Assembly: GCA_013297885.1 (NCBI GenBank)
Contig: JAAFIR010000003.1
Location: 124,001 to 188,000 of the forward strand
Direction: 5' to 3'
DNA: 64,000 bases
DNA from: Leptospirales bacterium
GTDB lineage: Bacteria; Spirochaetota; Leptospiria; Leptospirales; Leptospiraceae
The position numbers and the translations under genes are program-made. This document shows, piece after piece, positions 1 to 64,000 of this stretch (positions within the stretch are counted from its first letter, which is position 1; each line of letters opens with the position of its first letter). The notes beneath the pieces were generated by a model. The model worked only from the letters and a program-made list of their open reading frames with translations, did no database searches and was not told the DNA's origin.

Positions 1-1091
1 ACTCGAGTTATAAAAACTCTTTTTCTCAAAAAAAATTTAGAAGGATTGAATTTGAATTAATTCAAAATAAAAAGAAAAACTTTTATTTAAAATTGAGTAA
101 CACTCCTTTTGTCCCAAAAGATTTATCTCTTAGGGAAAAAGTTTCAGATGAAATTATTCAAATTCAAAGTACCGCTTTGGCAAAAAGATTAAAACATACA
201 AACTTAAAAAAAATAGTTATTGGGGTTTCTGGGGGATTAGATTCAACTCTTGCATTACTTGTATGTGTTTTGGCTTTTGAAAAATTAAATTTAGATAAAA
301 AAGGAATTCTTGCAATTACAATGCCAGGGCTTGGTACTAGTTCTAGAACAAAAAAAAATGCTATTGAATTAATAGAACAACTCGGTTTAAGTTTTAAAGA
401 AATTTCAATACATGATTCTGTAATGCAACATTTTAAAGATATTGAACAAGATGAAAATCTTCATGATATAACTTTTGAAAATTCTCAAGCTAGAGAAAGA
501 ACCCAAATCCTAATGGATATGGCAAATAAAATAAATGGCTTAGTTATTGGAACTGGTGATATGAGTGAGTTAGCACTTGGTTGGTGTACATATTCTGGAG
601 ATCATATTTCTATGTATGCAGTTAATGTGGGAATACCAAAAACTTTAGTCAAATACTTAGTTGAGTATTTTGCTTTAATTAAATACAAAGATAAAATTTC
701 AGAAACTTTAAAGGATATAATCGCAACTCCTGTATCACCTGAATTAATACCACCAAAAGATGGTAAAATTTCTCAAATCACAGAGGATCATGTTGGTCCA
801 TATATTTTACATGATTTTTTTATGTATTATATGTTAAGATATAGGTTTAGTCCAACTAAAATTTTTGAACTTGCAGAAATTGCTTTTAAAGATTCATATG
901 ATCGAGAAACAATTTTAAAATGGTTAAAAGTATTTTATTCTAGATTTTTTTCACAAGCATTTAAAAGATCTTGTTTACCAGATGGACCCAAAATTGGATC
1001 TGTTGCTGTTTCACCAAGAGGAGATCTCAGAATGCCATCAGATGTTTCAGCAACTTTATGGCTTACTGAGATTGATCATCTAACCATTTAG
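1..1091 (+). CDS. nadE: Glutamine-dependent NAD(+) synthetase, 5'-truncated by window edge
   Basis: The reading frame is open from base 3 without a stop, so the gene begins left of the window; the TTG at 93 is probably internal. What remains is the ATP-dependent synthetase domain, which adenylates nicotinic acid adenine dinucleotide and amidates it to NAD+. Visible motifs are the PP-loop SGGLDS (bases about 228-245), [33 protein letters not shown] and [18 protein letters not shown] followed by [14 protein letters not shown]. These match the long, glutaminase-fused (Mycobacterium-type) NadE. The residues before base 93 ([15 protein letters not shown]) look like the linker after the N-terminal nitrilase-type glutaminase, which would lie outside the window. 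Its 3' end overlaps the convergent ubiX by 29 bp. Identification is firm; the missing glutaminase is inferred. Confidence 0.93.
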
Positions 1092-1695
1092 GAAAAAGAG
1101 CTGCATCTATTCCTAATAGATTAAAAATTCTTCCTGCAATAAAATCTCCAAGATCATCAATTGTTTTAGGCATTTGGTAAAATCCTGGAGAAGCAGGTAA
1201 TATAATTCCACCAGCACGATCTAGTTCTAACATATTTCTAAGATGAATTTGGTTAAATGGAGTTTCTCTTGGAACAAGAATTAATCTTCTTCTTTCTTTG
1301 AGAGTTACATCTGCACAACGTTCAATTAAATTTTCAGTTAACCCAGCATTGATAGATGCAATTGTTTTCATAGAGCAAGGTAGCACAAGAGTTGCGTCCC
1401 AAATATTTGAACCAGAAGCAATATCAGAACCAATATCATTAAAATTTTTTAAATGAAATTTATTTTGAATTGTTTCAATCTTGTATATATCAATTAAATA
1501 ATCTAATAGTTCTTTTGGATTTGAAATTTTACAATTAAATTCTTCTCTAAAAATTCGTATTGATGCGGGACTTACGACAAAATGAGTTTCACCTTTTAAA
1601 CTAAGAAGTTTTTTTACAAATCTTGCAAGATAAATTGAACCACTTGCACCCGCAACTCCAAGAACTAATTTTAGCTCATCATTAGAATTTTTCAA
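1063..1695 (-). CDS. ubiX: UbiX-family flavin prenyltransferase
   Basis: UbiX makes prenylated FMN, the cofactor of UbiD-type decarboxylases used in quinone synthesis. The N-terminal flavoprotein motif [14 protein letters not shown] is present, as are [10 protein letters not shown], a central [15 protein letters not shown] and [24 protein letters not shown] followed by [12 protein letters not shown], all typical of the family. An ATG at 1725 would overlap ubiA by 44 bp. I prefer the TTG at 1695 because GGAAGG lies six bases upstream; it gives 210 aa, the usual family size. It follows the UbiA-type prenyltransferase with a short overlap, so the two are probably co-translated for quinone biosynthesis. 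The 3' end overlaps the end of nadE on the other strand. Confidence 0.9.
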
Positions 1696-2569
1696 TAATT
1701 GCCTTCCATTGGTCAAACAACACACCTATAAATAAGACTATACTTATAAAAGCATTGATATGAAAAAAAGCAATTGGGAGTTTGGATAAATCATTTTCTT
1801 TAACTAAAATATGTTCTATCAAAAATAAAATTCCTATTATACTTAAGAATAAAAAGTAAGTTAAGCCTAAATTAGCAAAAATCCCAGCATAAACTAAAAT
1901 GGAAAAAGATAATACATGAGAAGTTCTAGCAATAGTAAATGCTAATTTTATTCCAAATTTTGAAGGAATAGAATATAAACCATTTGATTTATCAAATTCT
2001 GCGTCTCCACAGGAATACAAAATATCAAATCCAGCAATATGAAACATTAAACCAAATGTCCAAAGAATAGGTAAAAATTCGATTTTATCTAAAATAGCCA
2101 CTGAAGCAGCAAGTGGAGCTAGTCCAATTGCAAATCCCAAAAAAAAATGACAAAGAAAAGTAAATCTTTTTGTAACTGAATAAAATAAAATTAAAAATAA
2201 AGTTGGAAATGAAAAATAAAAACAAAATAGGGAAATAAAATAAGTGGTGACAATAAAAACTAAACTAAAAAAAATTATAAAATACAAAACTGAATTTTTA
2301 TCTAACTTCTTACTTGGAATTTCTCTGTTTGCAGTTCTTGGATTTTTTGCATCTATATCTGAATCAATATAACGATTAAATCCCATTGCTGCTGATCTTG
2401 CACTAAACATACAAATAATAATTAAAACAAATTTATAAATCATTTCTTCTTTAGTTAAATTTGATTTTAAAATAGCAAGGCTTGCTGAAAAAGCAGCAAA
2501 TGGAAGTGCAAATAATGTATGAGAAATTTTTATCATACTAGAATAGTTTTTTAGTTTTTCAAAAATCAT
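1682..2569 (-). CDS. ubiA: UbiA-family polyprenyltransferase (quinone biosynthesis)
   Basis: Integral membrane prenyltransferase of the UbiA superfamily, 295 aa with about eight hydrophobic segments. The first Asp-rich motif [15 protein letters not shown] sits near residues 65-79; the second is [15 protein letters not shown] near residue 190. Both coordinate Mg2+ and prenyl diphosphate in this family. The length and the NREIPS sequence fit the 4-hydroxybenzoate/MqnP-like subgroup. With ubiX adjacent, the pair could serve ubiquinone or futalosine-pathway menaquinone synthesis; leptospires use menaquinone, so the MqnP role is my preferred inference. The 5' end overlaps the preceding gene's stop by 4 bp (ATGA-type junction), indicating one operon from the antiporter through ubiX. 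Confidence 0.88.
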
Positions 2570-3573
2570 TTTTTTACCGTGTCTTCATAATCAGGCATTG
2601 TTACCTTTACAGATTTATCTCTACTAAGTGTTGCAGTTCCATAATCAGCCAGCACCATAAAATATTTTTCTAGAAAAAAATCAAAATCATCTTTTTCATC
2701 TGTGTCAACCATTTGTAAATATGTATCCACCATAAATAACTTTCCAAATTTCATATCCCCTTTAAATAAGAACAAATAATTTTTAGCATTTGGAATGGGT
2801 CTTGGTGGAACGGGGACAGATTTTCCATTATCCATAAAAATATGAAGCTGGTTATTTTCTAAATTTACAGACTTAATTTCTCCTTCCATTTTTGGTGGTG
2901 GAAAAATTGCAAATGGGTTAATATAAATTGTGTTCTCTTTAACTGAAATTCCTCTTCCATCTGGAACTGGTAATAATTTTTCTAAATTTAGAGCAACTAA
3001 GCCAAGTAAAGATTTTGCACTAGAAAGTCCAATTGCTGTAATTTTATTTGCTTCAATTAAAATTTGTTTTTTTTCTTTGGTGTAAGAAAGAGTTCCTTCC
3101 AATTCAAAATCAAGCCAAATTATAAATTTTAATTCACCATTTAAATAAATTTTATTTTCTTTTTCATCTAAAAATTTTATTCTATCTAGTTTTAAAACTG
3201 ATTCAGGATAATTAAAAATATATTCTTTAAAAATTGTTTCGAGTGTTTCAGCTTTGATATATGCATCAGCTTTAAAAATACTAATGATAAAAGAATTTGG
3301 ATCGTCAAAATTTACTACACCGGATTTTGTTTGTGGAATTAAATCTGCATTTACATTTTTTAATAGTACTGGAATTTTTTCAGCAAATCTAAAATTTACA
3401 TTATCCAATGAAAGATAAGTTCCTGTCCGAGATTTTTGTTGAATTGGTTTTACAGATTCTTCTTGAAATAATTCCAATTTTTTCTTTTCTTCTTTAAGAA
3501 TAAAATATTGAATTGCAAAAAGTATATTAGAAACAGCTAATATTAAAGTTAAAACCAATAAAACTTTTTTCAA
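2566..3573 (-). CDS. Membrane-anchored protein of unknown function
   Basis: 335 aa. The N-terminus is one hydrophobic segment (residues about 4-26) followed by a charged KEEKKK stretch, so it is a signal anchor or uncleaved signal with the body in the periplasm. The remainder is beta-rich and lacks cysteine-based or catalytic motifs I know. Residues about 45-210 (SLDNVNFRFAEKIPVLLKNV onward, with YLNGELKF and TLSYTKEKKQILIEA) read like a lipid-binding LmeA/DUF2993-type or AsmA-like barrel, but this is only a fold impression. It sits 1 bp from the antiporter stop and overlaps ubiA by 4 bp, so it is translated within the antiporter-ubiA-ubiX unit. I do not recognise the gene. Confidence 0.72.
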   Translation of the reverse strand: MKKVLLVLTLILAVSNILFAIQYFILKEEKKKLELFQEESVKPIQQKSRTGTYLSLDNVNFRFAEKIPVLLKNVNADLIPQTKSGVVNFDDPNSFIISIFKADAYIKAETLETIFKEYIFNYPESVLKLDRIKFLDEKENKIYLNGELKFIIWLDFELEGTLSYTKEKKQILIEANKITAIGLSSAKSLLGLVALNLEKLLPVPDGRGISVKENTIYINPFAIFPPPKMEGEIKSVNLENNQLHIFMDNGKSVPVPPRPIPNAKNYLFLFKGDMKFGKLFMVDTYLQMVDTDEKDDFDFFLEKYFMVLADYGTATLSRDKSVKVTMPDYEDTVKK

Positions 3574-3574
3574 A

Positions 3575-5770
3575 TTAACCTCTGATAATTAAAATGGGTA
3601 AATTAATGGAAGATAATAAATCTTCTCTTTCACCAAAAAATAAAATTTTCTTCTCAAGACTATTTTCAATTTCAAGCCAATGTTTGTAACCAATGATAAC
3701 CAATGAATAAGATGAAATCTTTTTCTTATTTAATTCCCAAAATGGATATGATAAAATTTGTTTACCAAAATAATCTTTAAATAATTTTTTATCTGGTTCT
3801 TTTTCTGAATCAAAAATTAATTCTATTTTACTTGTAGTATTTTTATAAATCAAAGATGCAACATCAAAAATTGCTTCTGCTTCGTTTGGGTCTGAATAAA
3901 AAATCCCTACTTGTTTCACTTCTTTTAAATTTTTATCTAAAAATACTCCTACAGTAGAATCCACTTCTGATAAAACTTTTTCCACTTTTCCACCAAGAAA
4001 ATTTTGTCCAAATAATCTTTTGGAGGCACCCATTAAAACTAAACTTGATTGTTCTAGTTTTGCAGTAGTTGAAATTTCTTTTACAATATCATCTGAATAT
4101 TTATAAATTTTATTCAAAATAATTTTTTTATCTTCAGCAATCTGAGAAATTTCATTAAAAATAGATTCAGAAATTTCTCGATTTAGAGAAGTAATATTTT
4201 CTGGTACAGGAGATAAATGAAGTGCAGCAATATTTGTATTTTTAGAAGAAAGTGATGCTGCTAATCTCATTAAGGAAACACCAGCTGCTGTTGGGCCAAA
4301 AGCAAATAAAATTGGAGAAATTCTTTCCTCATCTTGTTCAACTTTTTTAAAATCATCAATCACTAAATTTAAAAGTGGACCTGTCGCAAAAGTTGTAACA
4401 AGAGCCATAATCACCATCATCACAAAAATAGTTGGGCTAATTACACCTAGATCATAACCAATATTAAGGACGATTAATTCCATTAAACCTCTGGTATTCA
4501 TCAAAGTTCCAATAGCAAATGATTCTTTCCAAGAATGACCAACAAATCTAGCTGCAAACATAGAACCAATCAGTTTACCAATTGTTGCTAAAATTATTAT
4601 ATAAATACAAGTAAATACATGTTCCCATTCATTGAGTAATCCAATTTTAGTTCTAATTCCAGTATAAGCAAAAAATAGTGGAAGTAAAAAAATCATGCTG
4701 AAGTCTTCAAATTTTTCAGTAAGAACTTGTCTGAGTTTTGTATTTGTTGGCATAATTACTCCTGCTAAAAAAGCACCGAATAAAGCATGAATACCAATTC
4801 CTTCACTCACTACAGCTGAACAAAGCATAATTAAAATTAAAGCAGTGATAACACCCTTTCCAATAATTTCTTTTGAAACATAAATTTTACTCATTCGATT
4901 GAGTAATGGTTGTACATAAGAAACCATAATTGCAACAAATACAACACTAAGAACTAGCACAAAAACAGAAATCAACATTGTTCCAGCGTGAACAATCGCA
5001 ATGATTAAAGCCAAAATACACCATGCTGAAATATCATCTACTGCAGCACAAGTTAATGTTATTATACCAAGAGGAGTTTTAGATAGACCTTTTTCTTGAA
5101 TGATTCTTGCAAGCACTGGAAAAGCAGTGATACTTAAAGAGATTCCCATAAATAATCCAAAAGATAAAAAGCTTACTCCTTCTGGAGCATACTTTTCAAA
5201 TAAAAAATAAGCAAGAATTGTCCCTAACATAAATGGAAAAATAATGCTAGTGTGAGAAATAAAAACTGCTTGGCTTGCTTGCCGTTTTAGAATTCCAACA
5301 TCTAATTCCATTCCAATGATGAACATAAAAACTAAAAGACCAATTTGAGATAAAATTTTTATATATGCGAGAGATTCTTTTGGAAAAAAAATATTTGAAA
5401 ATTCTGGAAAAAAATATCCTATTAAAGATGGACCAAGAGCAATTCCTGCAAAAATTTCACCAATAACAGATGGTTGCCCCATCTTTCTAAATATCCTAGA
5501 AAAAATTCTAGATAAACCAAGCACAATTATAATTTGAATCAAGATCATGCTCAGTGGATCTTTTAAGTTTGCTCTAACTTCAGAGCCAAATTGTTCTAAA
5601 ATATTTTGATCTTTTTTTTGTTTCTCAACTTTTTTTAAAGTTTCAATTTTTTTTGGATCTGTAATTGGTTTTTCAAGTTTGTATCTATCTGAGCCATAAA
5701 AAACTAAACCCATTACTAAAGAAAAAACAAGAGTGATGATTAGGTATGTAATGCTATTTAATTTTTTCAT
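3575..5770 (-). CDS. CPA2-type cation:proton antiporter with C-terminal USP-like domain
   Basis: 731 aa. After an N-terminal hydrophobic segment and a charged linker, residues about 75-470 form the 11-13 helix Na+/H+ exchanger domain of the monovalent cation:proton antiporter-2 family. Examples are [49 protein letters not shown] and [13 protein letters not shown], whose tandem Asp-Asp pair is the expected ion-binding site. The last 240 residues are soluble and resemble universal-stress-protein modules ([17 protein letters not shown] is the nucleotide-binding-like loop, then [10 protein letters not shown]). It likely controls Na+ or K+ and cytoplasmic pH. It is first in the operon with the downstream unknown, ubiA and ubiX, and is transcribed divergently from pyrG. 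Confidence 0.9.
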
Positions 5771-5862
5771 AAGAAAAATTTGATTCCTGAATCTAAAAAT
5801 TACTTTATTAAAAACAATCCTTATTAGTCATTATTTAATTAACTTTTTTTTAAGGAAATATT

Positions 5863-7470
5863 TTGAAATCTAGATATGTTTTTGTTACTGGTGGAGTTTG
5901 TTCCTCACTTGGAAAAGGTGTGACTGTTGCAGCCCTTGGTTGTCTTCTTGAATCAAGAGGTTATACTGTTGCACTTCAAAAAATGGATCCTTATATTAAC
6001 ATTGATCCGGGAACTATGAGTCCATACCAACATGGAGAAGTATTTGTTACAAATGATGGTGCTGAAACAGATTTGGATTTAGGTTATTATGAAAGATTTA
6101 CAGCTTCCAAACTCAGTAGAAAAAATTCAATCTCAACCGGACAAATTTATAATTCAGTAATTGAACGTGAACGTAAAGGGGATTATCTAGGTCGCACAGT
6201 TCAAGTTGTTCCACATATCACAAATGAAATTAGAAATAGAATTTATGCATTGTCCAAAGAAGAAATTCCGGATTTTATAATTGTAGAAATTGGTGGAACT
6301 GTTGGTGATATTGAATCAGTTCCATTTTTGGAAGCAATTAGACAAATGAGATTTGAACATGGTTGGGATCAAGTTTTATTTGTTCATTTAACTTTAGTTC
6401 CAACAATCACAGTTGCTGGAGAAGCAAAAACAAAACCCACCCAACATTCTGTAAAAGAATTATTGGCACTTGGAATTCAACCAGATGTTTTAATTTGTAG
6501 AATCAGTACACCAATGTCCAAAGAAATGAAATCTAAAATTTCACTTTTTTGTAATGTAAAAGAAGAAAATGTAATTTCAGCATCTGATATTACTTCTTCC
6601 ATTTATGAAGTTCCAAAAATGTACAAAGAAGAAAAATTAGATGAAGTAGTTTTAAAATCATTTGGCATCGAACCAAAAAAATCCAATTTTATTGAATGGG
6701 ATAAAATGGTAAAAAAAATTCTGAACGCAAGTAAAAAAGTTCAGATTGCAATTGTTGGAAAATACATTTCTCTTCATGACGCTTATCGTTCAGTTTATGA
6801 ATCACTTTCTCATGGTGGAATTGCAAATGATGTGATTGTGGAATTAGTAAAAATCAATCCTGAAGAATTAGATAAATCAAATGTAAAAGAATTATTAAAA
6901 AATGTAAACGGCATTTTAGTTCCCGGTGGATTTGGGGACAGAGGAATTGAAGGAAAAATTGTAGCAATTCAATATGCACGCACCAAAAATATTCCTTTTT
7001 TTGGAATTTGTCTTGGAATGCAATGTGCAGTAATTGAATTTGGAAGAAATGTTCTTGGTTTTAAACATGCAAATTCTACAGAGTTTAATCCTTCGACAGA
7101 ATTTCCTGTTATTTCACTGATTGAAGAACAAGCTGAAATTGAACAAATGGGTGGGACAATGAGACTTGGTGCTTATCCTTGTATTGTCAAAAAAAATTCA
7201 CTAGCTTACCAAGAATACAAATCCGAAAAAATTTTTGAAAGACATAGACATAGATTTGAATTTACCCTAAGATACAAACAAGAGTTCATGGAAGCAGGAA
7301 TAGATTTTTCAGGATATTCACCAGATGAAAAATTGATGGAAATTATTGAACTAAAAAATCATCCTTGGTTTGTGGGAGTTCAGTACCATCCAGAATTTAT
7401 GTCTAAACCAATTTCACCACATCCATTATTTGCTGGTTTTATTCGAGCAGCTTCAAAGGTAAAAATATGA
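5863..7470 (+). CDS. pyrG: CTP synthase
   Basis: Catalyses ATP- and glutamine-dependent amination of UTP to CTP. At 535 aa it has the full two-domain architecture. The N-terminal synthase domain carries [17 protein letters not shown] near residue 10, the [16 protein letters not shown] substrate loop and [11 protein letters not shown]. The C-terminal class-I glutaminase has the nucleophile in [12 protein letters not shown], the oxyanion glycine segment PGGFGDRG and the His-Glu pair in VQYHPEF. The start is TTG at 5863 with AAGGA about seven bases upstream; no ATG fits the family N-terminus. It overlaps the ankyrin gene by 4 bp and is followed by kdsA. CTP is the co-substrate used to activate Kdo, so linkage with kdsA makes metabolic sense. 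Confidence 0.98.
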
Positions 7471-7832
7471 TTAAATCCATTTTAAAATTTTTTCAAAAAG
7501 ATAATTCAAAACCAAAAGAAATTTATGAAGCAATAAAAATGGAACTTCCTTTAAATGAAATTGAAACTATGATTAGTTCAGGATTGAATTTGGATTTAAA
7601 AGATGAATCTGGTTTAACTGCTCTTCATTATGCAGTGGAATCTGGAAAATTAGAAACAGTGAAATTACTTTTGGAAAATAAAGCTAATCCAAATATTGGT
7701 GATAACGATATGGTAACTCCATACAATATCGCAAAATCTTACTCTGGGCTTGAAGACATTGTAGAGTTGTTATTAAAACATGGAGCAGATCCAAAAATTT
7801 TAGACAAACATGGAAAGAACTATTTAATGTGA
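7467..7832 (+). CDS. Small ankyrin-repeat protein
   Basis: 121 aa, with no signal peptide and no membrane segment, so predicted cytoplasmic. Residues about 48-115 contain two recognisable ankyrin repeats (SGLTALHYAVESGKLETVKL, and VTPYNIAKSYSGLEDIVELL ending in KHGADP), flanked by weaker repeats (IETMISSGLNLDLKDE before and KHGKNY after). Ankyrin arrays are protein-binding scaffolds; no enzymatic residues are visible and the partner cannot be read from the sequence. It starts on an ATGA overlap with pyrG and ends 6 bp before kdsA, so it must be co-expressed with both. Confidence 0.85.
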   Translation: MIKSILKFFQKDNSKPKEIYEAIKMELPLNEIETMISSGLNLDLKDESGLTALHYAVESGKLETVKLLLENKANPNIGDNDMVTPYNIAKSYSGLEDIVELLLKHGADPKILDKHGKNYLM

Positions 7833-7838
7833 GGAAAT

Positions 7839-8681
7839 ATGAAAACAATAACTGAAAGAGAATTTTTTGGAACTAAAATTGGTGGAAAAAATCCATTTTT
7901 TTTAATCGCTGGTCCTTGTGTGATGGAATCTAGAGACTTGCTAGATAGAGTAGCTGGTGAGATGATTGAAATTTGTAATCGTTTAAATTTATTTTATATT
8001 TTTAAAAGTAGTTTTGACAAAGCAAATCGTTCTTCGATTCATTCTTATCGTGGACCGGGAATTAAAGAAGGAATTAAAAATTTAGAATTTATAAAATCAA
8101 AATACAATATTCCTGTACTCACAGATGTTCACGAAACAATTCAAGTTGAGGAATTAAAAGATGTAATTGATGTATTTCAAATTCCTGCTTTTCTTTGTCG
8201 TCAAACAGATTTGCTTGAAGCTTGTGCTAAAACTGGAAAATGGGTCAATGTAAAAAAAGGACAATTTCTTGCACCAAGTGATTGCAAACATATCAAAGAA
8301 AAAATCAGAGAATGTAATTCTGAAAAATATATTGTGACTGAACGTGGTGCAAGTTTTGGTTATAATAATTTGGTTTTTGATTTACGCACAATTCCAATTT
8401 TACACTCGATGGATATTCCTGTTGTGTATGATGGCACACATTCAGCACAACTTCCTGGAGGAGCTGGAAACATCACAGGTGGACAAAGAGAATTTATTCC
8501 AGACTTAATGACTGGAGCAGTTTCCCTTGGAGTAGAAGGATTATTTATGGAAGTTCATCCAGATCCACCACAAGCAAAATCAGATTCCACAACTCAATTT
8601 TATTTAAACAAAGCAGAAACTCTTCTAAAAAATTTAACCAAACTAGACAGACTAGTCAAAACTGAGTTTGAAGAGATTTAG
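7839..8681 (+). CDS. kdsA: 3-deoxy-8-phosphooctulonate (Kdo-8-P) synthase
   Basis: Condenses phosphoenolpyruvate with arabinose 5-phosphate to Kdo 8-phosphate, the precursor of the inner-core sugar of LPS. The 280-aa length is typical. Family signatures are FLIAGPCVMES near residue 22, FKSSFDKANRSS, HSYRGPGIKEG, VLTDVHE, QIPAFLCRQTDLL, VNVKKGQFLAPSD, YDGTHSAQLPG and MEVHPDPPQAKSD. It shows that the organism makes a Kdo-containing envelope, as leptospires do and Borrelia and Treponema do not. An SD-like GAGGAAAT lies immediately before the ATG. It is third in the pyrG-ankyrin-kdsA unit. Confidence 0.97.
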   Translation: MKTITEREFFGTKIGGKNPFFLIAGPCVMESRDLLDRVAGEMIEICNRLNLFYIFKSSFDKANRSSIHSYRGPGIKEGIKNLEFIKSKYNIPVLTDVHETIQVEELKDVIDVFQIPAFLCRQTDLLEACAKTGKWVNVKKGQFLAPSDCKHIKEKIRECNSEKYIVTERGASFGYNNLVFDLRTIPILHSMDIPVVYDGTHSAQLPGGAGNITGGQREFIPDLMTGAVSLGVEGLFMEVHPDPPQAKSDSTTQFYLNKAETLLKNLTKLDRLVKTEFEEI

Positions 8682-8720
8682 TTAATTATGAATTTGGAAT
8701 TTTTCCTAAACTTTGCTTTT

Positions 8721-8748
8721 GAAATAAAAATGAAATTTTTTTTATTTC
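8721..8748 (+). terminator. Possible AT-only terminator hairpin after kdsA
   Basis: GAAATAAA at 8721-8728 pairs with TTTATTTC at 8741-8748. The 3' half is T-rich and lies 40 bases past the kdsA stop. There is no G+C pair beyond the ends, so stability is weak. Confidence 0.35.
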
Positions 8749-8947
8749 TTAGCAAAACTTTTTTACCGATAGTAGTTTTGTGTGGTTAGCCGAGCCAGAA
8801 ATTATTACTCCGAAACATTTGATTGAAAAAATTTTTACTTTATGTTTTAGATAGTATTCAACAATCTTTAAATTTTTTTTTATTTGTAACATATTCTTTT
8901 TGTTAACGAAAGAGTTCTTGGATATTACTAAAGAATATTTCAAGACA

Positions 8948-9103
8948 AGCGATAGAGATACAAAATGTCCCAGCTCGAAGAGCGTAGGGAGTCGCTTAGC
9001 GACCATGCATTTTGTAGCTCGGGTCAGTATTAGAAGATGTGATTTCAAAAAATCTATCATCTATTTTCTAAACTTTATCTTCTAAAACTGACATCGCCCT
9101 TAA
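8948..9103 (+). repeat. Intergenic two-hairpin element, class B copy 2
   Basis: Read on the plus strand it has: a left block AGCGATAGAGA; arm TACAAAATG (8959-8967) pairing with CATTTTGTA (9008-9016) around a G+C-rich loop; a middle block GCTCGG; a second long hairpin GTCAGTATTAGAAGAT (9023-9038) with ATCTTCTAAAACTGAC (9077-9092), 15 of 16 paired; and a right end ATCGCCC. Copy 1 at 13725-13880 is inverted, keeps the first hairpin and the end blocks, and has a different but still self-complementary second hairpin. Confidence 0.8.
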
Positions 9104-9202
9104 AAAAAATAGAGGTTAGAAGCAAGATGCTAGATTTTAATTTAAAATTCAAAATTAATTCTTTCTTGAAAGCCCTTGCAACTACTAAAATTTGGAATCG
9201 GT

Positions 9203-11074
9203 ATGAATGATTCTTTCTTTCCAAATAAATTTGATGCGATAGTTGTCGGTGCAGGACATGCAGGCTCTGAAGCATCGTACATTTGTTCTCGTGGTGGGCT
9301 CAAAACTTTACTCATCACAATGAATATGGACACAATTGGACAGATGAGTTGTAATCCCGCAATTGGTGGAATTGCAAAAGGGCATATGGTTCGTGAAGTA
9401 GATGCACTTGGTGGACTAATGGGTCGAGTGATTGATGCAACAGGAATCCAATTTAAAATGTTAAACACTTCAAAAGGTCCATCTGTTTGGGCACCAAGAG
9501 CACAAGCAGATAAAAAAGAATACCAACTAAAAGTAAAACATACTCTCGAAGCAGAAAAAAATTTGTCGATTCGTCAAGACACTGTGGAAGACATCATCAT
9601 TGAAAATGCAAAAGTTGTGGGTGTAAAAACCGGAAGAGGTTTTACAATTTATTCACCTAACATCATTTTGACGACAGGAACTTTTTTACAAAGTATCATT
9701 CATATTGGAACATTTAAACAAGCCTCAGGAAGAATTTCAGATGGAACAGTGCAAGGTTTATCCGACTCTCTTCGAGCTGTAAATTTTAGATTAGGTAGAT
9801 TAAAAACGGGAACACCTCCACGTATCCACAAAAACACAATCAATTATGATGGAATGGATAAACAAGATGGTGACGAAATTCCTTGTCCGTTTTCATTTTC
9901 AACAGATAAAATTACTCGCTTACAAATTCCATGTCATATCACATATACAAACGCACTCACACACCAATTGATAAATGAAAATTTACATTTGTCCCCGATG
10001 TATTCTGGTGAAATCAAATCCACTGGTCCAAGGTATTGTCCTTCGATAGAAGATAAAATTGTGCGGTTTGCAGATAGAGAGCGTCACCAAATTTTTTTGG
10101 AGCCAGAAGGTTACGACACAAAAGAAGTTTATGTAAACGGAACTTCAACTAGCTTACCTGAAGAAGTGCAATGGAAATTAATTCGCTCTATCAAAGGTCT
10201 TGAAAATGCAGAGTTATTAAAACCTGGTTATGCTGTGGAATATGATTTTGTTGACCCAACAGAATTAAAACCAACTCTTGAAACACACAAAGTAAAAGGT
10301 CTATACCATGCTGGTCAAATTAATGGCACAACAGGTTATGAAGAAGCAGCAGCACAAGGTCTTGTTGCAGCGATTAATGTTGTGTTATCTGTTCGTGGGC
10401 AAGAGCCAATGATTTTTTCTCGCTCTGAATCTTATATTGGTGTACTAGTTGACGATTTAGTTTATAAAGGTGTGGAAGACCCATATCGAATGTTTACAAG
10501 TAGAGCTGAACATAGACTTCTTCTTCGTCAAGATAATGCAGACAAAAGGCTAATGAAATATGGTTTTGATTTGGGTTTAGTATCCAAAGAAGATTTTCAA
10601 AAAATGGAAGAGAAATATGAAAAAATTTCAGGTCTTAGAAATAAAATTTATAAAATGAATTTAAAACCTAGTGTTGCCCTTGATGAAGTTTTAAAACAAA
10701 AAAATATTGCTTCTGTAAAATTTGGAATTGATATGGATTCATTTATCAAACGTCCAGAAATTTCACTTGAAGATTTGACCGCTGTTATTCCTGAATTACA
10801 AACAATCAGCAGTAACGATAGAAAAATTTTGGAAATGGAAATTAAGTACGAAGGTTATATCAAACGTGAACAAACTATGATAGACCAAAGACAAAAAAGT
10901 TTAAACGTAAAAATTCCAATTGATATTGATTACCAAAAAGTTGTGGGAATCAAAAAAGAAGCTGCACAAAAATTAGAAAAACATAAACCCATTACTCTCG
11001 AAAAAGCAGCACAAATTTCAGGTGTTGATCCATCTGATATTGATTTGCTTATATTTCATATTTCTAACAAATGA
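9203..11074 (+). CDS. mnmG: tRNA uridine-5-carboxymethylaminomethyl modification enzyme, FAD subunit
   Basis: MnmG (GidA), with MnmE, installs the carboxymethylaminomethyl group at wobble U34 of several tRNAs, using FAD and methylenetetrahydrofolate. The FAD-binding [12 protein letters not shown] is near residue 14. Others are [93 protein letters not shown] and the C-terminal [18 protein letters not shown]. The frame extends to a TTG at 9176, but ATG 9203 has GGAAT just upstream and gives 623 aa, the family norm. The next gene overlaps the stop by 4 bp (ATGA). MnmE is not in the window. Confidence 0.97.
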
Positions 11075-11739
11075 AGTTTTTTCTTAGTTTAATTCTATTT
11101 ATCCTCACACTCGCTTCAGAGTCAGACAGAAAAAAACACTCACTTGTTCTTTATCGAGGCAAATATACTGAAACAGATTTTTCTCCCATTTTATTTAGAC
11201 AAGACACAAAATATTTAGATTCATTTATTAGCGTGCTTGGATACAATCGTCCACTTTACACAAGACTTAGATTTGCTACATTTGAAACCGAATTTGATTT
11301 TGCAAAACATTCGGGGATAATGAATCATTTTGAAGCTGGTGGAATTTTAATTGCACGCTCTGATAAAATTCTTGGAAGTAATTTTAGTCTTGCATTTGGT
11401 GAAGGGGTTTCCATTGCAAGTGAAAATCCAAAACTGGAAAACCGTAAAACTGGAATTCGTATTTTTGGAAACGATTATGATTTTTTGACTGGTGCTTATA
11501 TTTTGACACGACTAAATTTTTTTCCTCTTGGAACTGAAATCCAAACAGACACCATCAAATCTAGAAACGCTCTCAACTTTATTATTTTTGAATTGGATTA
11601 CCAAATTCCAAAATTAAACGACAGTCTCAAAATTTTTATGAGGGTTCATCATCGCTCTGGAATTTTTGGTCTTTATTGTCCACCTGATCCAGCTTGTGGT
11701 TCCAATTTTATTTCTTATGGTGTGAAACTTAGTTTATGA
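11071..11739 (+). CDS. Predicted outer-membrane beta-barrel, PagL-like
   Basis: 222 aa with a short signal peptide (residues 1-15, [15 protein letters not shown]). The body alternates polar and hydrophobic residues as in a small beta-barrel and ends SYGVKLSL, a typical aromatic/hydrophobic barrel terminus. The segment [13 protein letters not shown] followed by CGSNFISYG near residues 189-217 resembles the His-x-Ser active-site strand of lipid A 3-O-deacylase-type proteins, though the pairing with a catalytic Glu cannot be confirmed. If correct it would trim acyl chains from lipid A. An ATGA overlap with mnmG suggests co-transcription. The function is an inference from motif and fold. Confidence 0.62.
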
Positions 11740-11742
11740 AAT

Positions 11743-11835
11743 TTGGGGGATATTTGCTTCGCAAATCCGAGCTCTCAACTTCGGTCAAAAAATTTTATAA
11801 AAAATTTTTTGACCACGTTTCGATCTCTATCCCTT
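11743..11835 (-). repeat. Intergenic two-hairpin element, class A copy 1
   Basis: In minus orientation: GAGATCGAAACGT block, then a 14-bp perfect hairpin with a 4-nt loop (GGTCAAAAAATTTT at 11783-11796 against AAAATTTTTTGACC at 11801-11814), then GAAGTTGAGAGCTC, then a short hairpin ATTTGCttcGCAAAT (11752-11766) and a CCCCCAAA end. It separates two genes that would otherwise look overlapping. Confidence 0.78.
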
Positions 11836-11881
11836 TAGTGGAACTAAAATGCCACGTTTCTCAAAAGAGTATTTGCATTGG

Positions 11882-11908
11882 AAAAAATGGACTGAAGTCC
11901 ATTTTTTT
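11882..11908 (+). terminator. Terminator or attenuator hairpin just before the next start
   Basis: AAAAAATGGAC (11882-11892), loop TGAA, GTCCATTTTTT (11897-11907): a perfect 11-bp stem whose 3' arm and tail give seven T residues. It would terminate transcription from the mnmG unit. It ends only five bases before the ATG at 11913, so it could equally act on that gene's leader. Confidence 0.65.
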
Positions 11909-11912
11909 AAGA

Positions 11913-12566
11913 ATGTTTTTTGTACTACAAATTTGTATCACAACACTTAGTGCAGATTCAATTGCCAAAGATGAATTGTTTATGGAGTTTATGAGTAAAC
12001 TTTCTACTGATTGGAAAGTGAAATTTGAAAAAGAAGAAATGGTATTTGAAAGAATTGAACCAATTTATGTTTTACCAACAAACTTGGAAGAAAAAAAAGT
12101 AGAGATTATTGACGAAGAAAAAAAACTCGAAAAGTTTAAAAAATATGGAATGAGATTAAAACCTCTACTTCGTTATAAATTTGCCAAAAGAAGAAAAATT
12201 AAAGAAGAATTAACTGCTATTTCAAAAAAAGAAGAAATTGAAGATTCAATTTATAAACTAAGAATTAAATACAAAATAGACCAAATGGTCAATTTAAAAA
12301 AAACTACTCCAGAAAATGAAGTTTATGAGCCAAAATCAAAAAAACAAAAACTGAATTTAAAAAAATTCTTAAAAGAAAAAGAAATTTTAGAAAAAAAAAT
12401 CCCACTTTTTCCTGATTATATTTTTAGAAATTATTTTATTACTTTAATTGAAAAAAAAGGAATGAAAACTTTGTACAAAGATATTTACCCGGAATCAGTT
12501 GTGGGAGAATTTTTAGAAATTGAAAAAAATTTATACAAATACAAAACTTTTAGGCAAGATGAATGA
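11913..12566 (+). CDS. Exported lysine-rich protein of unknown function
   Basis: The open frame begins at 11736, but its first 59 codons are repeat element and terminator hairpin, not protein. I place the start at ATG 11913, giving 217 aa beginning MFFVLQICITTLSADS, a short signal peptide cleaved after SA. A start at CTG 11892 (adding LKSIFLR) would improve the positively charged n-region and cannot be excluded. The mature protein is very rich in Lys and Glu with predicted helical, coiled-coil-like stretches (KKQKLNLKKFLKEKEILEKK) and no known motif. It ends with a 4-bp overlap onto the following lipoprotein gene. I do not recognise the family. Confidence 0.6.
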   Translation: MFFVLQICITTLSADSIAKDELFMEFMSKLSTDWKVKFEKEEMVFERIEPIYVLPTNLEEKKVEIIDEEKKLEKFKKYGMRLKPLLRYKFAKRRKIKEELTAISKKEEIEDSIYKLRIKYKIDQMVNLKKTTPENEVYEPKSKKQKLNLKKFLKEKEILEKKIPLFPDYIFRNYFITLIEKKGMKTLYKDIYPESVVGEFLEIEKNLYKYKTFRQDE

Positions 12567-13663
12567 AACTAATTTTAATTTTACTGATACTTGGTTGTAA
12601 CTCAATCCAAAACGAAAAAGAAAAAAGCAAAGAACTTTTAAGTCTTGGAGTTTCTAGTGAACACCGAGAATATTTTTTTGATTTTCCAAAAGAATTATAT
12701 TCTGAAATCGAACTAGATCAAATTTTTAAAACTCGTTCTAATCTTTCTAATGAAGTTTGTGAAATGATTTATGGAAAAAAATCCATGAACCAAAAAAAAA
12801 TTCATGAATACATCAAAGAAACTAATTTTAAAAAAGACCCATTTAAAACTTGGGGTCATCCTGTTCCCAAATTAATCGCAGGGTGTTGGAATTTTTTTAG
12901 ATTAAATGATGTAAAACCAAATTTAGATTTTGAATACATTAAAGAAAAATTTCCTACTGAAAAAAAAGATTGTTATTCAGTTGGATTTTTACAAATTTAT
13001 TTGATGCATTCCATTCTAGCTTGTGATACAATTACAATGATTGATATTGACTGGAGGATTTTAGAAGCTCATTCAAACCTAATTTCTCTTGCAAAAAAAA
13101 ATGAACTCCAAACTGAAAATTCCATGCTTGATGCATTAAAAAAAATCACTGTCTTTTGGGTCGCTCGTTTTGACAACAAGCCAATGGAAAAAGAAACAAA
13201 AGCAAGCCTTGATACATTTTGTTATATCCTTCATCATGAAATGTGTAAAAAAAATCTAATCGAATTTCAAAACAAATTTCAAAATTTAAAAACTGTTCAT
13301 TTAAGACTTTCTAGTTTACATGATTATTCTTATAAGTCCAATTCAAATAATACAAAAATCATTTATTTGAGCAATGCAATTGATGACCTTTACACAACTA
13401 GAGACCAATTCCAAAAATTAATTGATTCCATTTACCAAAATCTCTCTTTTAACCAAAAAGCTATTTTTATTCACCATGCAGCTGGCTGGTCTTTGTTTGG
13501 AGTGTATGAACTCACCAAAACAATTGAACCTCCAAAAATCAAAGTGATCTGTAAAGATAAATACAAAACCACACAAGTCTCAAACGAAATCGCAAGAGAA
13601 TACAACACTCATTTTGAAAGATTTACAAGTTTAGAAAAAACACATGAAGTTTGTAGCAAGTGA
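12563..13663 (+). CDS. Putative lipoprotein of unknown function
   Basis: 366 aa. The N-terminus MKLILILLILGCNSIQ is a very short lipoprotein signal with cysteine at 12 (lipobox I-L-G-C). The mature part is mixed alpha/beta with several cysteines and aromatic residues, e.g. FKTWGHPVPKLIAGCWNFFR and CYSVGFLQIYLMHSILACDT, and a C-terminal half with IYLSNAIDDLYTTRDQFQKL. None matches a family I know. The ATGA overlap places it in the same transcript as the preceding lysine-rich exported protein. It is followed by a long hairpin-rich gap. Confidence 0.65.
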   Translation: MKLILILLILGCNSIQNEKEKSKELLSLGVSSEHREYFFDFPKELYSEIELDQIFKTRSNLSNEVCEMIYGKKSMNQKKIHEYIKETNFKKDPFKTWGHPVPKLIAGCWNFFRLNDVKPNLDFEYIKEKFPTEKKDCYSVGFLQIYLMHSILACDTITMIDIDWRILEAHSNLISLAKKNELQTENSMLDALKKITVFWVARFDNKPMEKETKASLDTFCYILHHEMCKKNLIEFQNKFQNLKTVHLRLSSLHDYSYKSNSNNTKIIYLSNAIDDLYTTRDQFQKLIDSIYQNLSFNQKAIFIHHAAGWSLFGVYELTKTIEPPKIKVICKDKYKTTQVSNEIAREYNTHFERFTSLEKTHEVCSK

Positions 13664-13724
13664 GAATTAATAAAATTATTAATTTGTGAGAATTTGAGTT
13701 TTTATGATTCAAAAAAATAATTTT

Positions 13725-13880
13725 GGCGATGTCTTTTTAGAAGTTAGAAATTGACTTAATTGAAAAGTTTTTATAATAAGCTAACTTCCAAAAAGACCCG
13801 AGCTACAAAATGCTTGGTCTCTTCGAGACTCCTTCGCTCTTCGATCTCGGACATTTTGTATCTCTATCGCTAGTATTAGG
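13725..13880 (-). repeat. Intergenic two-hairpin element, class B copy 1
   Basis: Inverted relative to the copy near 9 kb. GGCGAT, then GTCTTTTTAGAAGTTAG (13731-13747) pairs with CTAACTTCCAAAAAGAC (13781-13797), 16 of 17. Then CCGAGC, then TACAAAATG (13804-13812) with CATTTTGTA (13852-13860) around a loop holding GTCTC-ttc-GAGAC, then TCTCTATCGCTAG. Confidence 0.8.
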
Positions 13881-14030
13881 AAAATTTTCTTTTCTTAAAA
13901 AACTTCTCCGCATAGATGAATCTATCAGCATTTTATAACTTTTCTGTTTTGAGAAACTCTGTTGTATTGCAAAAAACCGAACAAAACAGGAACTCCTTTT
14001 CTTATTTAAAAAATTTGGAAAAACACAAAG

Positions 14031-14132
14031 CGTTAGTGATTGTAGCGGGGTCAAAATTTTTTCATTTAGCAGCAAATGCCCAACTAGCAAAGTCAAAGTG
14101 TGAAAAATTTTGACCAGAGCGAAAAGCACGAC
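14031..14132 (+). repeat. Intergenic two-hairpin element, class A copy 2
   Basis: CGTTAGTGATTGTAGCGG precedes arm GGTCAAAATTTTTTCA (14049-14064), which pairs with TGAAAAATTTTGACC (14101-14115, one bulged T). AGAGCGAAAAGCACGAC follows. The arm sequence is the GGTCAA type shared with the copies near 11.8, 16.8 and 20.2 kb. Confidence 0.78.
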
Positions 14133-14176
14133 TTTCATTTGCTATTCTTTTGTGATATTGTTATTTCATATATTCC

Positions 14177-14215
14177 AACTAGCCAAAAGTAATTACCCAT
14201 AACTTTTGGCTAGTT
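14177..14215. repeat. Perfect 14-bp inverted repeat
   Basis: AACTAGCCAAAAGT (14177-14190) and ACTTTTGGCTAGTT (14202-14215), 11-nt loop. No T tract follows on either strand. It sits just downstream of the class-A element. Confidence 0.7.
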
Positions 14216-14222
14216 GTATGTC

Positions 14223-14270
14223 CCGATTGAATTTTGTTGTTTAAAATAGGTAATCATTATTGTCAATCGG
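14223..14270. repeat. 8-bp inverted repeat with 32-nt loop
   Basis: CCGATTGA (14223-14230) and TCAATCGG (14263-14270). It lies directly after the 14-bp inverted repeat and may be part of one structured block. Confidence 0.4.
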
Positions 14271-14343
14271 TACAAGTTGCAAATGAAAGGAACGCACAAA
14301 TAATTGTTAAAGATTTTAAATGAATTAAATTTGAATTGAAACA

Positions 14344-14376
14344 GATTTAGAATCCCAGTTAGTGAGATTCTAAATC
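14344..14376 (-). terminator. Terminator hairpin after the desaturase gene
   Basis: GATTTAGAATC (14344-14354) pairs perfectly with GATTCTAAATC (14366-14376). On the minus strand it lies 11 bases past the desaturase stop and is followed by T-rich sequence (TGTTTCAATTCAAATTT), consistent with a factor-independent terminator without a clean U run. Confidence 0.6.
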
Positions 14377-14386
14377 ACTTAAGTTG

Positions 14387-15304
14387 TTATTGTACTAATT
14401 CAGCAACTTTTGTAGATACTGGAAGCCATTGACCTGAAATTGTTTTAAATTCTTTTTTTCCACTTGATATAGCATCTCTTCTTATACCTTCTTCAAGAAC
14501 ATGCACTGGAGGTTTTTTCAAATCCCAAATAAGTCCAACCCAAGAAAGCATTTTTAAAATATAATAAGTGATATCAATTTCATACCAATAAAACCCATTA
14601 TTTGCAGAATGTCTATAATAGTGGTGGTTATTATGCCAACCTTCACCAAGAGTAATTATCGCTAAAAACAAATTATTTTTGCTATCGTCACCAGTTTCAT
14701 ATCTAGTTCTACCAATTACATGTGAAAGTGAATTAATTGTCCAAGTTGCATGTCCCACTAAAAAAGTTGCAACTGCATAACCGTAAACTAAAACTGGAAA
14801 TGAAATCATTCCTAACACAATTGAAAAAACTAAAGGTGGAACCCAATGCCATTTATCTAACCAAACTAATTCAGGGAATTTTGAATAATCTTTGATAATT
14901 TTATCATCATATTCGTCAAAATCTGTTTTTAAGAACCATAACATATGCGAATTCCAAAAACCAGTTAATCTTGGAGAGTGTAAATCTTTTTCAGTATCAG
15001 AATATTTGTGATGATTTCTGTGATGAGCTGCCCACCAAAGAGGTCCTTTTTGTTGTGCCATACAACCTAAAATTGCCATAAATAACTGAAAAGGTCTAGA
15101 CGTTTTGTAAGAATTATGCGAAAAATATCTATGGTAAATCCCTGTGATTGCAAAAATTCTAACTAAATAAGAGCCCAAAGCTACAAAAAATAATGTCCAA
15201 GTAAATTTAACCATGAATATTGTGAAAATTGTAAGTGAAATAAGTATGAACGCAATTAATGAAATGCGAGCTCCTGTGGTTTTATTTTGATTTTCTGATA
15301 ACAT
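14387..15304 (-). CDS. Acyl-CoA/acyl-lipid delta-9-type fatty acid desaturase
   Basis: 305 aa, polytopic membrane di-iron desaturase. The three histidine boxes are all present: HRYFSH near residue 58, HRNHHK near 94 and HNNHHYYRHSANNGFYWYE near 225. The sequence between (GCMAQQKGPLWWAAHHRNHH) and the SLSHVIG segment match stearoyl-CoA desaturase-like bacterial enzymes that introduce a cis double bond using O2 and an electron donor. It implies aerobic adjustment of membrane unsaturation. It stands alone, divergently transcribed from rmuC across a 116-bp gap, and is followed by a hairpin terminator. Confidence 0.93.
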   Translation of the reverse strand: MLSENQNKTTGARISLIAFILISLTIFTIFMVKFTWTLFFVALGSYLVRIFAITGIYHRYFSHNSYKTSRPFQLFMAILGCMAQQKGPLWWAAHHRNHHKYSDTEKDLHSPRLTGFWNSHMLWFLKTDFDEYDDKIIKDYSKFPELVWLDKWHWVPPLVFSIVLGMISFPVLVYGYAVATFLVGHATWTINSLSHVIGRTRYETGDDSKNNLFLAIITLGEGWHNNHHYYRHSANNGFYWYEIDITYYILKMLSWVGLIWDLKKPPVHVLEEGIRRDAISSGKKEFKTISGQWLPVSTKVAELVQ

Positions 15305-15420
15305 TTTATATCCACCTTTTGTATAAATAGATGCAGAATTTAAAAAAAAGTTGCAAAAAAATTTTAAAAAATTGCTTATTTTGTCGGGATAAATTTGTAT
15401 TATGTTAAAAAAGGATATTT

Positions 15421-16758
15421 ATGGACATAATTCTTCTATCAGTAATTTTAATTTTAGTAGCTTTTTGCTTGGGTTTATTTGTTGGAAAGCAAGTTTTTTC
15501 AAAAAAACAGATTCTATCTGATGAAGAAATTGATTCTCTCAAATCTAATTTGATCAAATTTGAAACAGAGAGCAAATCTTTAAAAGAAATTCAGAATAAA
15601 TTGGATTCTGAATTAAAAAATGAAAAATCAAAATCAGAGCAACTACTATTAACAAAAGTAAGTTTAGAAGAAAATTTAAAATTTAAAGAAGAAAAACTTC
15701 AAACCCAAGAATCAAATATAAAAGAATTACAACAAAAATTTGCCGAAGAATTTAAAAATATTTCTAATCAAATTCTAGCAAATAATTCCAATAAAATAAA
15801 TGAACAAACTACAAACACTCTTCAAAATTTATTAAAACCATTTAAAGAAAATTTAGACCAGTTTGGAAAGAAAGTAGATGAAAATTTGAACAACCAAATC
15901 AAAGACACAACTTCTTTAAAAGAACAAATCAAAGTTCTAAACGAAATGAATCAAAAAATTTCTACTGATGCAAATAATTTAGCTACTGCTCTTCGTGGAA
16001 ATTCAAAAACAAGAGGTTCTTGGGGAGAAGGAATATTAGAAAAAATTTTAGAGAAATCGGGGCTTGTTGAAGGTTCTGATTATGATCTACAAAAATCTTT
16101 TTCTGAAGATGCAGGTCGACTCATTCCAGATGTTATTGTAAAAATTCCAAATAATCGTTTTTTAATAATTGATTCAAAAGTTTCATTAGTTGCTTATGAT
16201 AAGTTTATTTCTGCAAATTCAAAAGAAGAAGAAGAAAATTTTGCAAAAGAACATGTTCAGTCTATTCAAAAACATATTTTGGAACTTTCCAAAAAAGATT
16301 ATTCAAAAGTTTCTGACTCTGCACTTGATTTTGTTTTGCTTTTTATTCCAATCGAGCCATCCCTCGAACTTGCCATGAAAAATAATCCGTCTATTTATAA
16401 TGAAGCGTTTGATAAAAATATTTTGCTTATCACTCCAACTACTTTAATTGCAACTCTTAGAATGGTTTCAGTAATTTGGAAACAAGAAAAGCAAAATAAA
16501 AATGTTTTAGAAATTTCAAAACAAGCAACTAGCATGCTTGATAAGTTTAGAAACTTTTTAAAAGACATGGAAAATATTGGTCTTAGTTTAGATAAATCCA
16601 AACTAGAATTTGATAAAGCTATGAATAAACTTTCTACAGGAAAAGGAAATTTAATCACTCAAGCAGGAAAGCTTGAAAAACTTGGTGCTGGAAAATCCAA
16701 AAATTCAAAACAATTGGTAGAATTTTCAGTAGAAGATGAAGATGATATAGAAGAGTAA
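15421..16758 (+). CDS. rmuC: RmuC-family DNA recombination protein
   Basis: 445 aa. One N-terminal membrane helix (residues about 3-22) is followed by a long coiled coil to about residue 170. The RmuC core then contains LRGNSKTRGSWGEGILEKIL, a PD-(D/E)XK-like segment RLIPDVIVKIPNNRFLIIDSK (a nuclease-like fold) and FIPIEPSLELA. RmuC limits inversions at short inverted repeats in E. coli, which is interesting beside so many intergenic hairpins, though no link is shown. AAGGA lies seven bases before the ATG. The 3' side has a class-A repeat and a convergent MBOAT gene. Confidence 0.93.
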   Translation: MDIILLSVILILVAFCLGLFVGKQVFSKKQILSDEEIDSLKSNLIKFETESKSLKEIQNKLDSELKNEKSKSEQLLLTKVSLEENLKFKEEKLQTQESNIKELQQKFAEEFKNISNQILANNSNKINEQTTNTLQNLLKPFKENLDQFGKKVDENLNNQIKDTTSLKEQIKVLNEMNQKISTDANNLATALRGNSKTRGSWGEGILEKILEKSGLVEGSDYDLQKSFSEDAGRLIPDVIVKIPNNRFLIIDSKVSLVAYDKFISANSKEEEENFAKEHVQSIQKHILELSKKDYSKVSDSALDFVLLFIPIEPSLELAMKNNPSIYNEAFDKNILLITPTTLIATLRMVSVIWKQEKQNKNVLEISKQATSMLDKFRNFLKDMENIGLSLDKSKLEFDKAMNKLSTGKGNLITQAGKLEKLGAGKSKNSKQLVEFSVEDEDDIEE

Positions 16759-16778
16759 AAAATTATGATTTGGGTGAA

Positions 16779-16905
16779 TTTTTTTGGAGCGAAAATTTTT
16801 GATTTACTAGAAAAATATTAAAAATCGCACCAAAAAAAACAGGCTCTTGCTCTTGTCAAAAAATTTAATACAAAATTTTTTGACACCGCTTCGATCCTTT
16901 TCACT
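16779..16905 (-). repeat. Intergenic two-hairpin element, class A copy 3
   Basis: In minus orientation: GTGAAAAGGATCGAAGCGG, arm TGTCAAAAAATTT (its complement AAATTTTTTGACA is at 16873-16885, the other arm at 16854-16866), then AAGAGCAAGAGCCTG and a T8 run. A second imperfect AT-rich stem follows, bounded by GGTGCGA and TCGCTCC, and the element ends in CAAAAAAA. Confidence 0.78.
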
Positions 16906-16979
16906 TGTATTGCAAAATAATTTTTGCCAAATACTATTTTACAAGTTGTAGTGCTGATTTCAAAATTAAAAATTTATTA

Positions 16980-18377
16980 TCAAAACTGAAAATAATAAAA
17001 CTGTGGACTAGTTGTAATTGTATATTCAAACATTGATACAATTAAAATTGCAGTAATTAAAATTGGTCGAATGAATTTATATATTTGGGATTGTTTGTAA
17101 TCTTCATCAAGACCAAGCTCTTCAAGTAGTTCAATAAAAAATAAAATCAATGTTGGAATAAATAAATATCCTAAAATTGAAATTTTTCCATCTTCAAAAT
17201 TTAGAATTCTACTGAGCATAATTTTTGCTGAAGTAAAATTTTCAGATTTAAAAAATAATGCACCTAGCATGAAAATTAAAAATGTATAAATCACACGAAT
17301 TGGTCTTGGAATTTTTTCAAATGGTGTATTATAACCATTGTCCATAAAATATTTTTCAATGGATACACTCACTCCACAAATTGCTCCCCAAATTACAAAA
17401 GTCCAATTTGCTCCATGCCAAATCCCCCCAATTAACATCGTTAAAAATAAATTGATATAATTTCTAAAAATAGAAACTTTATTTCCACCAAGACTAATAT
17501 AAATATAATCTCTAAGCCATGTGCTGAGACTAATATGCCATCTTCGCCAAAGCTCAGAAGAAGATGCTGCAAAAAATGGTCTTCTAAAATTTAATGGAAT
17601 ATCAAAACCCATTACTTTTCCAATTCCAATTGCAATGTCTGAATAACCTGCAAAGTCACAATAAATTTCAATCGCAAAAAAGAACACGGCAATGAATAGA
17701 GAAATAAAATGATATTCTGATGGATGACCATAAATTGGATCAATGTATTTTGGAATTTGGTCTGCAATCATTGTTTTTTTAAAAACACCAAGTGCAATTT
17801 GTCCCATTCCTTTGGAAAAATTTTCTACATTAAATCTTTTTAAACTTTTAAACTGAGGAATTAAAACAGAAGCCCGCATAATTGGACCAGCAACTAGTTG
17901 TGGAAAAAAAATCAAAAACAAACTAAAATCAATAAATGAATTTTCTGCTTTTAGGTTTCCTCTGTAAACATCCACAGTGTACGCAATTGCTTGGAATGTA
18001 TAAAATGAAATTCCAAGTGGTAGAATAAATCCAAGTTTAGAATAATCTGAATTAAATCCAAAAATTCCTTTTGAATCAAAATAAATTGACCTCAAAAAAT
18101 CGGAATATTTGAATAAAACTAAAATTCCTGCATTGATTAAAACTACAAGACTCATCCAAACAAATTTTTGGTGCTGTTTTTTTTCAACTGCTAAAGTTCC
18201 AAAATAAGTGACTACAAAAGAAAATAATATTAATGGAACAAATGCAATTTTTAAACAAGCATAAAAATAAAAGGATGAAATTAATAAAATCCATTTTTGA
18301 TTTTTTTGATTACTTAAAAAAAATATTGGAAGTAAAATGAAACTAAATACATAAAAATGAAGTGAATTAAATAACAT
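16980..18377 (-). CDS. MBOAT-family O-acyltransferase (AlgI-like)
   Basis: 465 aa with about ten to eleven membrane helices. Family hallmarks are SFYTFQAIAYTVDVYRG, FFPQLVAGPIMRAS, GYSDIAIGIGKVMGFDIPLN, ELWRRWHISLSTWLRDYIYI and GGIWHGANWTFVIWG, which holds the invariant catalytic histidine. AlgI-like proteins pass acetyl groups across the inner membrane for acetylation of exported polysaccharides, usually with a periplasmic SGNH partner; that partner is encoded immediately upstream with no gap. The acceptor here is unknown, probably a cell-surface glycan. It is last in a three-gene operon (TPR lipoprotein, SGNH, MBOAT). Confidence 0.93.
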   Translation of the reverse strand: MLFNSLHFYVFSFILLPIFFLSNQKNQKWILLISSFYFYACLKIAFVPLILFSFVVTYFGTLAVEKKQHQKFVWMSLVVLINAGILVLFKYSDFLRSIYFDSKGIFGFNSDYSKLGFILPLGISFYTFQAIAYTVDVYRGNLKAENSFIDFSLFLIFFPQLVAGPIMRASVLIPQFKSLKRFNVENFSKGMGQIALGVFKKTMIADQIPKYIDPIYGHPSEYHFISLFIAVFFFAIEIYCDFAGYSDIAIGIGKVMGFDIPLNFRRPFFAASSSELWRRWHISLSTWLRDYIYISLGGNKVSIFRNYINLFLTMLIGGIWHGANWTFVIWGAICGVSVSIEKYFMDNGYNTPFEKIPRPIRVIYTFLIFMLGALFFKSENFTSAKIMLSRILNFEDGKISILGYLFIPTLILFFIELLEELGLDEDYKQSQIYKFIRPILITAILIVSMFEYTITTSPQFYYFQF

Positions 18378-19574
18378 TTATTTTTCCAAAGGTAAAATTT
18401 CTGCTGTTTTGTGTCTTAAAATTTGATAAACCCATTCATTCCCTTTTTCTGTATAATGACCATCACCAATAATATAATATGGTCGCACATTATAATTATT
18501 GTTATCGTCTAACATCGATTTGGTGAACTTGTTTAAATCCACAAATTCTATTTTTTCTTTATCTAAAAATTTCATCATGGAGTGATGATAAGAATATGAA
18601 AAATAATACAAATCTCTTTGGGAACAATAAGCTGTTTCAAAATCGACAGGTGCAAGCACAAAAACAATCTTGGCTTTATTTTCTTTTGCCAACTCAATGA
18701 TTTTTTTTGTAGAACTAATTACTGAATCTGGCAAATCAAAATATTTTGGTTCTTTTGTGCAAATTTCTTTTTGAAAAGTTGGGGCTGCATTTTTGTCTTT
18801 TTTTGGAGGAACAAAAAATTCATTTTTAAATGAATAACTAGAAAGTTGAAGCTCTTTACATTCAAGACTTGAATTATTTCTACAATCTAAAAATTTTACA
18901 AATTTTTGATAATTCCAAATAAATGTTTCATTAAAACGATAAACCAAATTTTCTTGAAAAATTTTAAATGCTAAAAAAGTATAAGAATATTTGCTAAGTT
19001 GAAATTGAATTTCAAAAATGAATCTTTTTTTATTATAACCCAAAATTAAATCTTTTTCATTTAAACTCATTTTTTCAAAAAATTTTTCTTCATCAATATC
19101 ATCTCCTCTACTTGGAAAATAATAAATGAGTTTAGGATTTAATTCTTTAATATGTTTTTTTAGTTTTAAATGAATTTGAGTTGGACCATAAGCATCTACT
19201 GACAAGTTTAAACTTTGGTAATCAGATCCATTTCTATCTTTGAAATGATCTAGCTTTTTACAAAAAGTAAATTCATCATCAACACCAAATCCCATTGCAA
19301 CAGAATCACCAATACATAAAATTTGATTTTTAGAGTTATCTATTTTTCTGGATGCACGAAATCCTTTTTCGTTAGTCGAAAATTTCATGGTATATGTTTT
19401 ATCAAAATGTCTCACAAATTCAGATGCATTTTCTTCTAAATCTACAAAATATTCAGAATCAAGCTTGTGATAATTTTTTTGAAGTTTATAAAATTCAAGT
19501 GAGTCTAGTTTAACAAGTTTTAAAGTAATTTCAGTAAGTAGAAATAAAATTAATATTTTAAGTAAAATTTTCAT
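18378..19574 (-). CDS. SGNH-hydrolase-like protein paired with the MBOAT transferase
   Basis: 398 aa. The N-terminal hydrophobic segment (residues 2-16, KILLKILILFLLTEITL) is a signal or anchor. The SGNH block I is CIGDSVAMGFGVDDEF near residue 86. Block III may be in YYFPSRGDDID and block V is IGDGHYTEKGNEW, giving the Ser...Asp-x-His catalytic set. Its position, abutting the MBOAT start without a spacer, argues that it transfers or processes the acyl group delivered by that membrane protein, as AlgJ/AlgX or PatB do in other systems. It could instead be a free esterase. Confidence 0.78.
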   Translation of the reverse strand: MKILLKILILFLLTEITLKLVKLDSLEFYKLQKNYHKLDSEYFVDLEENASEFVRHFDKTYTMKFSTNEKGFRASRKIDNSKNQILCIGDSVAMGFGVDDEFTFCKKLDHFKDRNGSDYQSLNLSVDAYGPTQIHLKLKKHIKELNPKLIYYFPSRGDDIDEEKFFEKMSLNEKDLILGYNKKRFIFEIQFQLSKYSYTFLAFKIFQENLVYRFNETFIWNYQKFVKFLDCRNNSSLECKELQLSSYSFKNEFFVPPKKDKNAAPTFQKEICTKEPKYFDLPDSVISSTKKIIELAKENKAKIVFVLAPVDFETAYCSQRDLYYFSYSYHHSMMKFLDKEKIEFVDLNKFTKSMLDDNNNYNVRPYYIIGDGHYTEKGNEWVYQILRHKTAEILPLEK

Positions 19575-20131
19575 TATTCGTATTTTTCAAGTAAAGTAGA
19601 TTTTTTTTCTTTTTCACCAGCTAATCCCAAACAATAGGCAAGACTTCTGTGAATAGAAAACTCAATTTCAGAATAACCGATTGATTCGATTTTGGAAATC
19701 ATTTTTTTTGCTTCATCAGAATTTAACATACAAGTTTCTAAATTTGTCAAAATTTCAACCTGGAATTGAGTTAAATTTTTCATAAGTGAATTTTTAATAG
19801 ATTTTAATTTTCCAAAATCCTGATTTACTAAAATTAAATCATAAATTAAAATAGCAAGTTCATTATCTTTATCATTTTTTAGAAATGCTTTTTCCAAATA
19901 TTTTAAACTTACATCACCTGATTCACTTGATTTTGAAAGTAAAATCCCTAAATTTTTATTTGCTAAAAAATAATCTTCGTCTTCCTCTAATGCTTTTGAA
20001 TAATAATAACTAGCTTCAACTTTCTGAAATTTTAATTCATATTCTAAAGCAATCTCTGTAAATTCTTTTGCTTTTGAACAGTTAGATGTCAAACAAATCA
20101 ATAAAAAAATAAAACTACGTCTTAAATACAT
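19574..20131 (-). CDS. Small TPR-like lipoprotein
   Basis: 185 aa. The signal MYLRRSFIFLLICLTSNCSK ends in a lipobox-like sequence with Cys18. The mature part has tetratricopeptide-like helical pairs (EASYYYSKALEEDEDYFLAN, NLGILLSKSSESGDVSLKYL), so it is probably a periplasm-facing lipid-anchored scaffold. Its stop codon shares one base with the start of the SGNH gene, so it is the first gene of the O-acylation operon. No catalytic function is visible. Confidence 0.75.
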   Translation of the reverse strand: MYLRRSFIFLLICLTSNCSKAKEFTEIALEYELKFQKVEASYYYSKALEEDEDYFLANKNLGILLSKSSESGDVSLKYLEKAFLKNDKDNELAILIYDLILVNQDFGKLKSIKNSLMKNLTQFQVEILTNLETCMLNSDEAKKMISKIESIGYSEIEFSIHRSLAYCLGLAGEKEKKSTLLEKYE

Positions 20132-20199
20132 TTAATTCCAATTCTAAAAACTTAGTTCTTTTCTCTAGCAATAAAAAAGCTACTCAAAGATAAAAGTCT

Positions 20200-20308
20200 C
20201 AAAAAGTGGATCGAAGTGTGGTCAATTTTTTAAGCGATTCCCGAACTTTAAAACGTGAGGGAATCATCTTTCGTATTAAAAAATTGACCGTAACTGAGAG
20301 CCCTGAAA
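20200..20308 (+). repeat. Intergenic two-hairpin element, class A copy 4
   Basis: GTGGATCGAAGTG precedes a perfect 14-bp stem, GGTCAATTTTTTAA (20220-20233) with TTAAAAAATTGACC (20276-20289). The loop itself holds a stem GATTCCC (20236-20242) with GGGAATC (20259-20265). GTAACTGAGAGCCC follows. Confidence 0.78.
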
Positions 20309-20351
20309 TCAAAAAAACTGAACAATAAAAATAAGTTCTAAAAAAAATAAT

Positions 20352-21983
20352 CTATATTTTTTTCTTAATAAAATAAAAAAGTAAAATTAAAATAGAAATT
20401 GAAACTGATAAATAAACCTTTTTAAAATTATACAACTGACATAAATCAAATGGCAAAACCCAAAAACAAAAAATCATTAAATTAAAAAATAATATAATCC
20501 ATTTTAAATATCTTAAGTCTTTTAAACCAATATTTGCAAACAAAAATAAAAAAAATAAATTTGCATAACTGCCTTGGTGTATCATGGTTGCATTTGGTTC
20601 AAACATAGTTATAATCCAAATCATATTCGAAATAAAAAAAATAATTAATAAAGTATAAATTAATTTTTTTTGTTTTTGAAAAATAAAATTCTTTATAAAA
20701 AAAAGAATTCCAATATTCAAAAATCCTAAACTCATAAATGAATAAAAAAATTGATTATGCTTAATAAAATTATTTAAACTTGTTAAGCTGAATTCATCTG
20801 GATAATCAAATTTAAAAAAAGTAATTAAATTGCTTAGCTTTGATTTTAATATGTCTTCCATTGGAACTGTAGTATAAGATTCAATTAAAGCCTCTTTAAA
20901 ACTTTGAGCTTCAAGAATTAAAGAATGATTTGGATAGAGGTCTGGTTCTTGAATATTTTTTTGACCAGCAATTCTCATTTTTAATAAATGATCACCTTTT
21001 GGATCATAGTATTTTTGGTAAAAACTCCAAGGTGTTGAAATAATATAAAAAACAATTAGTCCCAAAGTAACTTTTTTAAATTCAAAAATTTTGTTTCTTT
21101 TAAAAATTAAATTATAAAATTCTAAAATGATTATTCCAAGAATAGTAAATAGGATTCCTCCATGAAATAAATTTGCTAAAGCTAAACTTCCATAAGCTAA
21201 AAATTTATCTTGGTAGGTTTGATTTATTTTTAATAAAATTTTGAGTGAAAATAAAAATGGAACTAAGGTAATTATTTTTGGCCAAGTAAATAGTGAATTT
21301 AGTAAAATGGTACCAGATAAAATCATACTAAGTAAAAAAAACTTAGAAAATTTTTTATCAAAAAAACTAGGTATAAAAAAATAAACTGCATTAATCCATA
21401 ATAGCTGAAATAAAGTTCCTATTTTATGATAAAAACTAAGTAAATTTTCATCTAAAGGTAGTTTGTTAAATTTTAATTTTATTACAGAAAGTATTAATCC
21501 TGAAAAAAGTGGAGGTCTATCGCTGCTTATCCAAAACCCATCTCCTTTAAAACAATCGCTTATTTCCTCAACACTAAAACTACAATAAGCTAGTTTTAAA
21601 GGAAGTTTATTATCATCTGGTAATTTCCAAGTAAATCTAATATCAATATAATTTGAATAAGTTTCAAAAATTGAAATGTAAAAAAAATAAACTATAAATA
21701 AAAAAATTAAATTTATAAAAACTGATCTAATTACATTAAAATTTTTTTTTTGAAATAAAGGAATGCTACCAAAAAGACCAAAAATAAGCATTAGGTAAGT
21801 AATAATTTTTCCAATAGAATTTGAAAAAAAATAAACCCAGAAAAATAGATATGAAATAAAAAAAGAAAATAGAATTGAATATATAAAAAAACTATTTGGT
21901 CTAATTTTTAAACTTTTTTTAAATAATAAACTGCAACTAATTCCATAAGTTAAAAAAACTAGAAAAATTACTATTATATCCAC
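20352..21983 (-). CDS. Polytopic membrane protein, possible GT-C-type glycosyltransferase
   Basis: 543 aa with about twelve hydrophobic segments and a GTG start. Between the third and fourth helices a loop reads DGFWISSDRPPLFSG; this Asp-containing loop followed by RPP(L/F) is typical of the large first periplasmic loop of GT-C-like polyprenyl-phosphate sugar transferases. A second soluble part, near residues 330-400, has QKNIQEPDLYPNHSLILEAQ. Downstream helices are uncharged. Gene context (epimerase, GT2 and MBOAT) supports a role in surface-glycan assembly. No family can be named with certainty. The gene is transcribed divergently from the epimerase. Confidence 0.68.
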   Translation of the reverse strand: MDIIVIFLVFLTYGISCSLLFKKSLKIRPNSFFIYSILFSFFISYLFFWVYFFSNSIGKIITYLMLIFGLFGSIPLFQKKNFNVIRSVFINLIFLFIVYFFYISIFETYSNYIDIRFTWKLPDDNKLPLKLAYCSFSVEEISDCFKGDGFWISSDRPPLFSGLILSVIKLKFNKLPLDENLLSFYHKIGTLFQLLWINAVYFFIPSFFDKKFSKFFLLSMILSGTILLNSLFTWPKIITLVPFLFSLKILLKINQTYQDKFLAYGSLALANLFHGGILFTILGIIILEFYNLIFKRNKIFEFKKVTLGLIVFYIISTPWSFYQKYYDPKGDHLLKMRIAGQKNIQEPDLYPNHSLILEAQSFKEALIESYTTVPMEDILKSKLSNLITFFKFDYPDEFSLTSLNNFIKHNQFFYSFMSLGFLNIGILFFIKNFIFQKQKKLIYTLLIIFFISNMIWIITMFEPNATMIHQGSYANLFFLFLFANIGLKDLRYLKWIILFFNLMIFCFWVLPFDLCQLYNFKKVYLSVSISILILLFYFIKKKI

Positions 21984-22079
21984 GAATATAAAATTTAAAT
22001 TATTTTTTTATAGTCAAATTCAATTTTAAATTACTTGAATTTTTTGTTTTTTTTTTATTTTTGGAACTAAAGGTGTATT

Positions 22080-23141
22080 ATGGATATTGCAATTGTAACA
22101 GGTTCTGCTGGATTAATTGGTGCTGAAACAGTAAGATTTTTAGCGGAAAAAAATTTTTTAGTTATTGGAATTGATAATAATATGAGACAAGAACTTTTTG
22201 GAGAAGAAGCTTCCACTGAATGGCAGAGAAAAGAACTTGAAGAAAAAATAAAAAATTACAAACACTATTCAATTGATATCAGAGATGAAAAAACTATTTT
22301 TAATTTATTTAATGAATACCAGAAAGACATAAAATTAATTGTTCACACTGCAGCACAACCTTCGCACGACTGGGCAGCGAAAGATCCTTTTAAAGATTTT
22401 ACAATTAATGCTAACGGAACACTTGTTTTACTTGAAGCAACAAGAAAATATTCACCTGAATCAGTTTTTATTTTTACATCTACAAATAAAGTATATGGTG
22501 ATACACCAAACTATCTTCCATTAGTTGAAAAAGAAAAAAGATGGGAAATTGATGAATTGCATTCTTATTTTAAATTTGGTATTGATGAAACAATGAGTAT
22601 CGATAACACAAAGCATTCATTATTTGGTGCTTCAAAAGTTGCAGCAGATGTTTTAGTACAAGAGTATGGAAAATACTTTGGAATGAAAACTGGAATTTTT
22701 AGAGGTGGCTGTCTCACAGGTCCTGGACATTCAGGCACTGCACTTCATGGATTTTTGGCTTATTTAATGAAATGTGCAATTACTGGAACTGAATATAATA
22801 TTTTTGGATACAAGGGAAAACAGGTTCGAGATAATATTCACTCTTATGATTTAGTGAATATGTTTTGGCATTTTTATAAGAAACCTAGAATGGGTGAAGT
22901 TTATAATGCTGGTGGTTCAAGACATTCCAATTGTTCCATGACAGAAGCAATTGAGATTTGTGAAAAACTCACTGGAAAAAAAATGAATTACAAATATGTA
23001 GAAACAAATAGAATTGGAGATCATATTTGGTATGTTTCTGATGTTAGAAAATTTGAATCACATTTTCCAGAGTGGAAATACAAATACAATTTGGATGATA
23101 TTTTAACTCAGATTCATGATGCAATAGGAAAACGTAATTGA
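22080..23141 (+). CDS. NAD-dependent nucleotide-sugar epimerase (CDP-paratose 2-epimerase-like)
   Basis: 353 aa extended short-chain dehydrogenase/reductase. The Rossmann motif [14 protein letters not shown] is at residues 8-21, the [15 protein letters not shown] segment follows near 89, and [16 protein letters not shown] near 131. The substrate side contains [20 protein letters not shown], characteristic of the RfbE/tyvelose epimerase-like group. At the usual YxxxK position I read F182-G-A-S-K186, so the general-acid tyrosine appears replaced by phenylalanine. SD AAAGG precedes the ATG. The downstream GT2 overlaps by 4 bp, so this enzyme probably provides the donor sugar for that transferase. 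Confidence 0.88.
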
Positions 23142-23905
23142 AGAAAAAAGTCATTTCGATTATTATACCTGCATATAATGAAGAAGAAAATGTTAAACCA
23201 ACTATTTTAGAAATCATTGAAACTCTTGATGCAGAAAAAATTCCACATGAAATTATTTTAGTTAATGACAATAGTAAAGATAAAACCCCTGACATCGTTA
23301 AAGAACTTCAAACAAAATATTCTCAAATTAAACTAGTTAATAGAACCCCACCGGGTGGTTTTGGAAGAGCGATTCGATCTGGTCTTGAAAATTTTACTGG
23401 GGATTATGTTGCAATTGTAATGGCTGATTTATCTGATGACCCAAAAGATATTGTAAAGTACTACCAAAAGTTAGAAGAGGGTTATGATGCAGTATTCGGT
23501 ACCAGATTTACTAAAGATTCAAAAGTAGTTGAATATCCAAAATTAAAATTATTTGTAAATCGAATTGTTAACAAAATGATTCAACTTATGTTTTGGTCTG
23601 AATTTAATGACTTAACAAATGCATTTAAAGCCTATCGAGCTCATGTTATTCATTCTATTTTACCTCTCAGAGCAGCACACTTTAATATCACAATTGAAAC
23701 TTCACTTTCTGTTTTAATAAGAAAATATAAAATTGCTTCAGTATCAATTAATTGGTATGGAAGAAAATGGGGACAGTCAAATTTAAAACTCAGAGCAATG
23801 GGAAGAAGATATTTGGCAACCTTAATCAAAATTTGGTTTGAAAGAATTTTAATTTTAGATGATGTCTTAGCTGAAAAATCAGTTGTCAAACCTGAAGATG
23901 AATAA
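23138..23905 (+). CDS. Family 2 glycosyltransferase, dolichol-phosphate-mannose-synthase-like
   Basis: 255 aa, TTG start within a 4-bp overlap of the epimerase. The GT-A fold markers are [13 protein letters not shown] near residue 5, [30 protein letters not shown] (metal/UDP-sugar site, Asp-x-Ser-Asp-Asp) and [10 protein letters not shown] followed by [11 protein letters not shown]. No C-terminal transmembrane pair is visible, so it is a cytoplasmic or membrane-peripheral DPM1-like enzyme likely moving a sugar to undecaprenyl phosphate. The flipped product could feed the polytopic protein encoded next. The stop overlaps that gene's start. Confidence 0.92.
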
Positions 23906-25214
23906 AAAAAAAATCCTTCAGCTAATAATTTTATTTTTAATAATTTTATTTTTTAAAAACTTTCTTATTTCCAAGTTTGCAGTAAAAGTTCCATTTGATG
24001 ACCAATGGGAATCTGAACTAATCAAACTTTATGTACCATATGAAGAAGGAACTTTGAACTTTAGAGATTTTTTTCAATCACATAATGAACACAGAATTTT
24101 TTTTACAAGAATTTTTAATTTGAGTATCTATATCTTAAACGGAAATATTTGGGATCCAATTTTAGTTATGAGAATCCAATCAATCTTAGCTAGTTTAGTT
24201 CCAGTTTTATTTATATTTTTTTTGTATAATTATAAACCGATACCAATGATAAATTTAATTTATTTGGGAATTATTTGCTCATTTCCAATACTTTTTGAAA
24301 ATATTCTATGGGGCTTTCAAAATCAATTTTACTTTTTTCAAATTTTTTCTATACTAGCATTTTCCAAAGTAATTTCAAAAATGAATTGGAAAGACTTTTT
24401 TTTGATTCTTGTATTTTGTATTTTTGCTTATTTTAGTATGGCTAGTGGAGCTTTAGTTCCTGTCGCTATAGGTATATATATTTTTATAGAATCAATTTTA
24501 TTAAAAAAGAAAAATAAATTAATTTACATTCCTATATTAATATTCCTTTTTCTAACATTTTATAAAATTATACCTAATCTTCAAAACAATGATAACTTTA
24601 AGATAAAAAATATCGAAGATTTTATTATTTTTTGTTTTGAGTTTTTAAAATTAAGAGCTTTAATGTTTTTTGATTTAGGTTATGAATTAGTTTGGTTACC
24701 TTTATTAGTTGTGATAATTGTAAAATTTAAGAATTTTATTTATAAATATAAGTTTGAATCTGTGTATTTAATTTTTTTAGGATTAGTTTTGTTTTCTACA
24801 GCCTACTCTAGAGGAAATTTATTAAATTATACATTATTTACGAATAGATACCAAGAAAGTTTTTTCTTAATATTTATTTTATTAACGAAAATCATTATTT
24901 TTAGAGATAAATCTTTAAATTGGATTAAGAATATTTATTTTTTACTAATAATTATTTGTTTATTTTTTGGAGCTAAACAGAATATCAAAGCATTAAACGA
25001 TGATAAAAAGAAATTTAGAAAAAAAATCGCATTAGAAAATTATTATTTATATTTTTCAAAAGAAAAAAATCAAACAGGCTCTGGTAAAGAATTTTTATCA
25101 GAAAAGTATGAAAAAATTGATTTAGTTTATCCTGATAGATACAAACTAATTGAATTCATTTCTAATCCAACTGCACTTAAAATTTTACAAAAGAGTAATT
25201 TAGATAAGCCATAA
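23898..25214 (+). CDS. Polytopic membrane protein of unknown function
   Basis: 438 aa from ATG 23898, which overlaps the GT2 stop as ATGAATAA; an upstream TTG at 23883 is possible but less likely. About ten hydrophobic segments. A conserved-looking first extracytoplasmic loop reads VPFDDQWESELIKLY followed by HNEHRIFFTRIF. Acidic pairs and HNEHR motifs in this position occur in GT-C-like membrane glycosyltransferases that use polyprenyl-linked sugars, so that function is likely but unproven. It is last in the epimerase-GT2 operon. The next gene starts 64 bp downstream behind a Zur-like palindrome. Confidence 0.7.
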   Translation: MNKKKILQLIILFLIILFFKNFLISKFAVKVPFDDQWESELIKLYVPYEEGTLNFRDFFQSHNEHRIFFTRIFNLSIYILNGNIWDPILVMRIQSILASLVPVLFIFFLYNYKPIPMINLIYLGIICSFPILFENILWGFQNQFYFFQIFSILAFSKVISKMNWKDFFLILVFCIFAYFSMASGALVPVAIGIYIFIESILLKKKNKLIYIPILIFLFLTFYKIIPNLQNNDNFKIKNIEDFIIFCFEFLKLRALMFFDLGYELVWLPLLVVIIVKFKNFIYKYKFESVYLIFLGLVLFSTAYSRGNLLNYTLFTNRYQESFFLIFILLTKIIIFRDKSLNWIKNIYFLLIIICLFFGAKQNIKALNDDKKKFRKKIALENYYLYFSKEKNQTGSGKEFLSEKYEKIDLVYPDRYKLIEFISNPTALKILQKSNLDKP

Positions 25215-25224
25215 ATAATTATTA

Positions 25225-25243
25225 AATGCAACAGAATTGCATT
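25225..25243. promoter_or_regulatory. Zur-like operator upstream of the zinc importer
   Basis: AATGCAACAGAATTGCATT is an inverted repeat (AATGCAA, 5-nt centre, TTGCATT). Its 19-nt spacing with AATG...CATT ends equals that of the proteobacterial Zur box. It overlaps TTGACA (25242-25247), a good -35. A matching -10 is weak, so the promoter itself is uncertain. Confidence 0.55.
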
Positions 25244-25278
25244 GACAAAATTCTTTTTTAAAAGAAACTAAAAAAATT

Positions 25279-26196
25279 ATGAAAATAAAATTTTTATTAT
25301 TTATACTTTTATATAGCACCAAAATGTTTTCTGAAGTAAATGTTATCACTACAGTTTCAGATTTAAAATATATTGCTGACCAAATTGGAAAAAATAAAAT
25401 TAAATCAGAATCGATGATTCGTGGTTTTGATGATCCACATTATGTAATGACTAGACCAGATTATTTAGTAAAACTTTCTGATGCAGATGTTTTTTGTCAA
25501 ATAGGACTAGATTTGGAAATTGGTTGGGCTCCTTTATTACTCCAACAATCTAGAAATATTAAAATTCAAAAAGGTCAAAATGGATTTTGTGATGCCTCAG
25601 TTGGAATTAATATTTTAGGTAAACCAACAATTCAAGTAGATCGTTCAATGGGAGATATGCATATTTTTGGGAATCCCCATTATTCATTAGATCCTGTAAA
25701 TGCAATTCAAATGGGAATTAATATTTCAGCAGCTCTAGGAAGAATTGATCCTGAAAATTCTGAATTTTATTCAAACAATTTAAATGAATTTAAAGAAAAA
25801 ATGATTACTCTAGTAAAAGAAGAATCAAAAAAATTCCAACCTTATTTTGGTTCCAAAGTAGCAGTTTTTCATGATGAATTTTTGTATTTAGCAAATCGAT
25901 TTAAATTTAATGCAAATTTGACCTTAGAAGAAAGACCAGGTGTACCTCCTTCAACTAGATATTTAGAACAATGTATAAAAAATTTAAATGCAAATAAAAT
26001 CAAAGTTATTTTGATTTCTCCCGTGAACAATCCGCAATTTGCAGAATATGTTTCTAGCAAAGTCGAGGGGTCAATAGTTTTAACTTTACCTACTTCAGTT
26101 GGAGGTAACAAAGAAGCAAAAACTTATGAAGACATGATTCGTTTTAATATGAAAAAAATAAAAGAAGCATTAGAAAAAACAAGTGCTGGTAAATAA
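25279..26196 (+). CDS. znuA: Zinc/manganese ABC transporter substrate-binding lipoprotein-like protein
   Basis: 305 aa, periplasmic metal-binding component of the cluster A-I (ZnuA/TroA) family. The signal peptide is residues 1-19 (MKIKFLLFILLYSTKMFSE), without a lipobox cysteine. Candidate metal ligands are the histidines in FDDPHYVMTRPDYL near residue 52, NPHYSLDPVNAIQMG near 132 and VFHDEFLYLA near 197; the C-terminal acidic ligand is less clear. There is no His-rich loop of the E. coli ZnuA type. It heads a three-gene operon with ATPase and permease, overlapping the ATPase start by 14 bp. Zinc is favoured over manganese because of the upstream Zur-like palindrome. Confidence 0.88.
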   Translation: MKIKFLLFILLYSTKMFSEVNVITTVSDLKYIADQIGKNKIKSESMIRGFDDPHYVMTRPDYLVKLSDADVFCQIGLDLEIGWAPLLLQQSRNIKIQKGQNGFCDASVGINILGKPTIQVDRSMGDMHIFGNPHYSLDPVNAIQMGINISAALGRIDPENSEFYSNNLNEFKEKMITLVKEESKKFQPYFGSKVAVFHDEFLYLANRFKFNANLTLEERPGVPPSTRYLEQCIKNLNANKIKVILISPVNNPQFAEYVSSKVEGSIVLTLPTSVGGNKEAKTYEDMIRFNMKKIKEALEKTSAGK

Positions 26197-26818
26197 TCTG
26201 AAAATAGCTTTTGAAACTATTTCGCTTAATATTGGTTATGCGAAAGAGATTATTTTAGAAAATGTTAATTTAAGAATTTTTCAAGGTGATAGATGTTGTT
26301 TAATTGGGTCAAATGGATCAGGTAAAACAAGTCTTGTAAAAACTATTTCAAGAATTGGGAAACCAATTTCTGGAAAAATTAACTATTCAAAAGATATTTT
26401 AATTTCAAATGTTCCTCAGTTTAAAAAAATCCAATTTCATTATCCCATTACAGTTGAAAAAATGCTTTTATTAGATAATAATTTTTATTTTAAAAATAAG
26501 AATTTAGATGAATTTGAAATTTTAGTTAAACTTAGAATTCTAGATTATAAAAATAAATTAATTCGTGAATGTAGCGGTGGTCAACTTCAAAAAGTTTTAA
26601 TTGCTCGTTCTATTTTATCAAAAGCAAATTTGATTTTTTTTGATGAACCACTTGATGCAATTGATGAAAAATCAAAAAAAATTGTACTAGAAGAATTTGA
26701 AAAAGAATCAAAAAACAAAGAAAGAACTTTTTTTGTTATAACACATAATTTAGACAATACTTGGTTAAAAAACTTTAATAGAGTTTTTCAAATTCAAAAC
26801 AATATGGTAATTGAATGA
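26183..26818 (+). CDS. znuC: Metal ABC transporter ATP-binding protein
   Basis: 211 aa, cytoplasmic ATPase of the zinc-type importer. Walker A is GSNGSGKTSLVK near residue 45, the ABC signature CSGGQLQKVLIARS near 130, Walker B LIFFDEPLD near 153, and the switch histidine is in VITHNLDN. The start chosen is GTG 26183, inside the end of the substrate-binding gene; a strong SD is lacking, which fits translational coupling. It is shorter than E. coli ZnuC (251 aa), missing that protein's C-terminal regulatory extension. The permease begins on an ATGA overlap. Confidence 0.92.
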   Translation: MLVNNLKIAFETISLNIGYAKEIILENVNLRIFQGDRCCLIGSNGSGKTSLVKTISRIGKPISGKINYSKDILISNVPQFKKIQFHYPITVEKMLLLDNNFYFKNKNLDEFEILVKLRILDYKNKLIRECSGGQLQKVLIARSILSKANLIFFDEPLDAIDEKSKKIVLEEFEKESKNKERTFFVITHNLDNTWLKNFNRVFQIQNNMVIE

Positions 26819-27642
26819 TTACAATATTTTTTTTTCTACCACAAATTCTTTTAGGAATTTTCTTAGGAAGTATTTTGTCTATTTTAGGAAGTATATTAGT
26901 TTTAAGGAAAAAATCTTTTTTAGGAGTAACGATTTCTCAAGTTATTTCATCAGTTGTAGCCATTTCACTTTTTTTTAATTTTGAAAATCCATATTTAGTA
27001 TTTATATTAGTTCCTTTGGTAGTTTTACCCACATTATTTTTATTTCAATTAAATGAAATGGAAGATTCTGTACTCGCTATTTTATTTGTTAGTTTTACAG
27101 CATTTACACAAATTTTATTAAACTTTGGTGGAAATGTAAAAAACCAAATAATGGCTTCTTATTATGGAGATATTTTGACATCGCAGGTTAAATTAAACTT
27201 TGTATATATTCTAATATTATTTTTTTCAACTTTAGGATTTATTTTAATTTACCCTAAACTTTTTTTTCTATCTTTTGATAAAGAAGAATTTATAGCTAGA
27301 AATAATTTTAATAAAAGAATAGAGTTTATTTATTATTTTATAGTGATTTTAATTATCACAATTACGATTAATATTCTTGGTTCTTATTATTCTATTGCTC
27401 ATTTAATTATTCCAAGTTTTATTGTACTTTTTTTTGCAAGAAGTATGAAGTTTTTATTTTTATTTTCAGTTTTATTTTCTATAATTTCAACTATTTCTGG
27501 TTTTTTAATTTCATTATTTCCGGTAAATTATAATGGAGATGAGATATACTTTCCAACATCAAGTAGCATTATACTAGTGATGAGCATATTCTCTTCAATA
27601 ATTTTAATTTTTCATAAATTAAAAAAATATTTTAATTTCTAG
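26815..27642 (+). CDS. znuB: Metal ABC transporter permease
   Basis: 275 aa with about eight to nine hydrophobic helices, ABC-3 family. Recognisable family positions include the N-terminal SILGSILVLRKKSFLGVTIS stretch and ILGSYYSIAHLIIPSFIVLF near residue 184. It forms the channel of the importer with the upstream ATPase and substrate-binding protein. Its stop overlaps the stop of the convergent Ig-like lipoprotein gene by 11 bp, leaving no room for a conventional terminator. Confidence 0.88.
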   Translation: MITIFFFLPQILLGIFLGSILSILGSILVLRKKSFLGVTISQVISSVVAISLFFNFENPYLVFILVPLVVLPTLFLFQLNEMEDSVLAILFVSFTAFTQILLNFGGNVKNQIMASYYGDILTSQVKLNFVYILILFFSTLGFILIYPKLFFLSFDKEEFIARNNFNKRIEFIYYFIVILIITITINILGSYYSIAHLIIPSFIVLFFARSMKFLFLFSVLFSIISTISGFLISLFPVNYNGDEIYFPTSSSIILVMSIFSSIILIFHKLKKYFNF

Positions 27643-29590
27643 TTATAAAAACAGGAACAATTGTGCTTACTACAAATGAGTTTGTTAAATCACCATCAGT
27701 TTTAGAAATTTTAGTATAAGTATAATTATTATATCCTTCACTTAATTTATACAAACGCTGATTCCCAGCTCTATCAACTAATTCAATTTTAGCTAGCTTC
27801 CAAGTACCACCTTCTTCATTATTTGAAGATGGAAAGTTTAAAGTTCCTTCATATTTTTTTGTTGCTTCATTATAAACTAAAGTTGAACTTTTTGAAGTTC
27901 CAAGTGAATTCTCTAATAGTTTTAAAGGACTATAAAACTCAGCTGTTACTTTTTTTACTCCTGAAGGTATAATAACTGATTGAGTAGTTGAGGGTTGAGT
28001 AGAAGCTGAAGGGGATATTTGAGAAGTTGTTAAAGTTTGATCAGTTGAAGTAGTAGTCGCAGTTGTGTCAGCAACATCTAAAGTGAATTTAAAAGTTTCA
28101 TCAAAAGCTACTGATGTTTTATTAATACTAGCTGATTTTAATTCAGGAGGATAAAAATCTGCTGTAAAAGAAGTTGAGGCATTTAAAATAGTAAAAGATT
28201 TATTTACTATTTCTCTATTAGTCCAATTGGAATTTCCAGCTTTGTCTTTAACACAAATCCCACCAAGTTTCCACTGTCCATCAGCAGTTGAAAAACCTTC
28301 GGCAAAAGATCGAATAGTTGCTTTTCCTGAATAAGTTCCTGAAAGTTCAGTTCCAGAAACTCTATCCAATCTAACATAAATAAAATTTCCTAAAAAATTA
28401 CTTCCAGTTTGCCACCAAGAAAAACTTTGTAGCCTTGTATCAATATAATTTACACCGCTTGCAATACCAGTTCCACCAGCATCAGTAACTGTTGCAGTAA
28501 TTGTTATTTCGACTTCTTTAGGAGTAATTAATGAAGAAGAGATATCAATATTAGATGCGATAGGATTTTGAACAATTATTCCGGCGTTAATATCTGATTT
28601 TAAAATCACTGAAGCAAGATTTACAATTGGGGCATCAGTATCTGGGCTTGAACCTGTAATTTCAATCGAAGGGATTAAAGTTCCAGAAGCAATTTTTTGG
28701 CCACAAGCATTAAATGAATAATTTGTTTCAGATTTAGATTTTTCTAAGATAAATTCTCTTTCATTTCCAGCATTATCCCTTGCTATTACAGAACCTAGTT
28801 TCCATGTCCCGTTTTCAACAAAATTTGTAAGAGAAAATTTTCCCTCATAAAATCCTGTAGAAGAATTTAATTTTAATGATGAATGAGTTGTAAATCCAGA
28901 ACCATTTATTCGATTTGGACTAAATAATCTGGCAGAGATTTGTTTAATTCCACTTGCTTTTTTCTCAGGTAAATCACCTTCAAATCCTTCTTCTGTTTTT
29001 ACTTTAACAGAAACAACTCCTGAACCGGAAGAAAGACTCACATTACTTTCAACTAATTCAACTGATTTAATTTCAGGAGGGGCAGTATCACCTTTTGGAT
29101 TATATCCACAAACAAAACTACTTGGTCTTGTAATGTTAGAATCCCCAGCTCCTGCGACTCTCAGCACAACTACTTTGATATTACCTTCTTCATCAGTTAT
29201 AGTAGCTTTACCATCTTTATTTAGTGGATCTGTTGAAGGTTCGATTTTAATTTTGAAGGCAAGACTTCTATTTTCTATTGTTGTGACTAAAGCTTGGTAA
29301 GTACCAACAGAAATTACAAAATTTAGATTTCCATTTTCGTCAGTGGTTGTAGAAGTTGTGAAGATTGGGATATTTGATTCTGTAGTTGTATTTTTAGTTA
29401 AACTATTTGAAGTTGTTACTGCAGAAAAATAAACCATTGAATTAGGAACTGAAACATTTCCTAAATTTAAACTTACAGAATAAGTATTTGATTTGTATAA
29501 AGCTAAAACTCCACCATCTTGTAAACTTGTGTCTTTAGCTTTTGGTTTACAATTTAAAATTGTGATTAGAATTAAAATGAATTTTATCAT
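27632..29590 (-). CDS. Surface lipoprotein with Ig-like repeats
   Basis: 652 aa. MIKFILILITILNCKPKAK is a lipoprotein signal with Cys14. At least three related domains follow, each ending in a Trp-Lys-Leu...Asp-x-Ala-Gly-Asn strand: GTWKLGSVIARDNAGNEREF, GQWKLGGICVKDKAGNSNWT and GTWKLAKIELVDRAGNQRLY. They alternate with Thr/Ser-rich linkers, including a 20-residue TTTSTDQ-type stretch. The architecture indicates an extracellular or periplasmic Ig-like (beta-sandwich) adhesin-like lipoprotein. No ligand can be read. The gene stands alone, upstream of and co-directional with nothing closer than the chemoreceptor gene at 89 bp. Confidence 0.78.
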   Translation of the reverse strand: MIKFILILITILNCKPKAKDTSLQDGGVLALYKSNTYSVSLNLGNVSVPNSMVYFSAVTTSNSLTKNTTTESNIPIFTTSTTTDENGNLNFVISVGTYQALVTTIENRSLAFKIKIEPSTDPLNKDGKATITDEEGNIKVVVLRVAGAGDSNITRPSSFVCGYNPKGDTAPPEIKSVELVESNVSLSSGSGVVSVKVKTEEGFEGDLPEKKASGIKQISARLFSPNRINGSGFTTHSSLKLNSSTGFYEGKFSLTNFVENGTWKLGSVIARDNAGNEREFILEKSKSETNYSFNACGQKIASGTLIPSIEITGSSPDTDAPIVNLASVILKSDINAGIIVQNPIASNIDISSSLITPKEVEITITATVTDAGGTGIASGVNYIDTRLQSFSWWQTGSNFLGNFIYVRLDRVSGTELSGTYSGKATIRSFAEGFSTADGQWKLGGICVKDKAGNSNWTNREIVNKSFTILNASTSFTADFYPPELKSASINKTSVAFDETFKFTLDVADTTATTTSTDQTLTTSQISPSASTQPSTTQSVIIPSGVKKVTAEFYSPLKLLENSLGTSKSSTLVYNEATKKYEGTLNFPSSNNEEGGTWKLAKIELVDRAGNQRLYKLSEGYNNYTYTKISKTDGDLTNSFVVSTIVPVFITRN

Positions 29591-29679
29591 ATCAAATACC
29601 TTTATTATTTACTTCTAATTATTATTTTTTTATTAAAAACTGTATGTAATTTATCAAGGTTGAGTGATTTGTAAACAAA

Positions 29680-31386
29680 TTAAATTTTATATTTATCCAT
29701 GAAATTTTTTAATAAATTTGATCTTTCTAGAAGTTGATCACCTGTTTTTTCGAGTTCATTTGAACCACTAGCAACATTTTCAGTTTGAGTAATAATTTTT
29801 TTCATAGAGTCATTTATATTAAAAGCTTGAGCGTTTTGAATTTCAACAAAAGATTCTATATCTTGAACTGACTGTAAAATACCTTTTACACTTTTTTTTG
29901 TTTTATTAAAGCTATCAACTTCCTTTATTAATTTATCATTAATCTGATTTGCTCTTTCATTAATGGAATGAAAATTTGATGAAAATTCTTCAATCAGTAA
30001 ATTTAATTTTCCAGATTCTTCACTTCCTTTTTTTACTGCTTTGTTTGTGTTTTGAACTAATGTTTTAATTTCTTTTACTGATCTCATTGAAACATCAGCT
30101 AATTTAGAAATTTCACTTGCAACAACTGCAAATCCAGCTCCAAATTCTCCAGCTCGGGCTGCTTCAATTGAAGCGTTTAATGAAAGTAAATTCGTTTGGT
30201 CAGCAATATCTGTTATAATTGTAACAATTTCATTAATTTTTTCACCAGTTTTGGAAATCTCCAAAATAGAATTCACTGTTTCGTTAATTTGGAGTTTTCC
30301 TTGATTCGCTTTTTCTACTGAGGATTGTGAAAGTTTTGATAAAGATGACATATTTAAAGATGAATCTTCAAATGAATTACTTACATCTTCCAGATTATTT
30401 TCAACAGAATTTATAGAAGTAATAATTTGTTTTAAAATTGAATTTACTTTTATTTGAAGATTTTGTAATTCTGAAAGTGCAACAGAAATATTTTCTGTTG
30501 AGTCGGAAAGCTTAACTGTTGAATCAGCAAAAAAGTTTACTGCTGATTTCATTTCTGCAGATGAAGTGTAATTTTCGTCAGATGATGAATGTACTTTTTT
30601 AAAAATACTTTTAAGTTCATTAATAAATTGATTAATACTTTCACTTACTTCTAAAAATTCATCCTTGTTTTTAATAATAATTTCGTTTCTAAAATCTTTT
30701 TCATCAATGATTTTTCTAAGAGAATACTGAATTATTGAAAGTGGAGTACTGATATTTATAAACATAAATTTTGAAGAAATAAAAATCAAAAGAATGCTTA
30801 ATCCAAAAATAATTGAAGTAATAATTAATGATTTATAATAAGTTTCAGTAGCTTCAGTATATTCTCTTTTTGATTCTTTTATTTGTAAATTTACTAAATC
30901 GGTTAGAATTGTTGCTATGGGATCAATTTTCTGATACAATACATTCACTGAAAATTCAACTAATGCTTTTTCATCTTTTGAAATTAAAATTTTATCTAAT
31001 TCATTAACTGCCTGATTCGATACTGCAAATAAATTTTTTGTTTTATTTACCAATGCAACTTCTTCTTCAGTAAAATTTGTTGATAAATAATCTGACCATT
31101 TTAAATCAATTTTATTTTTTGCATTTCTAACAATTTCAGTTCCTTGTTCCCAAGTGATATTCTTATTTCTAACTTTATGAGTTACATCAACAATATTTAC
31201 TGCATACATATCTGAAATTGTTTTTAGTTGTTCTAAAGGAATCACTCTATCTTCATAAACAGTTTTCATAGAATACTCTAGTTCTCTAAAATTATAAATT
31301 GAATAAAAAGCTGAACAAATAAATGGGATTAAGATGATTAAAAAATCAATTCTTAATCGATTTTTTATTTTAATATTTCTAAACAT
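29680..31386 (-). CDS. Methyl-accepting chemotaxis protein
   Basis: 568 aa. Transmembrane segment 1 is near residues 14-33 and segment 2 near 187-211. The periplasmic part between them is a four-helix-bundle-type (4HB_MCP) ligand domain. The cytoplasmic signalling tip is the conserved [20 protein letters not shown] then [20 protein letters not shown] near residues 390-430. A HAMP-like linker ([16 protein letters not shown]) follows helix 2. Methylation helices are long, with many Ser/Glu/Asn repeats. The receptor would feed CheA/CheW to bias the flagellar motors; no other chemotaxis gene is in the window. Confidence 0.95.
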
Positions 31387-31704
31387 TTAACGTTATTGTT
31401 CTTTTGTTAAAAAAAATTCAAGTTATTAATTTTATTTGAGGATTTTTTTTTTTGCAAAAAGCTTTATTATTAATTCACATTACATACTCAGTATTAAGAT
31501 GAGGTTTTAGGATACACCTAGCAAAGGGCGTGGTACAGGTTTTCGATTTTATTTGTTAATAATGAATTTGTATTTCTCTTTAGTAAACAAAAATATTCTA
31601 GAAAATAATTTTAAGTTACATGAGTTATTAAAATAAACTAAACTAATTCCTAAATGAATTTTTGGTGGTGAGCTTTTATTAAATTTATTTCAAATTTAAT
31701 AAAA
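31387..31704. other. Intergenic stretch between receptor and phosphoesterase
   Basis: About 318 bases, AT-rich, with no open frame of note. The only G+C-richer island is at 31503-31546 (GGATACACCTAGCAAAGGGC, then GTGGTACAGG). It may be a decayed end of the intergenic repeat family, but no paired arms are visible. Confidence 0.4.
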
Positions 31705-32805
31705 TCATTTTATCGAAGGAATAATCTCAATTAATAAGATATGTGGTTTACATAAAAATCTAATCCTTGGTGCAACATGTCCTTCAAAACCAAGTCCTCT
31801 ACTTAAAATAATTTTTTGGGAATTCAGCTCATTTAATCCTCCAGCAGCAATTTTTCTGGAAACATCAGAAAGTTTAATTATAGGACCAAGGAATGGGAGT
31901 TGAACTTGTCCACCATGAGTATGACCAGCAAATACTAAATCAAATTGATTTTGTTGCAGATGAAAAATTACATCTGGTCTATGGGTAAATAAAATTTTAA
32001 AATTAGTATCTAAAATTTCTTTTTGCAAATTTGAAATTAAATTTTTGTTATGATAGTTTTTTAAATCTAAACCAATAAGACCAATTTTGTTTTTTTCAAT
32101 ATCTAAAATTTCAGATTTATCATTTAAGTTTTGAAAAGAAATATTTTTTGTAAATTCTCCAATTGAAAAAATATTGTCCACATCACCTGTTACAAAATAA
32201 GAATTTTTATTTTTTTTAAACCCTCTTAGATATTCTTCAACTCCTTTTTTTAAATCAATATGGTTCAAAACATCTCCGGTAAATAAAATCAAATCTGGTT
32301 GAAACTCATTTGAAGCCTCTCTTGCTCTAAGATGTACAGCTTTAATTCCATCAGTTTGTAAATCACTAATATGGGTAATCTTTATTTTTGAATTTATTTT
32401 GTCTGAATAAATTGAAATTTTTTCAACTTCTAAGTTATTTGGTTCATACACTTCTGAATAAAATTTTAGTATTATCAAAAATAAACTTACAAAAATAAAA
32501 TATTTTTTTCTTAAAACAAAACTTAGAATTAAAAAATATATAGGAATAAAAACAGTTAATGTTGTCCACAAATAGCGAATTTTTAAAAAAGATGAAAATC
32601 TGAATACTAAACTAAAAACTAAAACAAATAAAAATAAAACCAAAATTGTGAATAAAAAAGTTTTGATAAAATTTAAATTAAACTCTGAAAAAAAAGGAAG
32701 ATTCTTTTTTTTAAAAAAGTAATGTAAAACAAAATAATTTCCTATTAAAAATGTAAAATCCCAAATAAAATTTTGAAAACTAAAATGATTGATATAAAAA
32801 TTCAT
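31705..32805 (-). CDS. Membrane-anchored metallophosphoesterase (YkuE/calcineurin-like) with altered metal motifs
   Basis: 366 aa. Residues 1-130 contain about four membrane helices. The remainder is a calcineurin-like phosphoesterase. The expected motifs are D-x-H, GD, GNHD and GHTHGGQ. Here I read THISDLQTDG (His replaced by Gln), ILFTGDVLNH, YFVTGDVDNI (GNHD replaced by GDVD), FTHRPDV and FAGHTHGGQVQLP. The C-terminal motif is intact. Related bacterial proteins act on phospho-lipid or nucleotide substrates at the membrane; this one's substrate is unknown and its metal set may be unusual. It is transcribed away from the 1.2 kb gene-free region. Confidence 0.85.
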   Translation of the reverse strand: MNFYINHFSFQNFIWDFTFLIGNYFVLHYFFKKKNLPFFSEFNLNFIKTFLFTILVLFLFVLVFSLVFRFSSFLKIRYLWTTLTVFIPIYFLILSFVLRKKYFIFVSLFLIILKFYSEVYEPNNLEVEKISIYSDKINSKIKITHISDLQTDGIKAVHLRAREASNEFQPDLILFTGDVLNHIDLKKGVEEYLRGFKKNKNSYFVTGDVDNIFSIGEFTKNISFQNLNDKSEILDIEKNKIGLIGLDLKNYHNKNLISNLQKEILDTNFKILFTHRPDVIFHLQQNQFDLVFAGHTHGGQVQLPFLGPIIKLSDVSRKIAAGGLNELNSQKIILSRGLGFEGHVAPRIRFLCKPHILLIEIIPSIK

Positions 32806-33387
32806 TAGATATTCAATTTAACAAAGTTTTATATTTTGGGAATCATAAAAATTAATTGAATGAATATTAAATAATTTTTTAAATTTGATATAATACTTTT
32901 TTTAAAAATAATTTATAAAGATTTGAATTTAGTATTCAATATTTTCAATTAAAATTTTCTTTTCTACATCGCTAAATCTAGAAGCTAATTTTAGTTTTCA
33001 TAATTTATTTTATCTATTTGAGCTAAATTAAATTCCACAACTAGTTAAAAAAGTTTCAAAATAATAATAATTATTTTTATTTGAAAAGTAATTTTTCCAA
33101 TGTTTTAAAATTAATTCATATTCATTTATTATTAATTATCATTCATTTTTTAAATGAGATTTTATAAATAGCTCTTAAAAATTTTAATTTCCCTATTTAA
33201 AACTCATGAATAATGTATAACTTATTTTAGAACTGCGTGTGAATAATAATCGATTCTTTGAGCAGTTCGATTGAGTATTAACATAAAAAAACTTTGTCAA
33301 TTTAAATATATCCAACTGGGGTATTTAAATCATTTATAAAAATTTTTATTTCTTTGTTAAAAAAACTAAGCTAATTTTCAAAACAGA

Positions 33388-33490
33388 ATGCGAAGGGATT
33401 AAAGCGTTTCCGAATGAATAGCCTCTAAATTTGTTGAAATGATTCAGAAGTTGCAAATTGGCTATTTAATTTGAATAGTAGCAAGGGTCA
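33388..33490 (+). repeat. Degenerate class A element (copy 7)
   Basis: GCGAAGGGATTAAAGCG is followed by TTTCCGAAT and ATAGCC, then ATTCAGAAGTTGCAAA. Order and sequence match copy 6 at 48.1 kb (GGGATTGAAGCG, TTTCTGAATAGCC, TATTCAGAAGTAGCAAA), but arms no longer pair along their full length, so this looks like a decaying copy. Confidence 0.6.
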
Positions 33491-33780
33491 TATTATAGTT
33501 TTTCCCTTTGTAATGAAAAATGTTGAATTAAGAATTACAAATGAAAATTTTTTTGACTTAACATTCGATTCTTCATTTTGCAATTTCTGTAAGAAAGCCA
33601 TTCTTCTCTAACTTTCAAATATCCATTTTTTTTCTCTGAAGCAGAAAAGAAAAATTTACCCATCATGATTCTATTTTTAAAATAGTGATTCTGAATCTAT
33701 TTTTTTAAACTAAAATTCTTTTGGATTTTTGGTTTATTCAAATAATAAAATAACTATATTAGCTAAATCTAATAAAGAAT

Positions 33781-33796
33781 TTTAGAATATTCTAAA
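33781..33796. repeat. Perfect 16-bp palindrome
   Basis: TTTAGAATATTCTAAA reads identically on both strands. In 75-80% A+T DNA it could occur by chance; it is 240 bases upstream of the rpsU operon's first start codon and could be an operator. Confidence 0.3.
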
Positions 33797-33822
33797 GTAC
33801 TAATTGATTGTTTAGGTACTAC

Positions 33823-33938
33823 TTTTTTGAATAGTGAAAATTTTTAAAACTCATAAAAATCAATGTTTATAAGGGTTTTGTACTAAACGAATGATTATGT
33901 CTCACGATAGCAATTGTTAGACGATACTATTCAAAAAA
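33823..33938. repeat. 13-bp inverted repeat flanking 90 bases
   Basis: TTTTTTGAATAGT (33823-33835) and ACTATTCAAAAAA (33926-33938) are exact reverse complements. The interval holds no frame. It could be a small non-autonomous mobile element or an RNA stem upstream of the rpsU operon. Confidence 0.5.
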
Positions 33939-34038
33939 TTACAGATTTTTTATCCTAAAAAACTTTTTTTTATATAAAAAATTGTACCAAAGCCGAAAAT
34001 GTCCATATAAGACATAAAAAAATTATGGTAGGCAAGAG

Positions 34039-34260
34039 TTGGACAATCAGACAATTTCACAAAACTTTAGAAAAATTCTTTCAAGATATGTAAATTATAG
34101 AGGGATAGATATAGTTCTTCATTTAAAAGATGGTTCGATTATCGAACTTGACAAAAACCGCAGAATTGATGGTGATGTAGTTATCAAAAACGGTAAAGAA
34201 GGCGTTGTTGCTCGAATTGAGCTTGCAAACATTAGAAAAGCCGATTTTTTTGCAGCTTAA
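34039..34260 (+). CDS. Small protein upstream of rpsU, possible small-barrel RNA-binding fold
   Basis: 73 aa, TTG start with AGG (34030-34032) six bases upstream. The N-terminal half is a helix (NFRKILSRYVNYRG). The rest is a run of beta strands separated by turns: DIVLHLKDGSIIELDKNRRI, then GDVVIKNGKEGVVARIEL. Short strand-turn patterns with the DGS and KNGKE turns are reminiscent of LSm/Hfq or SH3-like small barrels. No catalytic residue, signal or membrane segment is visible. It is 72 bp upstream of rpsU in the same direction, so it is probably the first gene of the rpsU-yqeY-dnaG-rpoD operon. Family unknown to me. Confidence 0.65.
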   Translation: MDNQTISQNFRKILSRYVNYRGIDIVLHLKDGSIIELDKNRRIDGDVVIKNGKEGVVARIELANIRKADFFAA

Positions 34261-34332
34261 AAATTAAATACTTGAATCCTGACCTATATCGAAAATTTTG
34301 GTATCAGTATGAATTTTAAGGAATTTAGATAG

Positions 34333-34542
34333 ATGGTCGGTATTGTAATTAAAGATGGTGAGTCAATAGAAGGTGCATTAAGAAGATTTAAAAGAGATTG
34401 TGCAAATGCTGGAATTTTAAGTGAAATCAAAAAAAGAGAACATTTTGAAAAACCAAGTATCATCAAAAAAAAAGCAATAGATACCGCTAAAAGAAAAAGA
34501 GATAAAAAAAAGAGAAACTTCGCTAAAAAAGAAAAACCTTAG
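34333..34542 (+). CDS. rpsU: 30S ribosomal protein S21
   Basis: 69 aa, matching the usual S21 length. The conserved start VGIVIKDGESIEGALRRFKR and the Lys/Arg-rich tail (AKRKRDKKKRNFAKKEK) are characteristic. S21 binds near the anti-Shine-Dalgarno end of 16S rRNA and supports initiation. Encoded in the classical rpsU-dnaG-rpoD macromolecular synthesis operon, with yqeY between, which ties translation, primase and sigma factor output together. Confidence 0.96.
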   Translation: MVGIVIKDGESIEGALRRFKRDCANAGILSEIKKREHFEKPSIIKKKAIDTAKRKRDKKKRNFAKKEKP

Positions 34543-34557
34543 TCTTTAGGTATAATC

Positions 34558-35013
34558 TTGTCACTTCAACAAAAAATTAACGATGACCTCAAACAAGCTT
34601 TAATAGCAAAAGACGAATTAAAGCTTTCTACTCTACGTTTATTAAAATCAGATATTCAATATGAATTAACAAAAACTGGTGCAACTTCAATTTCTGATGA
34701 ACAAGTATCAAATTTAATTAAATCCAATCAAAAAAAACGCAAAGAAGCAGCAAGTGAATATAGAAAAGCAAACAGAATTGATCTTGCTGAAAAAGAAGAA
34801 TCTGAAGAACAAATCTTAATTTCTTATCTTCCAGCTTCTATGCCAGAAACAGAAATCAAATTAGTAGTTGAAAAAATAATCGCTGAACTAAATGCCAAAA
34901 CTCCAAATGAAGCTGGCAAAGTAATTGGAAAAGTAATGTTAGAGCTAAAAGGCAAAAATGCAGACGGCTCTATTGTTTCAAATTTAGTAAAAACTCTTCT
35001 TTCAAATTCTTAA
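34558..35013 (+). CDS. yqeY: GatB/YqeY-domain protein
   Basis: 151 aa, TTG start with AGG seven bases upstream; the family N-terminus (SLQQKINDDLKQALIAKDEL) fits that start exactly. YqeY proteins share the C-terminal tRNA-binding domain of the GatB amidotransferase subunit. Here LSTLRLLKSDIQYELTKTG, QILISYLPASMPETEI and GKVIGKVMLELKGKNADGSI are conserved. The precise role is not settled; tRNA or amidotransferase-related. Its position between rpsU and dnaG is common in several phyla. Confidence 0.92.
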   Translation: MSLQQKINDDLKQALIAKDELKLSTLRLLKSDIQYELTKTGATSISDEQVSNLIKSNQKKRKEAASEYRKANRIDLAEKEESEEQILISYLPASMPETEIKLVVEKIIAELNAKTPNEAGKVIGKVMLELKGKNADGSIVSNLVKTLLSNS

Positions 35014-35027
35014 TCTAGGAGATTTTA

Positions 35028-36782
35028 ATGTCTTCCGATTTTACAAAAAAAATTAAATCAGAAGTCAGTATTGAATCTTATATTTCTAGGTTTTTAAAAT
35101 TAAATAAAAAAGGCAGAAATTTTTTAGGACTTTGTCCTTTTCATAATGAGAAATCTCCTTCATTTAATGTCTCACCTGAAAAACAAATTTATCATTGTTT
35201 TGGTTGTGGTGCTTCAGGAGATATTTTTAATTTTGTAAAAGAATACAACCGAGTTGATTTTGTTAGGTCAATGGAAATTCTTTCTGAATTTTCAGGAATT
35301 CCAATAGAAAGAAATCCAAACCAAAACATTTTAGATAAAGAAAAAGAAGAAATGTATTCTTTAAATCAAAAATTTTTGGAATTCTTCAGATCCAATTTAA
35401 AATCCCAATATGGCAAACTTGCAAAAGAATATTTAGATTCCAGAAAAATTTCTGAATCTAGAATTGAAATCTTTAAATTAGGTTATTCATTTCCTGATTA
35501 TAATAATTGGCAAAGTTTAAATTTATCCGAAAAAGAAGTTTTACTTGCAATCAAACTTGGACTATTAAAAAAATCAGAGAACAACCATTTATACGATTTT
35601 TTTAGAGACAGAGTTATGTTTCCCATTTTTGATATCAACCAAAAAGTAGTTGGTTTTGGTGGAAGAATTCTTTCTAAAACTTCAGAAGAAGCAAAATACA
35701 TAAACAGTCCAGCTTCTCCTATTTATGATAAAGGGAAAATGTTTTTTAATTTGAACCTTGCTTCTAAATCTATTCGTACAAGTAGAGAAGCAATTTTAGT
35801 AGAAGGATATCTAGATGTAATTGGACTTCATTCAAAAGAAATCGAAAATGTTGTTGCTCCTCTTGGAACATCTGTCACAGATAAACAAGTTCAAAAATTG
35901 AAGTCTTATGCTGACAAAGTTATTTTACTTTTTGATGGCGATAAAGCTGGAAGAAAAGCAGCTTATAAAGCAACTGAAATTTGTATAAAAGAAAATTTGA
36001 ACTCAGAGATAGTTCTTTTAAAGGATTCTAAAGATCCTTTTGATTTGTCTATTGAGCATACAAAATTAGAACTTTTTGAGCTATTACAAAATCGAATTTC
36101 AGCTTCCAGCTTTATTATTAATGAAACTGTTGGAAATATCAACCCTGCTTCAAAACCAGAAGATAAAAAAAATGCAGTTGGAAAATTATTTGATTTTATT
36201 AAGTCTCTTAAAACTGAAACTGAAATTGAATCTTATTTATTGGAAGGTTCAAAAAAAATTGGTCTCAGTTTTGATTCATTAAAAAATGATTTTAAATCAG
36301 GTGGTTTAAAATTAGCCTTTGTAGAATCCGATAATAAAAAAGAGCTTAAAAAAAAATCTACGTCTTTACCAATTTTAGAGAGGAGTATAATTGTTTTGTT
36401 TTTAATTTATCCAAATTTACAGTCAAAAATTAACGATCTTTTAGATTTGGATTTTGAAGACCAAACAGCATTTATAACACTGGAGTGGATCAAAAATAAA
36501 CTTTCAAATGAGGAAGAATATTCTCACCAAAGTTTTATTGAATCAGGATTTGGTGATAGGATTAACTCAGAGTTAAACGAAATAATAATTGAGTTAAATA
36601 CTGATTTGTCTATTGAGGAATTAGAAATTAATTTAAAATCCTTGATTCTACAAAAGAAAATAAAAACATTTGAATTAGTACAAAGAAATTATAGTTTTAA
36701 CACTCCAGAAGATTTTCTAAAATATAAAGAATTAGTTAGCGAAAAAGAAAAAGTAGAATTAGAATTTAAACAGTTAAACTAA
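35028..36782 (+). CDS. dnaG: DNA primase
   Basis: 584 aa, primase of the replisome. The N-terminal zinc ribbon is CPFHNEKSPSFNVSPEKQIY then HCFGCGASGDIFNFV near residues 36-70 (Cys, His, Cys, Cys). The catalytic Toprim domain has VEGYLDVIGLH near 263, APLGTSVTDKQ and LLFDGDKAGRKAA near 302, whose Asp residues bind metal. The C-terminal helicase-interaction domain is present but divergent. AGGAG six bases before the ATG is a strong ribosome-binding site. Followed 9 bases later by rpoD. Confidence 0.97.
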   Translation: MSSDFTKKIKSEVSIESYISRFLKLNKKGRNFLGLCPFHNEKSPSFNVSPEKQIYHCFGCGASGDIFNFVKEYNRVDFVRSMEILSEFSGIPIERNPNQNILDKEKEEMYSLNQKFLEFFRSNLKSQYGKLAKEYLDSRKISESRIEIFKLGYSFPDYNNWQSLNLSEKEVLLAIKLGLLKKSENNHLYDFFRDRVMFPIFDINQKVVGFGGRILSKTSEEAKYINSPASPIYDKGKMFFNLNLASKSIRTSREAILVEGYLDVIGLHSKEIENVVAPLGTSVTDKQVQKLKSYADKVILLFDGDKAGRKAAYKATEICIKENLNSEIVLLKDSKDPFDLSIEHTKLELFELLQNRISASSFIINETVGNINPASKPEDKKNAVGKLFDFIKSLKTETEIESYLLEGSKKIGLSFDSLKNDFKSGGLKLAFVESDNKKELKKKSTSLPILERSIIVLFLIYPNLQSKINDLLDLDFEDQTAFITLEWIKNKLSNEEEYSHQSFIESGFGDRINSELNEIIIELNTDLSIEELEINLKSLILQKKIKTFELVQRNYSFNTPEDFLKYKELVSEKEKVELEFKQLN

Positions 36783-36791
36783 AGAGGGATT

Positions 36792-38567
36792 ATGGATAAT
36801 TTATTAGAGTTACCTGAATTACAAAAAATTATAGCAATTGGTAAAGCAAATTCAGAAGTATCTTATGATGAAATTAATGAAATTTTACCAGATAAAATTT
36901 TAAACTCAGAAAAAATTGATGATGTTTTCACTCTTCTTCATGAATTGGGAATTGATGTTGTCGAAGAATATTCTAAAAAGTCCCTTGAAAATCATCAACC
37001 ATCTACTATTGAAGAAAAAAAAGAAAAAAAAGAAAGAGATGAAAAACCTGCAAAAAAGAAAAAAGAACCTGCAGGAAATGGAAACTCTGAAGATCCAATA
37101 AGACTTTATTTAAAAGAAATAGGAAAAGTTAGTTTAATTTCTGGTGAAACAGAAATTTTCTTAGCAAAAAGAATTGAGAAGGGTGAAAAAATAATTGAGG
37201 AAACTATTCTTTCTTCTAGCATTCTTCGTGCAAACTTCACAAAACTAATGCCTAAAATTAAATCAAAAAAAATCCGTGTTCATGAATTAGTAAAAGTAGA
37301 TAAACTATATGCATTAAATAATTTTGAATCTGATAAATTAGAAAAAATATTTTTTCACAATATGGAAATCATTCAAAATGAAGAAAAAACTTTTATTGAG
37401 TCCATGAACAAAATTAAAAAATATTCAGAGAACTCAAAAAAATATAAAGAACTAAAAGAAAAAATTGAAATAACCCATACCAAAATAGAAACTGCAGCTC
37501 GTCAAATTGGAGTATCTCAAAGAGAGATACAAAAAATTTCACAAAAAATCAAATCAATGGTTTTTAGAATCAAAGAGATAGATAGACATTTTTTAAAAAT
37601 CAAAGCTAGATATGGTCATGATGTAAAAGAAATAAAAGCATTTAACCGTTTTATAGAAAAAAACGAAAACATGGATGAGATTGAAAAATTAATGGGTGTA
37701 GATATTGATGAAGTAAGAGAAGTCATCAAAGACATCCGTAATAATGAAAGAAAACTCCGCAGGATGGAACAAGAAGCTGGTTCAACAACAGCAGAAATCA
37801 AAGACTGGGGTGAAAAAATCATGAAAGGTGAAAGAGAAATTGCACAAGCCAAAAAAGAATTGGTAAAAGCAAATCTCCGTCTAGTTGTTTCAATTGCAAA
37901 ACGTTATGCAAACCGAGGAATGCATTTTTTTGATTTAATCCAAGAAGGCAACATCGGTTTAATAAAAGCAGTTGATAAATTTGAATACAAAAAAGGTTTT
38001 AAATTTTCTACTTATGCAACTTGGTGGATTCGCCAAGCAATCACAAGAGCAATTTCAGACCAAGCAAGAACCATCCGTGTACCTGTTCATATGATTGAAC
38101 AAGTGAACAAAGTTGTTCGTGAGCAAAGATTATTCGTTCAAGAATTTGGCAGGGACCCAACTAATGAAGAAATTTCTGAAAGACTTGGTTGGCCTGTTGC
38201 AAAAGTGAAAGCTGTAAAAAGTGTTGGTAAAGAGCCAATCTCACTTGAAATACCAGTTGGAACAGAAGAAGACTCTGAGCTTGGAGATTTCATCGAAGAC
38301 AAAGAAGTTGAATCACCACTTAACTCTGCTGCTGGTTCAATTCTAGCAGAACAAATCCGACAAGTTCTTCACACACTTCCAGCTCGTGAACAAAAAGTTA
38401 TTAGAATGCGTTTTGGTTTGGATGATGGTTATGCTCAAACACTAGAAGAGGTTGGTTATCAATTTAAAGTTACTAGAGAACGTATTCGTCAAATTGAGGC
38501 AAAGGCTCTCAGAAGACTTCGTCACCCAAGTAGATCTAAAAAGTTAAAAGACTATATTGTAGATTAA
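36792..38567 (+). CDS. rpoD: RNA polymerase primary sigma factor (sigma-70)
   Basis: 591 aa. Region 1.1-like N-terminus, then a Lys/Glu-rich linker (residues about 76-96), region 1.2 ([20 protein letters not shown]) and a long non-conserved insert to about residue 340. The hallmark segments are [20 protein letters not shown] then [20 protein letters not shown] (region 2), [20 protein letters not shown] (region 2.3-2.4), [12 protein letters not shown] (region 3), and [20 protein letters not shown] near the C-terminus (region 4.2). It is the housekeeping sigma factor and the last gene of the operon. A class-A repeat follows the stop within about five bases. Confidence 0.97.
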
Positions 38568-38571
38568 TTTT

Positions 38572-38675
38572 TGGGCGAATTTTTGCTATTGCAAAAAACA
38601 CGCTCTCAGCTACTTCTTTAGACAGTGTGTTGCAACCCATTGTCTAAAGAACCGCTTCGATCGTTTTCGCTAGAA
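38572..38675 (-). repeat. Intergenic two-hairpin element, class A copy 5
   Basis: In minus orientation: TAGCGAAAACGATCGAAGCG, arm TTCTTTAGACA (38641-38651 complement, 38614-38624), GTAGCTGAGAGCGTG, then a 7-bp stem GCAAAAA/TTTTTGC (38580-38597) and end TTCGCCCAA. It begins about five bases after rpoD; on the plus strand its short stem could serve as the rpoD terminator although no T run follows. Confidence 0.8.
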
Positions 38676-38747
38676 TAGAAAAAATTTTATAGAACATTTT
38701 ATTTTATTAAACTTAATTCTTCATTAAAATAGAAAGAAGAAAAAGAG

Positions 38748-38780
38748 GGACTGACTTAATTTTGGAGGGAAAGTCAGTCC
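38748..38780 (-). terminator. 10-bp stem, terminator-like only on the minus strand
   Basis: GGACTGACTT (38748-38757) pairs perfectly with AAGTCAGTCC (38771-38780). On the minus strand it is followed by CTCTTTTTCTTCTTTC, but no minus-strand gene lies upstream. On the plus strand it could be a leader structure of the lipoprotein gene 114 bases further on. Confidence 0.4.
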
Positions 38781-38893
38781 TAAATTCAGACACACAATTT
38801 ATCTTAATTTAATTTTCGACATGTACGAACTTTTCCCATTATAAATTTAATTTTTTCTTGTATAATTTTTTCATTCAGTACACTTAAAAACAA

Positions 38894-39541
38894 ATGAAGA
38901 AATTATTTTTAATTATGTCTCTTATTTTTTGTAATAATTGTTTTGAGTATGAGGAAACAATAAATTTTAAAAAAGGATTTTCAGGATTTGTGGAAATTTC
39001 ATATACAGTTCCACTTCACAATAAATCTGAAACTTCTTTAATTAAATTTTTACCTATCACTGAAAACGAAATCAATAATAGAATTAACAAAGGTCTATTT
39101 AGTAAAAATTTAAAAGTCAAAGATTTTAATATGAGGATTTTAGATAAAACTGAAATAGATGGAATGTTTTCAAAAAAAGCAAAAGTAAATTATAAATTAG
39201 ATTTTGGAGATATAACTATTTTAGATGGAGTCTTAATAGGTTCCATATTTATAAAAAAGAAAAATCAAAATTCAATAAGCATAAAAAGAGAATTTAAATC
39301 TGTCTTAAAAACAATAGATCAAAATTCAACTACAGGTGAGAAAAAAATTTTTTCTGAAACTGCAAGACTTTTAGGTGATGGTCATATTTTATTTAAAGTA
39401 AACTTCCCACTAACTTCAGAATGTAGGTCTAATAAAGGCGAAATTAGTCTTGGAAATTTGAATTATAAACTCCCATTAATTGAAACAATTGAAAAAGTTG
39501 GTAATAAGTCTTGGGACTATTCTATCACAACGATTTATTAG
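38894..39541 (+). CDS. Putative lipoprotein of unknown function
   Basis: 215 aa. MKKLFLIMSLIFCNNCFEYE is a signal peptide with two cysteines (13 and 16), either of which could be the lipidated one. The body is beta-rich with no motif I recognise; it contains SGFVEISYTVPLHNKSETSL and LLGDGHILFKVNFPLTSECR. It ends one base before the start of the hybrid kinase gene, so it is co-transcribed and may modify that kinase's input signal at the periplasmic side. Confidence 0.7.
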   Translation: MKKLFLIMSLIFCNNCFEYEETINFKKGFSGFVEISYTVPLHNKSETSLIKFLPITENEINNRINKGLFSKNLKVKDFNMRILDKTEIDGMFSKKAKVNYKLDFGDITILDGVLIGSIFIKKKNQNSISIKREFKSVLKTIDQNSTTGEKKIFSETARLLGDGHILFKVNFPLTSECRSNKGEISLGNLNYKLPLIETIEKVGNKSWDYSITTIY

Positions 39542-39542
39542 T

Positions 39543-41255
39543 ATGAAATTTAAAACTGAAACAAAAAAGTTTATTCCAACAAATGTAAGTAGGATTATTT
39601 TAGGAATATTTCTTGCAATTTTTTCCTTTCATAAAAATTTTTTAGATTTATTTTATTTTGCCTTAATGTGTAATTTTTTTTCAACATTATGGTTTATAAT
39701 TTATCATTTTAATATTATTGACCCTACTAAATATCCCAAAATTGAATTTTTCCCAACTTTTGTAGATGTTTTGATGATTTCTTATATGGTGGCATCTACA
39801 GGTGGACCTGACTCTTTTGCTATCGCAGCCTATTTTTATATGACAGCAGTTTGTTCATTAAATACAAAAATTAATCAAGGTCTTTTTTCTGTTGTTTTGA
39901 GTATAATTTCATTAATTACAATTTCAATTGTGATGTATTTTGATTTATTTTCTAGAACATCTTTTACAGGTTTTATTTATGAGAAAAATTTGTTTATTTA
40001 TCTACTTTCAAATACAATAAATATATTATTTAATATTTCTATTTATTTTACAATTCACTCTTTAATTAAAAAAAATGAAGAGCTCTATTTAAAATCACAA
40101 GGGGAAAAACAAAAAGCAGAAAAAGCAAATCAATTAAAAAATGAAATTTTAGCAAATATGAGTCATGAAATTCGCACACCTATGAATGCAATTTTAGGAA
40201 TTACTAATCATCTAATTGATGAAGAAAAAAATTCTAGTTCACTAGAAAGTTTAAATATTTTAAAATTTTCTGCTGATCAACTTTTAGTAATAATAAATGA
40301 TATTTTGGATTTAAGTAAAATTGATGAAGGTAAAGTAGTTTTTGAAAAAATTGATTTTTCTTTAAAAACACTAATAGGAAATATTATTAAATTAAATTTG
40401 TCAAAAGCAATTGATAAACAAATTCAATTAAATTTTGAATTTGATGAATCTATACCCAAAAAAATTATTGGAGATCCCACTAGACTTGCTCAAATTTTAA
40501 ATAACTTAATCAGTAATTCAATCAAATTTACAGAAAAAGGAGAAGTAAAATTAAAAATCGTTCAGCTAAAAAACACAACTGAATTTACAAATATTCATTT
40601 TTTAATAAAAGATTCTGGGATTGGAATTCCAGAAGATAAATTTGAATTTATTTTTGAAAAATTTAACCAAGCTTCAACTGAAACAACCAGAAAATTTGGA
40701 GGAACTGGACTAGGACTTTCAATTGTAAAAAAACTAATTCAATTAATGGGATCTGATATTGGAGTTAAATCAAAGTTAAATGAAGGTTCTGAATTTTATT
40801 TTTTAATCAATTTTCCTATTTCCAAAAATCATGATACCGAACCAAAGTTAACCAAACTAAACTTATTAGAGAAAAATTTATTTGGATTAAAAATTTTACT
40901 TGTAGATGATAATGAAATTAATATTAAAATCGCAAAAAAATTCTTAGATAAATGGAATACAAAAATAATAACAGCTACTAATGGTAAAGAAGCTATTGAA
41001 ATATATTTAAAGAATAATGATTATTTTGATTTAATTTTAATGGATTTACAAATGCCAATTATGGATGGTTACGAAGCTTCTAAAACAATTTTAGAATACC
41101 AAAAATCATCCAAAAAAATTCCCATTTTTGCTTTAACTGCAGATGCAATGCTTGACACTAAAGAAAAAGTAAAATCGATTGGGATTCAAGATTTAATTAC
41201 AAAACCATTTAAACCAGATGATTTATTTGCAAAGCTATCTAACTTAAACCAGTAG
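39543..41255 (+). CDS. Hybrid sensor histidine kinase/response regulator
   Basis: 570 aa. I use ATG 39543, one base after the lipoprotein stop; the upstream start at 39480 would overlap by 62 bp and add an unlikely N-terminus. About five to six membrane helices (residues 15-170) form the sensor part with little extracytoplasmic loop. The dimerisation H box is NMSHEIRTPMNAILGITNHL near residue 205. The ATPase has NNLISNSIKFTEKG, DSGIGIPEDKF and GGTGLGLSIVKKL. The C-terminal receiver has LLVDDNEINI near 455, the phospho-acceptor in LILMDLQMPIMDGYEA, and ALTADAM and TKPFKPD. There is no output domain or HPt, so a separate phosphotransfer partner is needed. Confidence 0.93.
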   Translation: MKFKTETKKFIPTNVSRIILGIFLAIFSFHKNFLDLFYFALMCNFFSTLWFIIYHFNIIDPTKYPKIEFFPTFVDVLMISYMVASTGGPDSFAIAAYFYMTAVCSLNTKINQGLFSVVLSIISLITISIVMYFDLFSRTSFTGFIYEKNLFIYLLSNTINILFNISIYFTIHSLIKKNEELYLKSQGEKQKAEKANQLKNEILANMSHEIRTPMNAILGITNHLIDEEKNSSSLESLNILKFSADQLLVIINDILDLSKIDEGKVVFEKIDFSLKTLIGNIIKLNLSKAIDKQIQLNFEFDESIPKKIIGDPTRLAQILNNLISNSIKFTEKGEVKLKIVQLKNTTEFTNIHFLIKDSGIGIPEDKFEFIFEKFNQASTETTRKFGGTGLGLSIVKKLIQLMGSDIGVKSKLNEGSEFYFLINFPISKNHDTEPKLTKLNLLEKNLFGLKILLVDDNEINIKIAKKFLDKWNTKIITATNGKEAIEIYLKNNDYFDLILMDLQMPIMDGYEASKTILEYQKSSKKIPIFALTADAMLDTKEKVKSIGIQDLITKPFKPDDLFAKLSNLNQ

Positions 41256-41670
41256 AGCCAAAACCTTTTTCACCACGTTCTGAATCAGAAAGAGAATCAA
41301 CTTCTTCTATTTGAAATTGAGGTAAACTTAAAATCACAAGTTGAGCAATTCTAGTTTTTGCTTCTAATAAAAAATCTTTATCAGTTAAATTTAAAAGAGG
41401 AACTAAAATTTCTCCTCTATAATCTGCATCAATAGTACCAGGAGAGTTTGGAATAATGATTTTATTTTTTGTGGAAAAACCAGATCTAGGTCGAACATCA
41501 GCAAAATAACCAAATGGAATTTCCATAGAAAAACCAGTTGAGACAAGAATCACTTCGTTTTTTTTTAATAAGACTTCTTCATATGAATATATATCCATTC
41601 CTGCTGCTTCTAAAGATTTTCTTTCTGGTAAGACCGAATCTAAAAAAAGTTTTTTAAATTTAACAATCAT
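41239..41670 (-). CDS. dut: dUTP diphosphatase
   Basis: 143 aa trimeric dUTPase hydrolysing dUTP to dUMP. All five motifs are visible: AAGMDIYSYE (1), RPRSGFSTKN (2), GTIDADYRGEILVPLLN (3, with the catalytic Asp), RIAQLVIL (4) and RGEKGFGSTG (5). It protects DNA from uracil and supplies dUMP for dTMP. The start overlaps the M16 peptidase stop by 4 bp, so it is the distal gene of the pnp operon. Its stop overlaps the convergent kinase gene by 17 bp. Confidence 0.97.
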   Translation of the reverse strand: MIVKFKKLFLDSVLPERKSLEAAGMDIYSYEEVLLKKNEVILVSTGFSMEIPFGYFADVRPRSGFSTKNKIIIPNSPGTIDADYRGEILVPLLNLTDKDFLLEAKTRIAQLVILSLPQFQIEEVDSLSDSERGEKGFGSTGLS

Positions 41671-42935
41671 ATTTTTGTGCTAAAATTTTGAATTTCTTTT
41701 TGGCTAAAATCACCAATTCCAGTGAGATGTAAATTCTCAACTGAATAAATTTTACCGATTAATTCGTTTAATTCTTTTTTAGTAATGGAATACAATTCCT
41801 TGATTCTATCTTCATAAGTATAAAAATTTCCAAAATACATTTCTTGGTAAGCAATATCATTCATTCTGGCGTCAACATTTTCATAACTGATAGAAAGATT
41901 TCCTTTTTGATTTGATTTAATAAATTCTAATTCTTTTTCTGTAATACCTTTTTCTTTTAAGTGTATTACTTCATCTATAATACTTTTTAAAGCAGCTTTA
42001 AAAGTAGATTTTGATGTGCTGCAAGAAATAGTAAAAATACCTGTTCCAAAATAACTAGATGGAAATGCAGAAATGTTATAACAATATGCTTTTTCTTCTC
42101 TAATTTTTTGAAATAGCCGAGAAGAAATTCCCCCTCCAAAAATTCCAGATAAAGCACCAAGCCTAACAGCTGATTTAAAATCTCTAGGCAAACCCTCAGC
42201 TCCAAGTAAAAAACTAACTTGTTCTAGTTTCTTTTTGGTAAAAAATTTATTATATGTTTTTTTTATTTCGGAGTGATTAGTTGGAAATTCAGAATTTTTT
42301 CTTTTTTTTGAAAAATATTTTTCTGCTAATTCCTTAACTTCTTCAATTGAATAATCTCCTGCTAAAGATAAAATCATTCTATTTGGAGTATAATGTTTTT
42401 CGTAAAAAGTTCTCAATGATTTTTCATTTGCTGTCTCAACAGATTCTTTTGTTCCAATTATATCTAAACCAAGAGATTTTCCAGAAAAAATATTTTTAAA
42501 ATATTGATCATATACAAATTCATCAGGTGAATCAATATAAGATTTCATTTCTTCTAGAATAACCTTTGATTCTGAACTAATATCATTTTTATCAAGCAAT
42601 GGATCAAATACCATATCAGATAAAATATCTAGAGATAATTTTAGATCATCTTTGGAAGCAGTTATAAAAAAATTTGTATATTCTCTAGAAGTGACTGCAT
42701 TAAAGTAGCCACCAACTCTTTCAATTTCTTCGGCTTGTTTTTTTGCTGTTCTTTTTTTTGTGCCTTTAAAAAGCATATGTTCCACAAAATGAGTGTAACC
42801 AAGTTCAGAAGCTGTTTCATATCTTGAACCCATTTTGACCCAAAGGCCAACAGATAAAGATGTGGCATTTGGGATTTTTTGGTATAAAATTTTTAATGAA
42901 TTATTTAAATTAAAATTATATAATTTAAAATCCAT
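41667..42935 (-). CDS. M16-family zinc metallopeptidase
   Basis: 422 aa, pitrilysin/insulinase family, processing-protease type. The inverted zinc motif HFVEHMLFKGT (His-x-x-Glu-His) lies near residue 46 and the distal Glu is expected about 70-80 residues further (VILEEMKSYIDSPDEFVYDQ). The C-terminal half contains GLPRDFKSAVRLGALSGIFG and GGGISSRLFQKIREEKAYCY, typical of the non-catalytic half. It has no signal peptide, so it is cytoplasmic. Its neighbours are pnp (one-base overlap) and dut; this order is common in leptospires and other bacteria. Confidence 0.95.
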   Translation of the reverse strand: MDFKLYNFNLNNSLKILYQKIPNATSLSVGLWVKMGSRYETASELGYTHFVEHMLFKGTKKRTAKKQAEEIERVGGYFNAVTSREYTNFFITASKDDLKLSLDILSDMVFDPLLDKNDISSESKVILEEMKSYIDSPDEFVYDQYFKNIFSGKSLGLDIIGTKESVETANEKSLRTFYEKHYTPNRMILSLAGDYSIEEVKELAEKYFSKKRKNSEFPTNHSEIKKTYNKFFTKKKLEQVSFLLGAEGLPRDFKSAVRLGALSGIFGGGISSRLFQKIREEKAYCYNISAFPSSYFGTGIFTISCSTSKSTFKAALKSIIDEVIHLKEKGITEKELEFIKSNQKGNLSISYENVDARMNDIAYQEMYFGNFYTYEDRIKELYSITKKELNELIGKIYSVENLHLTGIGDFSQKEIQNFSTKI

Positions 42936-45040
42936 TAGTCATGAGATTCGGGAGACATTGCATCTTTTCTAGATAAATCAATTTTACCTTGTCTATCAAT
43001 TCCAAGAACTTTTACAGGGACAATTTCTCCTTCTTTGATATAATCTTTAACTGATTGAACTCTTTTAAAATCAATTTTAGAAATATGACAAAGACCTTCT
43101 TTACCTGGTAAAATTTCTATAAATGCACCAAAATCAGTGATTCTTTTTACTTTACCTTGATAAATTTTTCCAACTTCGATTTCAGCAAACATTCCTTCAA
43201 TAATTGAAATTGCTTTTTCAGCTGACTCTGAATCAGAACTAGAAATTGTAACTTTTCCATCATCATCAATATTTATTTCAGCTTTAGATTGTTCAATAAT
43301 CGAACGAATATTTTTTCCACCTGGTCCAATTAATTCACCAATTCTGTCTTTAGGAATCATTTTCACAGTAATACGAGGAGCAGTTTTAGATAAGTTTTCT
43401 GCTGAAGTTGTAATAGCTTTTTCCATTTGGTCTAAGATATGGTTACGACCTTTTTCAGCTTGGAGAATTGCTTTTTCAAGAATGTCCCAACCTACTCCAG
43501 TAATTTTTAAATCCATTTGAAATGCTGTGATACCTTTTCTTGTTCCTGCTAATTTAAAATCCATATCTCCAAAATGATCTTCAATTCCTGCAATATCAGA
43601 TAATACTGCAAATTCATTTTTTGGAGAAGTAATTAAACCCATTGCAACACCTGCAACAGCAGCTTTTATTGGAACTCCACCAGCCATCATTGCAAGTGAA
43701 CCACTACATACAGATGCCATCGAACTTGAACCATTCGATTCTAAAATTTCTGAAACTAAACGAATCGAGTAAGGAAATTCCTGGAAGCTAGGCAATACTG
43801 CTTTTAACGCACGTTCAGCTAAATTTCCGTGTCCTATTTCTCTTCTTCCTGGACCTGAAGATTTTTTTACTTCACCAACTGAAAAAGCTGGAAAGTTATA
43901 ATGCAACATAAAGTTCTTTTCTTTTTGACCTTCGATAGTTTCATATCTTTGGTTATCAGCAACTGTTCCAAGTGTCATCACACCAAGTGATTGAGTTTGT
44001 CCTCTTGTAAATAAAGATGAACCATGCACTGAAGGTAAAATATTTATTTCACAAGAAATATCTCTAATTTCATCCAGCTTTCGTCCATCGTAACGAAGGC
44101 TTTCATTAAAGATCATGTCTCTAACAGCTTCTGCTTCTAATTCATGTAAATAATTTTTAATATCTTTAATTTCTAAATCAAGTTTATTTAAGGATTTAAA
44201 ATGTTCAACTGTTTGTTTATTAATATCTGAAATAGATTTTGAACGAGTGCTTTTATCAGAATTTTTATTTGCAGTAACAATTTTATCAAAAGCTAATTTT
44301 CTGACTTCTGATAATGTTTCTTGATTTTTTTCTTTAATTTTGATTTCACGCTTTGGTTTATTGATTGATTTAGCAAAATCTATTTGGTGTTGTACTGAAC
44401 TTTTTATAAATTCGTGTGCAAATTTTATTGCCTCAATTAATTCTTTATTAGTTAATTCTTTACACTCACCTTCAATCATAACAATTGAATCAATTGTTCC
44501 AGCAACAACTATGTCTAAATCTGACTGAGCAATTAAGGTTGTGTCAGGATTATGAATCAAGTTCCCTTTGATGCGTCCAATTCTAACCCCAGCAAGAGGT
44601 CCGTTAAAAGGAATATCAGATGCCATCAGACAAGCAGAAGCAGCACAAATTGCATGACCATGTGTTGAAACAGTTTTGTCAGCAGATAGAACAGTCACTT
44701 GAACTTGAACTTCACAAAAATATCCTTCAGGAAACATAGGACGAATTGGTCTATCTATAAGTCTGGAGATTAAAATTTCATTTTCAGAAGGTTTGGATTC
44801 TCTTTTAATATAGCCACCAGGAATCCTGCCTACAGAATACATTTTTTCAGTATATTCACAAGTTAGTGGGAAAAAGTCTTGACCTTCTTTTGAATCATCA
44901 GTTGCACAAACTGTAGCTAATATGACAAGGTTACCTTGTTTATAGACAACAGAACCATCGGCTTGTTTTGCCCAATGTCCTGTTTCCATGACATGGTCTA
45001 GACCATTATAATTTCTTGTCTCAGCGATTTTTGTCACCAT
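42935..45040 (-). CDS. pnp: Polyribonucleotide nucleotidyltransferase
   Basis: 701 aa, phosphorolytic 3'-5' exoribonuclease of RNA turnover. Two RNase PH-like halves are present; the first has [20 protein letters not shown] and [20 protein letters not shown], the second has [33 protein letters not shown] and [13 protein letters not shown] (catalytic Asp region). The C-terminus has a KH domain ([20 protein letters not shown], then GKNIRSII) and an S1 domain ([20 protein letters not shown]) ending near residue 695. It is 3 bases after rpsO in the same operon, the conserved rpsO-pnp pair in which rpsO-pnp mRNA levels are commonly autoregulated. Confidence 0.97.
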
Positions 45041-45043
45041 GGA

Positions 45044-45310
45044 CTATTTTCTTAAACCAAGTTTTTTTACTAACTCTCTGTATCTTAAAATATTCTTATT
45101 TTTTAAATAATCTAGTAGTTTTTTTCTTTGACTAACTAGAATTAAAAGACCTCTTCTTGATTGATGATCTTTTTTATTTTTTCCAAAATGCAAATTCAAG
45201 TCATTGATTCTTGCATTGATTAAAGAAATTTGAACTTCTGGTGAAGCTGTATCTTGTTCAGATTGTTTATTATCTGAAATAATTTGTTTTTTTTGTTCTG
45301 CTATAATCAT
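45044..45310 (-). CDS. rpsO: 30S ribosomal protein S15
   Basis: 88 aa, the normal size. Family sequence is [20 protein letters not shown] then [20 protein letters not shown] and [21 protein letters not shown]15 binds the 16S rRNA central domain early in 30S assembly and often regulates its own translation through leader structure. Sits between truB and pnp, as in many bacteria. The 32-base spacer after truB has no obvious hairpin terminator. Confidence 0.97.
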
Positions 45311-45342
45311 TTTTTGTCTAATTCTCGTATTTTTATTCCAAG

Positions 45343-46245
45343 TTATTTTTTGACATTGCCTTGAAAAGGAATATTTGTTTTTCCTTGAAAAACTTTTTTA
45401 TAATTGTACAATGTTTCATTTTGTTTATTACACCAAGCGAGTAAAAAACCATTTTCATCTTGAATCAAAAATTCTTTTGGAATTATGTCCAATTTAATCT
45501 GAGCACCGTTTAAAATTCTATCTCTTAAATTTGTCTTAATAATTGGAATGGGTAACATTTTTTCTAATTCAAAAAATTTATTTCGATTTTCTAAAATTTC
45601 TTCAATTGTAAATGAGTCTTCCAATTTAAAATTAGAAATTTTTGTCCTTTTTAAATTTTTTACATACATAGGAAAATTTAATTTTTCAGATAAATCCATA
45701 ACTAATTTTCGAATATAAGTTCCAGAGCTAACTTTTACTTTTAATTCAAAACCATGTTCAGTTAAATTTTCGAAATCCAATTCATAAATTTTTATATTCC
45801 TTTTTTTTTCTTCAAATGAAATATTTTGTCTAAACAATTCTGATTGTCTAACTCCACCAATTTTTAATGCAGAAACTTTTGGTGCAATTTGAATTTCAGT
45901 TTCTTGAATTTTTAAAATTTCAGTTTTGATTAATTCAAGATTGTCAAAATAAAATTGGTTTATTTTTTCTATATTCCATTCTGAGAGTACCGTTCCGTCT
46001 CTATCACCTGAGTCAGTTGATTTTCCAAATTCAACACTAGCGATATATTCTTTATCTGAATGTAAAAAAGTTTCTGAAAAAGCAGTAAATTCTCCAAAAG
46101 GTAAAATCATTAAACCATTTGCAAATTTATCTAATGTTCCTGTGTGACCAATTTTTTTTAAGTTTAATTTTTTCTTAAGTGTAATTACTAAATCAGATGA
46201 AGTAATATTTTCTTGTTTATTTATGAGGTAGAAGCCGGAAAGCAT
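45343..46245 (-). CDS. truB: tRNA pseudouridine(55) synthase
   Basis: 300 aa. TruB isomerises U55 in the T loop of tRNAs. The catalytic segment [20 protein letters not shown] near residue 34 contains the catalytic Asp40. [17 protein letters not shown] at the start, [16 protein letters not shown] and [17 protein letters not shown] near 175 are family features. The C-terminal PUA-like tail is short and divergent. In this order (rimP-nusA-infB-rbfA-truB-rpsO-pnp) truB would follow rbfA directly; here about 2 kb intervenes (46246-48300), so it now needs its own promoter. The start codon is ATG 46245. Confidence 0.95.
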
Positions 46246-46423
46246 TTCTAAAACTATGTTTTTTTTTAAATGACTAATGAATAATGAAAAATAGAAGATT
46301 AGAAATTTTATTTGAAAAATCTGAACTGATTAGTGTTCCTGTTCAGATTTAAGACAGTAAAAAAGTTAACACATATTCATATTCTCCTTGACTTATTTAT
46401 TCTAAATATATAAAGCTATAAAA
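46246..46423. promoter_or_regulatory. Divergent promoter region between truB and the repeat lipoprotein
   Basis: 178 bases that must now drive truB-rpsO-pnp leftward and the lipoprotein rightward. TTGACT at 46388-46393 with TATAAA at 46409-46414 (15-base spacing) is a possible rightward promoter, but it lies very close to the ATG at 46424. A 10-bp stem sits between. No strong ribosome-binding site precedes ATG 46424. Confidence 0.35.
46317..46350. repeat. 10-bp inverted repeat upstream of the truB start
   Basis: AAATCTGAAC (46317-46326) with GTTCAGATTT (46341-46350), 14-base loop. It could be a leader structure for truB or a remnant terminator from the original rbfA-truB junction. Confidence 0.45.
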
Positions 46424-47686
46424 ATGAAGTTAAATTTATTTTTGACTAAAAAAAAATTTCTTTTATTCTTTACAATAATTTTACAAATGAATTGTTTAAA
46501 AGCAAAAAAATCTATTTTTGATTTTAGTAACCCAACAACAGGTTCAACTGTATTGTCAAGGGTTGCTATAGCACGACTAGTTTTATCCTATTCAGGAAGT
46601 CCATTTGCGTTTACTCAAGGATTAGTAATCACAACAATCACTCCAACTCTCTCAGCAAGAGTGACGAGTTGCACATCAAACCCAGTTCTTCCTGCAGGAC
46701 TAAGCATCAATAATACAAACTGTGCTATTAGTGGAACTCCCACTATTCTGCAAACTGCAACCAATTATGTGGTAACTGCAAGTAATTCTTCTGGAAGCAC
46801 ACAAGCAAATATCAGCATTGCAATTGTATCTTCCAACGCCGGACAAACCTGGACGCAAAATACAATGCCGAGTTCCCGTACGTGGACTTCCGTTGCTTAT
46901 GGAAATGGAGTGTTTGTAGCGATTGCGCGAAATAGCAATGTTGCGGCTACTTCCCCCGATGGAGTCACCTGGACGCAAAGAACCCTACCAAGCACAGAAT
47001 CCTGGCAAGCAGTCACTTTCGGGAACGGTCTTTTTATCGCAGTGGTAGGGCTCTCTAGCAATGTAGCAGCCAGGTCACCTGATGGAGTCAACTGGACTCT
47101 AACAAATCTTTTGCCTAGCAATACAAACTGGACATCGGTGACATTTGGGAATGGGACCTATGTTGCCGTGGCGGGAGTCTCCACAAGCGCGGCTGCTTCT
47201 ACGAATGGGAACAACTGGACAGCTGGAATACTACCTAGTTCGCAAGGATGGAGCGTAACTTTTGGAAACGGTGTATTTGTAGCCGTAGCAACAGGACCAA
47301 GCAGTGCCGCGGCTACTTCGACCGATGGAGTTACATGGACTGCCCAAACCCTACCAAGTTCCCAAAACTGGACTTCCGTTGCCTATGGAAATGGAGTGTT
47401 TGTGGCGGTAGCTACAAATAGCAATGTAGCCGCCACTTCGCCTAATGGAGTCACTTGGACACAAAGGACTCGTTCCAGTGTTTCTGCATTGAATTTCGTC
47501 ACTTTTGGAAATGGAGTTTTTGTAGCGGTAGGTTCGACATCAAGTTCTGCCTTTTCCTCTGATGGAATTATATGGACATCTAGCACCCTACCAAGTAGTT
47601 CAGTCTGGTTTTCCGTTGCATTTGGCAATGGAGTTTTTGCGGCTGTTTCTGGTTCCCCAAGCACTATAGTCGCCACATCGCTTTGA
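46424..47686 (+). CDS. G+C-richer lipoprotein with Ig-like and propeller-like repeats
   Basis: 420 aa. Residues 1-25 are a lipoprotein signal (FFTIILQMNCLKAKK, Cys24). Residues about 50-135 read as a putative-Ig (He_PIG-like) domain: LPAGLSINNTNCAISGTPTI. Residues 140-420 contain about seven imperfect units of roughly 40 residues, each with a W-T-[SA]-V-[AT]-[YF]-G-N-G-V-F-V-A-V strand followed by SPDGVTWTQRTLPS-type sequence; this is the pattern of beta-propeller blades. From about 46530 onward the gene is plainly richer in G+C than anything else here (by eye near one half). The composition, together with the interruption of the truB-rbfA block, indicates recent acquisition. Surface-exposed location likely; partner unknown. 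Confidence 0.72.
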   Translation: MKLNLFLTKKKFLLFFTIILQMNCLKAKKSIFDFSNPTTGSTVLSRVAIARLVLSYSGSPFAFTQGLVITTITPTLSARVTSCTSNPVLPAGLSINNTNCAISGTPTILQTATNYVVTASNSSGSTQANISIAIVSSNAGQTWTQNTMPSSRTWTSVAYGNGVFVAIARNSNVAATSPDGVTWTQRTLPSTESWQAVTFGNGLFIAVVGLSSNVAARSPDGVNWTLTNLLPSNTNWTSVTFGNGTYVAVAGVSTSAAASTNGNNWTAGILPSSQGWSVTFGNGVFVAVATGPSSAAATSTDGVTWTAQTLPSSQNWTSVAYGNGVFVAVATNSNVAATSPNGVTWTQRTRSSVSALNFVTFGNGVFVAVGSTSSSAFSSDGIIWTSSTLPSSSVWFSVAFGNGVFAAVSGSPSTIVATSL

Positions 47687-48081
47687 AACTGATTTGTTAG
47701 TCGATACAAACGAACTGTGTTAGTAGTTGTTATTGGAAAAATATCTTTTAATAAACTAACTAATTCTGGTGAAAGGTTTGCATCAAATAATCTCAGAAAG
47801 AGAAATTGATTTTTCAGTAGTTGGAATTTGCAATTTTTCGTTAAGTGTAATATTTTTTTTAAATCGTATTTTCCATTTCTTGGATTTTGAAAAACTATGA
47901 TTTCTTTATTTTGTAAATCAAGAATCCAATATTCAAAAATATTTGCTTTTGCATAAATATTCGCTTTATATAAATCATCATCCAATGAACTAAATGTAAC
48001 TTCTACAACAAACTCTGCCGTAGTTGGATGTGAATCTCCAAAACCATCATAAGTTCCTTTATGAACTGAGTGTTTAATTTT
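47687..48081 (-). pseudogene. Truncated Uma2-family (PF05685) nuclease-fold gene remnant
   Basis: On the minus strand a frame is open from 48081 (just after a TAA at 48082-48084) down to the start of the lipoprotein's 3' end. It encodes HPTTAEFVVEVTFSSLDDDL then YKANIYAKANIFEYWILDLQ, the C-terminal half of Uma2/DUF820 proteins (E-V...S core strand and YWI-D motif). About 90 N-terminal residues that should precede it are absent, replaced by the stop. The frame then runs on into the antisense of the neighbouring gene, so the original 3' end may also be lost. Probably a non-functional relic of a PD-(D/E)XK-fold protein often associated with mobile regions. Confidence 0.7.
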
Positions 48082-48124
48082 TTAATAATAAAGTAAAATA
48101 TACTTCCTAAATGAAAAATGATTC

Positions 48125-48222
48125 GCGAAGCGAAACTGAACTAGGGAAAGGGATTGAAGCGTTTCTGAATAGCCTTGGTTTAACCCGAGGCTATTCAGAA
48201 GTAGCAAAAAGCCCGTTTTTTT
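48125..48222 (+). repeat. Intergenic two-hairpin element, class A copy 6
   Basis: GGGATTGAAGCG, then arm TTCTGAATAGCC (48163-48174) perfectly paired with GGCTATTCAGAA (48189-48200) and a loop with partial further pairing. GTAGCAAAAAGCCCG and a T8 run follow, so on the plus strand it would also be a good intrinsic terminator. Confidence 0.82.
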
Positions 48223-48300
48223 TCTAAATTGATTAAATCGAGATTTTCGACTAATTAGAATTAAGTGGATAAAAATTCCCAAAAAAAATTATTGTAGAGT

Positions 48301-48720
48301 TTATTCTTCAGTATCTGAATCAGTTTCGTTTTCAGATTCAGAATCTAATTTAGTTTCAGATTCTTTGGAATAATCTTTTGGTTTGGAACGATCTATCAAT
48401 TCATTTACACGAAGAGATTCAATATAATTTTCATCCCATAAAAAGAGGATACGAGGTGTTAAACGGATTTGCAGTTCTTTGCCAATAATCCGCTGAAAAA
48501 AACCTCTTGCGTTACGGAGAGCATTTAGTAATACTCTTTTTTCTTTTCCTTCAACATATGAAGTAACCCAAACTTTGACTCCTGTCATATCGTTTGCTAA
48601 ATCAGCTCGATGGACAGAAACAATTCCAATTCTTGGATCTTTTAATTTACCAGAAACAATAGCTCTTGCAATTGATTTAACAATCTCAGATTCTATTTTT
48701 CTCTTTCTGGTTTCATTCAT
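48301..48720 (-). CDS. rbfA: Ribosome-binding factor A
   Basis: 139 aa, KH-type fold assembly factor for the 30S subunit, needed for 16S maturation near helix 1. RKRKIESEIVKSIARAIVSG, LKDPRIGIVSVHRADLANDM, ALRNARGFFQRIIGKELQIR and LTPRILFLWDENYIE match the family. A Ser/Asp/Glu-rich C-terminal tail (residues 112-139) extends beyond the usual domain. The infB stop lies 4 bases upstream, so it is translated with infB. Its normal downstream neighbour truB is displaced by the inserted DNA. Confidence 0.95.
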   Translation of the reverse strand: MNETRKRKIESEIVKSIARAIVSGKLKDPRIGIVSVHRADLANDMTGVKVWVTSYVEGKEKRVLLNALRNARGFFQRIIGKELQIRLTPRILFLWDENYIESLRVNELIDRSKPKDYSKESETKLDSESENETDSDTEE

Positions 48721-48724
48721 TCAG

Positions 48725-51562
48725 TTATTTTAATTTTCTCGCAACAGTATTCACTTCGTAAGCTTCAATTTCATCTTTAGCAATAAAATCATCAAAACCT
48801 TCTAGCATAATACCACATTCAAAACCAGTTAAAACTTCACTCACTTCATCTTTAAATCTCTTTAAAGATTTTAGTTTGCCTTCAAAGATCATTACATCAT
48901 CACGATAAACACGAATCAAACTAGACTTAGTAACTTTACCAGATGTAACCATTGAACCAGCAATTGTTCCAAGTTTAGAAATTGTAAATAGTTCTCTAAC
49001 TTCTAATTTACCAAGAATTTTTTCAACTTTTTCAGGCTCTAACATTCCTTCCATTGCTGCTTTAATTTCATCAACAACTTGGTAAATAATGTTATAGTAT
49101 TTAATTTCAACACCTTCTTTTTCAGCAAGAGTCAATGTTCTTGGATTTGCTCTAACATGGAAACCAACAATGATTGCATTTGAAGCAGCAGCAAGCATAA
49201 CATCCGAATCAATGATTGCACCTGTTCCAGCTCTAATTACATGAAGTTTAACATCAGTAGTTGAAAGTTTTTCAAGTGATTCTTTAATTGCTTCAGCTGA
49301 ACCTCTCACATCTGTTTTAATGATAATTTTTAATTCTTTTAAGCCACCTTGTTGAATGATCTCATTCATATTATCTAAAGTAACTTTTGTAACAATAGAA
49401 GCTTGACCAATTCTTTGGAATTCTTTTCTATGTTGAGAAATATTTCTTGCTTCTTTCTCATCCCTAATAGAATCAAACGGATCTCCAGCATCTGGAACAG
49501 CATCTAAACCAGTAACTAAAACAGGATATGACGGACCAGCTTCTTCCATTGATTTACCAAAATCATCATACATAGCTCTAACTCTACCAGAATGAACACC
49601 AGCTAAGAATGCATCCCCAACTCTTAATGTTCCGTTTTGGATTAGAACTGTTGCTACAGCACCACGACCTGGATCTAGCCTAGCTTCAATAATAGTTCCT
49701 TTTGCAGAACGACTTGGATTTGCATCTAATTCTAATACTTCTGCTTGAATTAAAATCATTTCAAGTAATTTATCTATACCTAAATTTTCTCTTGCTGAAA
49801 TTTTACAAATAATAGTTGTTCCACCCCATTCTTCAGCCAATAAATTATGAGTTGATAATTCTTGCATAACTTTGTCAACATTTGCAGTTGGTAAATCAAT
49901 TTTGTTAACAGCAACAATTATAGGAACTTCAGCAGCTCTTGCATGATCTATTGCTTCAATTGTTTGAGGTTTAACACCATCATCTGCAGCAACGACTAAC
50001 ACAACGATATCTGTTACTTTAGCTCCTCTTGCCCTCATAGATGTAAATGCTTCATGACCAGGAGTATCTAAGAAAGAGATTGGTCCTCTAGGTGTATTCA
50101 CTTGATAAGCACCAATATGTTGCGTGATTCCACCTGACTCAGTGTCTATGACTGCAGATTTTCTGATTGTATCTAAAAGTTTTGTTTTACCATGATCCAC
50201 ATGACCCATTATCGTAACAACTGGAGGTCTTGTGATATAATCATCAGGAGAATCAACTTCTTCTTGAATTACAGTTTCTTCGTATAAAGAAACTATTTTT
50301 ACTTTACAATCATATTCATCAGCAAGTAAAGTTGCCGTGTCAGAATCAATAACATTATTGATTGTTACCATCATCCCCATTTTCATGAGTTTTGCGATCA
50401 CATCATTTGGTTTGAGATTCATTTTTTTAGCAAGCTCACCTACTTGAACATTTTCCATAATGGAAATTTCTTTTGGAACAGTAGTTCCAGAAACAGGTGC
50501 TAAAGCCATTTTTCTTTGTTGGGCTTGTTTAAAAAATTTAATATTTTCTAAAGATTCGTTTAACTTTGATTTGTCTTTATTTTTATCAAAAGTTTGATTG
50601 ATTACTCTTTTACGATTTTGAGTTGGACTTTGTGCAACTTCATTAATTTTAGGTTGTGTACCAAAGCCTTTATCATTTGGTTTGTTACCAAAAGTTTTAC
50701 CAGCTCCACCACCTTGGTAATTTTTATTACCACCAGCTCCACCACCTTGGTAATTTCGATTTCCACCACCTTGGTAGTTTTTGTTACCACCACCGGCTCC
50801 ACCACCTTGGTAAGTTTTGTTGTAACCTGTGCCACCTGTTCCACCGCCACCTTGGTAGTTTTTATTTCCACCACCTTGGTAAGTTTTGTTGTAACCTGTG
50901 CCACCTGTTCCGCCACCACCTTGGTAAGTTTTATTGTAACCTGTGCCACCTGTTCCACCACCACCTTGGTAGTTTTTATTGTAACCTGTGCCACCTGTTC
51001 CACCACCACCTTGGTAGTTTTTATTGTAACCTGTGCCACCTGTTCCGCCACCACCTTGGTAGTTTTTATTGTAACCAGTGCCACCTGTTCCGCCACCGCC
51101 ACTTTGGAAGTTTTTACTGCTTGCAAAGCTTTGAGGAGTGTGTTTTTTTACAATGGGAGAATAATTTGAATCATAAACTTTTTTCTCAAAAGTTTTAGGT
51201 TGTTCAGTTTGATTCGACTCTTTAATAACTTCAGTTTCAACTTGTTTTTTTTCTGGTTTTGAAATGATTGGGTTTTTTTCAGAATAACGATTTACAGGAT
51301 AGCTAACTTCAGCAGTTATTTTTTCTTGTTTAGTTTCAGATTTTTGCTCAGTTTTCTCAAAAGTTTTAAAATCTTCTTTAATAGTTTGAGGAATTTTTTC
51401 TTCTTTAGCAGTTTGCTCTTTAAATAAAGCATCTAATTTTGAAGGAGATTGTTTTGAAATTTCTTTACCATCATCAGTGACTGTGGGTTTCTTTTTTAAA
51501 ACAATTTTTTTTCCAGAACCTAAGGAAAGCTTTTCTTTTATTGTATCTTTTTTTTCTTCCAT
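48725..51562 (-). CDS. infB: Translation initiation factor IF-2 with tandem Gly/Thr/Tyr repeat N-terminus
   Basis: 945 aa. GTP-binding core: G1 GHVDHGKT at residues 453-460, then [10 protein letters not shown] (G2), DTPGHEAF (G3), VNKID (G4); domains II and IV follow to the C-terminus. It delivers initiator tRNA to the ribosome. The N-terminal 440 residues are variable. Residues 1-150 are Lys/Glu-rich, then residues 153-293 form a glycine-rich region in which a 15-residue unit ([12 protein letters not shown] plus NYQ or TYQ) occurs five times in a row and a sixth time after a spacer. The IF2_N helical segment ([20 protein letters not shown]) precedes the GTPase core. Part of the rimP-nusA-infB-rbfA operon. 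Confidence 0.97.
50684..51106 (-). repeat. Tandem 45-bp repeats inside infB
   Basis: On the minus strand the codon repeat spells [12 protein letters not shown] followed by NYQ or TYQ. Five consecutive units lie at residues 155-229 and one more at 238-252, then shorter NKNYQGGG variants. Units are nearly identical at base level, so they could expand or contract by slippage or recombination. All stay in frame. Confidence 0.9.
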
Positions 51563-51573
51563 AACTAAGCTAT

Positions 51574-52974
51574 TTAGCTCTCCTCAACCAATTCAACTGA
51601 TTCAGAAATTAGTTTAAATATTTGTTCAGCTGTTGTTGGTCCAATTCCTTGGACTTTTGCCAGATCCTCTGGATTCATTTCAATTAAAGTTTCAATATCT
51701 CTAATTCCACCACTCTCTAATAAACGAATCACTCTTGGCATAAGCCCAGTAATTTCTGTTAGAGGTGTTCCTTCATCTGATTCAATTTCTTCATTAAAAG
51801 TTTTTGAAACTGATTTACTAAATGCATTTGAAAGATTGTTATTAAATATTTTTTCAAGTCTTTCTCTTGCTTCAGGTGATGACATTTCTTGTGCATGTTG
51901 TGATACAGATTTAATGTCTATCTTAAAACCACTTAATTGAACCGCTAGTTTCACATTAGAACCTGAAGATCCAATTGCTAGTGAAAGTGATTCATCTGGG
52001 ACGACTACTAATGCTTCTTTGTTTTCAAAATCAACTTTTACTTCTGTTGGTTTGGCTGGAGAAATTGCATTAGTTATAAATTCGACTGGGTTTTCAGAAT
52101 ACTGAATAATGTCTATTCTTTCATTTCCAAGTTCACGAACTATAGATTGAATTCTAACACCTTTCATTCCTACACAAGCACCTACAGGGTCAATATCTGA
52201 TCGCATAGCACGAACAACAATTTTAGTTCTAATAGAAGCAACCCTTGCTATTCCAACAATTTCAACTAGACCTTCATAAATTTCAGGAATTTCCATTTCA
52301 AATAATTTTTTTACAAAATCCCCAGATGCACGAGACAATGTTATTGAAAGTCCAGTTTCATTGAATCTATCTTTTCTAATTTCAACTCTTGAAATGATTG
52401 CTTTTAATCTATCTCCACTTTTATACTTTTCACCAGGAGTTTGGTCTCTTTTAGGCATAATGCCTTCTACTTTTCCAAGATCAATACACATAATTTCTTT
52501 ATTGATCCATCTTTGGAAATAACCATGAGTGAGTTCACCTTCTTTTGATTTGAACTCTTTATATAAAATTTCTCTTTCAACATCTTTTAATCTTTGAAAA
52601 ACTAATTGTTTTGCTTGGTTCGAAAAGATTCTTGTTAAATCAACTGGCTTTTCTTTTATACGAACAATAGAACCAAGCTCAATTTCAGGTTCAATTTCTT
52701 TGGCATGTTCAAGTGAAATTTCTAAAGCATGTTTTGGAGATTCTACAACTTTTTTTGGTAATTCCAATATAACATTATTTTTATTTCCAAATTCTACATC
52801 TATATTTAATTCGTCTAATTCTTCAGTATCAATGCCATTCTCTTTTATAAAAGCATAGGCCAAAGATTCTTTTAAAATATTTAAAACTATATCTTTTGAT
52901 AGACCTTTCTCTTGTGAATAAGCTTGAATTGCCTCAAGTGGGTTAATTTCTTTTACTGTTTGTTTACTTGCCAT
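51574..52974 (-). CDS. nusA: Transcription termination/antitermination protein NusA
   Basis: 466 aa, RNA polymerase-associated factor for pausing, termination and antitermination. The N-terminal domain is followed by an S1 domain ([20 protein letters not shown] onward), the KH1-KH2 tandem with [20 protein letters not shown] near 260 and [20 protein letters not shown] near 318, and a C-terminal acidic helix-hairpin-helix region ([20 protein letters not shown]). It lies between rimP (gap 2 bp) and infB (gap 11 bp) in the standard operon order. Confidence 0.97.
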
Positions 52975-52976
52975 AA

Positions 52977-53459
52977 CTATAATTTTAGAAATAAATTTCC
53001 TTTGGTAATATCTTGAATTTTTAATTCAAAACGCATACCCAATAATTTAACATCTTTCTTTTCTAAAGGTTTTAAAAAAACAGAATCAGAGTTTGATTCC
53101 AAAATTTCAAATACTTTAGAAATCTTTTTTTCATTTTCCAAATAAAAAATTTTCACGGGAATATTTTTAAACCTGTGCAAATCCTCTGGTAGCCTCAATG
53201 CTCTTTCAGCCCCAGCTGAAGAAACTTGTAATGTATAATTTTCATTACTAAAAGACTCTTCAAGGTAATCAGTCAATAGCCTTGAAACATTTTCACAGTC
53301 CATGATGGATACAGAACCACGAGAGTGGGATGTATTATCTAAAGAGACTTCAATTAGAAAATGGCCACTGGCTGATTTAACCGAAACTGAGAATATCTGA
53401 AGTGGTGGTTCTACAATTTTTTGTAGAAACGTATTAACTACTAAATCATTAATAGACAA
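52977..53459 (-). CDS. rimP: Ribosome maturation factor RimP
   Basis: 160 aa, needed for 30S subunit assembly. The N-terminal alpha/beta domain includes HSRGSVSIMDCENVSRLLTD then YLEESF and YTLQVSSAGAERALRLPEDL, a signature of the family; the C-terminal SH3-like domain follows (VKIFYLENEKKISKVFEILE). Usual length is about 150 aa, so this copy is slightly long. It heads the rimP-nusA-infB-rbfA unit, with the promoter in the 126-bp gap shared with the divergent lipoprotein gene. Confidence 0.92.
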   Translation of the reverse strand: MSINDLVVNTFLQKIVEPPLQIFSVSVKSASGHFLIEVSLDNTSHSRGSVSIMDCENVSRLLTDYLEESFSNENYTLQVSSAGAERALRLPEDLHRFKNIPVKIFYLENEKKISKVFEILESNSDSVFLKPLEKKDVKLLGMRFELKIQDITKGNLFLKL

Positions 53460-53594
53460 CTATGCCTAAACTCCATATAAACCGACTATAGGAAAAAACT
53501 TAAAGAGGGCCAACTAAGACCAATAAAATTTATTTATTTTCCTTGTAAAGCAATTATTCTTTTCCGAAATTGAAAGTAGTAAAAATTGGAACAA

Positions 53595-54674
53595 ATGAAG
53601 TTTATTCTTATCTCCTTTTTATTGTACTGCAATGGCTATCGAATTCAAAATTTAGTTCCTAAACTAATATCAAAAATTGAAATTGGAATTGGTACGGATA
53701 AAATTAATGCAACTATAATTAATAATGCTATTTTAAACATACCTCATTTAATACCAATTCAAAATAATCGAATTTATATTTCAGATTATACAAATTCAAA
53801 GTTAAAAGTTTTTAAAACAGACGGAAGTTTAGATTTAATTTATGCAAATAAAAAAGAAGATAGTTTTAAAGTTATTTATCAAAAATTTAATAAACTTGGA
53901 ATATTAGATTTAACAGAAGATTCTGAAATTTATATTCAGAATTTTTTAAGCAGTAATCCTATTGAACAAAAAAAAGAAATTTATTCTCTTGATACTTCAG
54001 GTAAATTTGATACAAAAGAAAATGAAGTAGTACCATCTTATATTTTACATATTGACCAAAAAGGAAAACTAGTTTCAACACTTGGACAAAATGGAAAAAA
54101 TTCAGAACCTTTTCGGTACATTGAAAATATTTATTCATTTAAAAAAAATAAATTATTTGTTTATCATAAATCATCTGAGCAAATGAAACTTTCACTTTAT
54201 GTAGATGATAAATTAGTAAAAAATTTAACTGAGGAAAAAATAGAAATTCTAAAAAAAGATAAAGTTGATTATATTCTAAAGCTAGATAAAATGATACCAA
54301 ATTTTAAGGAAGAGTATGCTTTAGTTTCAGTTACTTATTTTGGAAAGTTAGATAAGAGGTTTAAGTTTAGAAGAATTTATAAATTTGATTTAGATGTATT
54401 AACAGAGCCAAAATTATTGAGAGAAATCATTTATCCTTCTGAAATTTTATTTTATTCAAAAAAAAATGAAGATTTTTTAATTTGGGAAACAGAAGAAGAA
54501 ACAAATTCTGTTAAACTGAAAATTCATGATAAAAATGGTAATCATATTTCTAATCAACGATTTGAATTTGACTCACTTAGAGTAAATTGGAGAGAAACTT
54601 TTATGGATGAAAAAGAAAATTTATATTCCTTAAAAATTGATTCAAATAAACTTGAAATATATAAATGGGATTAA
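53595..54674 (+). CDS. Putative lipoprotein of unknown function, possible beta-propeller
   Basis: 359 aa from ATG 53595, chosen because GGA lies five bases upstream and the N-terminus becomes MKFILISFLLYCNGY, a lipoprotein signal with Cys12; the frame also opens at a TTG, 53586. The mature part repeats short beta-strand blocks of the IYISDYTNSKLKVFKTDGSL and GKLVSTLGQNGKNSEPFRYI type, which resembles NHL/six-bladed propeller repeats of periplasmic proteins. No catalytic motif. Stop and start of the next gene are one base apart, so they are probably co-transcribed. Family not recognised. Confidence 0.7.
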   Translation: MKFILISFLLYCNGYRIQNLVPKLISKIEIGIGTDKINATIINNAILNIPHLIPIQNNRIYISDYTNSKLKVFKTDGSLDLIYANKKEDSFKVIYQKFNKLGILDLTEDSEIYIQNFLSSNPIEQKKEIYSLDTSGKFDTKENEVVPSYILHIDQKGKLVSTLGQNGKNSEPFRYIENIYSFKKNKLFVYHKSSEQMKLSLYVDDKLVKNLTEEKIEILKKDKVDYILKLDKMIPNFKEEYALVSVTYFGKLDKRFKFRRIYKFDLDVLTEPKLLREIIYPSEILFYSKKNEDFLIWETEEETNSVKLKIHDKNGNHISNQRFEFDSLRVNWRETFMDEKENLYSLKIDSNKLEIYKWD

Positions 54675-54675
54675 T

Positions 54676-55269
54676 ATGGCAAAAGGTTTTCATTCAAGAA
54701 GTCCTGAAGAATTAAGAGTATACCTAGAAGGTTTAAATAAAAAATCTAAAAAAAGAAATTGGATTCAAATTTTTATTTTTATTGATATTGTGGTCATATT
54801 ATTTGCATTTTATCTTGTTTCAAAAAATGTTTCCCCTGATTTTGGTTCAGAATTTAAACCATCAAATAAAATTATAATAAATAATTCTGAAATTTATTTT
54901 TCAAAAAGCAATGATTCCAATGAAATAGAATATTCATATTTTTTATTTTACAAAAATCTTTCAATTAAAGAGAAAACTTTTCCAAATCCTACAGGGAAAC
55001 TTTTTTTAAATTTATATAACAAAGATAATGAAGTTTGTATTTCAAAAGAAGTAACTTTAAATTCAAAAAAAATTTTAGGGAATACAAAAGAATTTTTTAG
55101 TTTTGGATTAGAAGAAAAGGAAATTCCTGAAAAAAATGATTGTAAAGAATTTTTCAAAAAAGCTGATTATAAAGGGATGAATAATTTTTTTAAAAAAACA
55201 AAATCTAAATTTTACATAGAATTGAATATGCTAAATGAAAATCAAATTTATAAAATGAGAATAGAATGA
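54676..55269 (+). CDS. Single-pass membrane protein of unknown function
   Basis: 197 aa from ATG 54676, directly after the preceding stop; a longer frame from 54637 is less plausible. Residues 1-30 are basic (KGFHSRSPEELRVYLEGLNK, KSKKRN). One transmembrane helix (IQIFIFIDIVVILFAFYLV) lies near residues 31-49, with the C-terminal domain outside (N-in, C-out). The outer part is a beta-rich domain of about 130 residues, without known motifs. It overlaps the next gene by 4 bp. Function unknown; the three genes 53595-55499 form one unit. Confidence 0.68.
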   Translation: MAKGFHSRSPEELRVYLEGLNKKSKKRNWIQIFIFIDIVVILFAFYLVSKNVSPDFGSEFKPSNKIIINNSEIYFSKSNDSNEIEYSYFLFYKNLSIKEKTFPNPTGKLFLNLYNKDNEVCISKEVTLNSKKILGNTKEFFSFGLEEKEIPEKNDCKEFFKKADYKGMNNFFKKTKSKFYIELNMLNENQIYKMRIE

Positions 55270-55499
55270 TGGATACTGTTAATAAAATTTTAAATATTTT
55301 CCTCGAAAAAGAAAAAAAAATAAACGAATCAATTACAAAAAGAGAGTTAATGGATAAAATTAAATCTTTTGGATTAGATGTAATTGAAATTAGAAACGCA
55401 TGGCATTTTTTAATTGGGAATAGAATTTTAATTCAAAATGGTGATGAAATTTTTATAACAGAACTGGGATTTGATTTACTCAATCAAACTAAAAATTAA
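55266..55499 (+). CDS. Small winged-helix-like protein of unknown function
   Basis: 77 aa, cytoplasmic, no signal. Its helical N-terminus (VNKILNIFLEKEKKINESIT) and the pattern KRELMDKIKSFGLDVIEIRN, then ILIQNGDEIFITELG, could be a winged-helix or a small helix-strand domain. The short length and lack of any motif I know leave the role open; it is co-transcribed with the two upstream genes. Its 3' end overlaps the 3' end of the convergent TPR lipoprotein by 24 bp. Confidence 0.6.
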   Translation: MMDTVNKILNIFLEKEKKINESITKRELMDKIKSFGLDVIEIRNAWHFLIGNRILIQNGDEIFITELGFDLLNQTKN

Positions 55500-58400
55500 T
55501 TCTTTTTCAAATTTATTGTTTTTAAATTTAATATTCTGTAGAACAATTTTTTTATGTTCTAGATCAAGATAAAAAATTTTGTCCTTTGATAATAAATAAA
55601 TTTTATCATTTATTTTAAAAAAATCGTAATCCTCAGTTAATTCTAAAATTTTTATTATGCCTTTATCATTTAATTGATAAATTGAATTTTCTATCTTAAA
55701 ATAAAACTCATTTTTTAAAGAAATGTTTTTTTGAAAAGAAAGAATATTTGGACCAATTAGCTCAAATTCATTAAGTAAATTAAAACTCGAATCATAAAGT
55801 TTGAATTGAATTTCTCTATCTCCTAGTTTAGAAATTAAAATTTTTCCAAGTTCATTTACAAAAACGGAATATTTATTTTTATTTAGAAATTTTTCAATAA
55901 GTTTTCCTGTTTTATCATAAGATTCAATTTTATCATTGTATTCTAAATAAAAACCAAATTGATGAGAATGAATTTCTTTAGCTTGTTTGTTTAAGTTTAA
56001 AATTTCTTCTCCAGTTAGAGAATTCAATTTATAAATTGAAGATTCAGTTTGAATATAAATTTCATCTCCAATTTCTAATTTTAAAATTTTTTCTTCTAAT
56101 TCAATTCTCCATTTATTTTTTTTCTTATCAATTTCATAAGCTTCGATTGAATTTTTATAATTTAAAATCAATGTATTTTGATAAAATAATGGTTTTAAAT
56201 TTAGGTTTTCTCTTAAATTGATTTTTTCAGAATTTTTATTTAAAACTAATTCTGGAAATTTTTCTAAAATTTCTGTTTCAACTTTTTTTTGCTCTGTGAA
56301 ATTTTCCAACTTAGTTAAAATTTTTTGATAAGCTAACAAATTTTCTTTGTTACGACCTAAACCAATTGATCTCAAAATCCAACTTTCAGAATTTTTAAAA
56401 TTTTCTTTTTTGTATTCTATCAAAGATAAATAGTATGGATAAAAATAATTTTTGGGATTTTGGGAATTTAATTCTAAAAATATTTTTTCTGCTTCATCTA
56501 AATTAAATTCATTTAAAAATAAAATTCCTAAATTTAACTTAGCTTGTTCTTTATTTTTAGAATAAAAAATTGATTTTTCAAAATCGTGTTTAGATTCATC
56601 CCTTGAACCAAGTCTATATTTTGCAATCCCTCTTCCTAAATAAGATTTGGAATTTTTCGGATTCAAGTTTAAAGATTTATCAAAATTAATTTTAGCTTTA
56701 AAGAAATCAAATTCCAAATAGATCAAACCAATTTCAGAATAAACTTTTTCCTCATCAGGATTTTCTTTTAAAACTTCTTCAAATGTATTAATTGCAGAAT
56801 AATAATTTTTAGTCTCTGAATAAATTTTTCCTAGTTCAGTTTTATAATTAATTGAACTAGATTTATCTTCTTGAATAGAATTTTTTAAAAACTCAATTGC
56901 GTTTTCAAATTCATTTAGCTTTTTAAAACAAAGAATAATTTTTTTTCTTATAAAAAGATTATTTTTTTTTAATAAAATTTTTAGATACTCATTCAAAGCT
57001 TTTTTATATTTTTTTTCTTTATATAACTGATTAGCTTCTTTAAATTGATTTGTTTCTTTTTTTTCAAAAAGTTCCATTTCAAAACTTTTTAACTTTTTAG
57101 AATATTCATATTCTTTTGCTAAATTTAAAAATTTTTCAGATTCGATTAAATTATTTTTTTCATACTCCGATTTTGCTAATTTTAAATAAATTTCTGAAAT
57201 TTTATTTTTTTTAATGGATCTTTTTTTGTAATATTCGATTACTTCGAAATACTTTTCTTCATCTTCCAAATAAACTCCTAGAATAAATGGTAGACCAGAG
57301 AATTTTTCTTTTTTTGGATTATTTGTCAAATTATAGATTCGGGCTAAATAGTATTTGTATTCCATTGAGTCCGATTTTTCATTTAACTTTAAAAAATATT
57401 TTTCAGACATAATGAAATTTTTTTTATGAAAATGATAAAGAGCTAAACTTTCTAAAATATCGATTTTCTCTGTTTGGTATTCTTTTACTTCAGATTCATT
57501 TAAAAATTGAATTTCATTTTTTTCAGACTCTAAATACTCGTTGAGTTCTATTAATTCTTTATTATTTGGAAAATTGATTTTTAATTTATCTAATTCAAAA
57601 CTCGCTTCTGAAAAACGATTTTCTAAAATATAAATTAAAATTAAATTATACCTAGAATTAAACTCTTTTGGATTAAATTCTATTGATTTTAAAAATTGAA
57701 TACTAGCTTTTTTAAAATCTTCTGTTTTGAAATAATACATCCCTTTTAAATTAAAAATTTCAAATTCTTTTGGGAACTTTTTCTCAGATTCGTCTAAAAT
57801 TTTTTTTGCATTTTCAAATTCTTCTTTTTCAAAATAAAGTTTTGCTAAATTGATATATGAATCTTTAAAATTTGGTTTGAGTAAAATTGTTTTTTGAAAA
57901 TATTTTTCTGCATTTTTATAATCCTTTTTTTTCAAATAAATATTTCCAAGTGTAAATTTAGGAAGAATTTCTTTTTCAGAAATTTTTTCTGCTTCAAGAA
58001 GCTCTTTAATCGCCTCTTCAAAATCTTCTTTTTTTGCTAATTCAATACTTCTGTTTATGTTAAGAATATATTTTATAGAATTAAAAATTTCATTTTCCTC
58101 TTCATTCAAACTTCCATATTGTTTTGCTTTTAAAAAAAACTTTTCAGCTAAGGTATAGTTTTTTAATAGATAATAATTATCTGCAATATGAAGATTTAAT
58201 TGAAATTGATTTGGATAATTTTCAATACTTGTTAAAGTATTTTGAGATTGAGAAATAAGATTTTCCTTTTTTAATATCATCGCATATTTGAATAAATAAA
58301 TTGGATTATTTTGTGAAATAGAAATTAGTTCTCTAATTACTTCATTACTTTCCAAATTCTTTCCAATTTTAGTTAAAAAAATAAAATATTTTAAATAATT

Positions 58401-58673
58401 GATTTCAGATTTTTCTTGTTCTAAATTTTTTTTATAACATTCTTCTGCTTTTTCAAATTTTGAATTTTGAAAATAAATTTTTGCTTTTAATTCTAAATTT
58501 TCAATTGAATCATTTTTTATAAATTGAATTTTTTGTTCAGCTTCTAAAAATTTTTCTTTTATAAATAAATTCTTGATTTCCGAAATAATTTCTTTTTTTT
58601 CATCAATTAAAATTTCTTTTTTAGGCTCAGTTGCACAAGAGATTAAAAATAAAATAATTACAAAAAATTTCAT
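55476..58673 (-). CDS. Giant TPR lipoprotein with C-terminal propeller-like domain
   Basis: 1065 aa. MKFFVIILFLISCATEPKKE is a lipoprotein signal with Cys13. Residues about 25-780 are tetratricopeptide repeats in near-continuous array, for example LGNIYLKKKDYKNAEKYFQK then TILLKPNFKDSYINLAKLYF. From about residue 810 it becomes beta-rich with repeated IYQLNDKGII/IYKLNSLTGE-type strands, like PQQ/quinoprotein-type propeller blades. A lipid-anchored periplasmic scaffold is likely. It overlaps the gene before it by 4 bp, so it is the last gene of the six-gene operon from the symporter through serB. Confidence 0.75.
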   Translation of the reverse strand: MKFFVIILFLISCATEPKKEILIDEKKEIISEIKNLFIKEKFLEAEQKIQFIKNDSIENLELKAKIYFQNSKFEKAEECYKKNLEQEKSEINYLKYFIFLTKIGKNLESNEVIRELISISQNNPIYLFKYAMILKKENLISQSQNTLTSIENYPNQFQLNLHIADNYYLLKNYTLAEKFFLKAKQYGSLNEEENEIFNSIKYILNINRSIELAKKEDFEEAIKELLEAEKISEKEILPKFTLGNIYLKKKDYKNAEKYFQKTILLKPNFKDSYINLAKLYFEKEEFENAKKILDESEKKFPKEFEIFNLKGMYYFKTEDFKKASIQFLKSIEFNPKEFNSRYNLILIYILENRFSEASFELDKLKINFPNNKELIELNEYLESEKNEIQFLNESEVKEYQTEKIDILESLALYHFHKKNFIMSEKYFLKLNEKSDSMEYKYYLARIYNLTNNPKKEKFSGLPFILGVYLEDEEKYFEVIEYYKKRSIKKNKISEIYLKLAKSEYEKNNLIESEKFLNLAKEYEYSKKLKSFEMELFEKKETNQFKEANQLYKEKKYKKALNEYLKILLKKNNLFIRKKIILCFKKLNEFENAIEFLKNSIQEDKSSSINYKTELGKIYSETKNYYSAINTFEEVLKENPDEEKVYSEIGLIYLEFDFFKAKINFDKSLNLNPKNSKSYLGRGIAKYRLGSRDESKHDFEKSIFYSKNKEQAKLNLGILFLNEFNLDEAEKIFLELNSQNPKNYFYPYYLSLIEYKKENFKNSESWILRSIGLGRNKENLLAYQKILTKLENFTEQKKVETEILEKFPELVLNKNSEKINLRENLNLKPLFYQNTLILNYKNSIEAYEIDKKKNKWRIELEEKILKLEIGDEIYIQTESSIYKLNSLTGEEILNLNKQAKEIHSHQFGFYLEYNDKIESYDKTGKLIEKFLNKNKYSVFVNELGKILISKLGDREIQFKLYDSSFNLLNEFELIGPNILSFQKNISLKNEFYFKIENSIYQLNDKGIIKILELTEDYDFFKINDKIYLLSKDKIFYLDLEHKKIVLQNIKFKNNKFEKELIFSLIE

Positions 58674-60061
58674 AAAGAATTAATTTCTATTTTTTTGATT
58701 GCTTTAGAATATGTTTCATCTTTTGAGTCTGATTTGATTTGAATTTTATAAAAATCTTTTTGGTTAAAACTAGTTCTGAATACTTCTTGATTTGCAAATG
58801 AAATATAAATATTGGAACTTACTAAAAGAATTTTCAACTCAACGTCATCTTTGTTATCTTTTAAACGGATTTTTTTTTCAAGAATTGAATTTTTAAAAAA
58901 TAATATTGAATCTTTAGAATATCTCAATGTCAAAACATCTTTTTCATTAAACAAACTAAAAAATATTTCTGAAGAATTTAGCTCAATTCCAGAAAAAAAA
59001 TCTACTTTAATAAATTGAGATGAAGGAACGATCCAACTAGTTTCAAGAACTTGAATCCCTTTATCAAAAATTAATCTTTCATCAAAACTAAGAGGTTCTT
59101 TCGAATAATAAAAATTTTCTTTTCCAATATTGAATATATTATTTTCATTTACAATATATAAAATTTTTTTAAATTCATTTTTTTTAAGTTCAAAGTTCAT
59201 TTCAAAATTTTTTTGATTTTCTTTAAAAAATTCAATAAAATTTTTTCCAGAATTTAAATTCAGTTCAATATGATTTGTTAAAATACTTTTTTTATGATTT
59301 AAAATGATTTTTTCATTTTTCGGAAAACTCAAAATTTCTAAAATTGAGTCATTTTCTTTACCAAATTCTAAAATAGTTTTTTCATTTTGTAATAAAATAG
59401 TTTCAGTAAAATATTTTTCACCTTTTCGTCTTGCTGAAATTTTGTGGAAGCCTTTTTTTAATTTATAATTAAAAATTGGAGTATTCCCAATTTTTTTTTC
59501 ATCTAAAAAAATATCAGTGAGTGACTCTGACGAAAAAAAATCAACTTTTATAAATATTGATTTTTCTAAAATCGAAATAATTTCTTCTTTTTTTAATTTC
59601 ATATTTATATTGATTTTATTTGGATTAAATTGATTTATTGGTGAAATTTTATTTTTGGTTTGATAAAAATAAAATTTTTCTTTTTTTGAATCGCTTAGAT
59701 TTAAAACCAAATCAAGATTGTAAAAAATTTTATTTGTTTTTTTTGATTTTAAAATTTGTTTAATTAAAAATTCTTTTTCATTCGGTATTAATTTAGTTTC
59801 TATTAAAATAGAAGCGTTTTTTTTTTCTTTAAATCTTTCATTTCTCCAAAAATTTTTTAGCTCAGCTTTTAACTCTTCATTAAATGGAAATTCAAAATTA
59901 TACTCAGAAAATTCATAAGATATTTCTTCATAGTTTTCTTTAAAATTAACTTTATTTAAATCCATATTTAATGGGGTAAAAACAAATTTTTCTGAACTAG
60001 AAATTTTTTCAGTTTCAAAACTAGCACAAGAGATAAAAACAAGAAAAAAAAATTTAATCAT
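58670..60061 (-). CDS. PEGA-domain-like lipoprotein
   Basis: 463 aa from ATG 60061, which overlaps the serB stop as ATGATTAA; the TTG at 60070 is less likely. MIKFFFLVFISCASFETEK is a lipoprotein signal with Cys12. Residues near 175-230 look like a PEGA domain (DIFLDEKKIGNTPIFNYKLK and GFHKISARRKGEKYFTETIL), an all-beta module common in cell-surface proteins. The C-terminal part is a further beta-rich domain (laminin-G-like; KIQIKSDSKD). It is encoded immediately before the giant TPR lipoprotein, with a 4-bp overlap, so the two may form one envelope complex. Function unknown. Confidence 0.68.
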   Translation of the reverse strand: MIKFFFLVFISCASFETEKISSSEKFVFTPLNMDLNKVNFKENYEEISYEFSEYNFEFPFNEELKAELKNFWRNERFKEKKNASILIETKLIPNEKEFLIKQILKSKKTNKIFYNLDLVLNLSDSKKEKFYFYQTKNKISPINQFNPNKININMKLKKEEIISILEKSIFIKVDFFSSESLTDIFLDEKKIGNTPIFNYKLKKGFHKISARRKGEKYFTETILLQNEKTILEFGKENDSILEILSFPKNEKIILNHKKSILTNHIELNLNSGKNFIEFFKENQKNFEMNFELKKNEFKKILYIVNENNIFNIGKENFYYSKEPLSFDERLIFDKGIQVLETSWIVPSSQFIKVDFFSGIELNSSEIFFSLFNEKDVLTLRYSKDSILFFKNSILEKKIRLKDNKDDVELKILLVSSNIYISFANQEVFRTSFNQKDFYKIQIKSDSKDETYSKAIKKIEINSL

Positions 60062-60911
60062 TTCGATCAAATAAAAATAATAAAGAAGTCATTGGATGAA
60101 AATCAATCCAATTTAAAATTTCTTTTTTTAAACCTAGCTTCGCATGAAATCCAATTCCAATTCCTGCTTCCAAAATCATTGCAGCATCATTTGAACCATC
60201 ACCGATAGCAATTGTGTATTTTTTATCTAATTGAAATTGATTTTTATATTGGATTAAAAGTTCTTTTTTCTTTTCTTTATTAATAATTTCACCTAAAATT
60301 TTTCCTGTGGTAAATCCATTTTCAAATTCTAAAAAATTTGCATGGTATATAGAAATCCCAAATTGGTCAGAAAATTTTTTCAAAATTGGAGTAAATCCCC
60401 CACTAAAAATTGCAATTTCAGATTTTCTTTTTTTTAATGCATCAATTGTTTCTGGCACTCCGTGATGTGGATTTAGTCTAGAATAAACTTTTTCAAAAAC
60501 AGTTTCATCTAGTTCATTTAAGAAACTTACTCTTTTTATTAGAGCTTGGTTAAAATCCAATCCACCTTCCATTGCATCTTTTGTAACTTTTGCAACTTCA
60601 TCAAAAACTTTTTTTTCACGAGCTAACTCATCAATTACTTCTTCTTGAATTAATGTTGAGTCCATATCAAAACAAAACAAAGTTTTTTGATTTCGAGGGA
60701 TTAATTCTTCCACTAGAATTAAATCAATTTTGAATACAGATAGTTTTTTTCTAAGCGAAATTAATTCTTCTCGATTTAATTCAAATTCGAAATAAGAAGC
60801 AAGTGTTTCTTTAATTAATGAACCGTACAAATAAGAATCAAAAATTTCTCTTGGTAATTCTTTTTGTAAAATAGGAAAATCTTTTTCATTCGAAATAAAA
60901 ATTAATTTCAT
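60054..60911 (-). CDS. serB: Phosphoserine phosphatase
   Basis: 285 aa HAD-superfamily enzyme making serine from phosphoserine. The catalytic motif I is FCFDMDSTLIQEEVIDELA (Asp-x-Asp-Ser-Thr), motif II AIFSGGFTPILKKFSDQFG and motif III/IV IAIGDGSNDAAMILEAGIGI. The N-terminal 90 residues precede the HAD domain and may be a divergent ACT-like domain. It overlaps the SGNH lipoprotein gene start and the PEGA-like gene, so it is embedded in an operon of envelope proteins. Whether that coupling is functional is unclear. Confidence 0.94.
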   Translation of the reverse strand: MKLIFISNEKDFPILQKELPREIFDSYLYGSLIKETLASYFEFELNREELISLRKKLSVFKIDLILVEELIPRNQKTLFCFDMDSTLIQEEVIDELAREKKVFDEVAKVTKDAMEGGLDFNQALIKRVSFLNELDETVFEKVYSRLNPHHGVPETIDALKKRKSEIAIFSGGFTPILKKFSDQFGISIYHANFLEFENGFTTGKILGEIINKEKKKELLIQYKNQFQLDKKYTIAIGDGSNDAAMILEAGIGIGFHAKLGLKKEILNWIDFHPMTSLLFLFDRND

Positions 60912-61696
60912 TTTAAATAAGGTCTCACAAGTTTTCCAATTAATTTATAACCTTCTTCATTAAAATGGATAGAATCTTTTTTGAGAGTTTTTTTATCTAT
61001 AAGAACATACTCATCTTTGATTTGAGTTTTGTCTAAATTTAGCATTTCATCCCATAAATCAATGTAGATGAATTTTTTTTCTTTGGATAGATTCATTAAA
61101 CTTTGGTTGTGCAAAGGAACAATTGAATTTAATTCTGTTGCCAGTGTAGGTGGTACTGATAAAAAAATGATTTTGGTATTTTTGTTATAAGAATAGATTT
61201 TGTCTATAATTTTTGAAGTATTGTTTTTTATTATTGAAAGACATTTTCCATTGATTAAATCATTTCCACCAATTTCTAAAATAATAGTTTTTGGTTTTAA
61301 ATTAAATACATTTGAGTCTAGTCTTTCGTATAGAAGCTCAGTAGTATCACCAAAAATACCTCTACCAACTATATCTTTATTTGGAAATTCTCTTTTGATT
61401 GCTTCATCTGTAAATAGATGAATTAAACTATTTCCGATAATTACAATTTCAGCTTTTTTCTTTTCAAGATTTTTATTTTGATATTCAGATTGAAATTTTT
61501 CCCAACCATTTTTTAAATAAAATTCATAAAGTTCAGAATCTTTCATTCCTGGGCTTTTGTCACATTCAAAGTTTTTTTGATAATAATTTGAAAAAGAAGA
61601 TTTTTTTTTGGTTAGCAAGGTTATCTTGGAGAGAGTAGAACAACTCTCTCCTAGAAATAGGATGATGAATAGTAAAAGACTATTTTTTAGCTTCAT
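60908..61696 (-). CDS. SGNH-fold hydrolase lipoprotein
   Basis: 262 aa from ATG 61696 (AAAGGA just upstream, overlapping the end of the 62-aa gene). Signal LKNSLLLFIILFLGESCSTL has a lipobox with Cys19. SGNH block I is IVIIGNSLIHLF (Asn in place of the common Asp, so G-N-S-L), block II is GRGIFGDTTELL, block III ILEIGGNDLINGK, and block V DSIHFNEEGYKLIG with the Asp-x-x-His. The full catalytic set Ser, Gly, Asn, His is therefore present. An envelope-associated esterase or lipase-like activity is likely; substrate unknown. It overlaps serB by 4 bp. Confidence 0.88.
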   Translation of the reverse strand: MKLKNSLLLFIILFLGESCSTLSKITLLTKKKSSFSNYYQKNFECDKSPGMKDSELYEFYLKNGWEKFQSEYQNKNLEKKKAEIVIIGNSLIHLFTDEAIKREFPNKDIVGRGIFGDTTELLYERLDSNVFNLKPKTIILEIGGNDLINGKCLSIIKNNTSKIIDKIYSYNKNTKIIFLSVPPTLATELNSIVPLHNQSLMNLSKEKKFIYIDLWDEMLNLDKTQIKDEYVLIDKKTLKKDSIHFNEEGYKLIGKLVRPYLK

Positions 61697-61868
61697 CTTC
61701 CTTTGGCTCATTCATTCTGAATCTTTTATGCCAATCTGCGATTTGCTCTTGCACATATTGTTCAGAATCACAGATTCTAAACTCAATTGGATGACTTGTA
61801 GCAATATCAATCAATTTGGCTTCAATATAACCATTTTTGAGTTTATTAATCTCAATTTTATATCTCAT
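61680..61868 (-). CDS. Small conserved-looking protein of unknown function
   Basis: 62 aa, soluble: MRYKIEINKLKNGYIEAKLI then DIATSHPIEFRI and a C-terminal helix (YVQEQIADWHKRFRMNEPKE). It has a strong ribosome-binding site GGAGG before ATG 61868. The stop overlaps the SGNH lipoprotein gene's start codon. It occupies the space between the symporter and the SGNH lipoprotein and may be a small regulatory or adapter protein; nothing in it names a family. Some risk that it is not expressed, but the strong SD argues for it. Confidence 0.65.
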   Translation of the reverse strand: MRYKIEINKLKNGYIEAKLIDIATSHPIEFRICDSEQYVQEQIADWHKRFRMNEPKEDEAKK

Positions 61869-61869
61869 T

Positions 61870-61899
61870 TCTGACCTCCAAACAACCCTAAATGTCAGA
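61870..61899 (-). promoter_or_regulatory. Short hairpin at the 62-aa gene's ribosome-binding site
   Basis: TCTGAC (61870-61875) can pair with GTCAGA (61894-61899). On the minus strand the stem would place the GGAGG site in the loop and next to the ATG, which could modulate initiation. Six base pairs only, so a chance fit is possible. Confidence 0.3.
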
Positions 61900-61901
61900 T
61901 T

Positions 61902-63278
61902 TTAGGACTTCTTTAACTTTTCAATCTCTTCTAAAGTCGCTTTTTCATTATATTTTAAAAAGAACAAAATAGCTAATAAACAAAAAATTGCAGAAGCTGG
62001 TCCAGTTAAACGAATCCCTAACGGATTTGCAGCATCTCTACCTAAAAGTAAAAGTGATGTAAAAATTAAAATAGCAATTGTTTGACCAAGCTTAGACATC
62101 AAAGTTCTTGCAGCATAAAACAAACCTTCTCTTTTTGAGCCAGTTTTTAAAGCATCTAGTTCAGCAATATCTGCAAGAATTGCATTCGGTAAAATTCCAA
62201 GAATTGCCATTGGTACAGCAGCAATTAAAACAATCATATATCCTTGAATTAATTTAGGAATTGGAAGTCCATCTCCAAGAAAATAAACAAATATAAATAG
62301 AGTTAAGAAAAAACAAAATGCAATTATCACTAATGGTTTTTTGCCAATTCTTTTTGCAACTGAATTTACTAGTGGATACAATATGAATGAAAATAATCCA
62401 AGAACAGTCATTAACTCACCTTGCATTTTTTCTTCCTGTCCTAATAAAACTGTTATATAATAAATGAGACCAGTTTGTAAAATTGTTACACTTAAAAAAT
62501 AGGCTAAATCAGAAAGTGAGAAATATAAAAAACTTTTGTTTTTGAATGTTAACGCCATTGCTTCTTTAAATGGAATATCTGAGGGTTCTGATTCACAATA
62601 TTCTTTTTCTTTAATTGCAAAAACTGGAAAATACATACAAATTGTTGCGAAAGCACATAATATTCCAAGTGTAATTTGAATTGCTTGGACTTTTGTCAAA
62701 TGAAAGCTTGGTTCGTTTAACAATCTATCCCACATCCCAGGTGCAAAACTTGCAATTGCTATCCCAAGAAAATAAGTTACAGAAATATAAGTTGATAAAT
62801 TTAATCTTTCTTGAGAAGTTCTACCAAGTTCTGGAATTAAGGCAAAATAAGGTGTTACATAAATAGTTAAAAATAAATAAAATAAAAATAGTGCAACTAT
62901 CATCCAAACTAAATTCAATGTGGACATGGTTGAATCAGGTGGTAAAAATATTAATAAACAAAATACTGCTGCAGGCATTCCACCAACTGCTAAAAAAGGA
63001 ATCCTTCTTCCCCATTTTGTTTTTGCTTGGTCAGATTTATTTGCAATAATTGGATCAGTAACTGCATCCCAAAGACGACCCACTGCAGAAACTAGTCCAA
63101 TAACATTAAATATAACTAAAATTGCAGTATCTGTTATTAAAATTGGAATCCCAGCTTCTTTCGGAGGTAAGTAAAAATATACTAACCAAGAACTGATAAT
63201 ATTGATAAGCAAAGACCAACCTAGTTGACCAATTGCGTAAGCTACTTGTTTTCTTAATGGTAAAGAAGGTTTACTCAT
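61902..63278 (-). CDS. GPH-family (glycoside-pentoside-hexuronide) cation symporter
   Basis: 458 aa with about twelve transmembrane helices, MFS/GPH fold. Typical signatures: RLWDAVTDPIIANKSDQAKT then KWGRRIPFL near residue 62, IYVTPYFALIPELGRTSQER (near 141) and NAILADIAELDALKTGSKRE then GLFYAARTLMSKLGQTIAIL near 365. Members import sugars or related solutes with Na+ or H+; substrate is not readable. It starts the operon ending in the giant TPR lipoprotein and is divergent from the membrane protein at the window's right edge. Confidence 0.93.
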   Translation of the reverse strand: MSKPSLPLRKQVAYAIGQLGWSLLINIISSWLVYFYLPPKEAGIPILITDTAILVIFNVIGLVSAVGRLWDAVTDPIIANKSDQAKTKWGRRIPFLAVGGMPAAVFCLLIFLPPDSTMSTLNLVWMIVALFLFYLFLTIYVTPYFALIPELGRTSQERLNLSTYISVTYFLGIAIASFAPGMWDRLLNEPSFHLTKVQAIQITLGILCAFATICMYFPVFAIKEKEYCESEPSDIPFKEAMALTFKNKSFLYFSLSDLAYFLSVTILQTGLIYYITVLLGQEEKMQGELMTVLGLFSFILYPLVNSVAKRIGKKPLVIIAFCFFLTLFIFVYFLGDGLPIPKLIQGYMIVLIAAVPMAILGILPNAILADIAELDALKTGSKREGLFYAARTLMSKLGQTIAILIFTSLLLLGRDAANPLGIRLTGPASAIFCLLAILFFLKYNEKATLEEIEKLKKS

Positions 63279-63433
63279 TTTTAACCTCTATAATTTTTCT
63301 TTAGTTTGTCTAAATGAATTTATACTTTTTTTTATGCAAGTAGAATTCAATTTTAGTTAAAAAAACTTTTGGGCTGAATTGGAAACATTTTTTTTAAGTT
63401 TTAAAAAAAGCAAATTTAAAAAGAATAGTGTTT

Positions 63434-64000
63434 GTGAGTGAGAAGATTCAGAATCAAAACTTTAGATTTAGGCAAATTCCTAACCTGTTTTTATGTATCA
63501 TTATTGGTTTTTTGGGTGCTTTATCTTTACAAAGTATTTATGGAGAAATTTTAAAAGTTGAATTAAAAGCTAGTAATATTCTCACCACAAAAATCATATT
63601 AGCTTGTTTATTTTTATTTGGGTTTTTTTTTAAAAAAATTCTATCTGAAAAAATCTTATTCATTTTTGAAATCTCAATTACTTTTTTACTTCTTTTACAA
63701 ATGATCTTTATTGGTTTTTTATCTTCAGGACTCATCCAAGTTGACTATATTTTCCACACAGATATTTTTTCTTTTTTTGCAGGAATTGACGTTGTTGCAA
63801 CTGGAATTTTATTTTCATTCTTAAAACAGTTTAGGCTTTGGTTTTTTTTAATGGGTGGAGTTTTATTTACAATTTATAAAATTTTAAATCCAGAAATTGT
63901 TTTTAAACCAGAAATTTATTTAATGCCTTTAATTTTTTGTTTATTTTTAGAATTAGTTTTGTATTCGATGTATCTAAAGGCTTTACAAAAAAATATTGTG
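63434..64000 (+). CDS. Polytopic membrane protein, 3'-truncated by window edge
   Basis: An open frame runs from GTG 63434 (another GTG lies two codons upstream at 63428) through base 64000 without stop, so 189 residues are visible. At least five hydrophobic segments, e.g. LFLCIIIGFLGALSLQSIYG, IILACLFLFGFFFK, FLLLLQMIFIGFLSSGLI. No motif identifies it; a transporter or a sensor of the MFS/DMT or 7TM type is possible. No good ribosome-binding site is seen, so the exact start is uncertain. Confidence 0.6.
   Translation, partial: MSEKIQNQNFRFRQIPNLFLCIIIGFLGALSLQSIYGEILKVELKASNILTTKIILACLFLFGFFFKKILSEKILFIFEISITFLLLLQMIFIGFLSSGLIQVDYIFHTDIFSFFAGIDVVATGILFSFLKQFRLWFFLMGGVLFTIYKILNPEIVFKPEIYLMPLIFCLFLELVLYSMYLKALQKNIV

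Follow-up and report, generated by a model that had tools for sequence, protein, structure and literature searches.

In Escherichia coli the genes metY, rimP, nusA, infB, rbfA and truB follow each other in this order, with rpsO and pnp lying downstream as separate operons that are partially reached by read-through from upstream (PMC6511841). In the window considered here, which is a stretch of 64,000 nucleotides on one of the 72 contigs of a 4.6-Mb Leptospiraceae genome, the minus strand carries rimP-nusA-infB-rbfA and truB-rpsO-pnp, the latter group being followed by a gene for an M16 peptidase and by dut. The two groups are separated by an insert at 46246-48300, between the rbfA stop (48301) and the truB start (46245). 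Its length is exactly 2055 bp, in agreement with the approximately 2 kb given in a preliminary description of this DNA, and all three parts listed there, namely a lipoprotein gene (hereafter LP), a truncated Uma2 relic and a class-A repeat, were found within it. The names rbfA and truB are backed by Pfam, infB and rpsO by recognition of their translations together with matches in relatives, and rimP, nusA, pnp, dut and the M16 peptidase by recognition of their translations. The features of the locus are as follows:

45343 to 46245, minus strand: truB, opening gene of the downstream half of the operon (Pfam TruB_N, 7e-37)
46246 to 46423, no strand: intergenic spacer from which LP and truB diverge, with a candidate truB promoter nearby
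46424 to 47686, plus strand: LP, probable lipoprotein gene (Pfam He_PIG 2.5e-10 and EPTP 3e-8; repeat register; paralogues)
about 47786 to 48069, minus strand: Uma2 pseudogene (67% identity to the intact Uma2 of congener G002; Pfam Uma2 1e-6)
48139 to 48223, plus strand: core of the class-A REP-like palindrome (covariance model R1, 88.9 bits)
48301 to 48720, minus strand: rbfA, which closes the upstream half of the operon (Pfam RBFA 4e-20; order rimP-nusA-infB-rbfA)

The nearest relatives compared are uncultured Leptospiraceae, including UBA2033. In all seven of the other family genomes, three of which are congeners, the two genes either overlap or lie directly end to end (gap between rbfA and truB of -8 to +2 nucleotides). 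The insert, when sought across the family, was missing from every one of the seven, and the earlier proposal of an insertion into a conserved junction is thereby borne out. Among 80 further loci, mostly from spirochaetes, the gap is at most 181 nucleotides nearly everywhere that both genes were detected, and reaches about 1 kb or more at three. In two of these three, both distant records, the intervening gene, named by eye, resembles nrnA (DHH). The third, the Treponema MAG Kf353_bin129 (L166:2591-3998), likewise has a broken rbfA-truB pair, with about 1.4 kb containing an opposite-strand AAA ATPase-like gene (named by eye); this gene is unrelated to the Leptospiraceae insert and apparently marks an independent event. 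In one order-level relative truB is relocated away from rbfA entirely. The tight junction of the relatives therefore indicates that the split, the insert of which is known from one genome only and which is compared with distant congeners (about 51% TruB identity), is derived and lineage-specific.

LP comprises 420 codons and starts with a signal-peptide/lipobox-like segment (..IILQMNC). Its product, a probable lipoprotein, combines an Ig-like domain (He_PIG) with seven repeats, each about 40 residues long, which might possibly form a seven-bladed beta-propeller; an AlphaFold2 model computed from the single sequence has a mean pLDDT of 35. Relatives of LP are numerous, with 35 partial or full matches in its own genome and 20 to 43 in the congeners, and the paralogues at C39, C19 and C47 of its own genome are 49-55% identical to it. 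None of the plasmid or phage records covers 80% of LP; partial matches on replicons are mainly to Thermus plasmids and, in the case of the Ig domain, to a Leptospira interrogans replicon. Two LP paralogues (L093:1269-4228 and L095:1234-4098) each lie downstream of a near-identical pair of nucleotidyltransferase-like and HEPN-like genes, probably a toxin-antitoxin system, in an arrangement that looks like a duplicated block.

Members of the Uma2 family (PF05685) are predicted PD-(D/E)XK nucleases that are rarely paired with antitoxins (PMC2701414). The copy in the insert differs from the family in being truncated and frameshifted: it corresponds to residues 90-184 of a 184-residue Uma2, lacks residues 1-89 and hence the N-terminal half, in which the EPD motif lies, and has a frameshift near 47842-47872. 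It offers neither the full-length ORF nor both halves of the nuclease core that mark an intact Uma2. The identity to the G002 copy holds over the main segment, and Uma2 is present in multiple copies in the source genome and its congeners.

The class-A palindrome has at least 147 copies in the source genome, as recovered with a covariance model built from 29 of them; the number is a lower bound, since the scoring covers 150 candidates. The same model yields 2 to 5 weak matches in each congener, and no match in those order-level genomes to which it was applied, which is consistent with a REP-like family private to the source lineage and fits a later colonization of the insert. Compensatory changes were seen in 11 of its 23 pairs (GGG/CCC, GTG/CAC, GAG/CTC, CCG/CGG), and on either strand it folds much more stably than shuffled sequences (z of about -5). 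The six confident sites in the window (48139-48223, 38591-38675, 11760-11838, 16832-16909, 14025-14138 and 33385-33472) amount to a density of about 1 per 10 kb; five are clear of ORFs of at least 80 aa and the sixth overlaps a putative 111-codon ORF. The repeat is thus a short, high-copy and mostly extragenic palindrome, as expected of REP elements, and an Rfam scan near the insert returned no match at the gathering threshold. On the plus strand the copy in the insert ends in a T8 run and could terminate transcription arriving from the LP side. As it is the only copy in the insert, we do not favor it as a recombination site for entry. After many class-A copies comes a stretch of variable sequence that ends in an A-run and TTCGCCC, which suggests a two-hairpin unit with variable cargo. 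REP and REPIN elements are mobilized by RAYT (Y1) transposases. The genome contains one Y1_Tnp (RAYT-type) gene (C42:66004; L100:2912-3334, G000:C42), which is followed by palindromes of the form CAGTGGGTC...GACCCACTG that differ from class-A; a palindrome resembling CAGTGGGTC...GACCCACTG is also nested beside some class-A copies (L005, L007, L064, L068).

The insert was initially described as foreign-looking, with a G+C-richer lipoprotein gene. Over its full length LP indeed has a GC3 of 0.30, where its amino acid composition predicts 0.12; the excess is about 8 times the standard deviation of host ORFs (0.023). Such a bias would be accounted for if LP, with or without Uma2, had been acquired horizontally, by recombination, from a leptospire richer in G+C. 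The best partial identity of LP (61%) is to a gene of a congener, and its GC3 excess is the greatest among the paralogues measured, leaving room for a recent transfer from a G+C-richer relative. However, three paralogues at unrelated loci of the same genome also lie above their GC3 expectation (0.17, 0.18 and 0.27), and the LP genes of the congeners are G+C-raised relative to their own flanks. Furthermore, the excess is restricted to the body of LP: its opening 40 codons are host-like, and this contrast between an AT-rich leader and a G+C-rich body recurs in the C19 paralogue; the composition of the Uma2 relic (0.27, against 0.28 for the window) is host-like too. The occurrence of the bias in resident paralogues and congener copies alike indicates that it belongs to the gene family and is not a property of the insertion. 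Hence, the description as G+C-richer applies to the LP body, but not to its leader or the Uma2 relic, and that of a foreign-looking insert is not supported, given the G+C-raised resident paralogues, a relic of host composition and a genome-specific repeat family. As the evidence argues only weakly for a foreign origin of the insert, we regard horizontal transfer as unlikely; in these genomes a G+C excess in repeat-rich surface-protein genes is characteristic of the family and does not on its own point to a foreign origin.

The presence of a decayed gene and of accessory cargo precisely between two genes could also mark the relic of a transposon, an integrative element or an integron cassette that lost its recombinase and its ends. 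The rbfA-side end of the insert matches the stop-start overlap of the three congeners at 12/14, 11/14 and 9/14 positions (the fraction of comparable sites as good being 0.012, 0.096 and 0.46, respectively), whereas the truB-side end matches at 8/14 in each of the three; the weak 12/14 match hints at a remnant of the ancestral overlap beside rbfA, and is at most suggestive of an ancestral target sequence. Against such a relic, and as the preliminary description had already observed, no transposase, integrase or recombinase ORF is detectable in 46246-48300, where Pfam scores only the LP and Uma2 domains. At the ends of the insert there are no terminal inverted repeats beyond short AT-rich chance pairs, and a search there for direct repeats gave only short AT-rich matches and no convincing target duplication. 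The class-A repeat, with its one copy in the insert, is scattered throughout the genome in both orientations and is not arrayed. An origin as a mobile-element relic accordingly seems to us decidedly doubtful, although the insertion may be old and, because the congeners are so distant, its original ends, even those of a mobile element, could have been erased. That the split is ancestral, or an artefact of assembly, might be entertained for a single draft genome of one strain, but is very improbable given the contiguous junction in the family and at most spirochaete loci. In addition, truB is present in one copy in the source genome and the insert holds a repeat family of that same genome, which makes a chimeric contig unlikely.

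Taken together, these lines of evidence lead us to favor, with moderate confidence, a derived and lineage-specific insertion of resident-type accessory DNA at the rbfA/truB junction, probably by illegitimate recombination. A chromosomal fragment carrying an LP-family gene and a Uma2 gene would have been captured at the boundary where rbfA stops and truB starts, and illegitimate, recombinase-independent capture is the most likely mode of entry. The boundary would have tolerated this because no coding sequence was interrupted. Subsequently, in what we infer to be the order of events, the Uma2 gene would have decayed and the genome-specific REP-like palindrome settled beside rbfA.

Under the favored scenario of resident-DNA capture, truB, once stop-start coupled to rbfA, would now begin at an ATG of its own. 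In the congeners (L010, L011 and L012, near position 1495) the interval from the upstream in-frame stop to the truB homology contains no ATG, GTG or TTG. The sole start that seems plausible there is an ATT that overlaps the stop codon of rbfA (ATTAA), so that these genes appear to combine an unusual initiation codon with stop-start coupling; in L011 this ATT is preceded, at a distance of two codons, by an in-frame TGA. At the codon that is ATT in all three congeners the window truB has ATG and, judging from these sequences, its coupling to rbfA is lost. The transcriptional link to rbfA has probably been lost as well, leaving truB in need of its own promoter; its transcription may rely on read-through or on a putative new promoter in the truB-LP intergenic region. 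The candidate TTAACT-17-TATATT (46433-46405, minus strand) is no better than chance, with 12 promoter-like sites found against 13.4 expected from shuffles. The fold of the truB leader has a z of -0.3 relative to shuffles, and the leader hairpin alone a z of -1.7. Upstream of truB, at 46366-46389 on the minus strand, we also noted an SD-like AAGGAG, a four-codon ORF encoding MNMC (46380-46366) and a hairpin, which may be chance occurrences in AT-rich DNA. Thus, the earlier suggestion that the insertion obliges truB, rpsO and pnp alike to use a new promoter is overstated: it holds at most for truB, whereas rpsO and pnp need not depend on one, given that they constitute separate operons in E. coli (PMC6511841). 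One might further imagine a regulatory partition, in which the palindrome shields rbfA from transcription of LP while truB-rpsO-pnp is governed by its own leader with the SD-like site, MNMC and the hairpin. If true, translation-factor and RNA-decay genes would be controlled separately, but we consider such a partition highly improbable.

The case is one of ordinary operon erosion by accessory genes. It illustrates that accessory genes can split a ribosome-biogenesis operon, however highly conserved, even at a stop-start-coupled junction with both halves kept, and that the accessory DNA that breaks an operon can be resident material. The class-A repeat is reminiscent of REP/REPIN elements in being short, very high in copy number and genome-specific, with its structure preserved by compensatory change; the lone Y1_Tnp gene adjoins another palindrome. 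As regards an integron cassette, for which attC-type sites in tandem and an integron integrase would be expected, the repeat is dispersed in both orientations and no integrase is found within the insert. As for the operon itself, the genes flanking the insert and their order are identical to those of E. coli, metY aside; in contrast to E. coli, however, 2055 bp of accessory DNA with an opposite-strand gene separate rbfA from truB.
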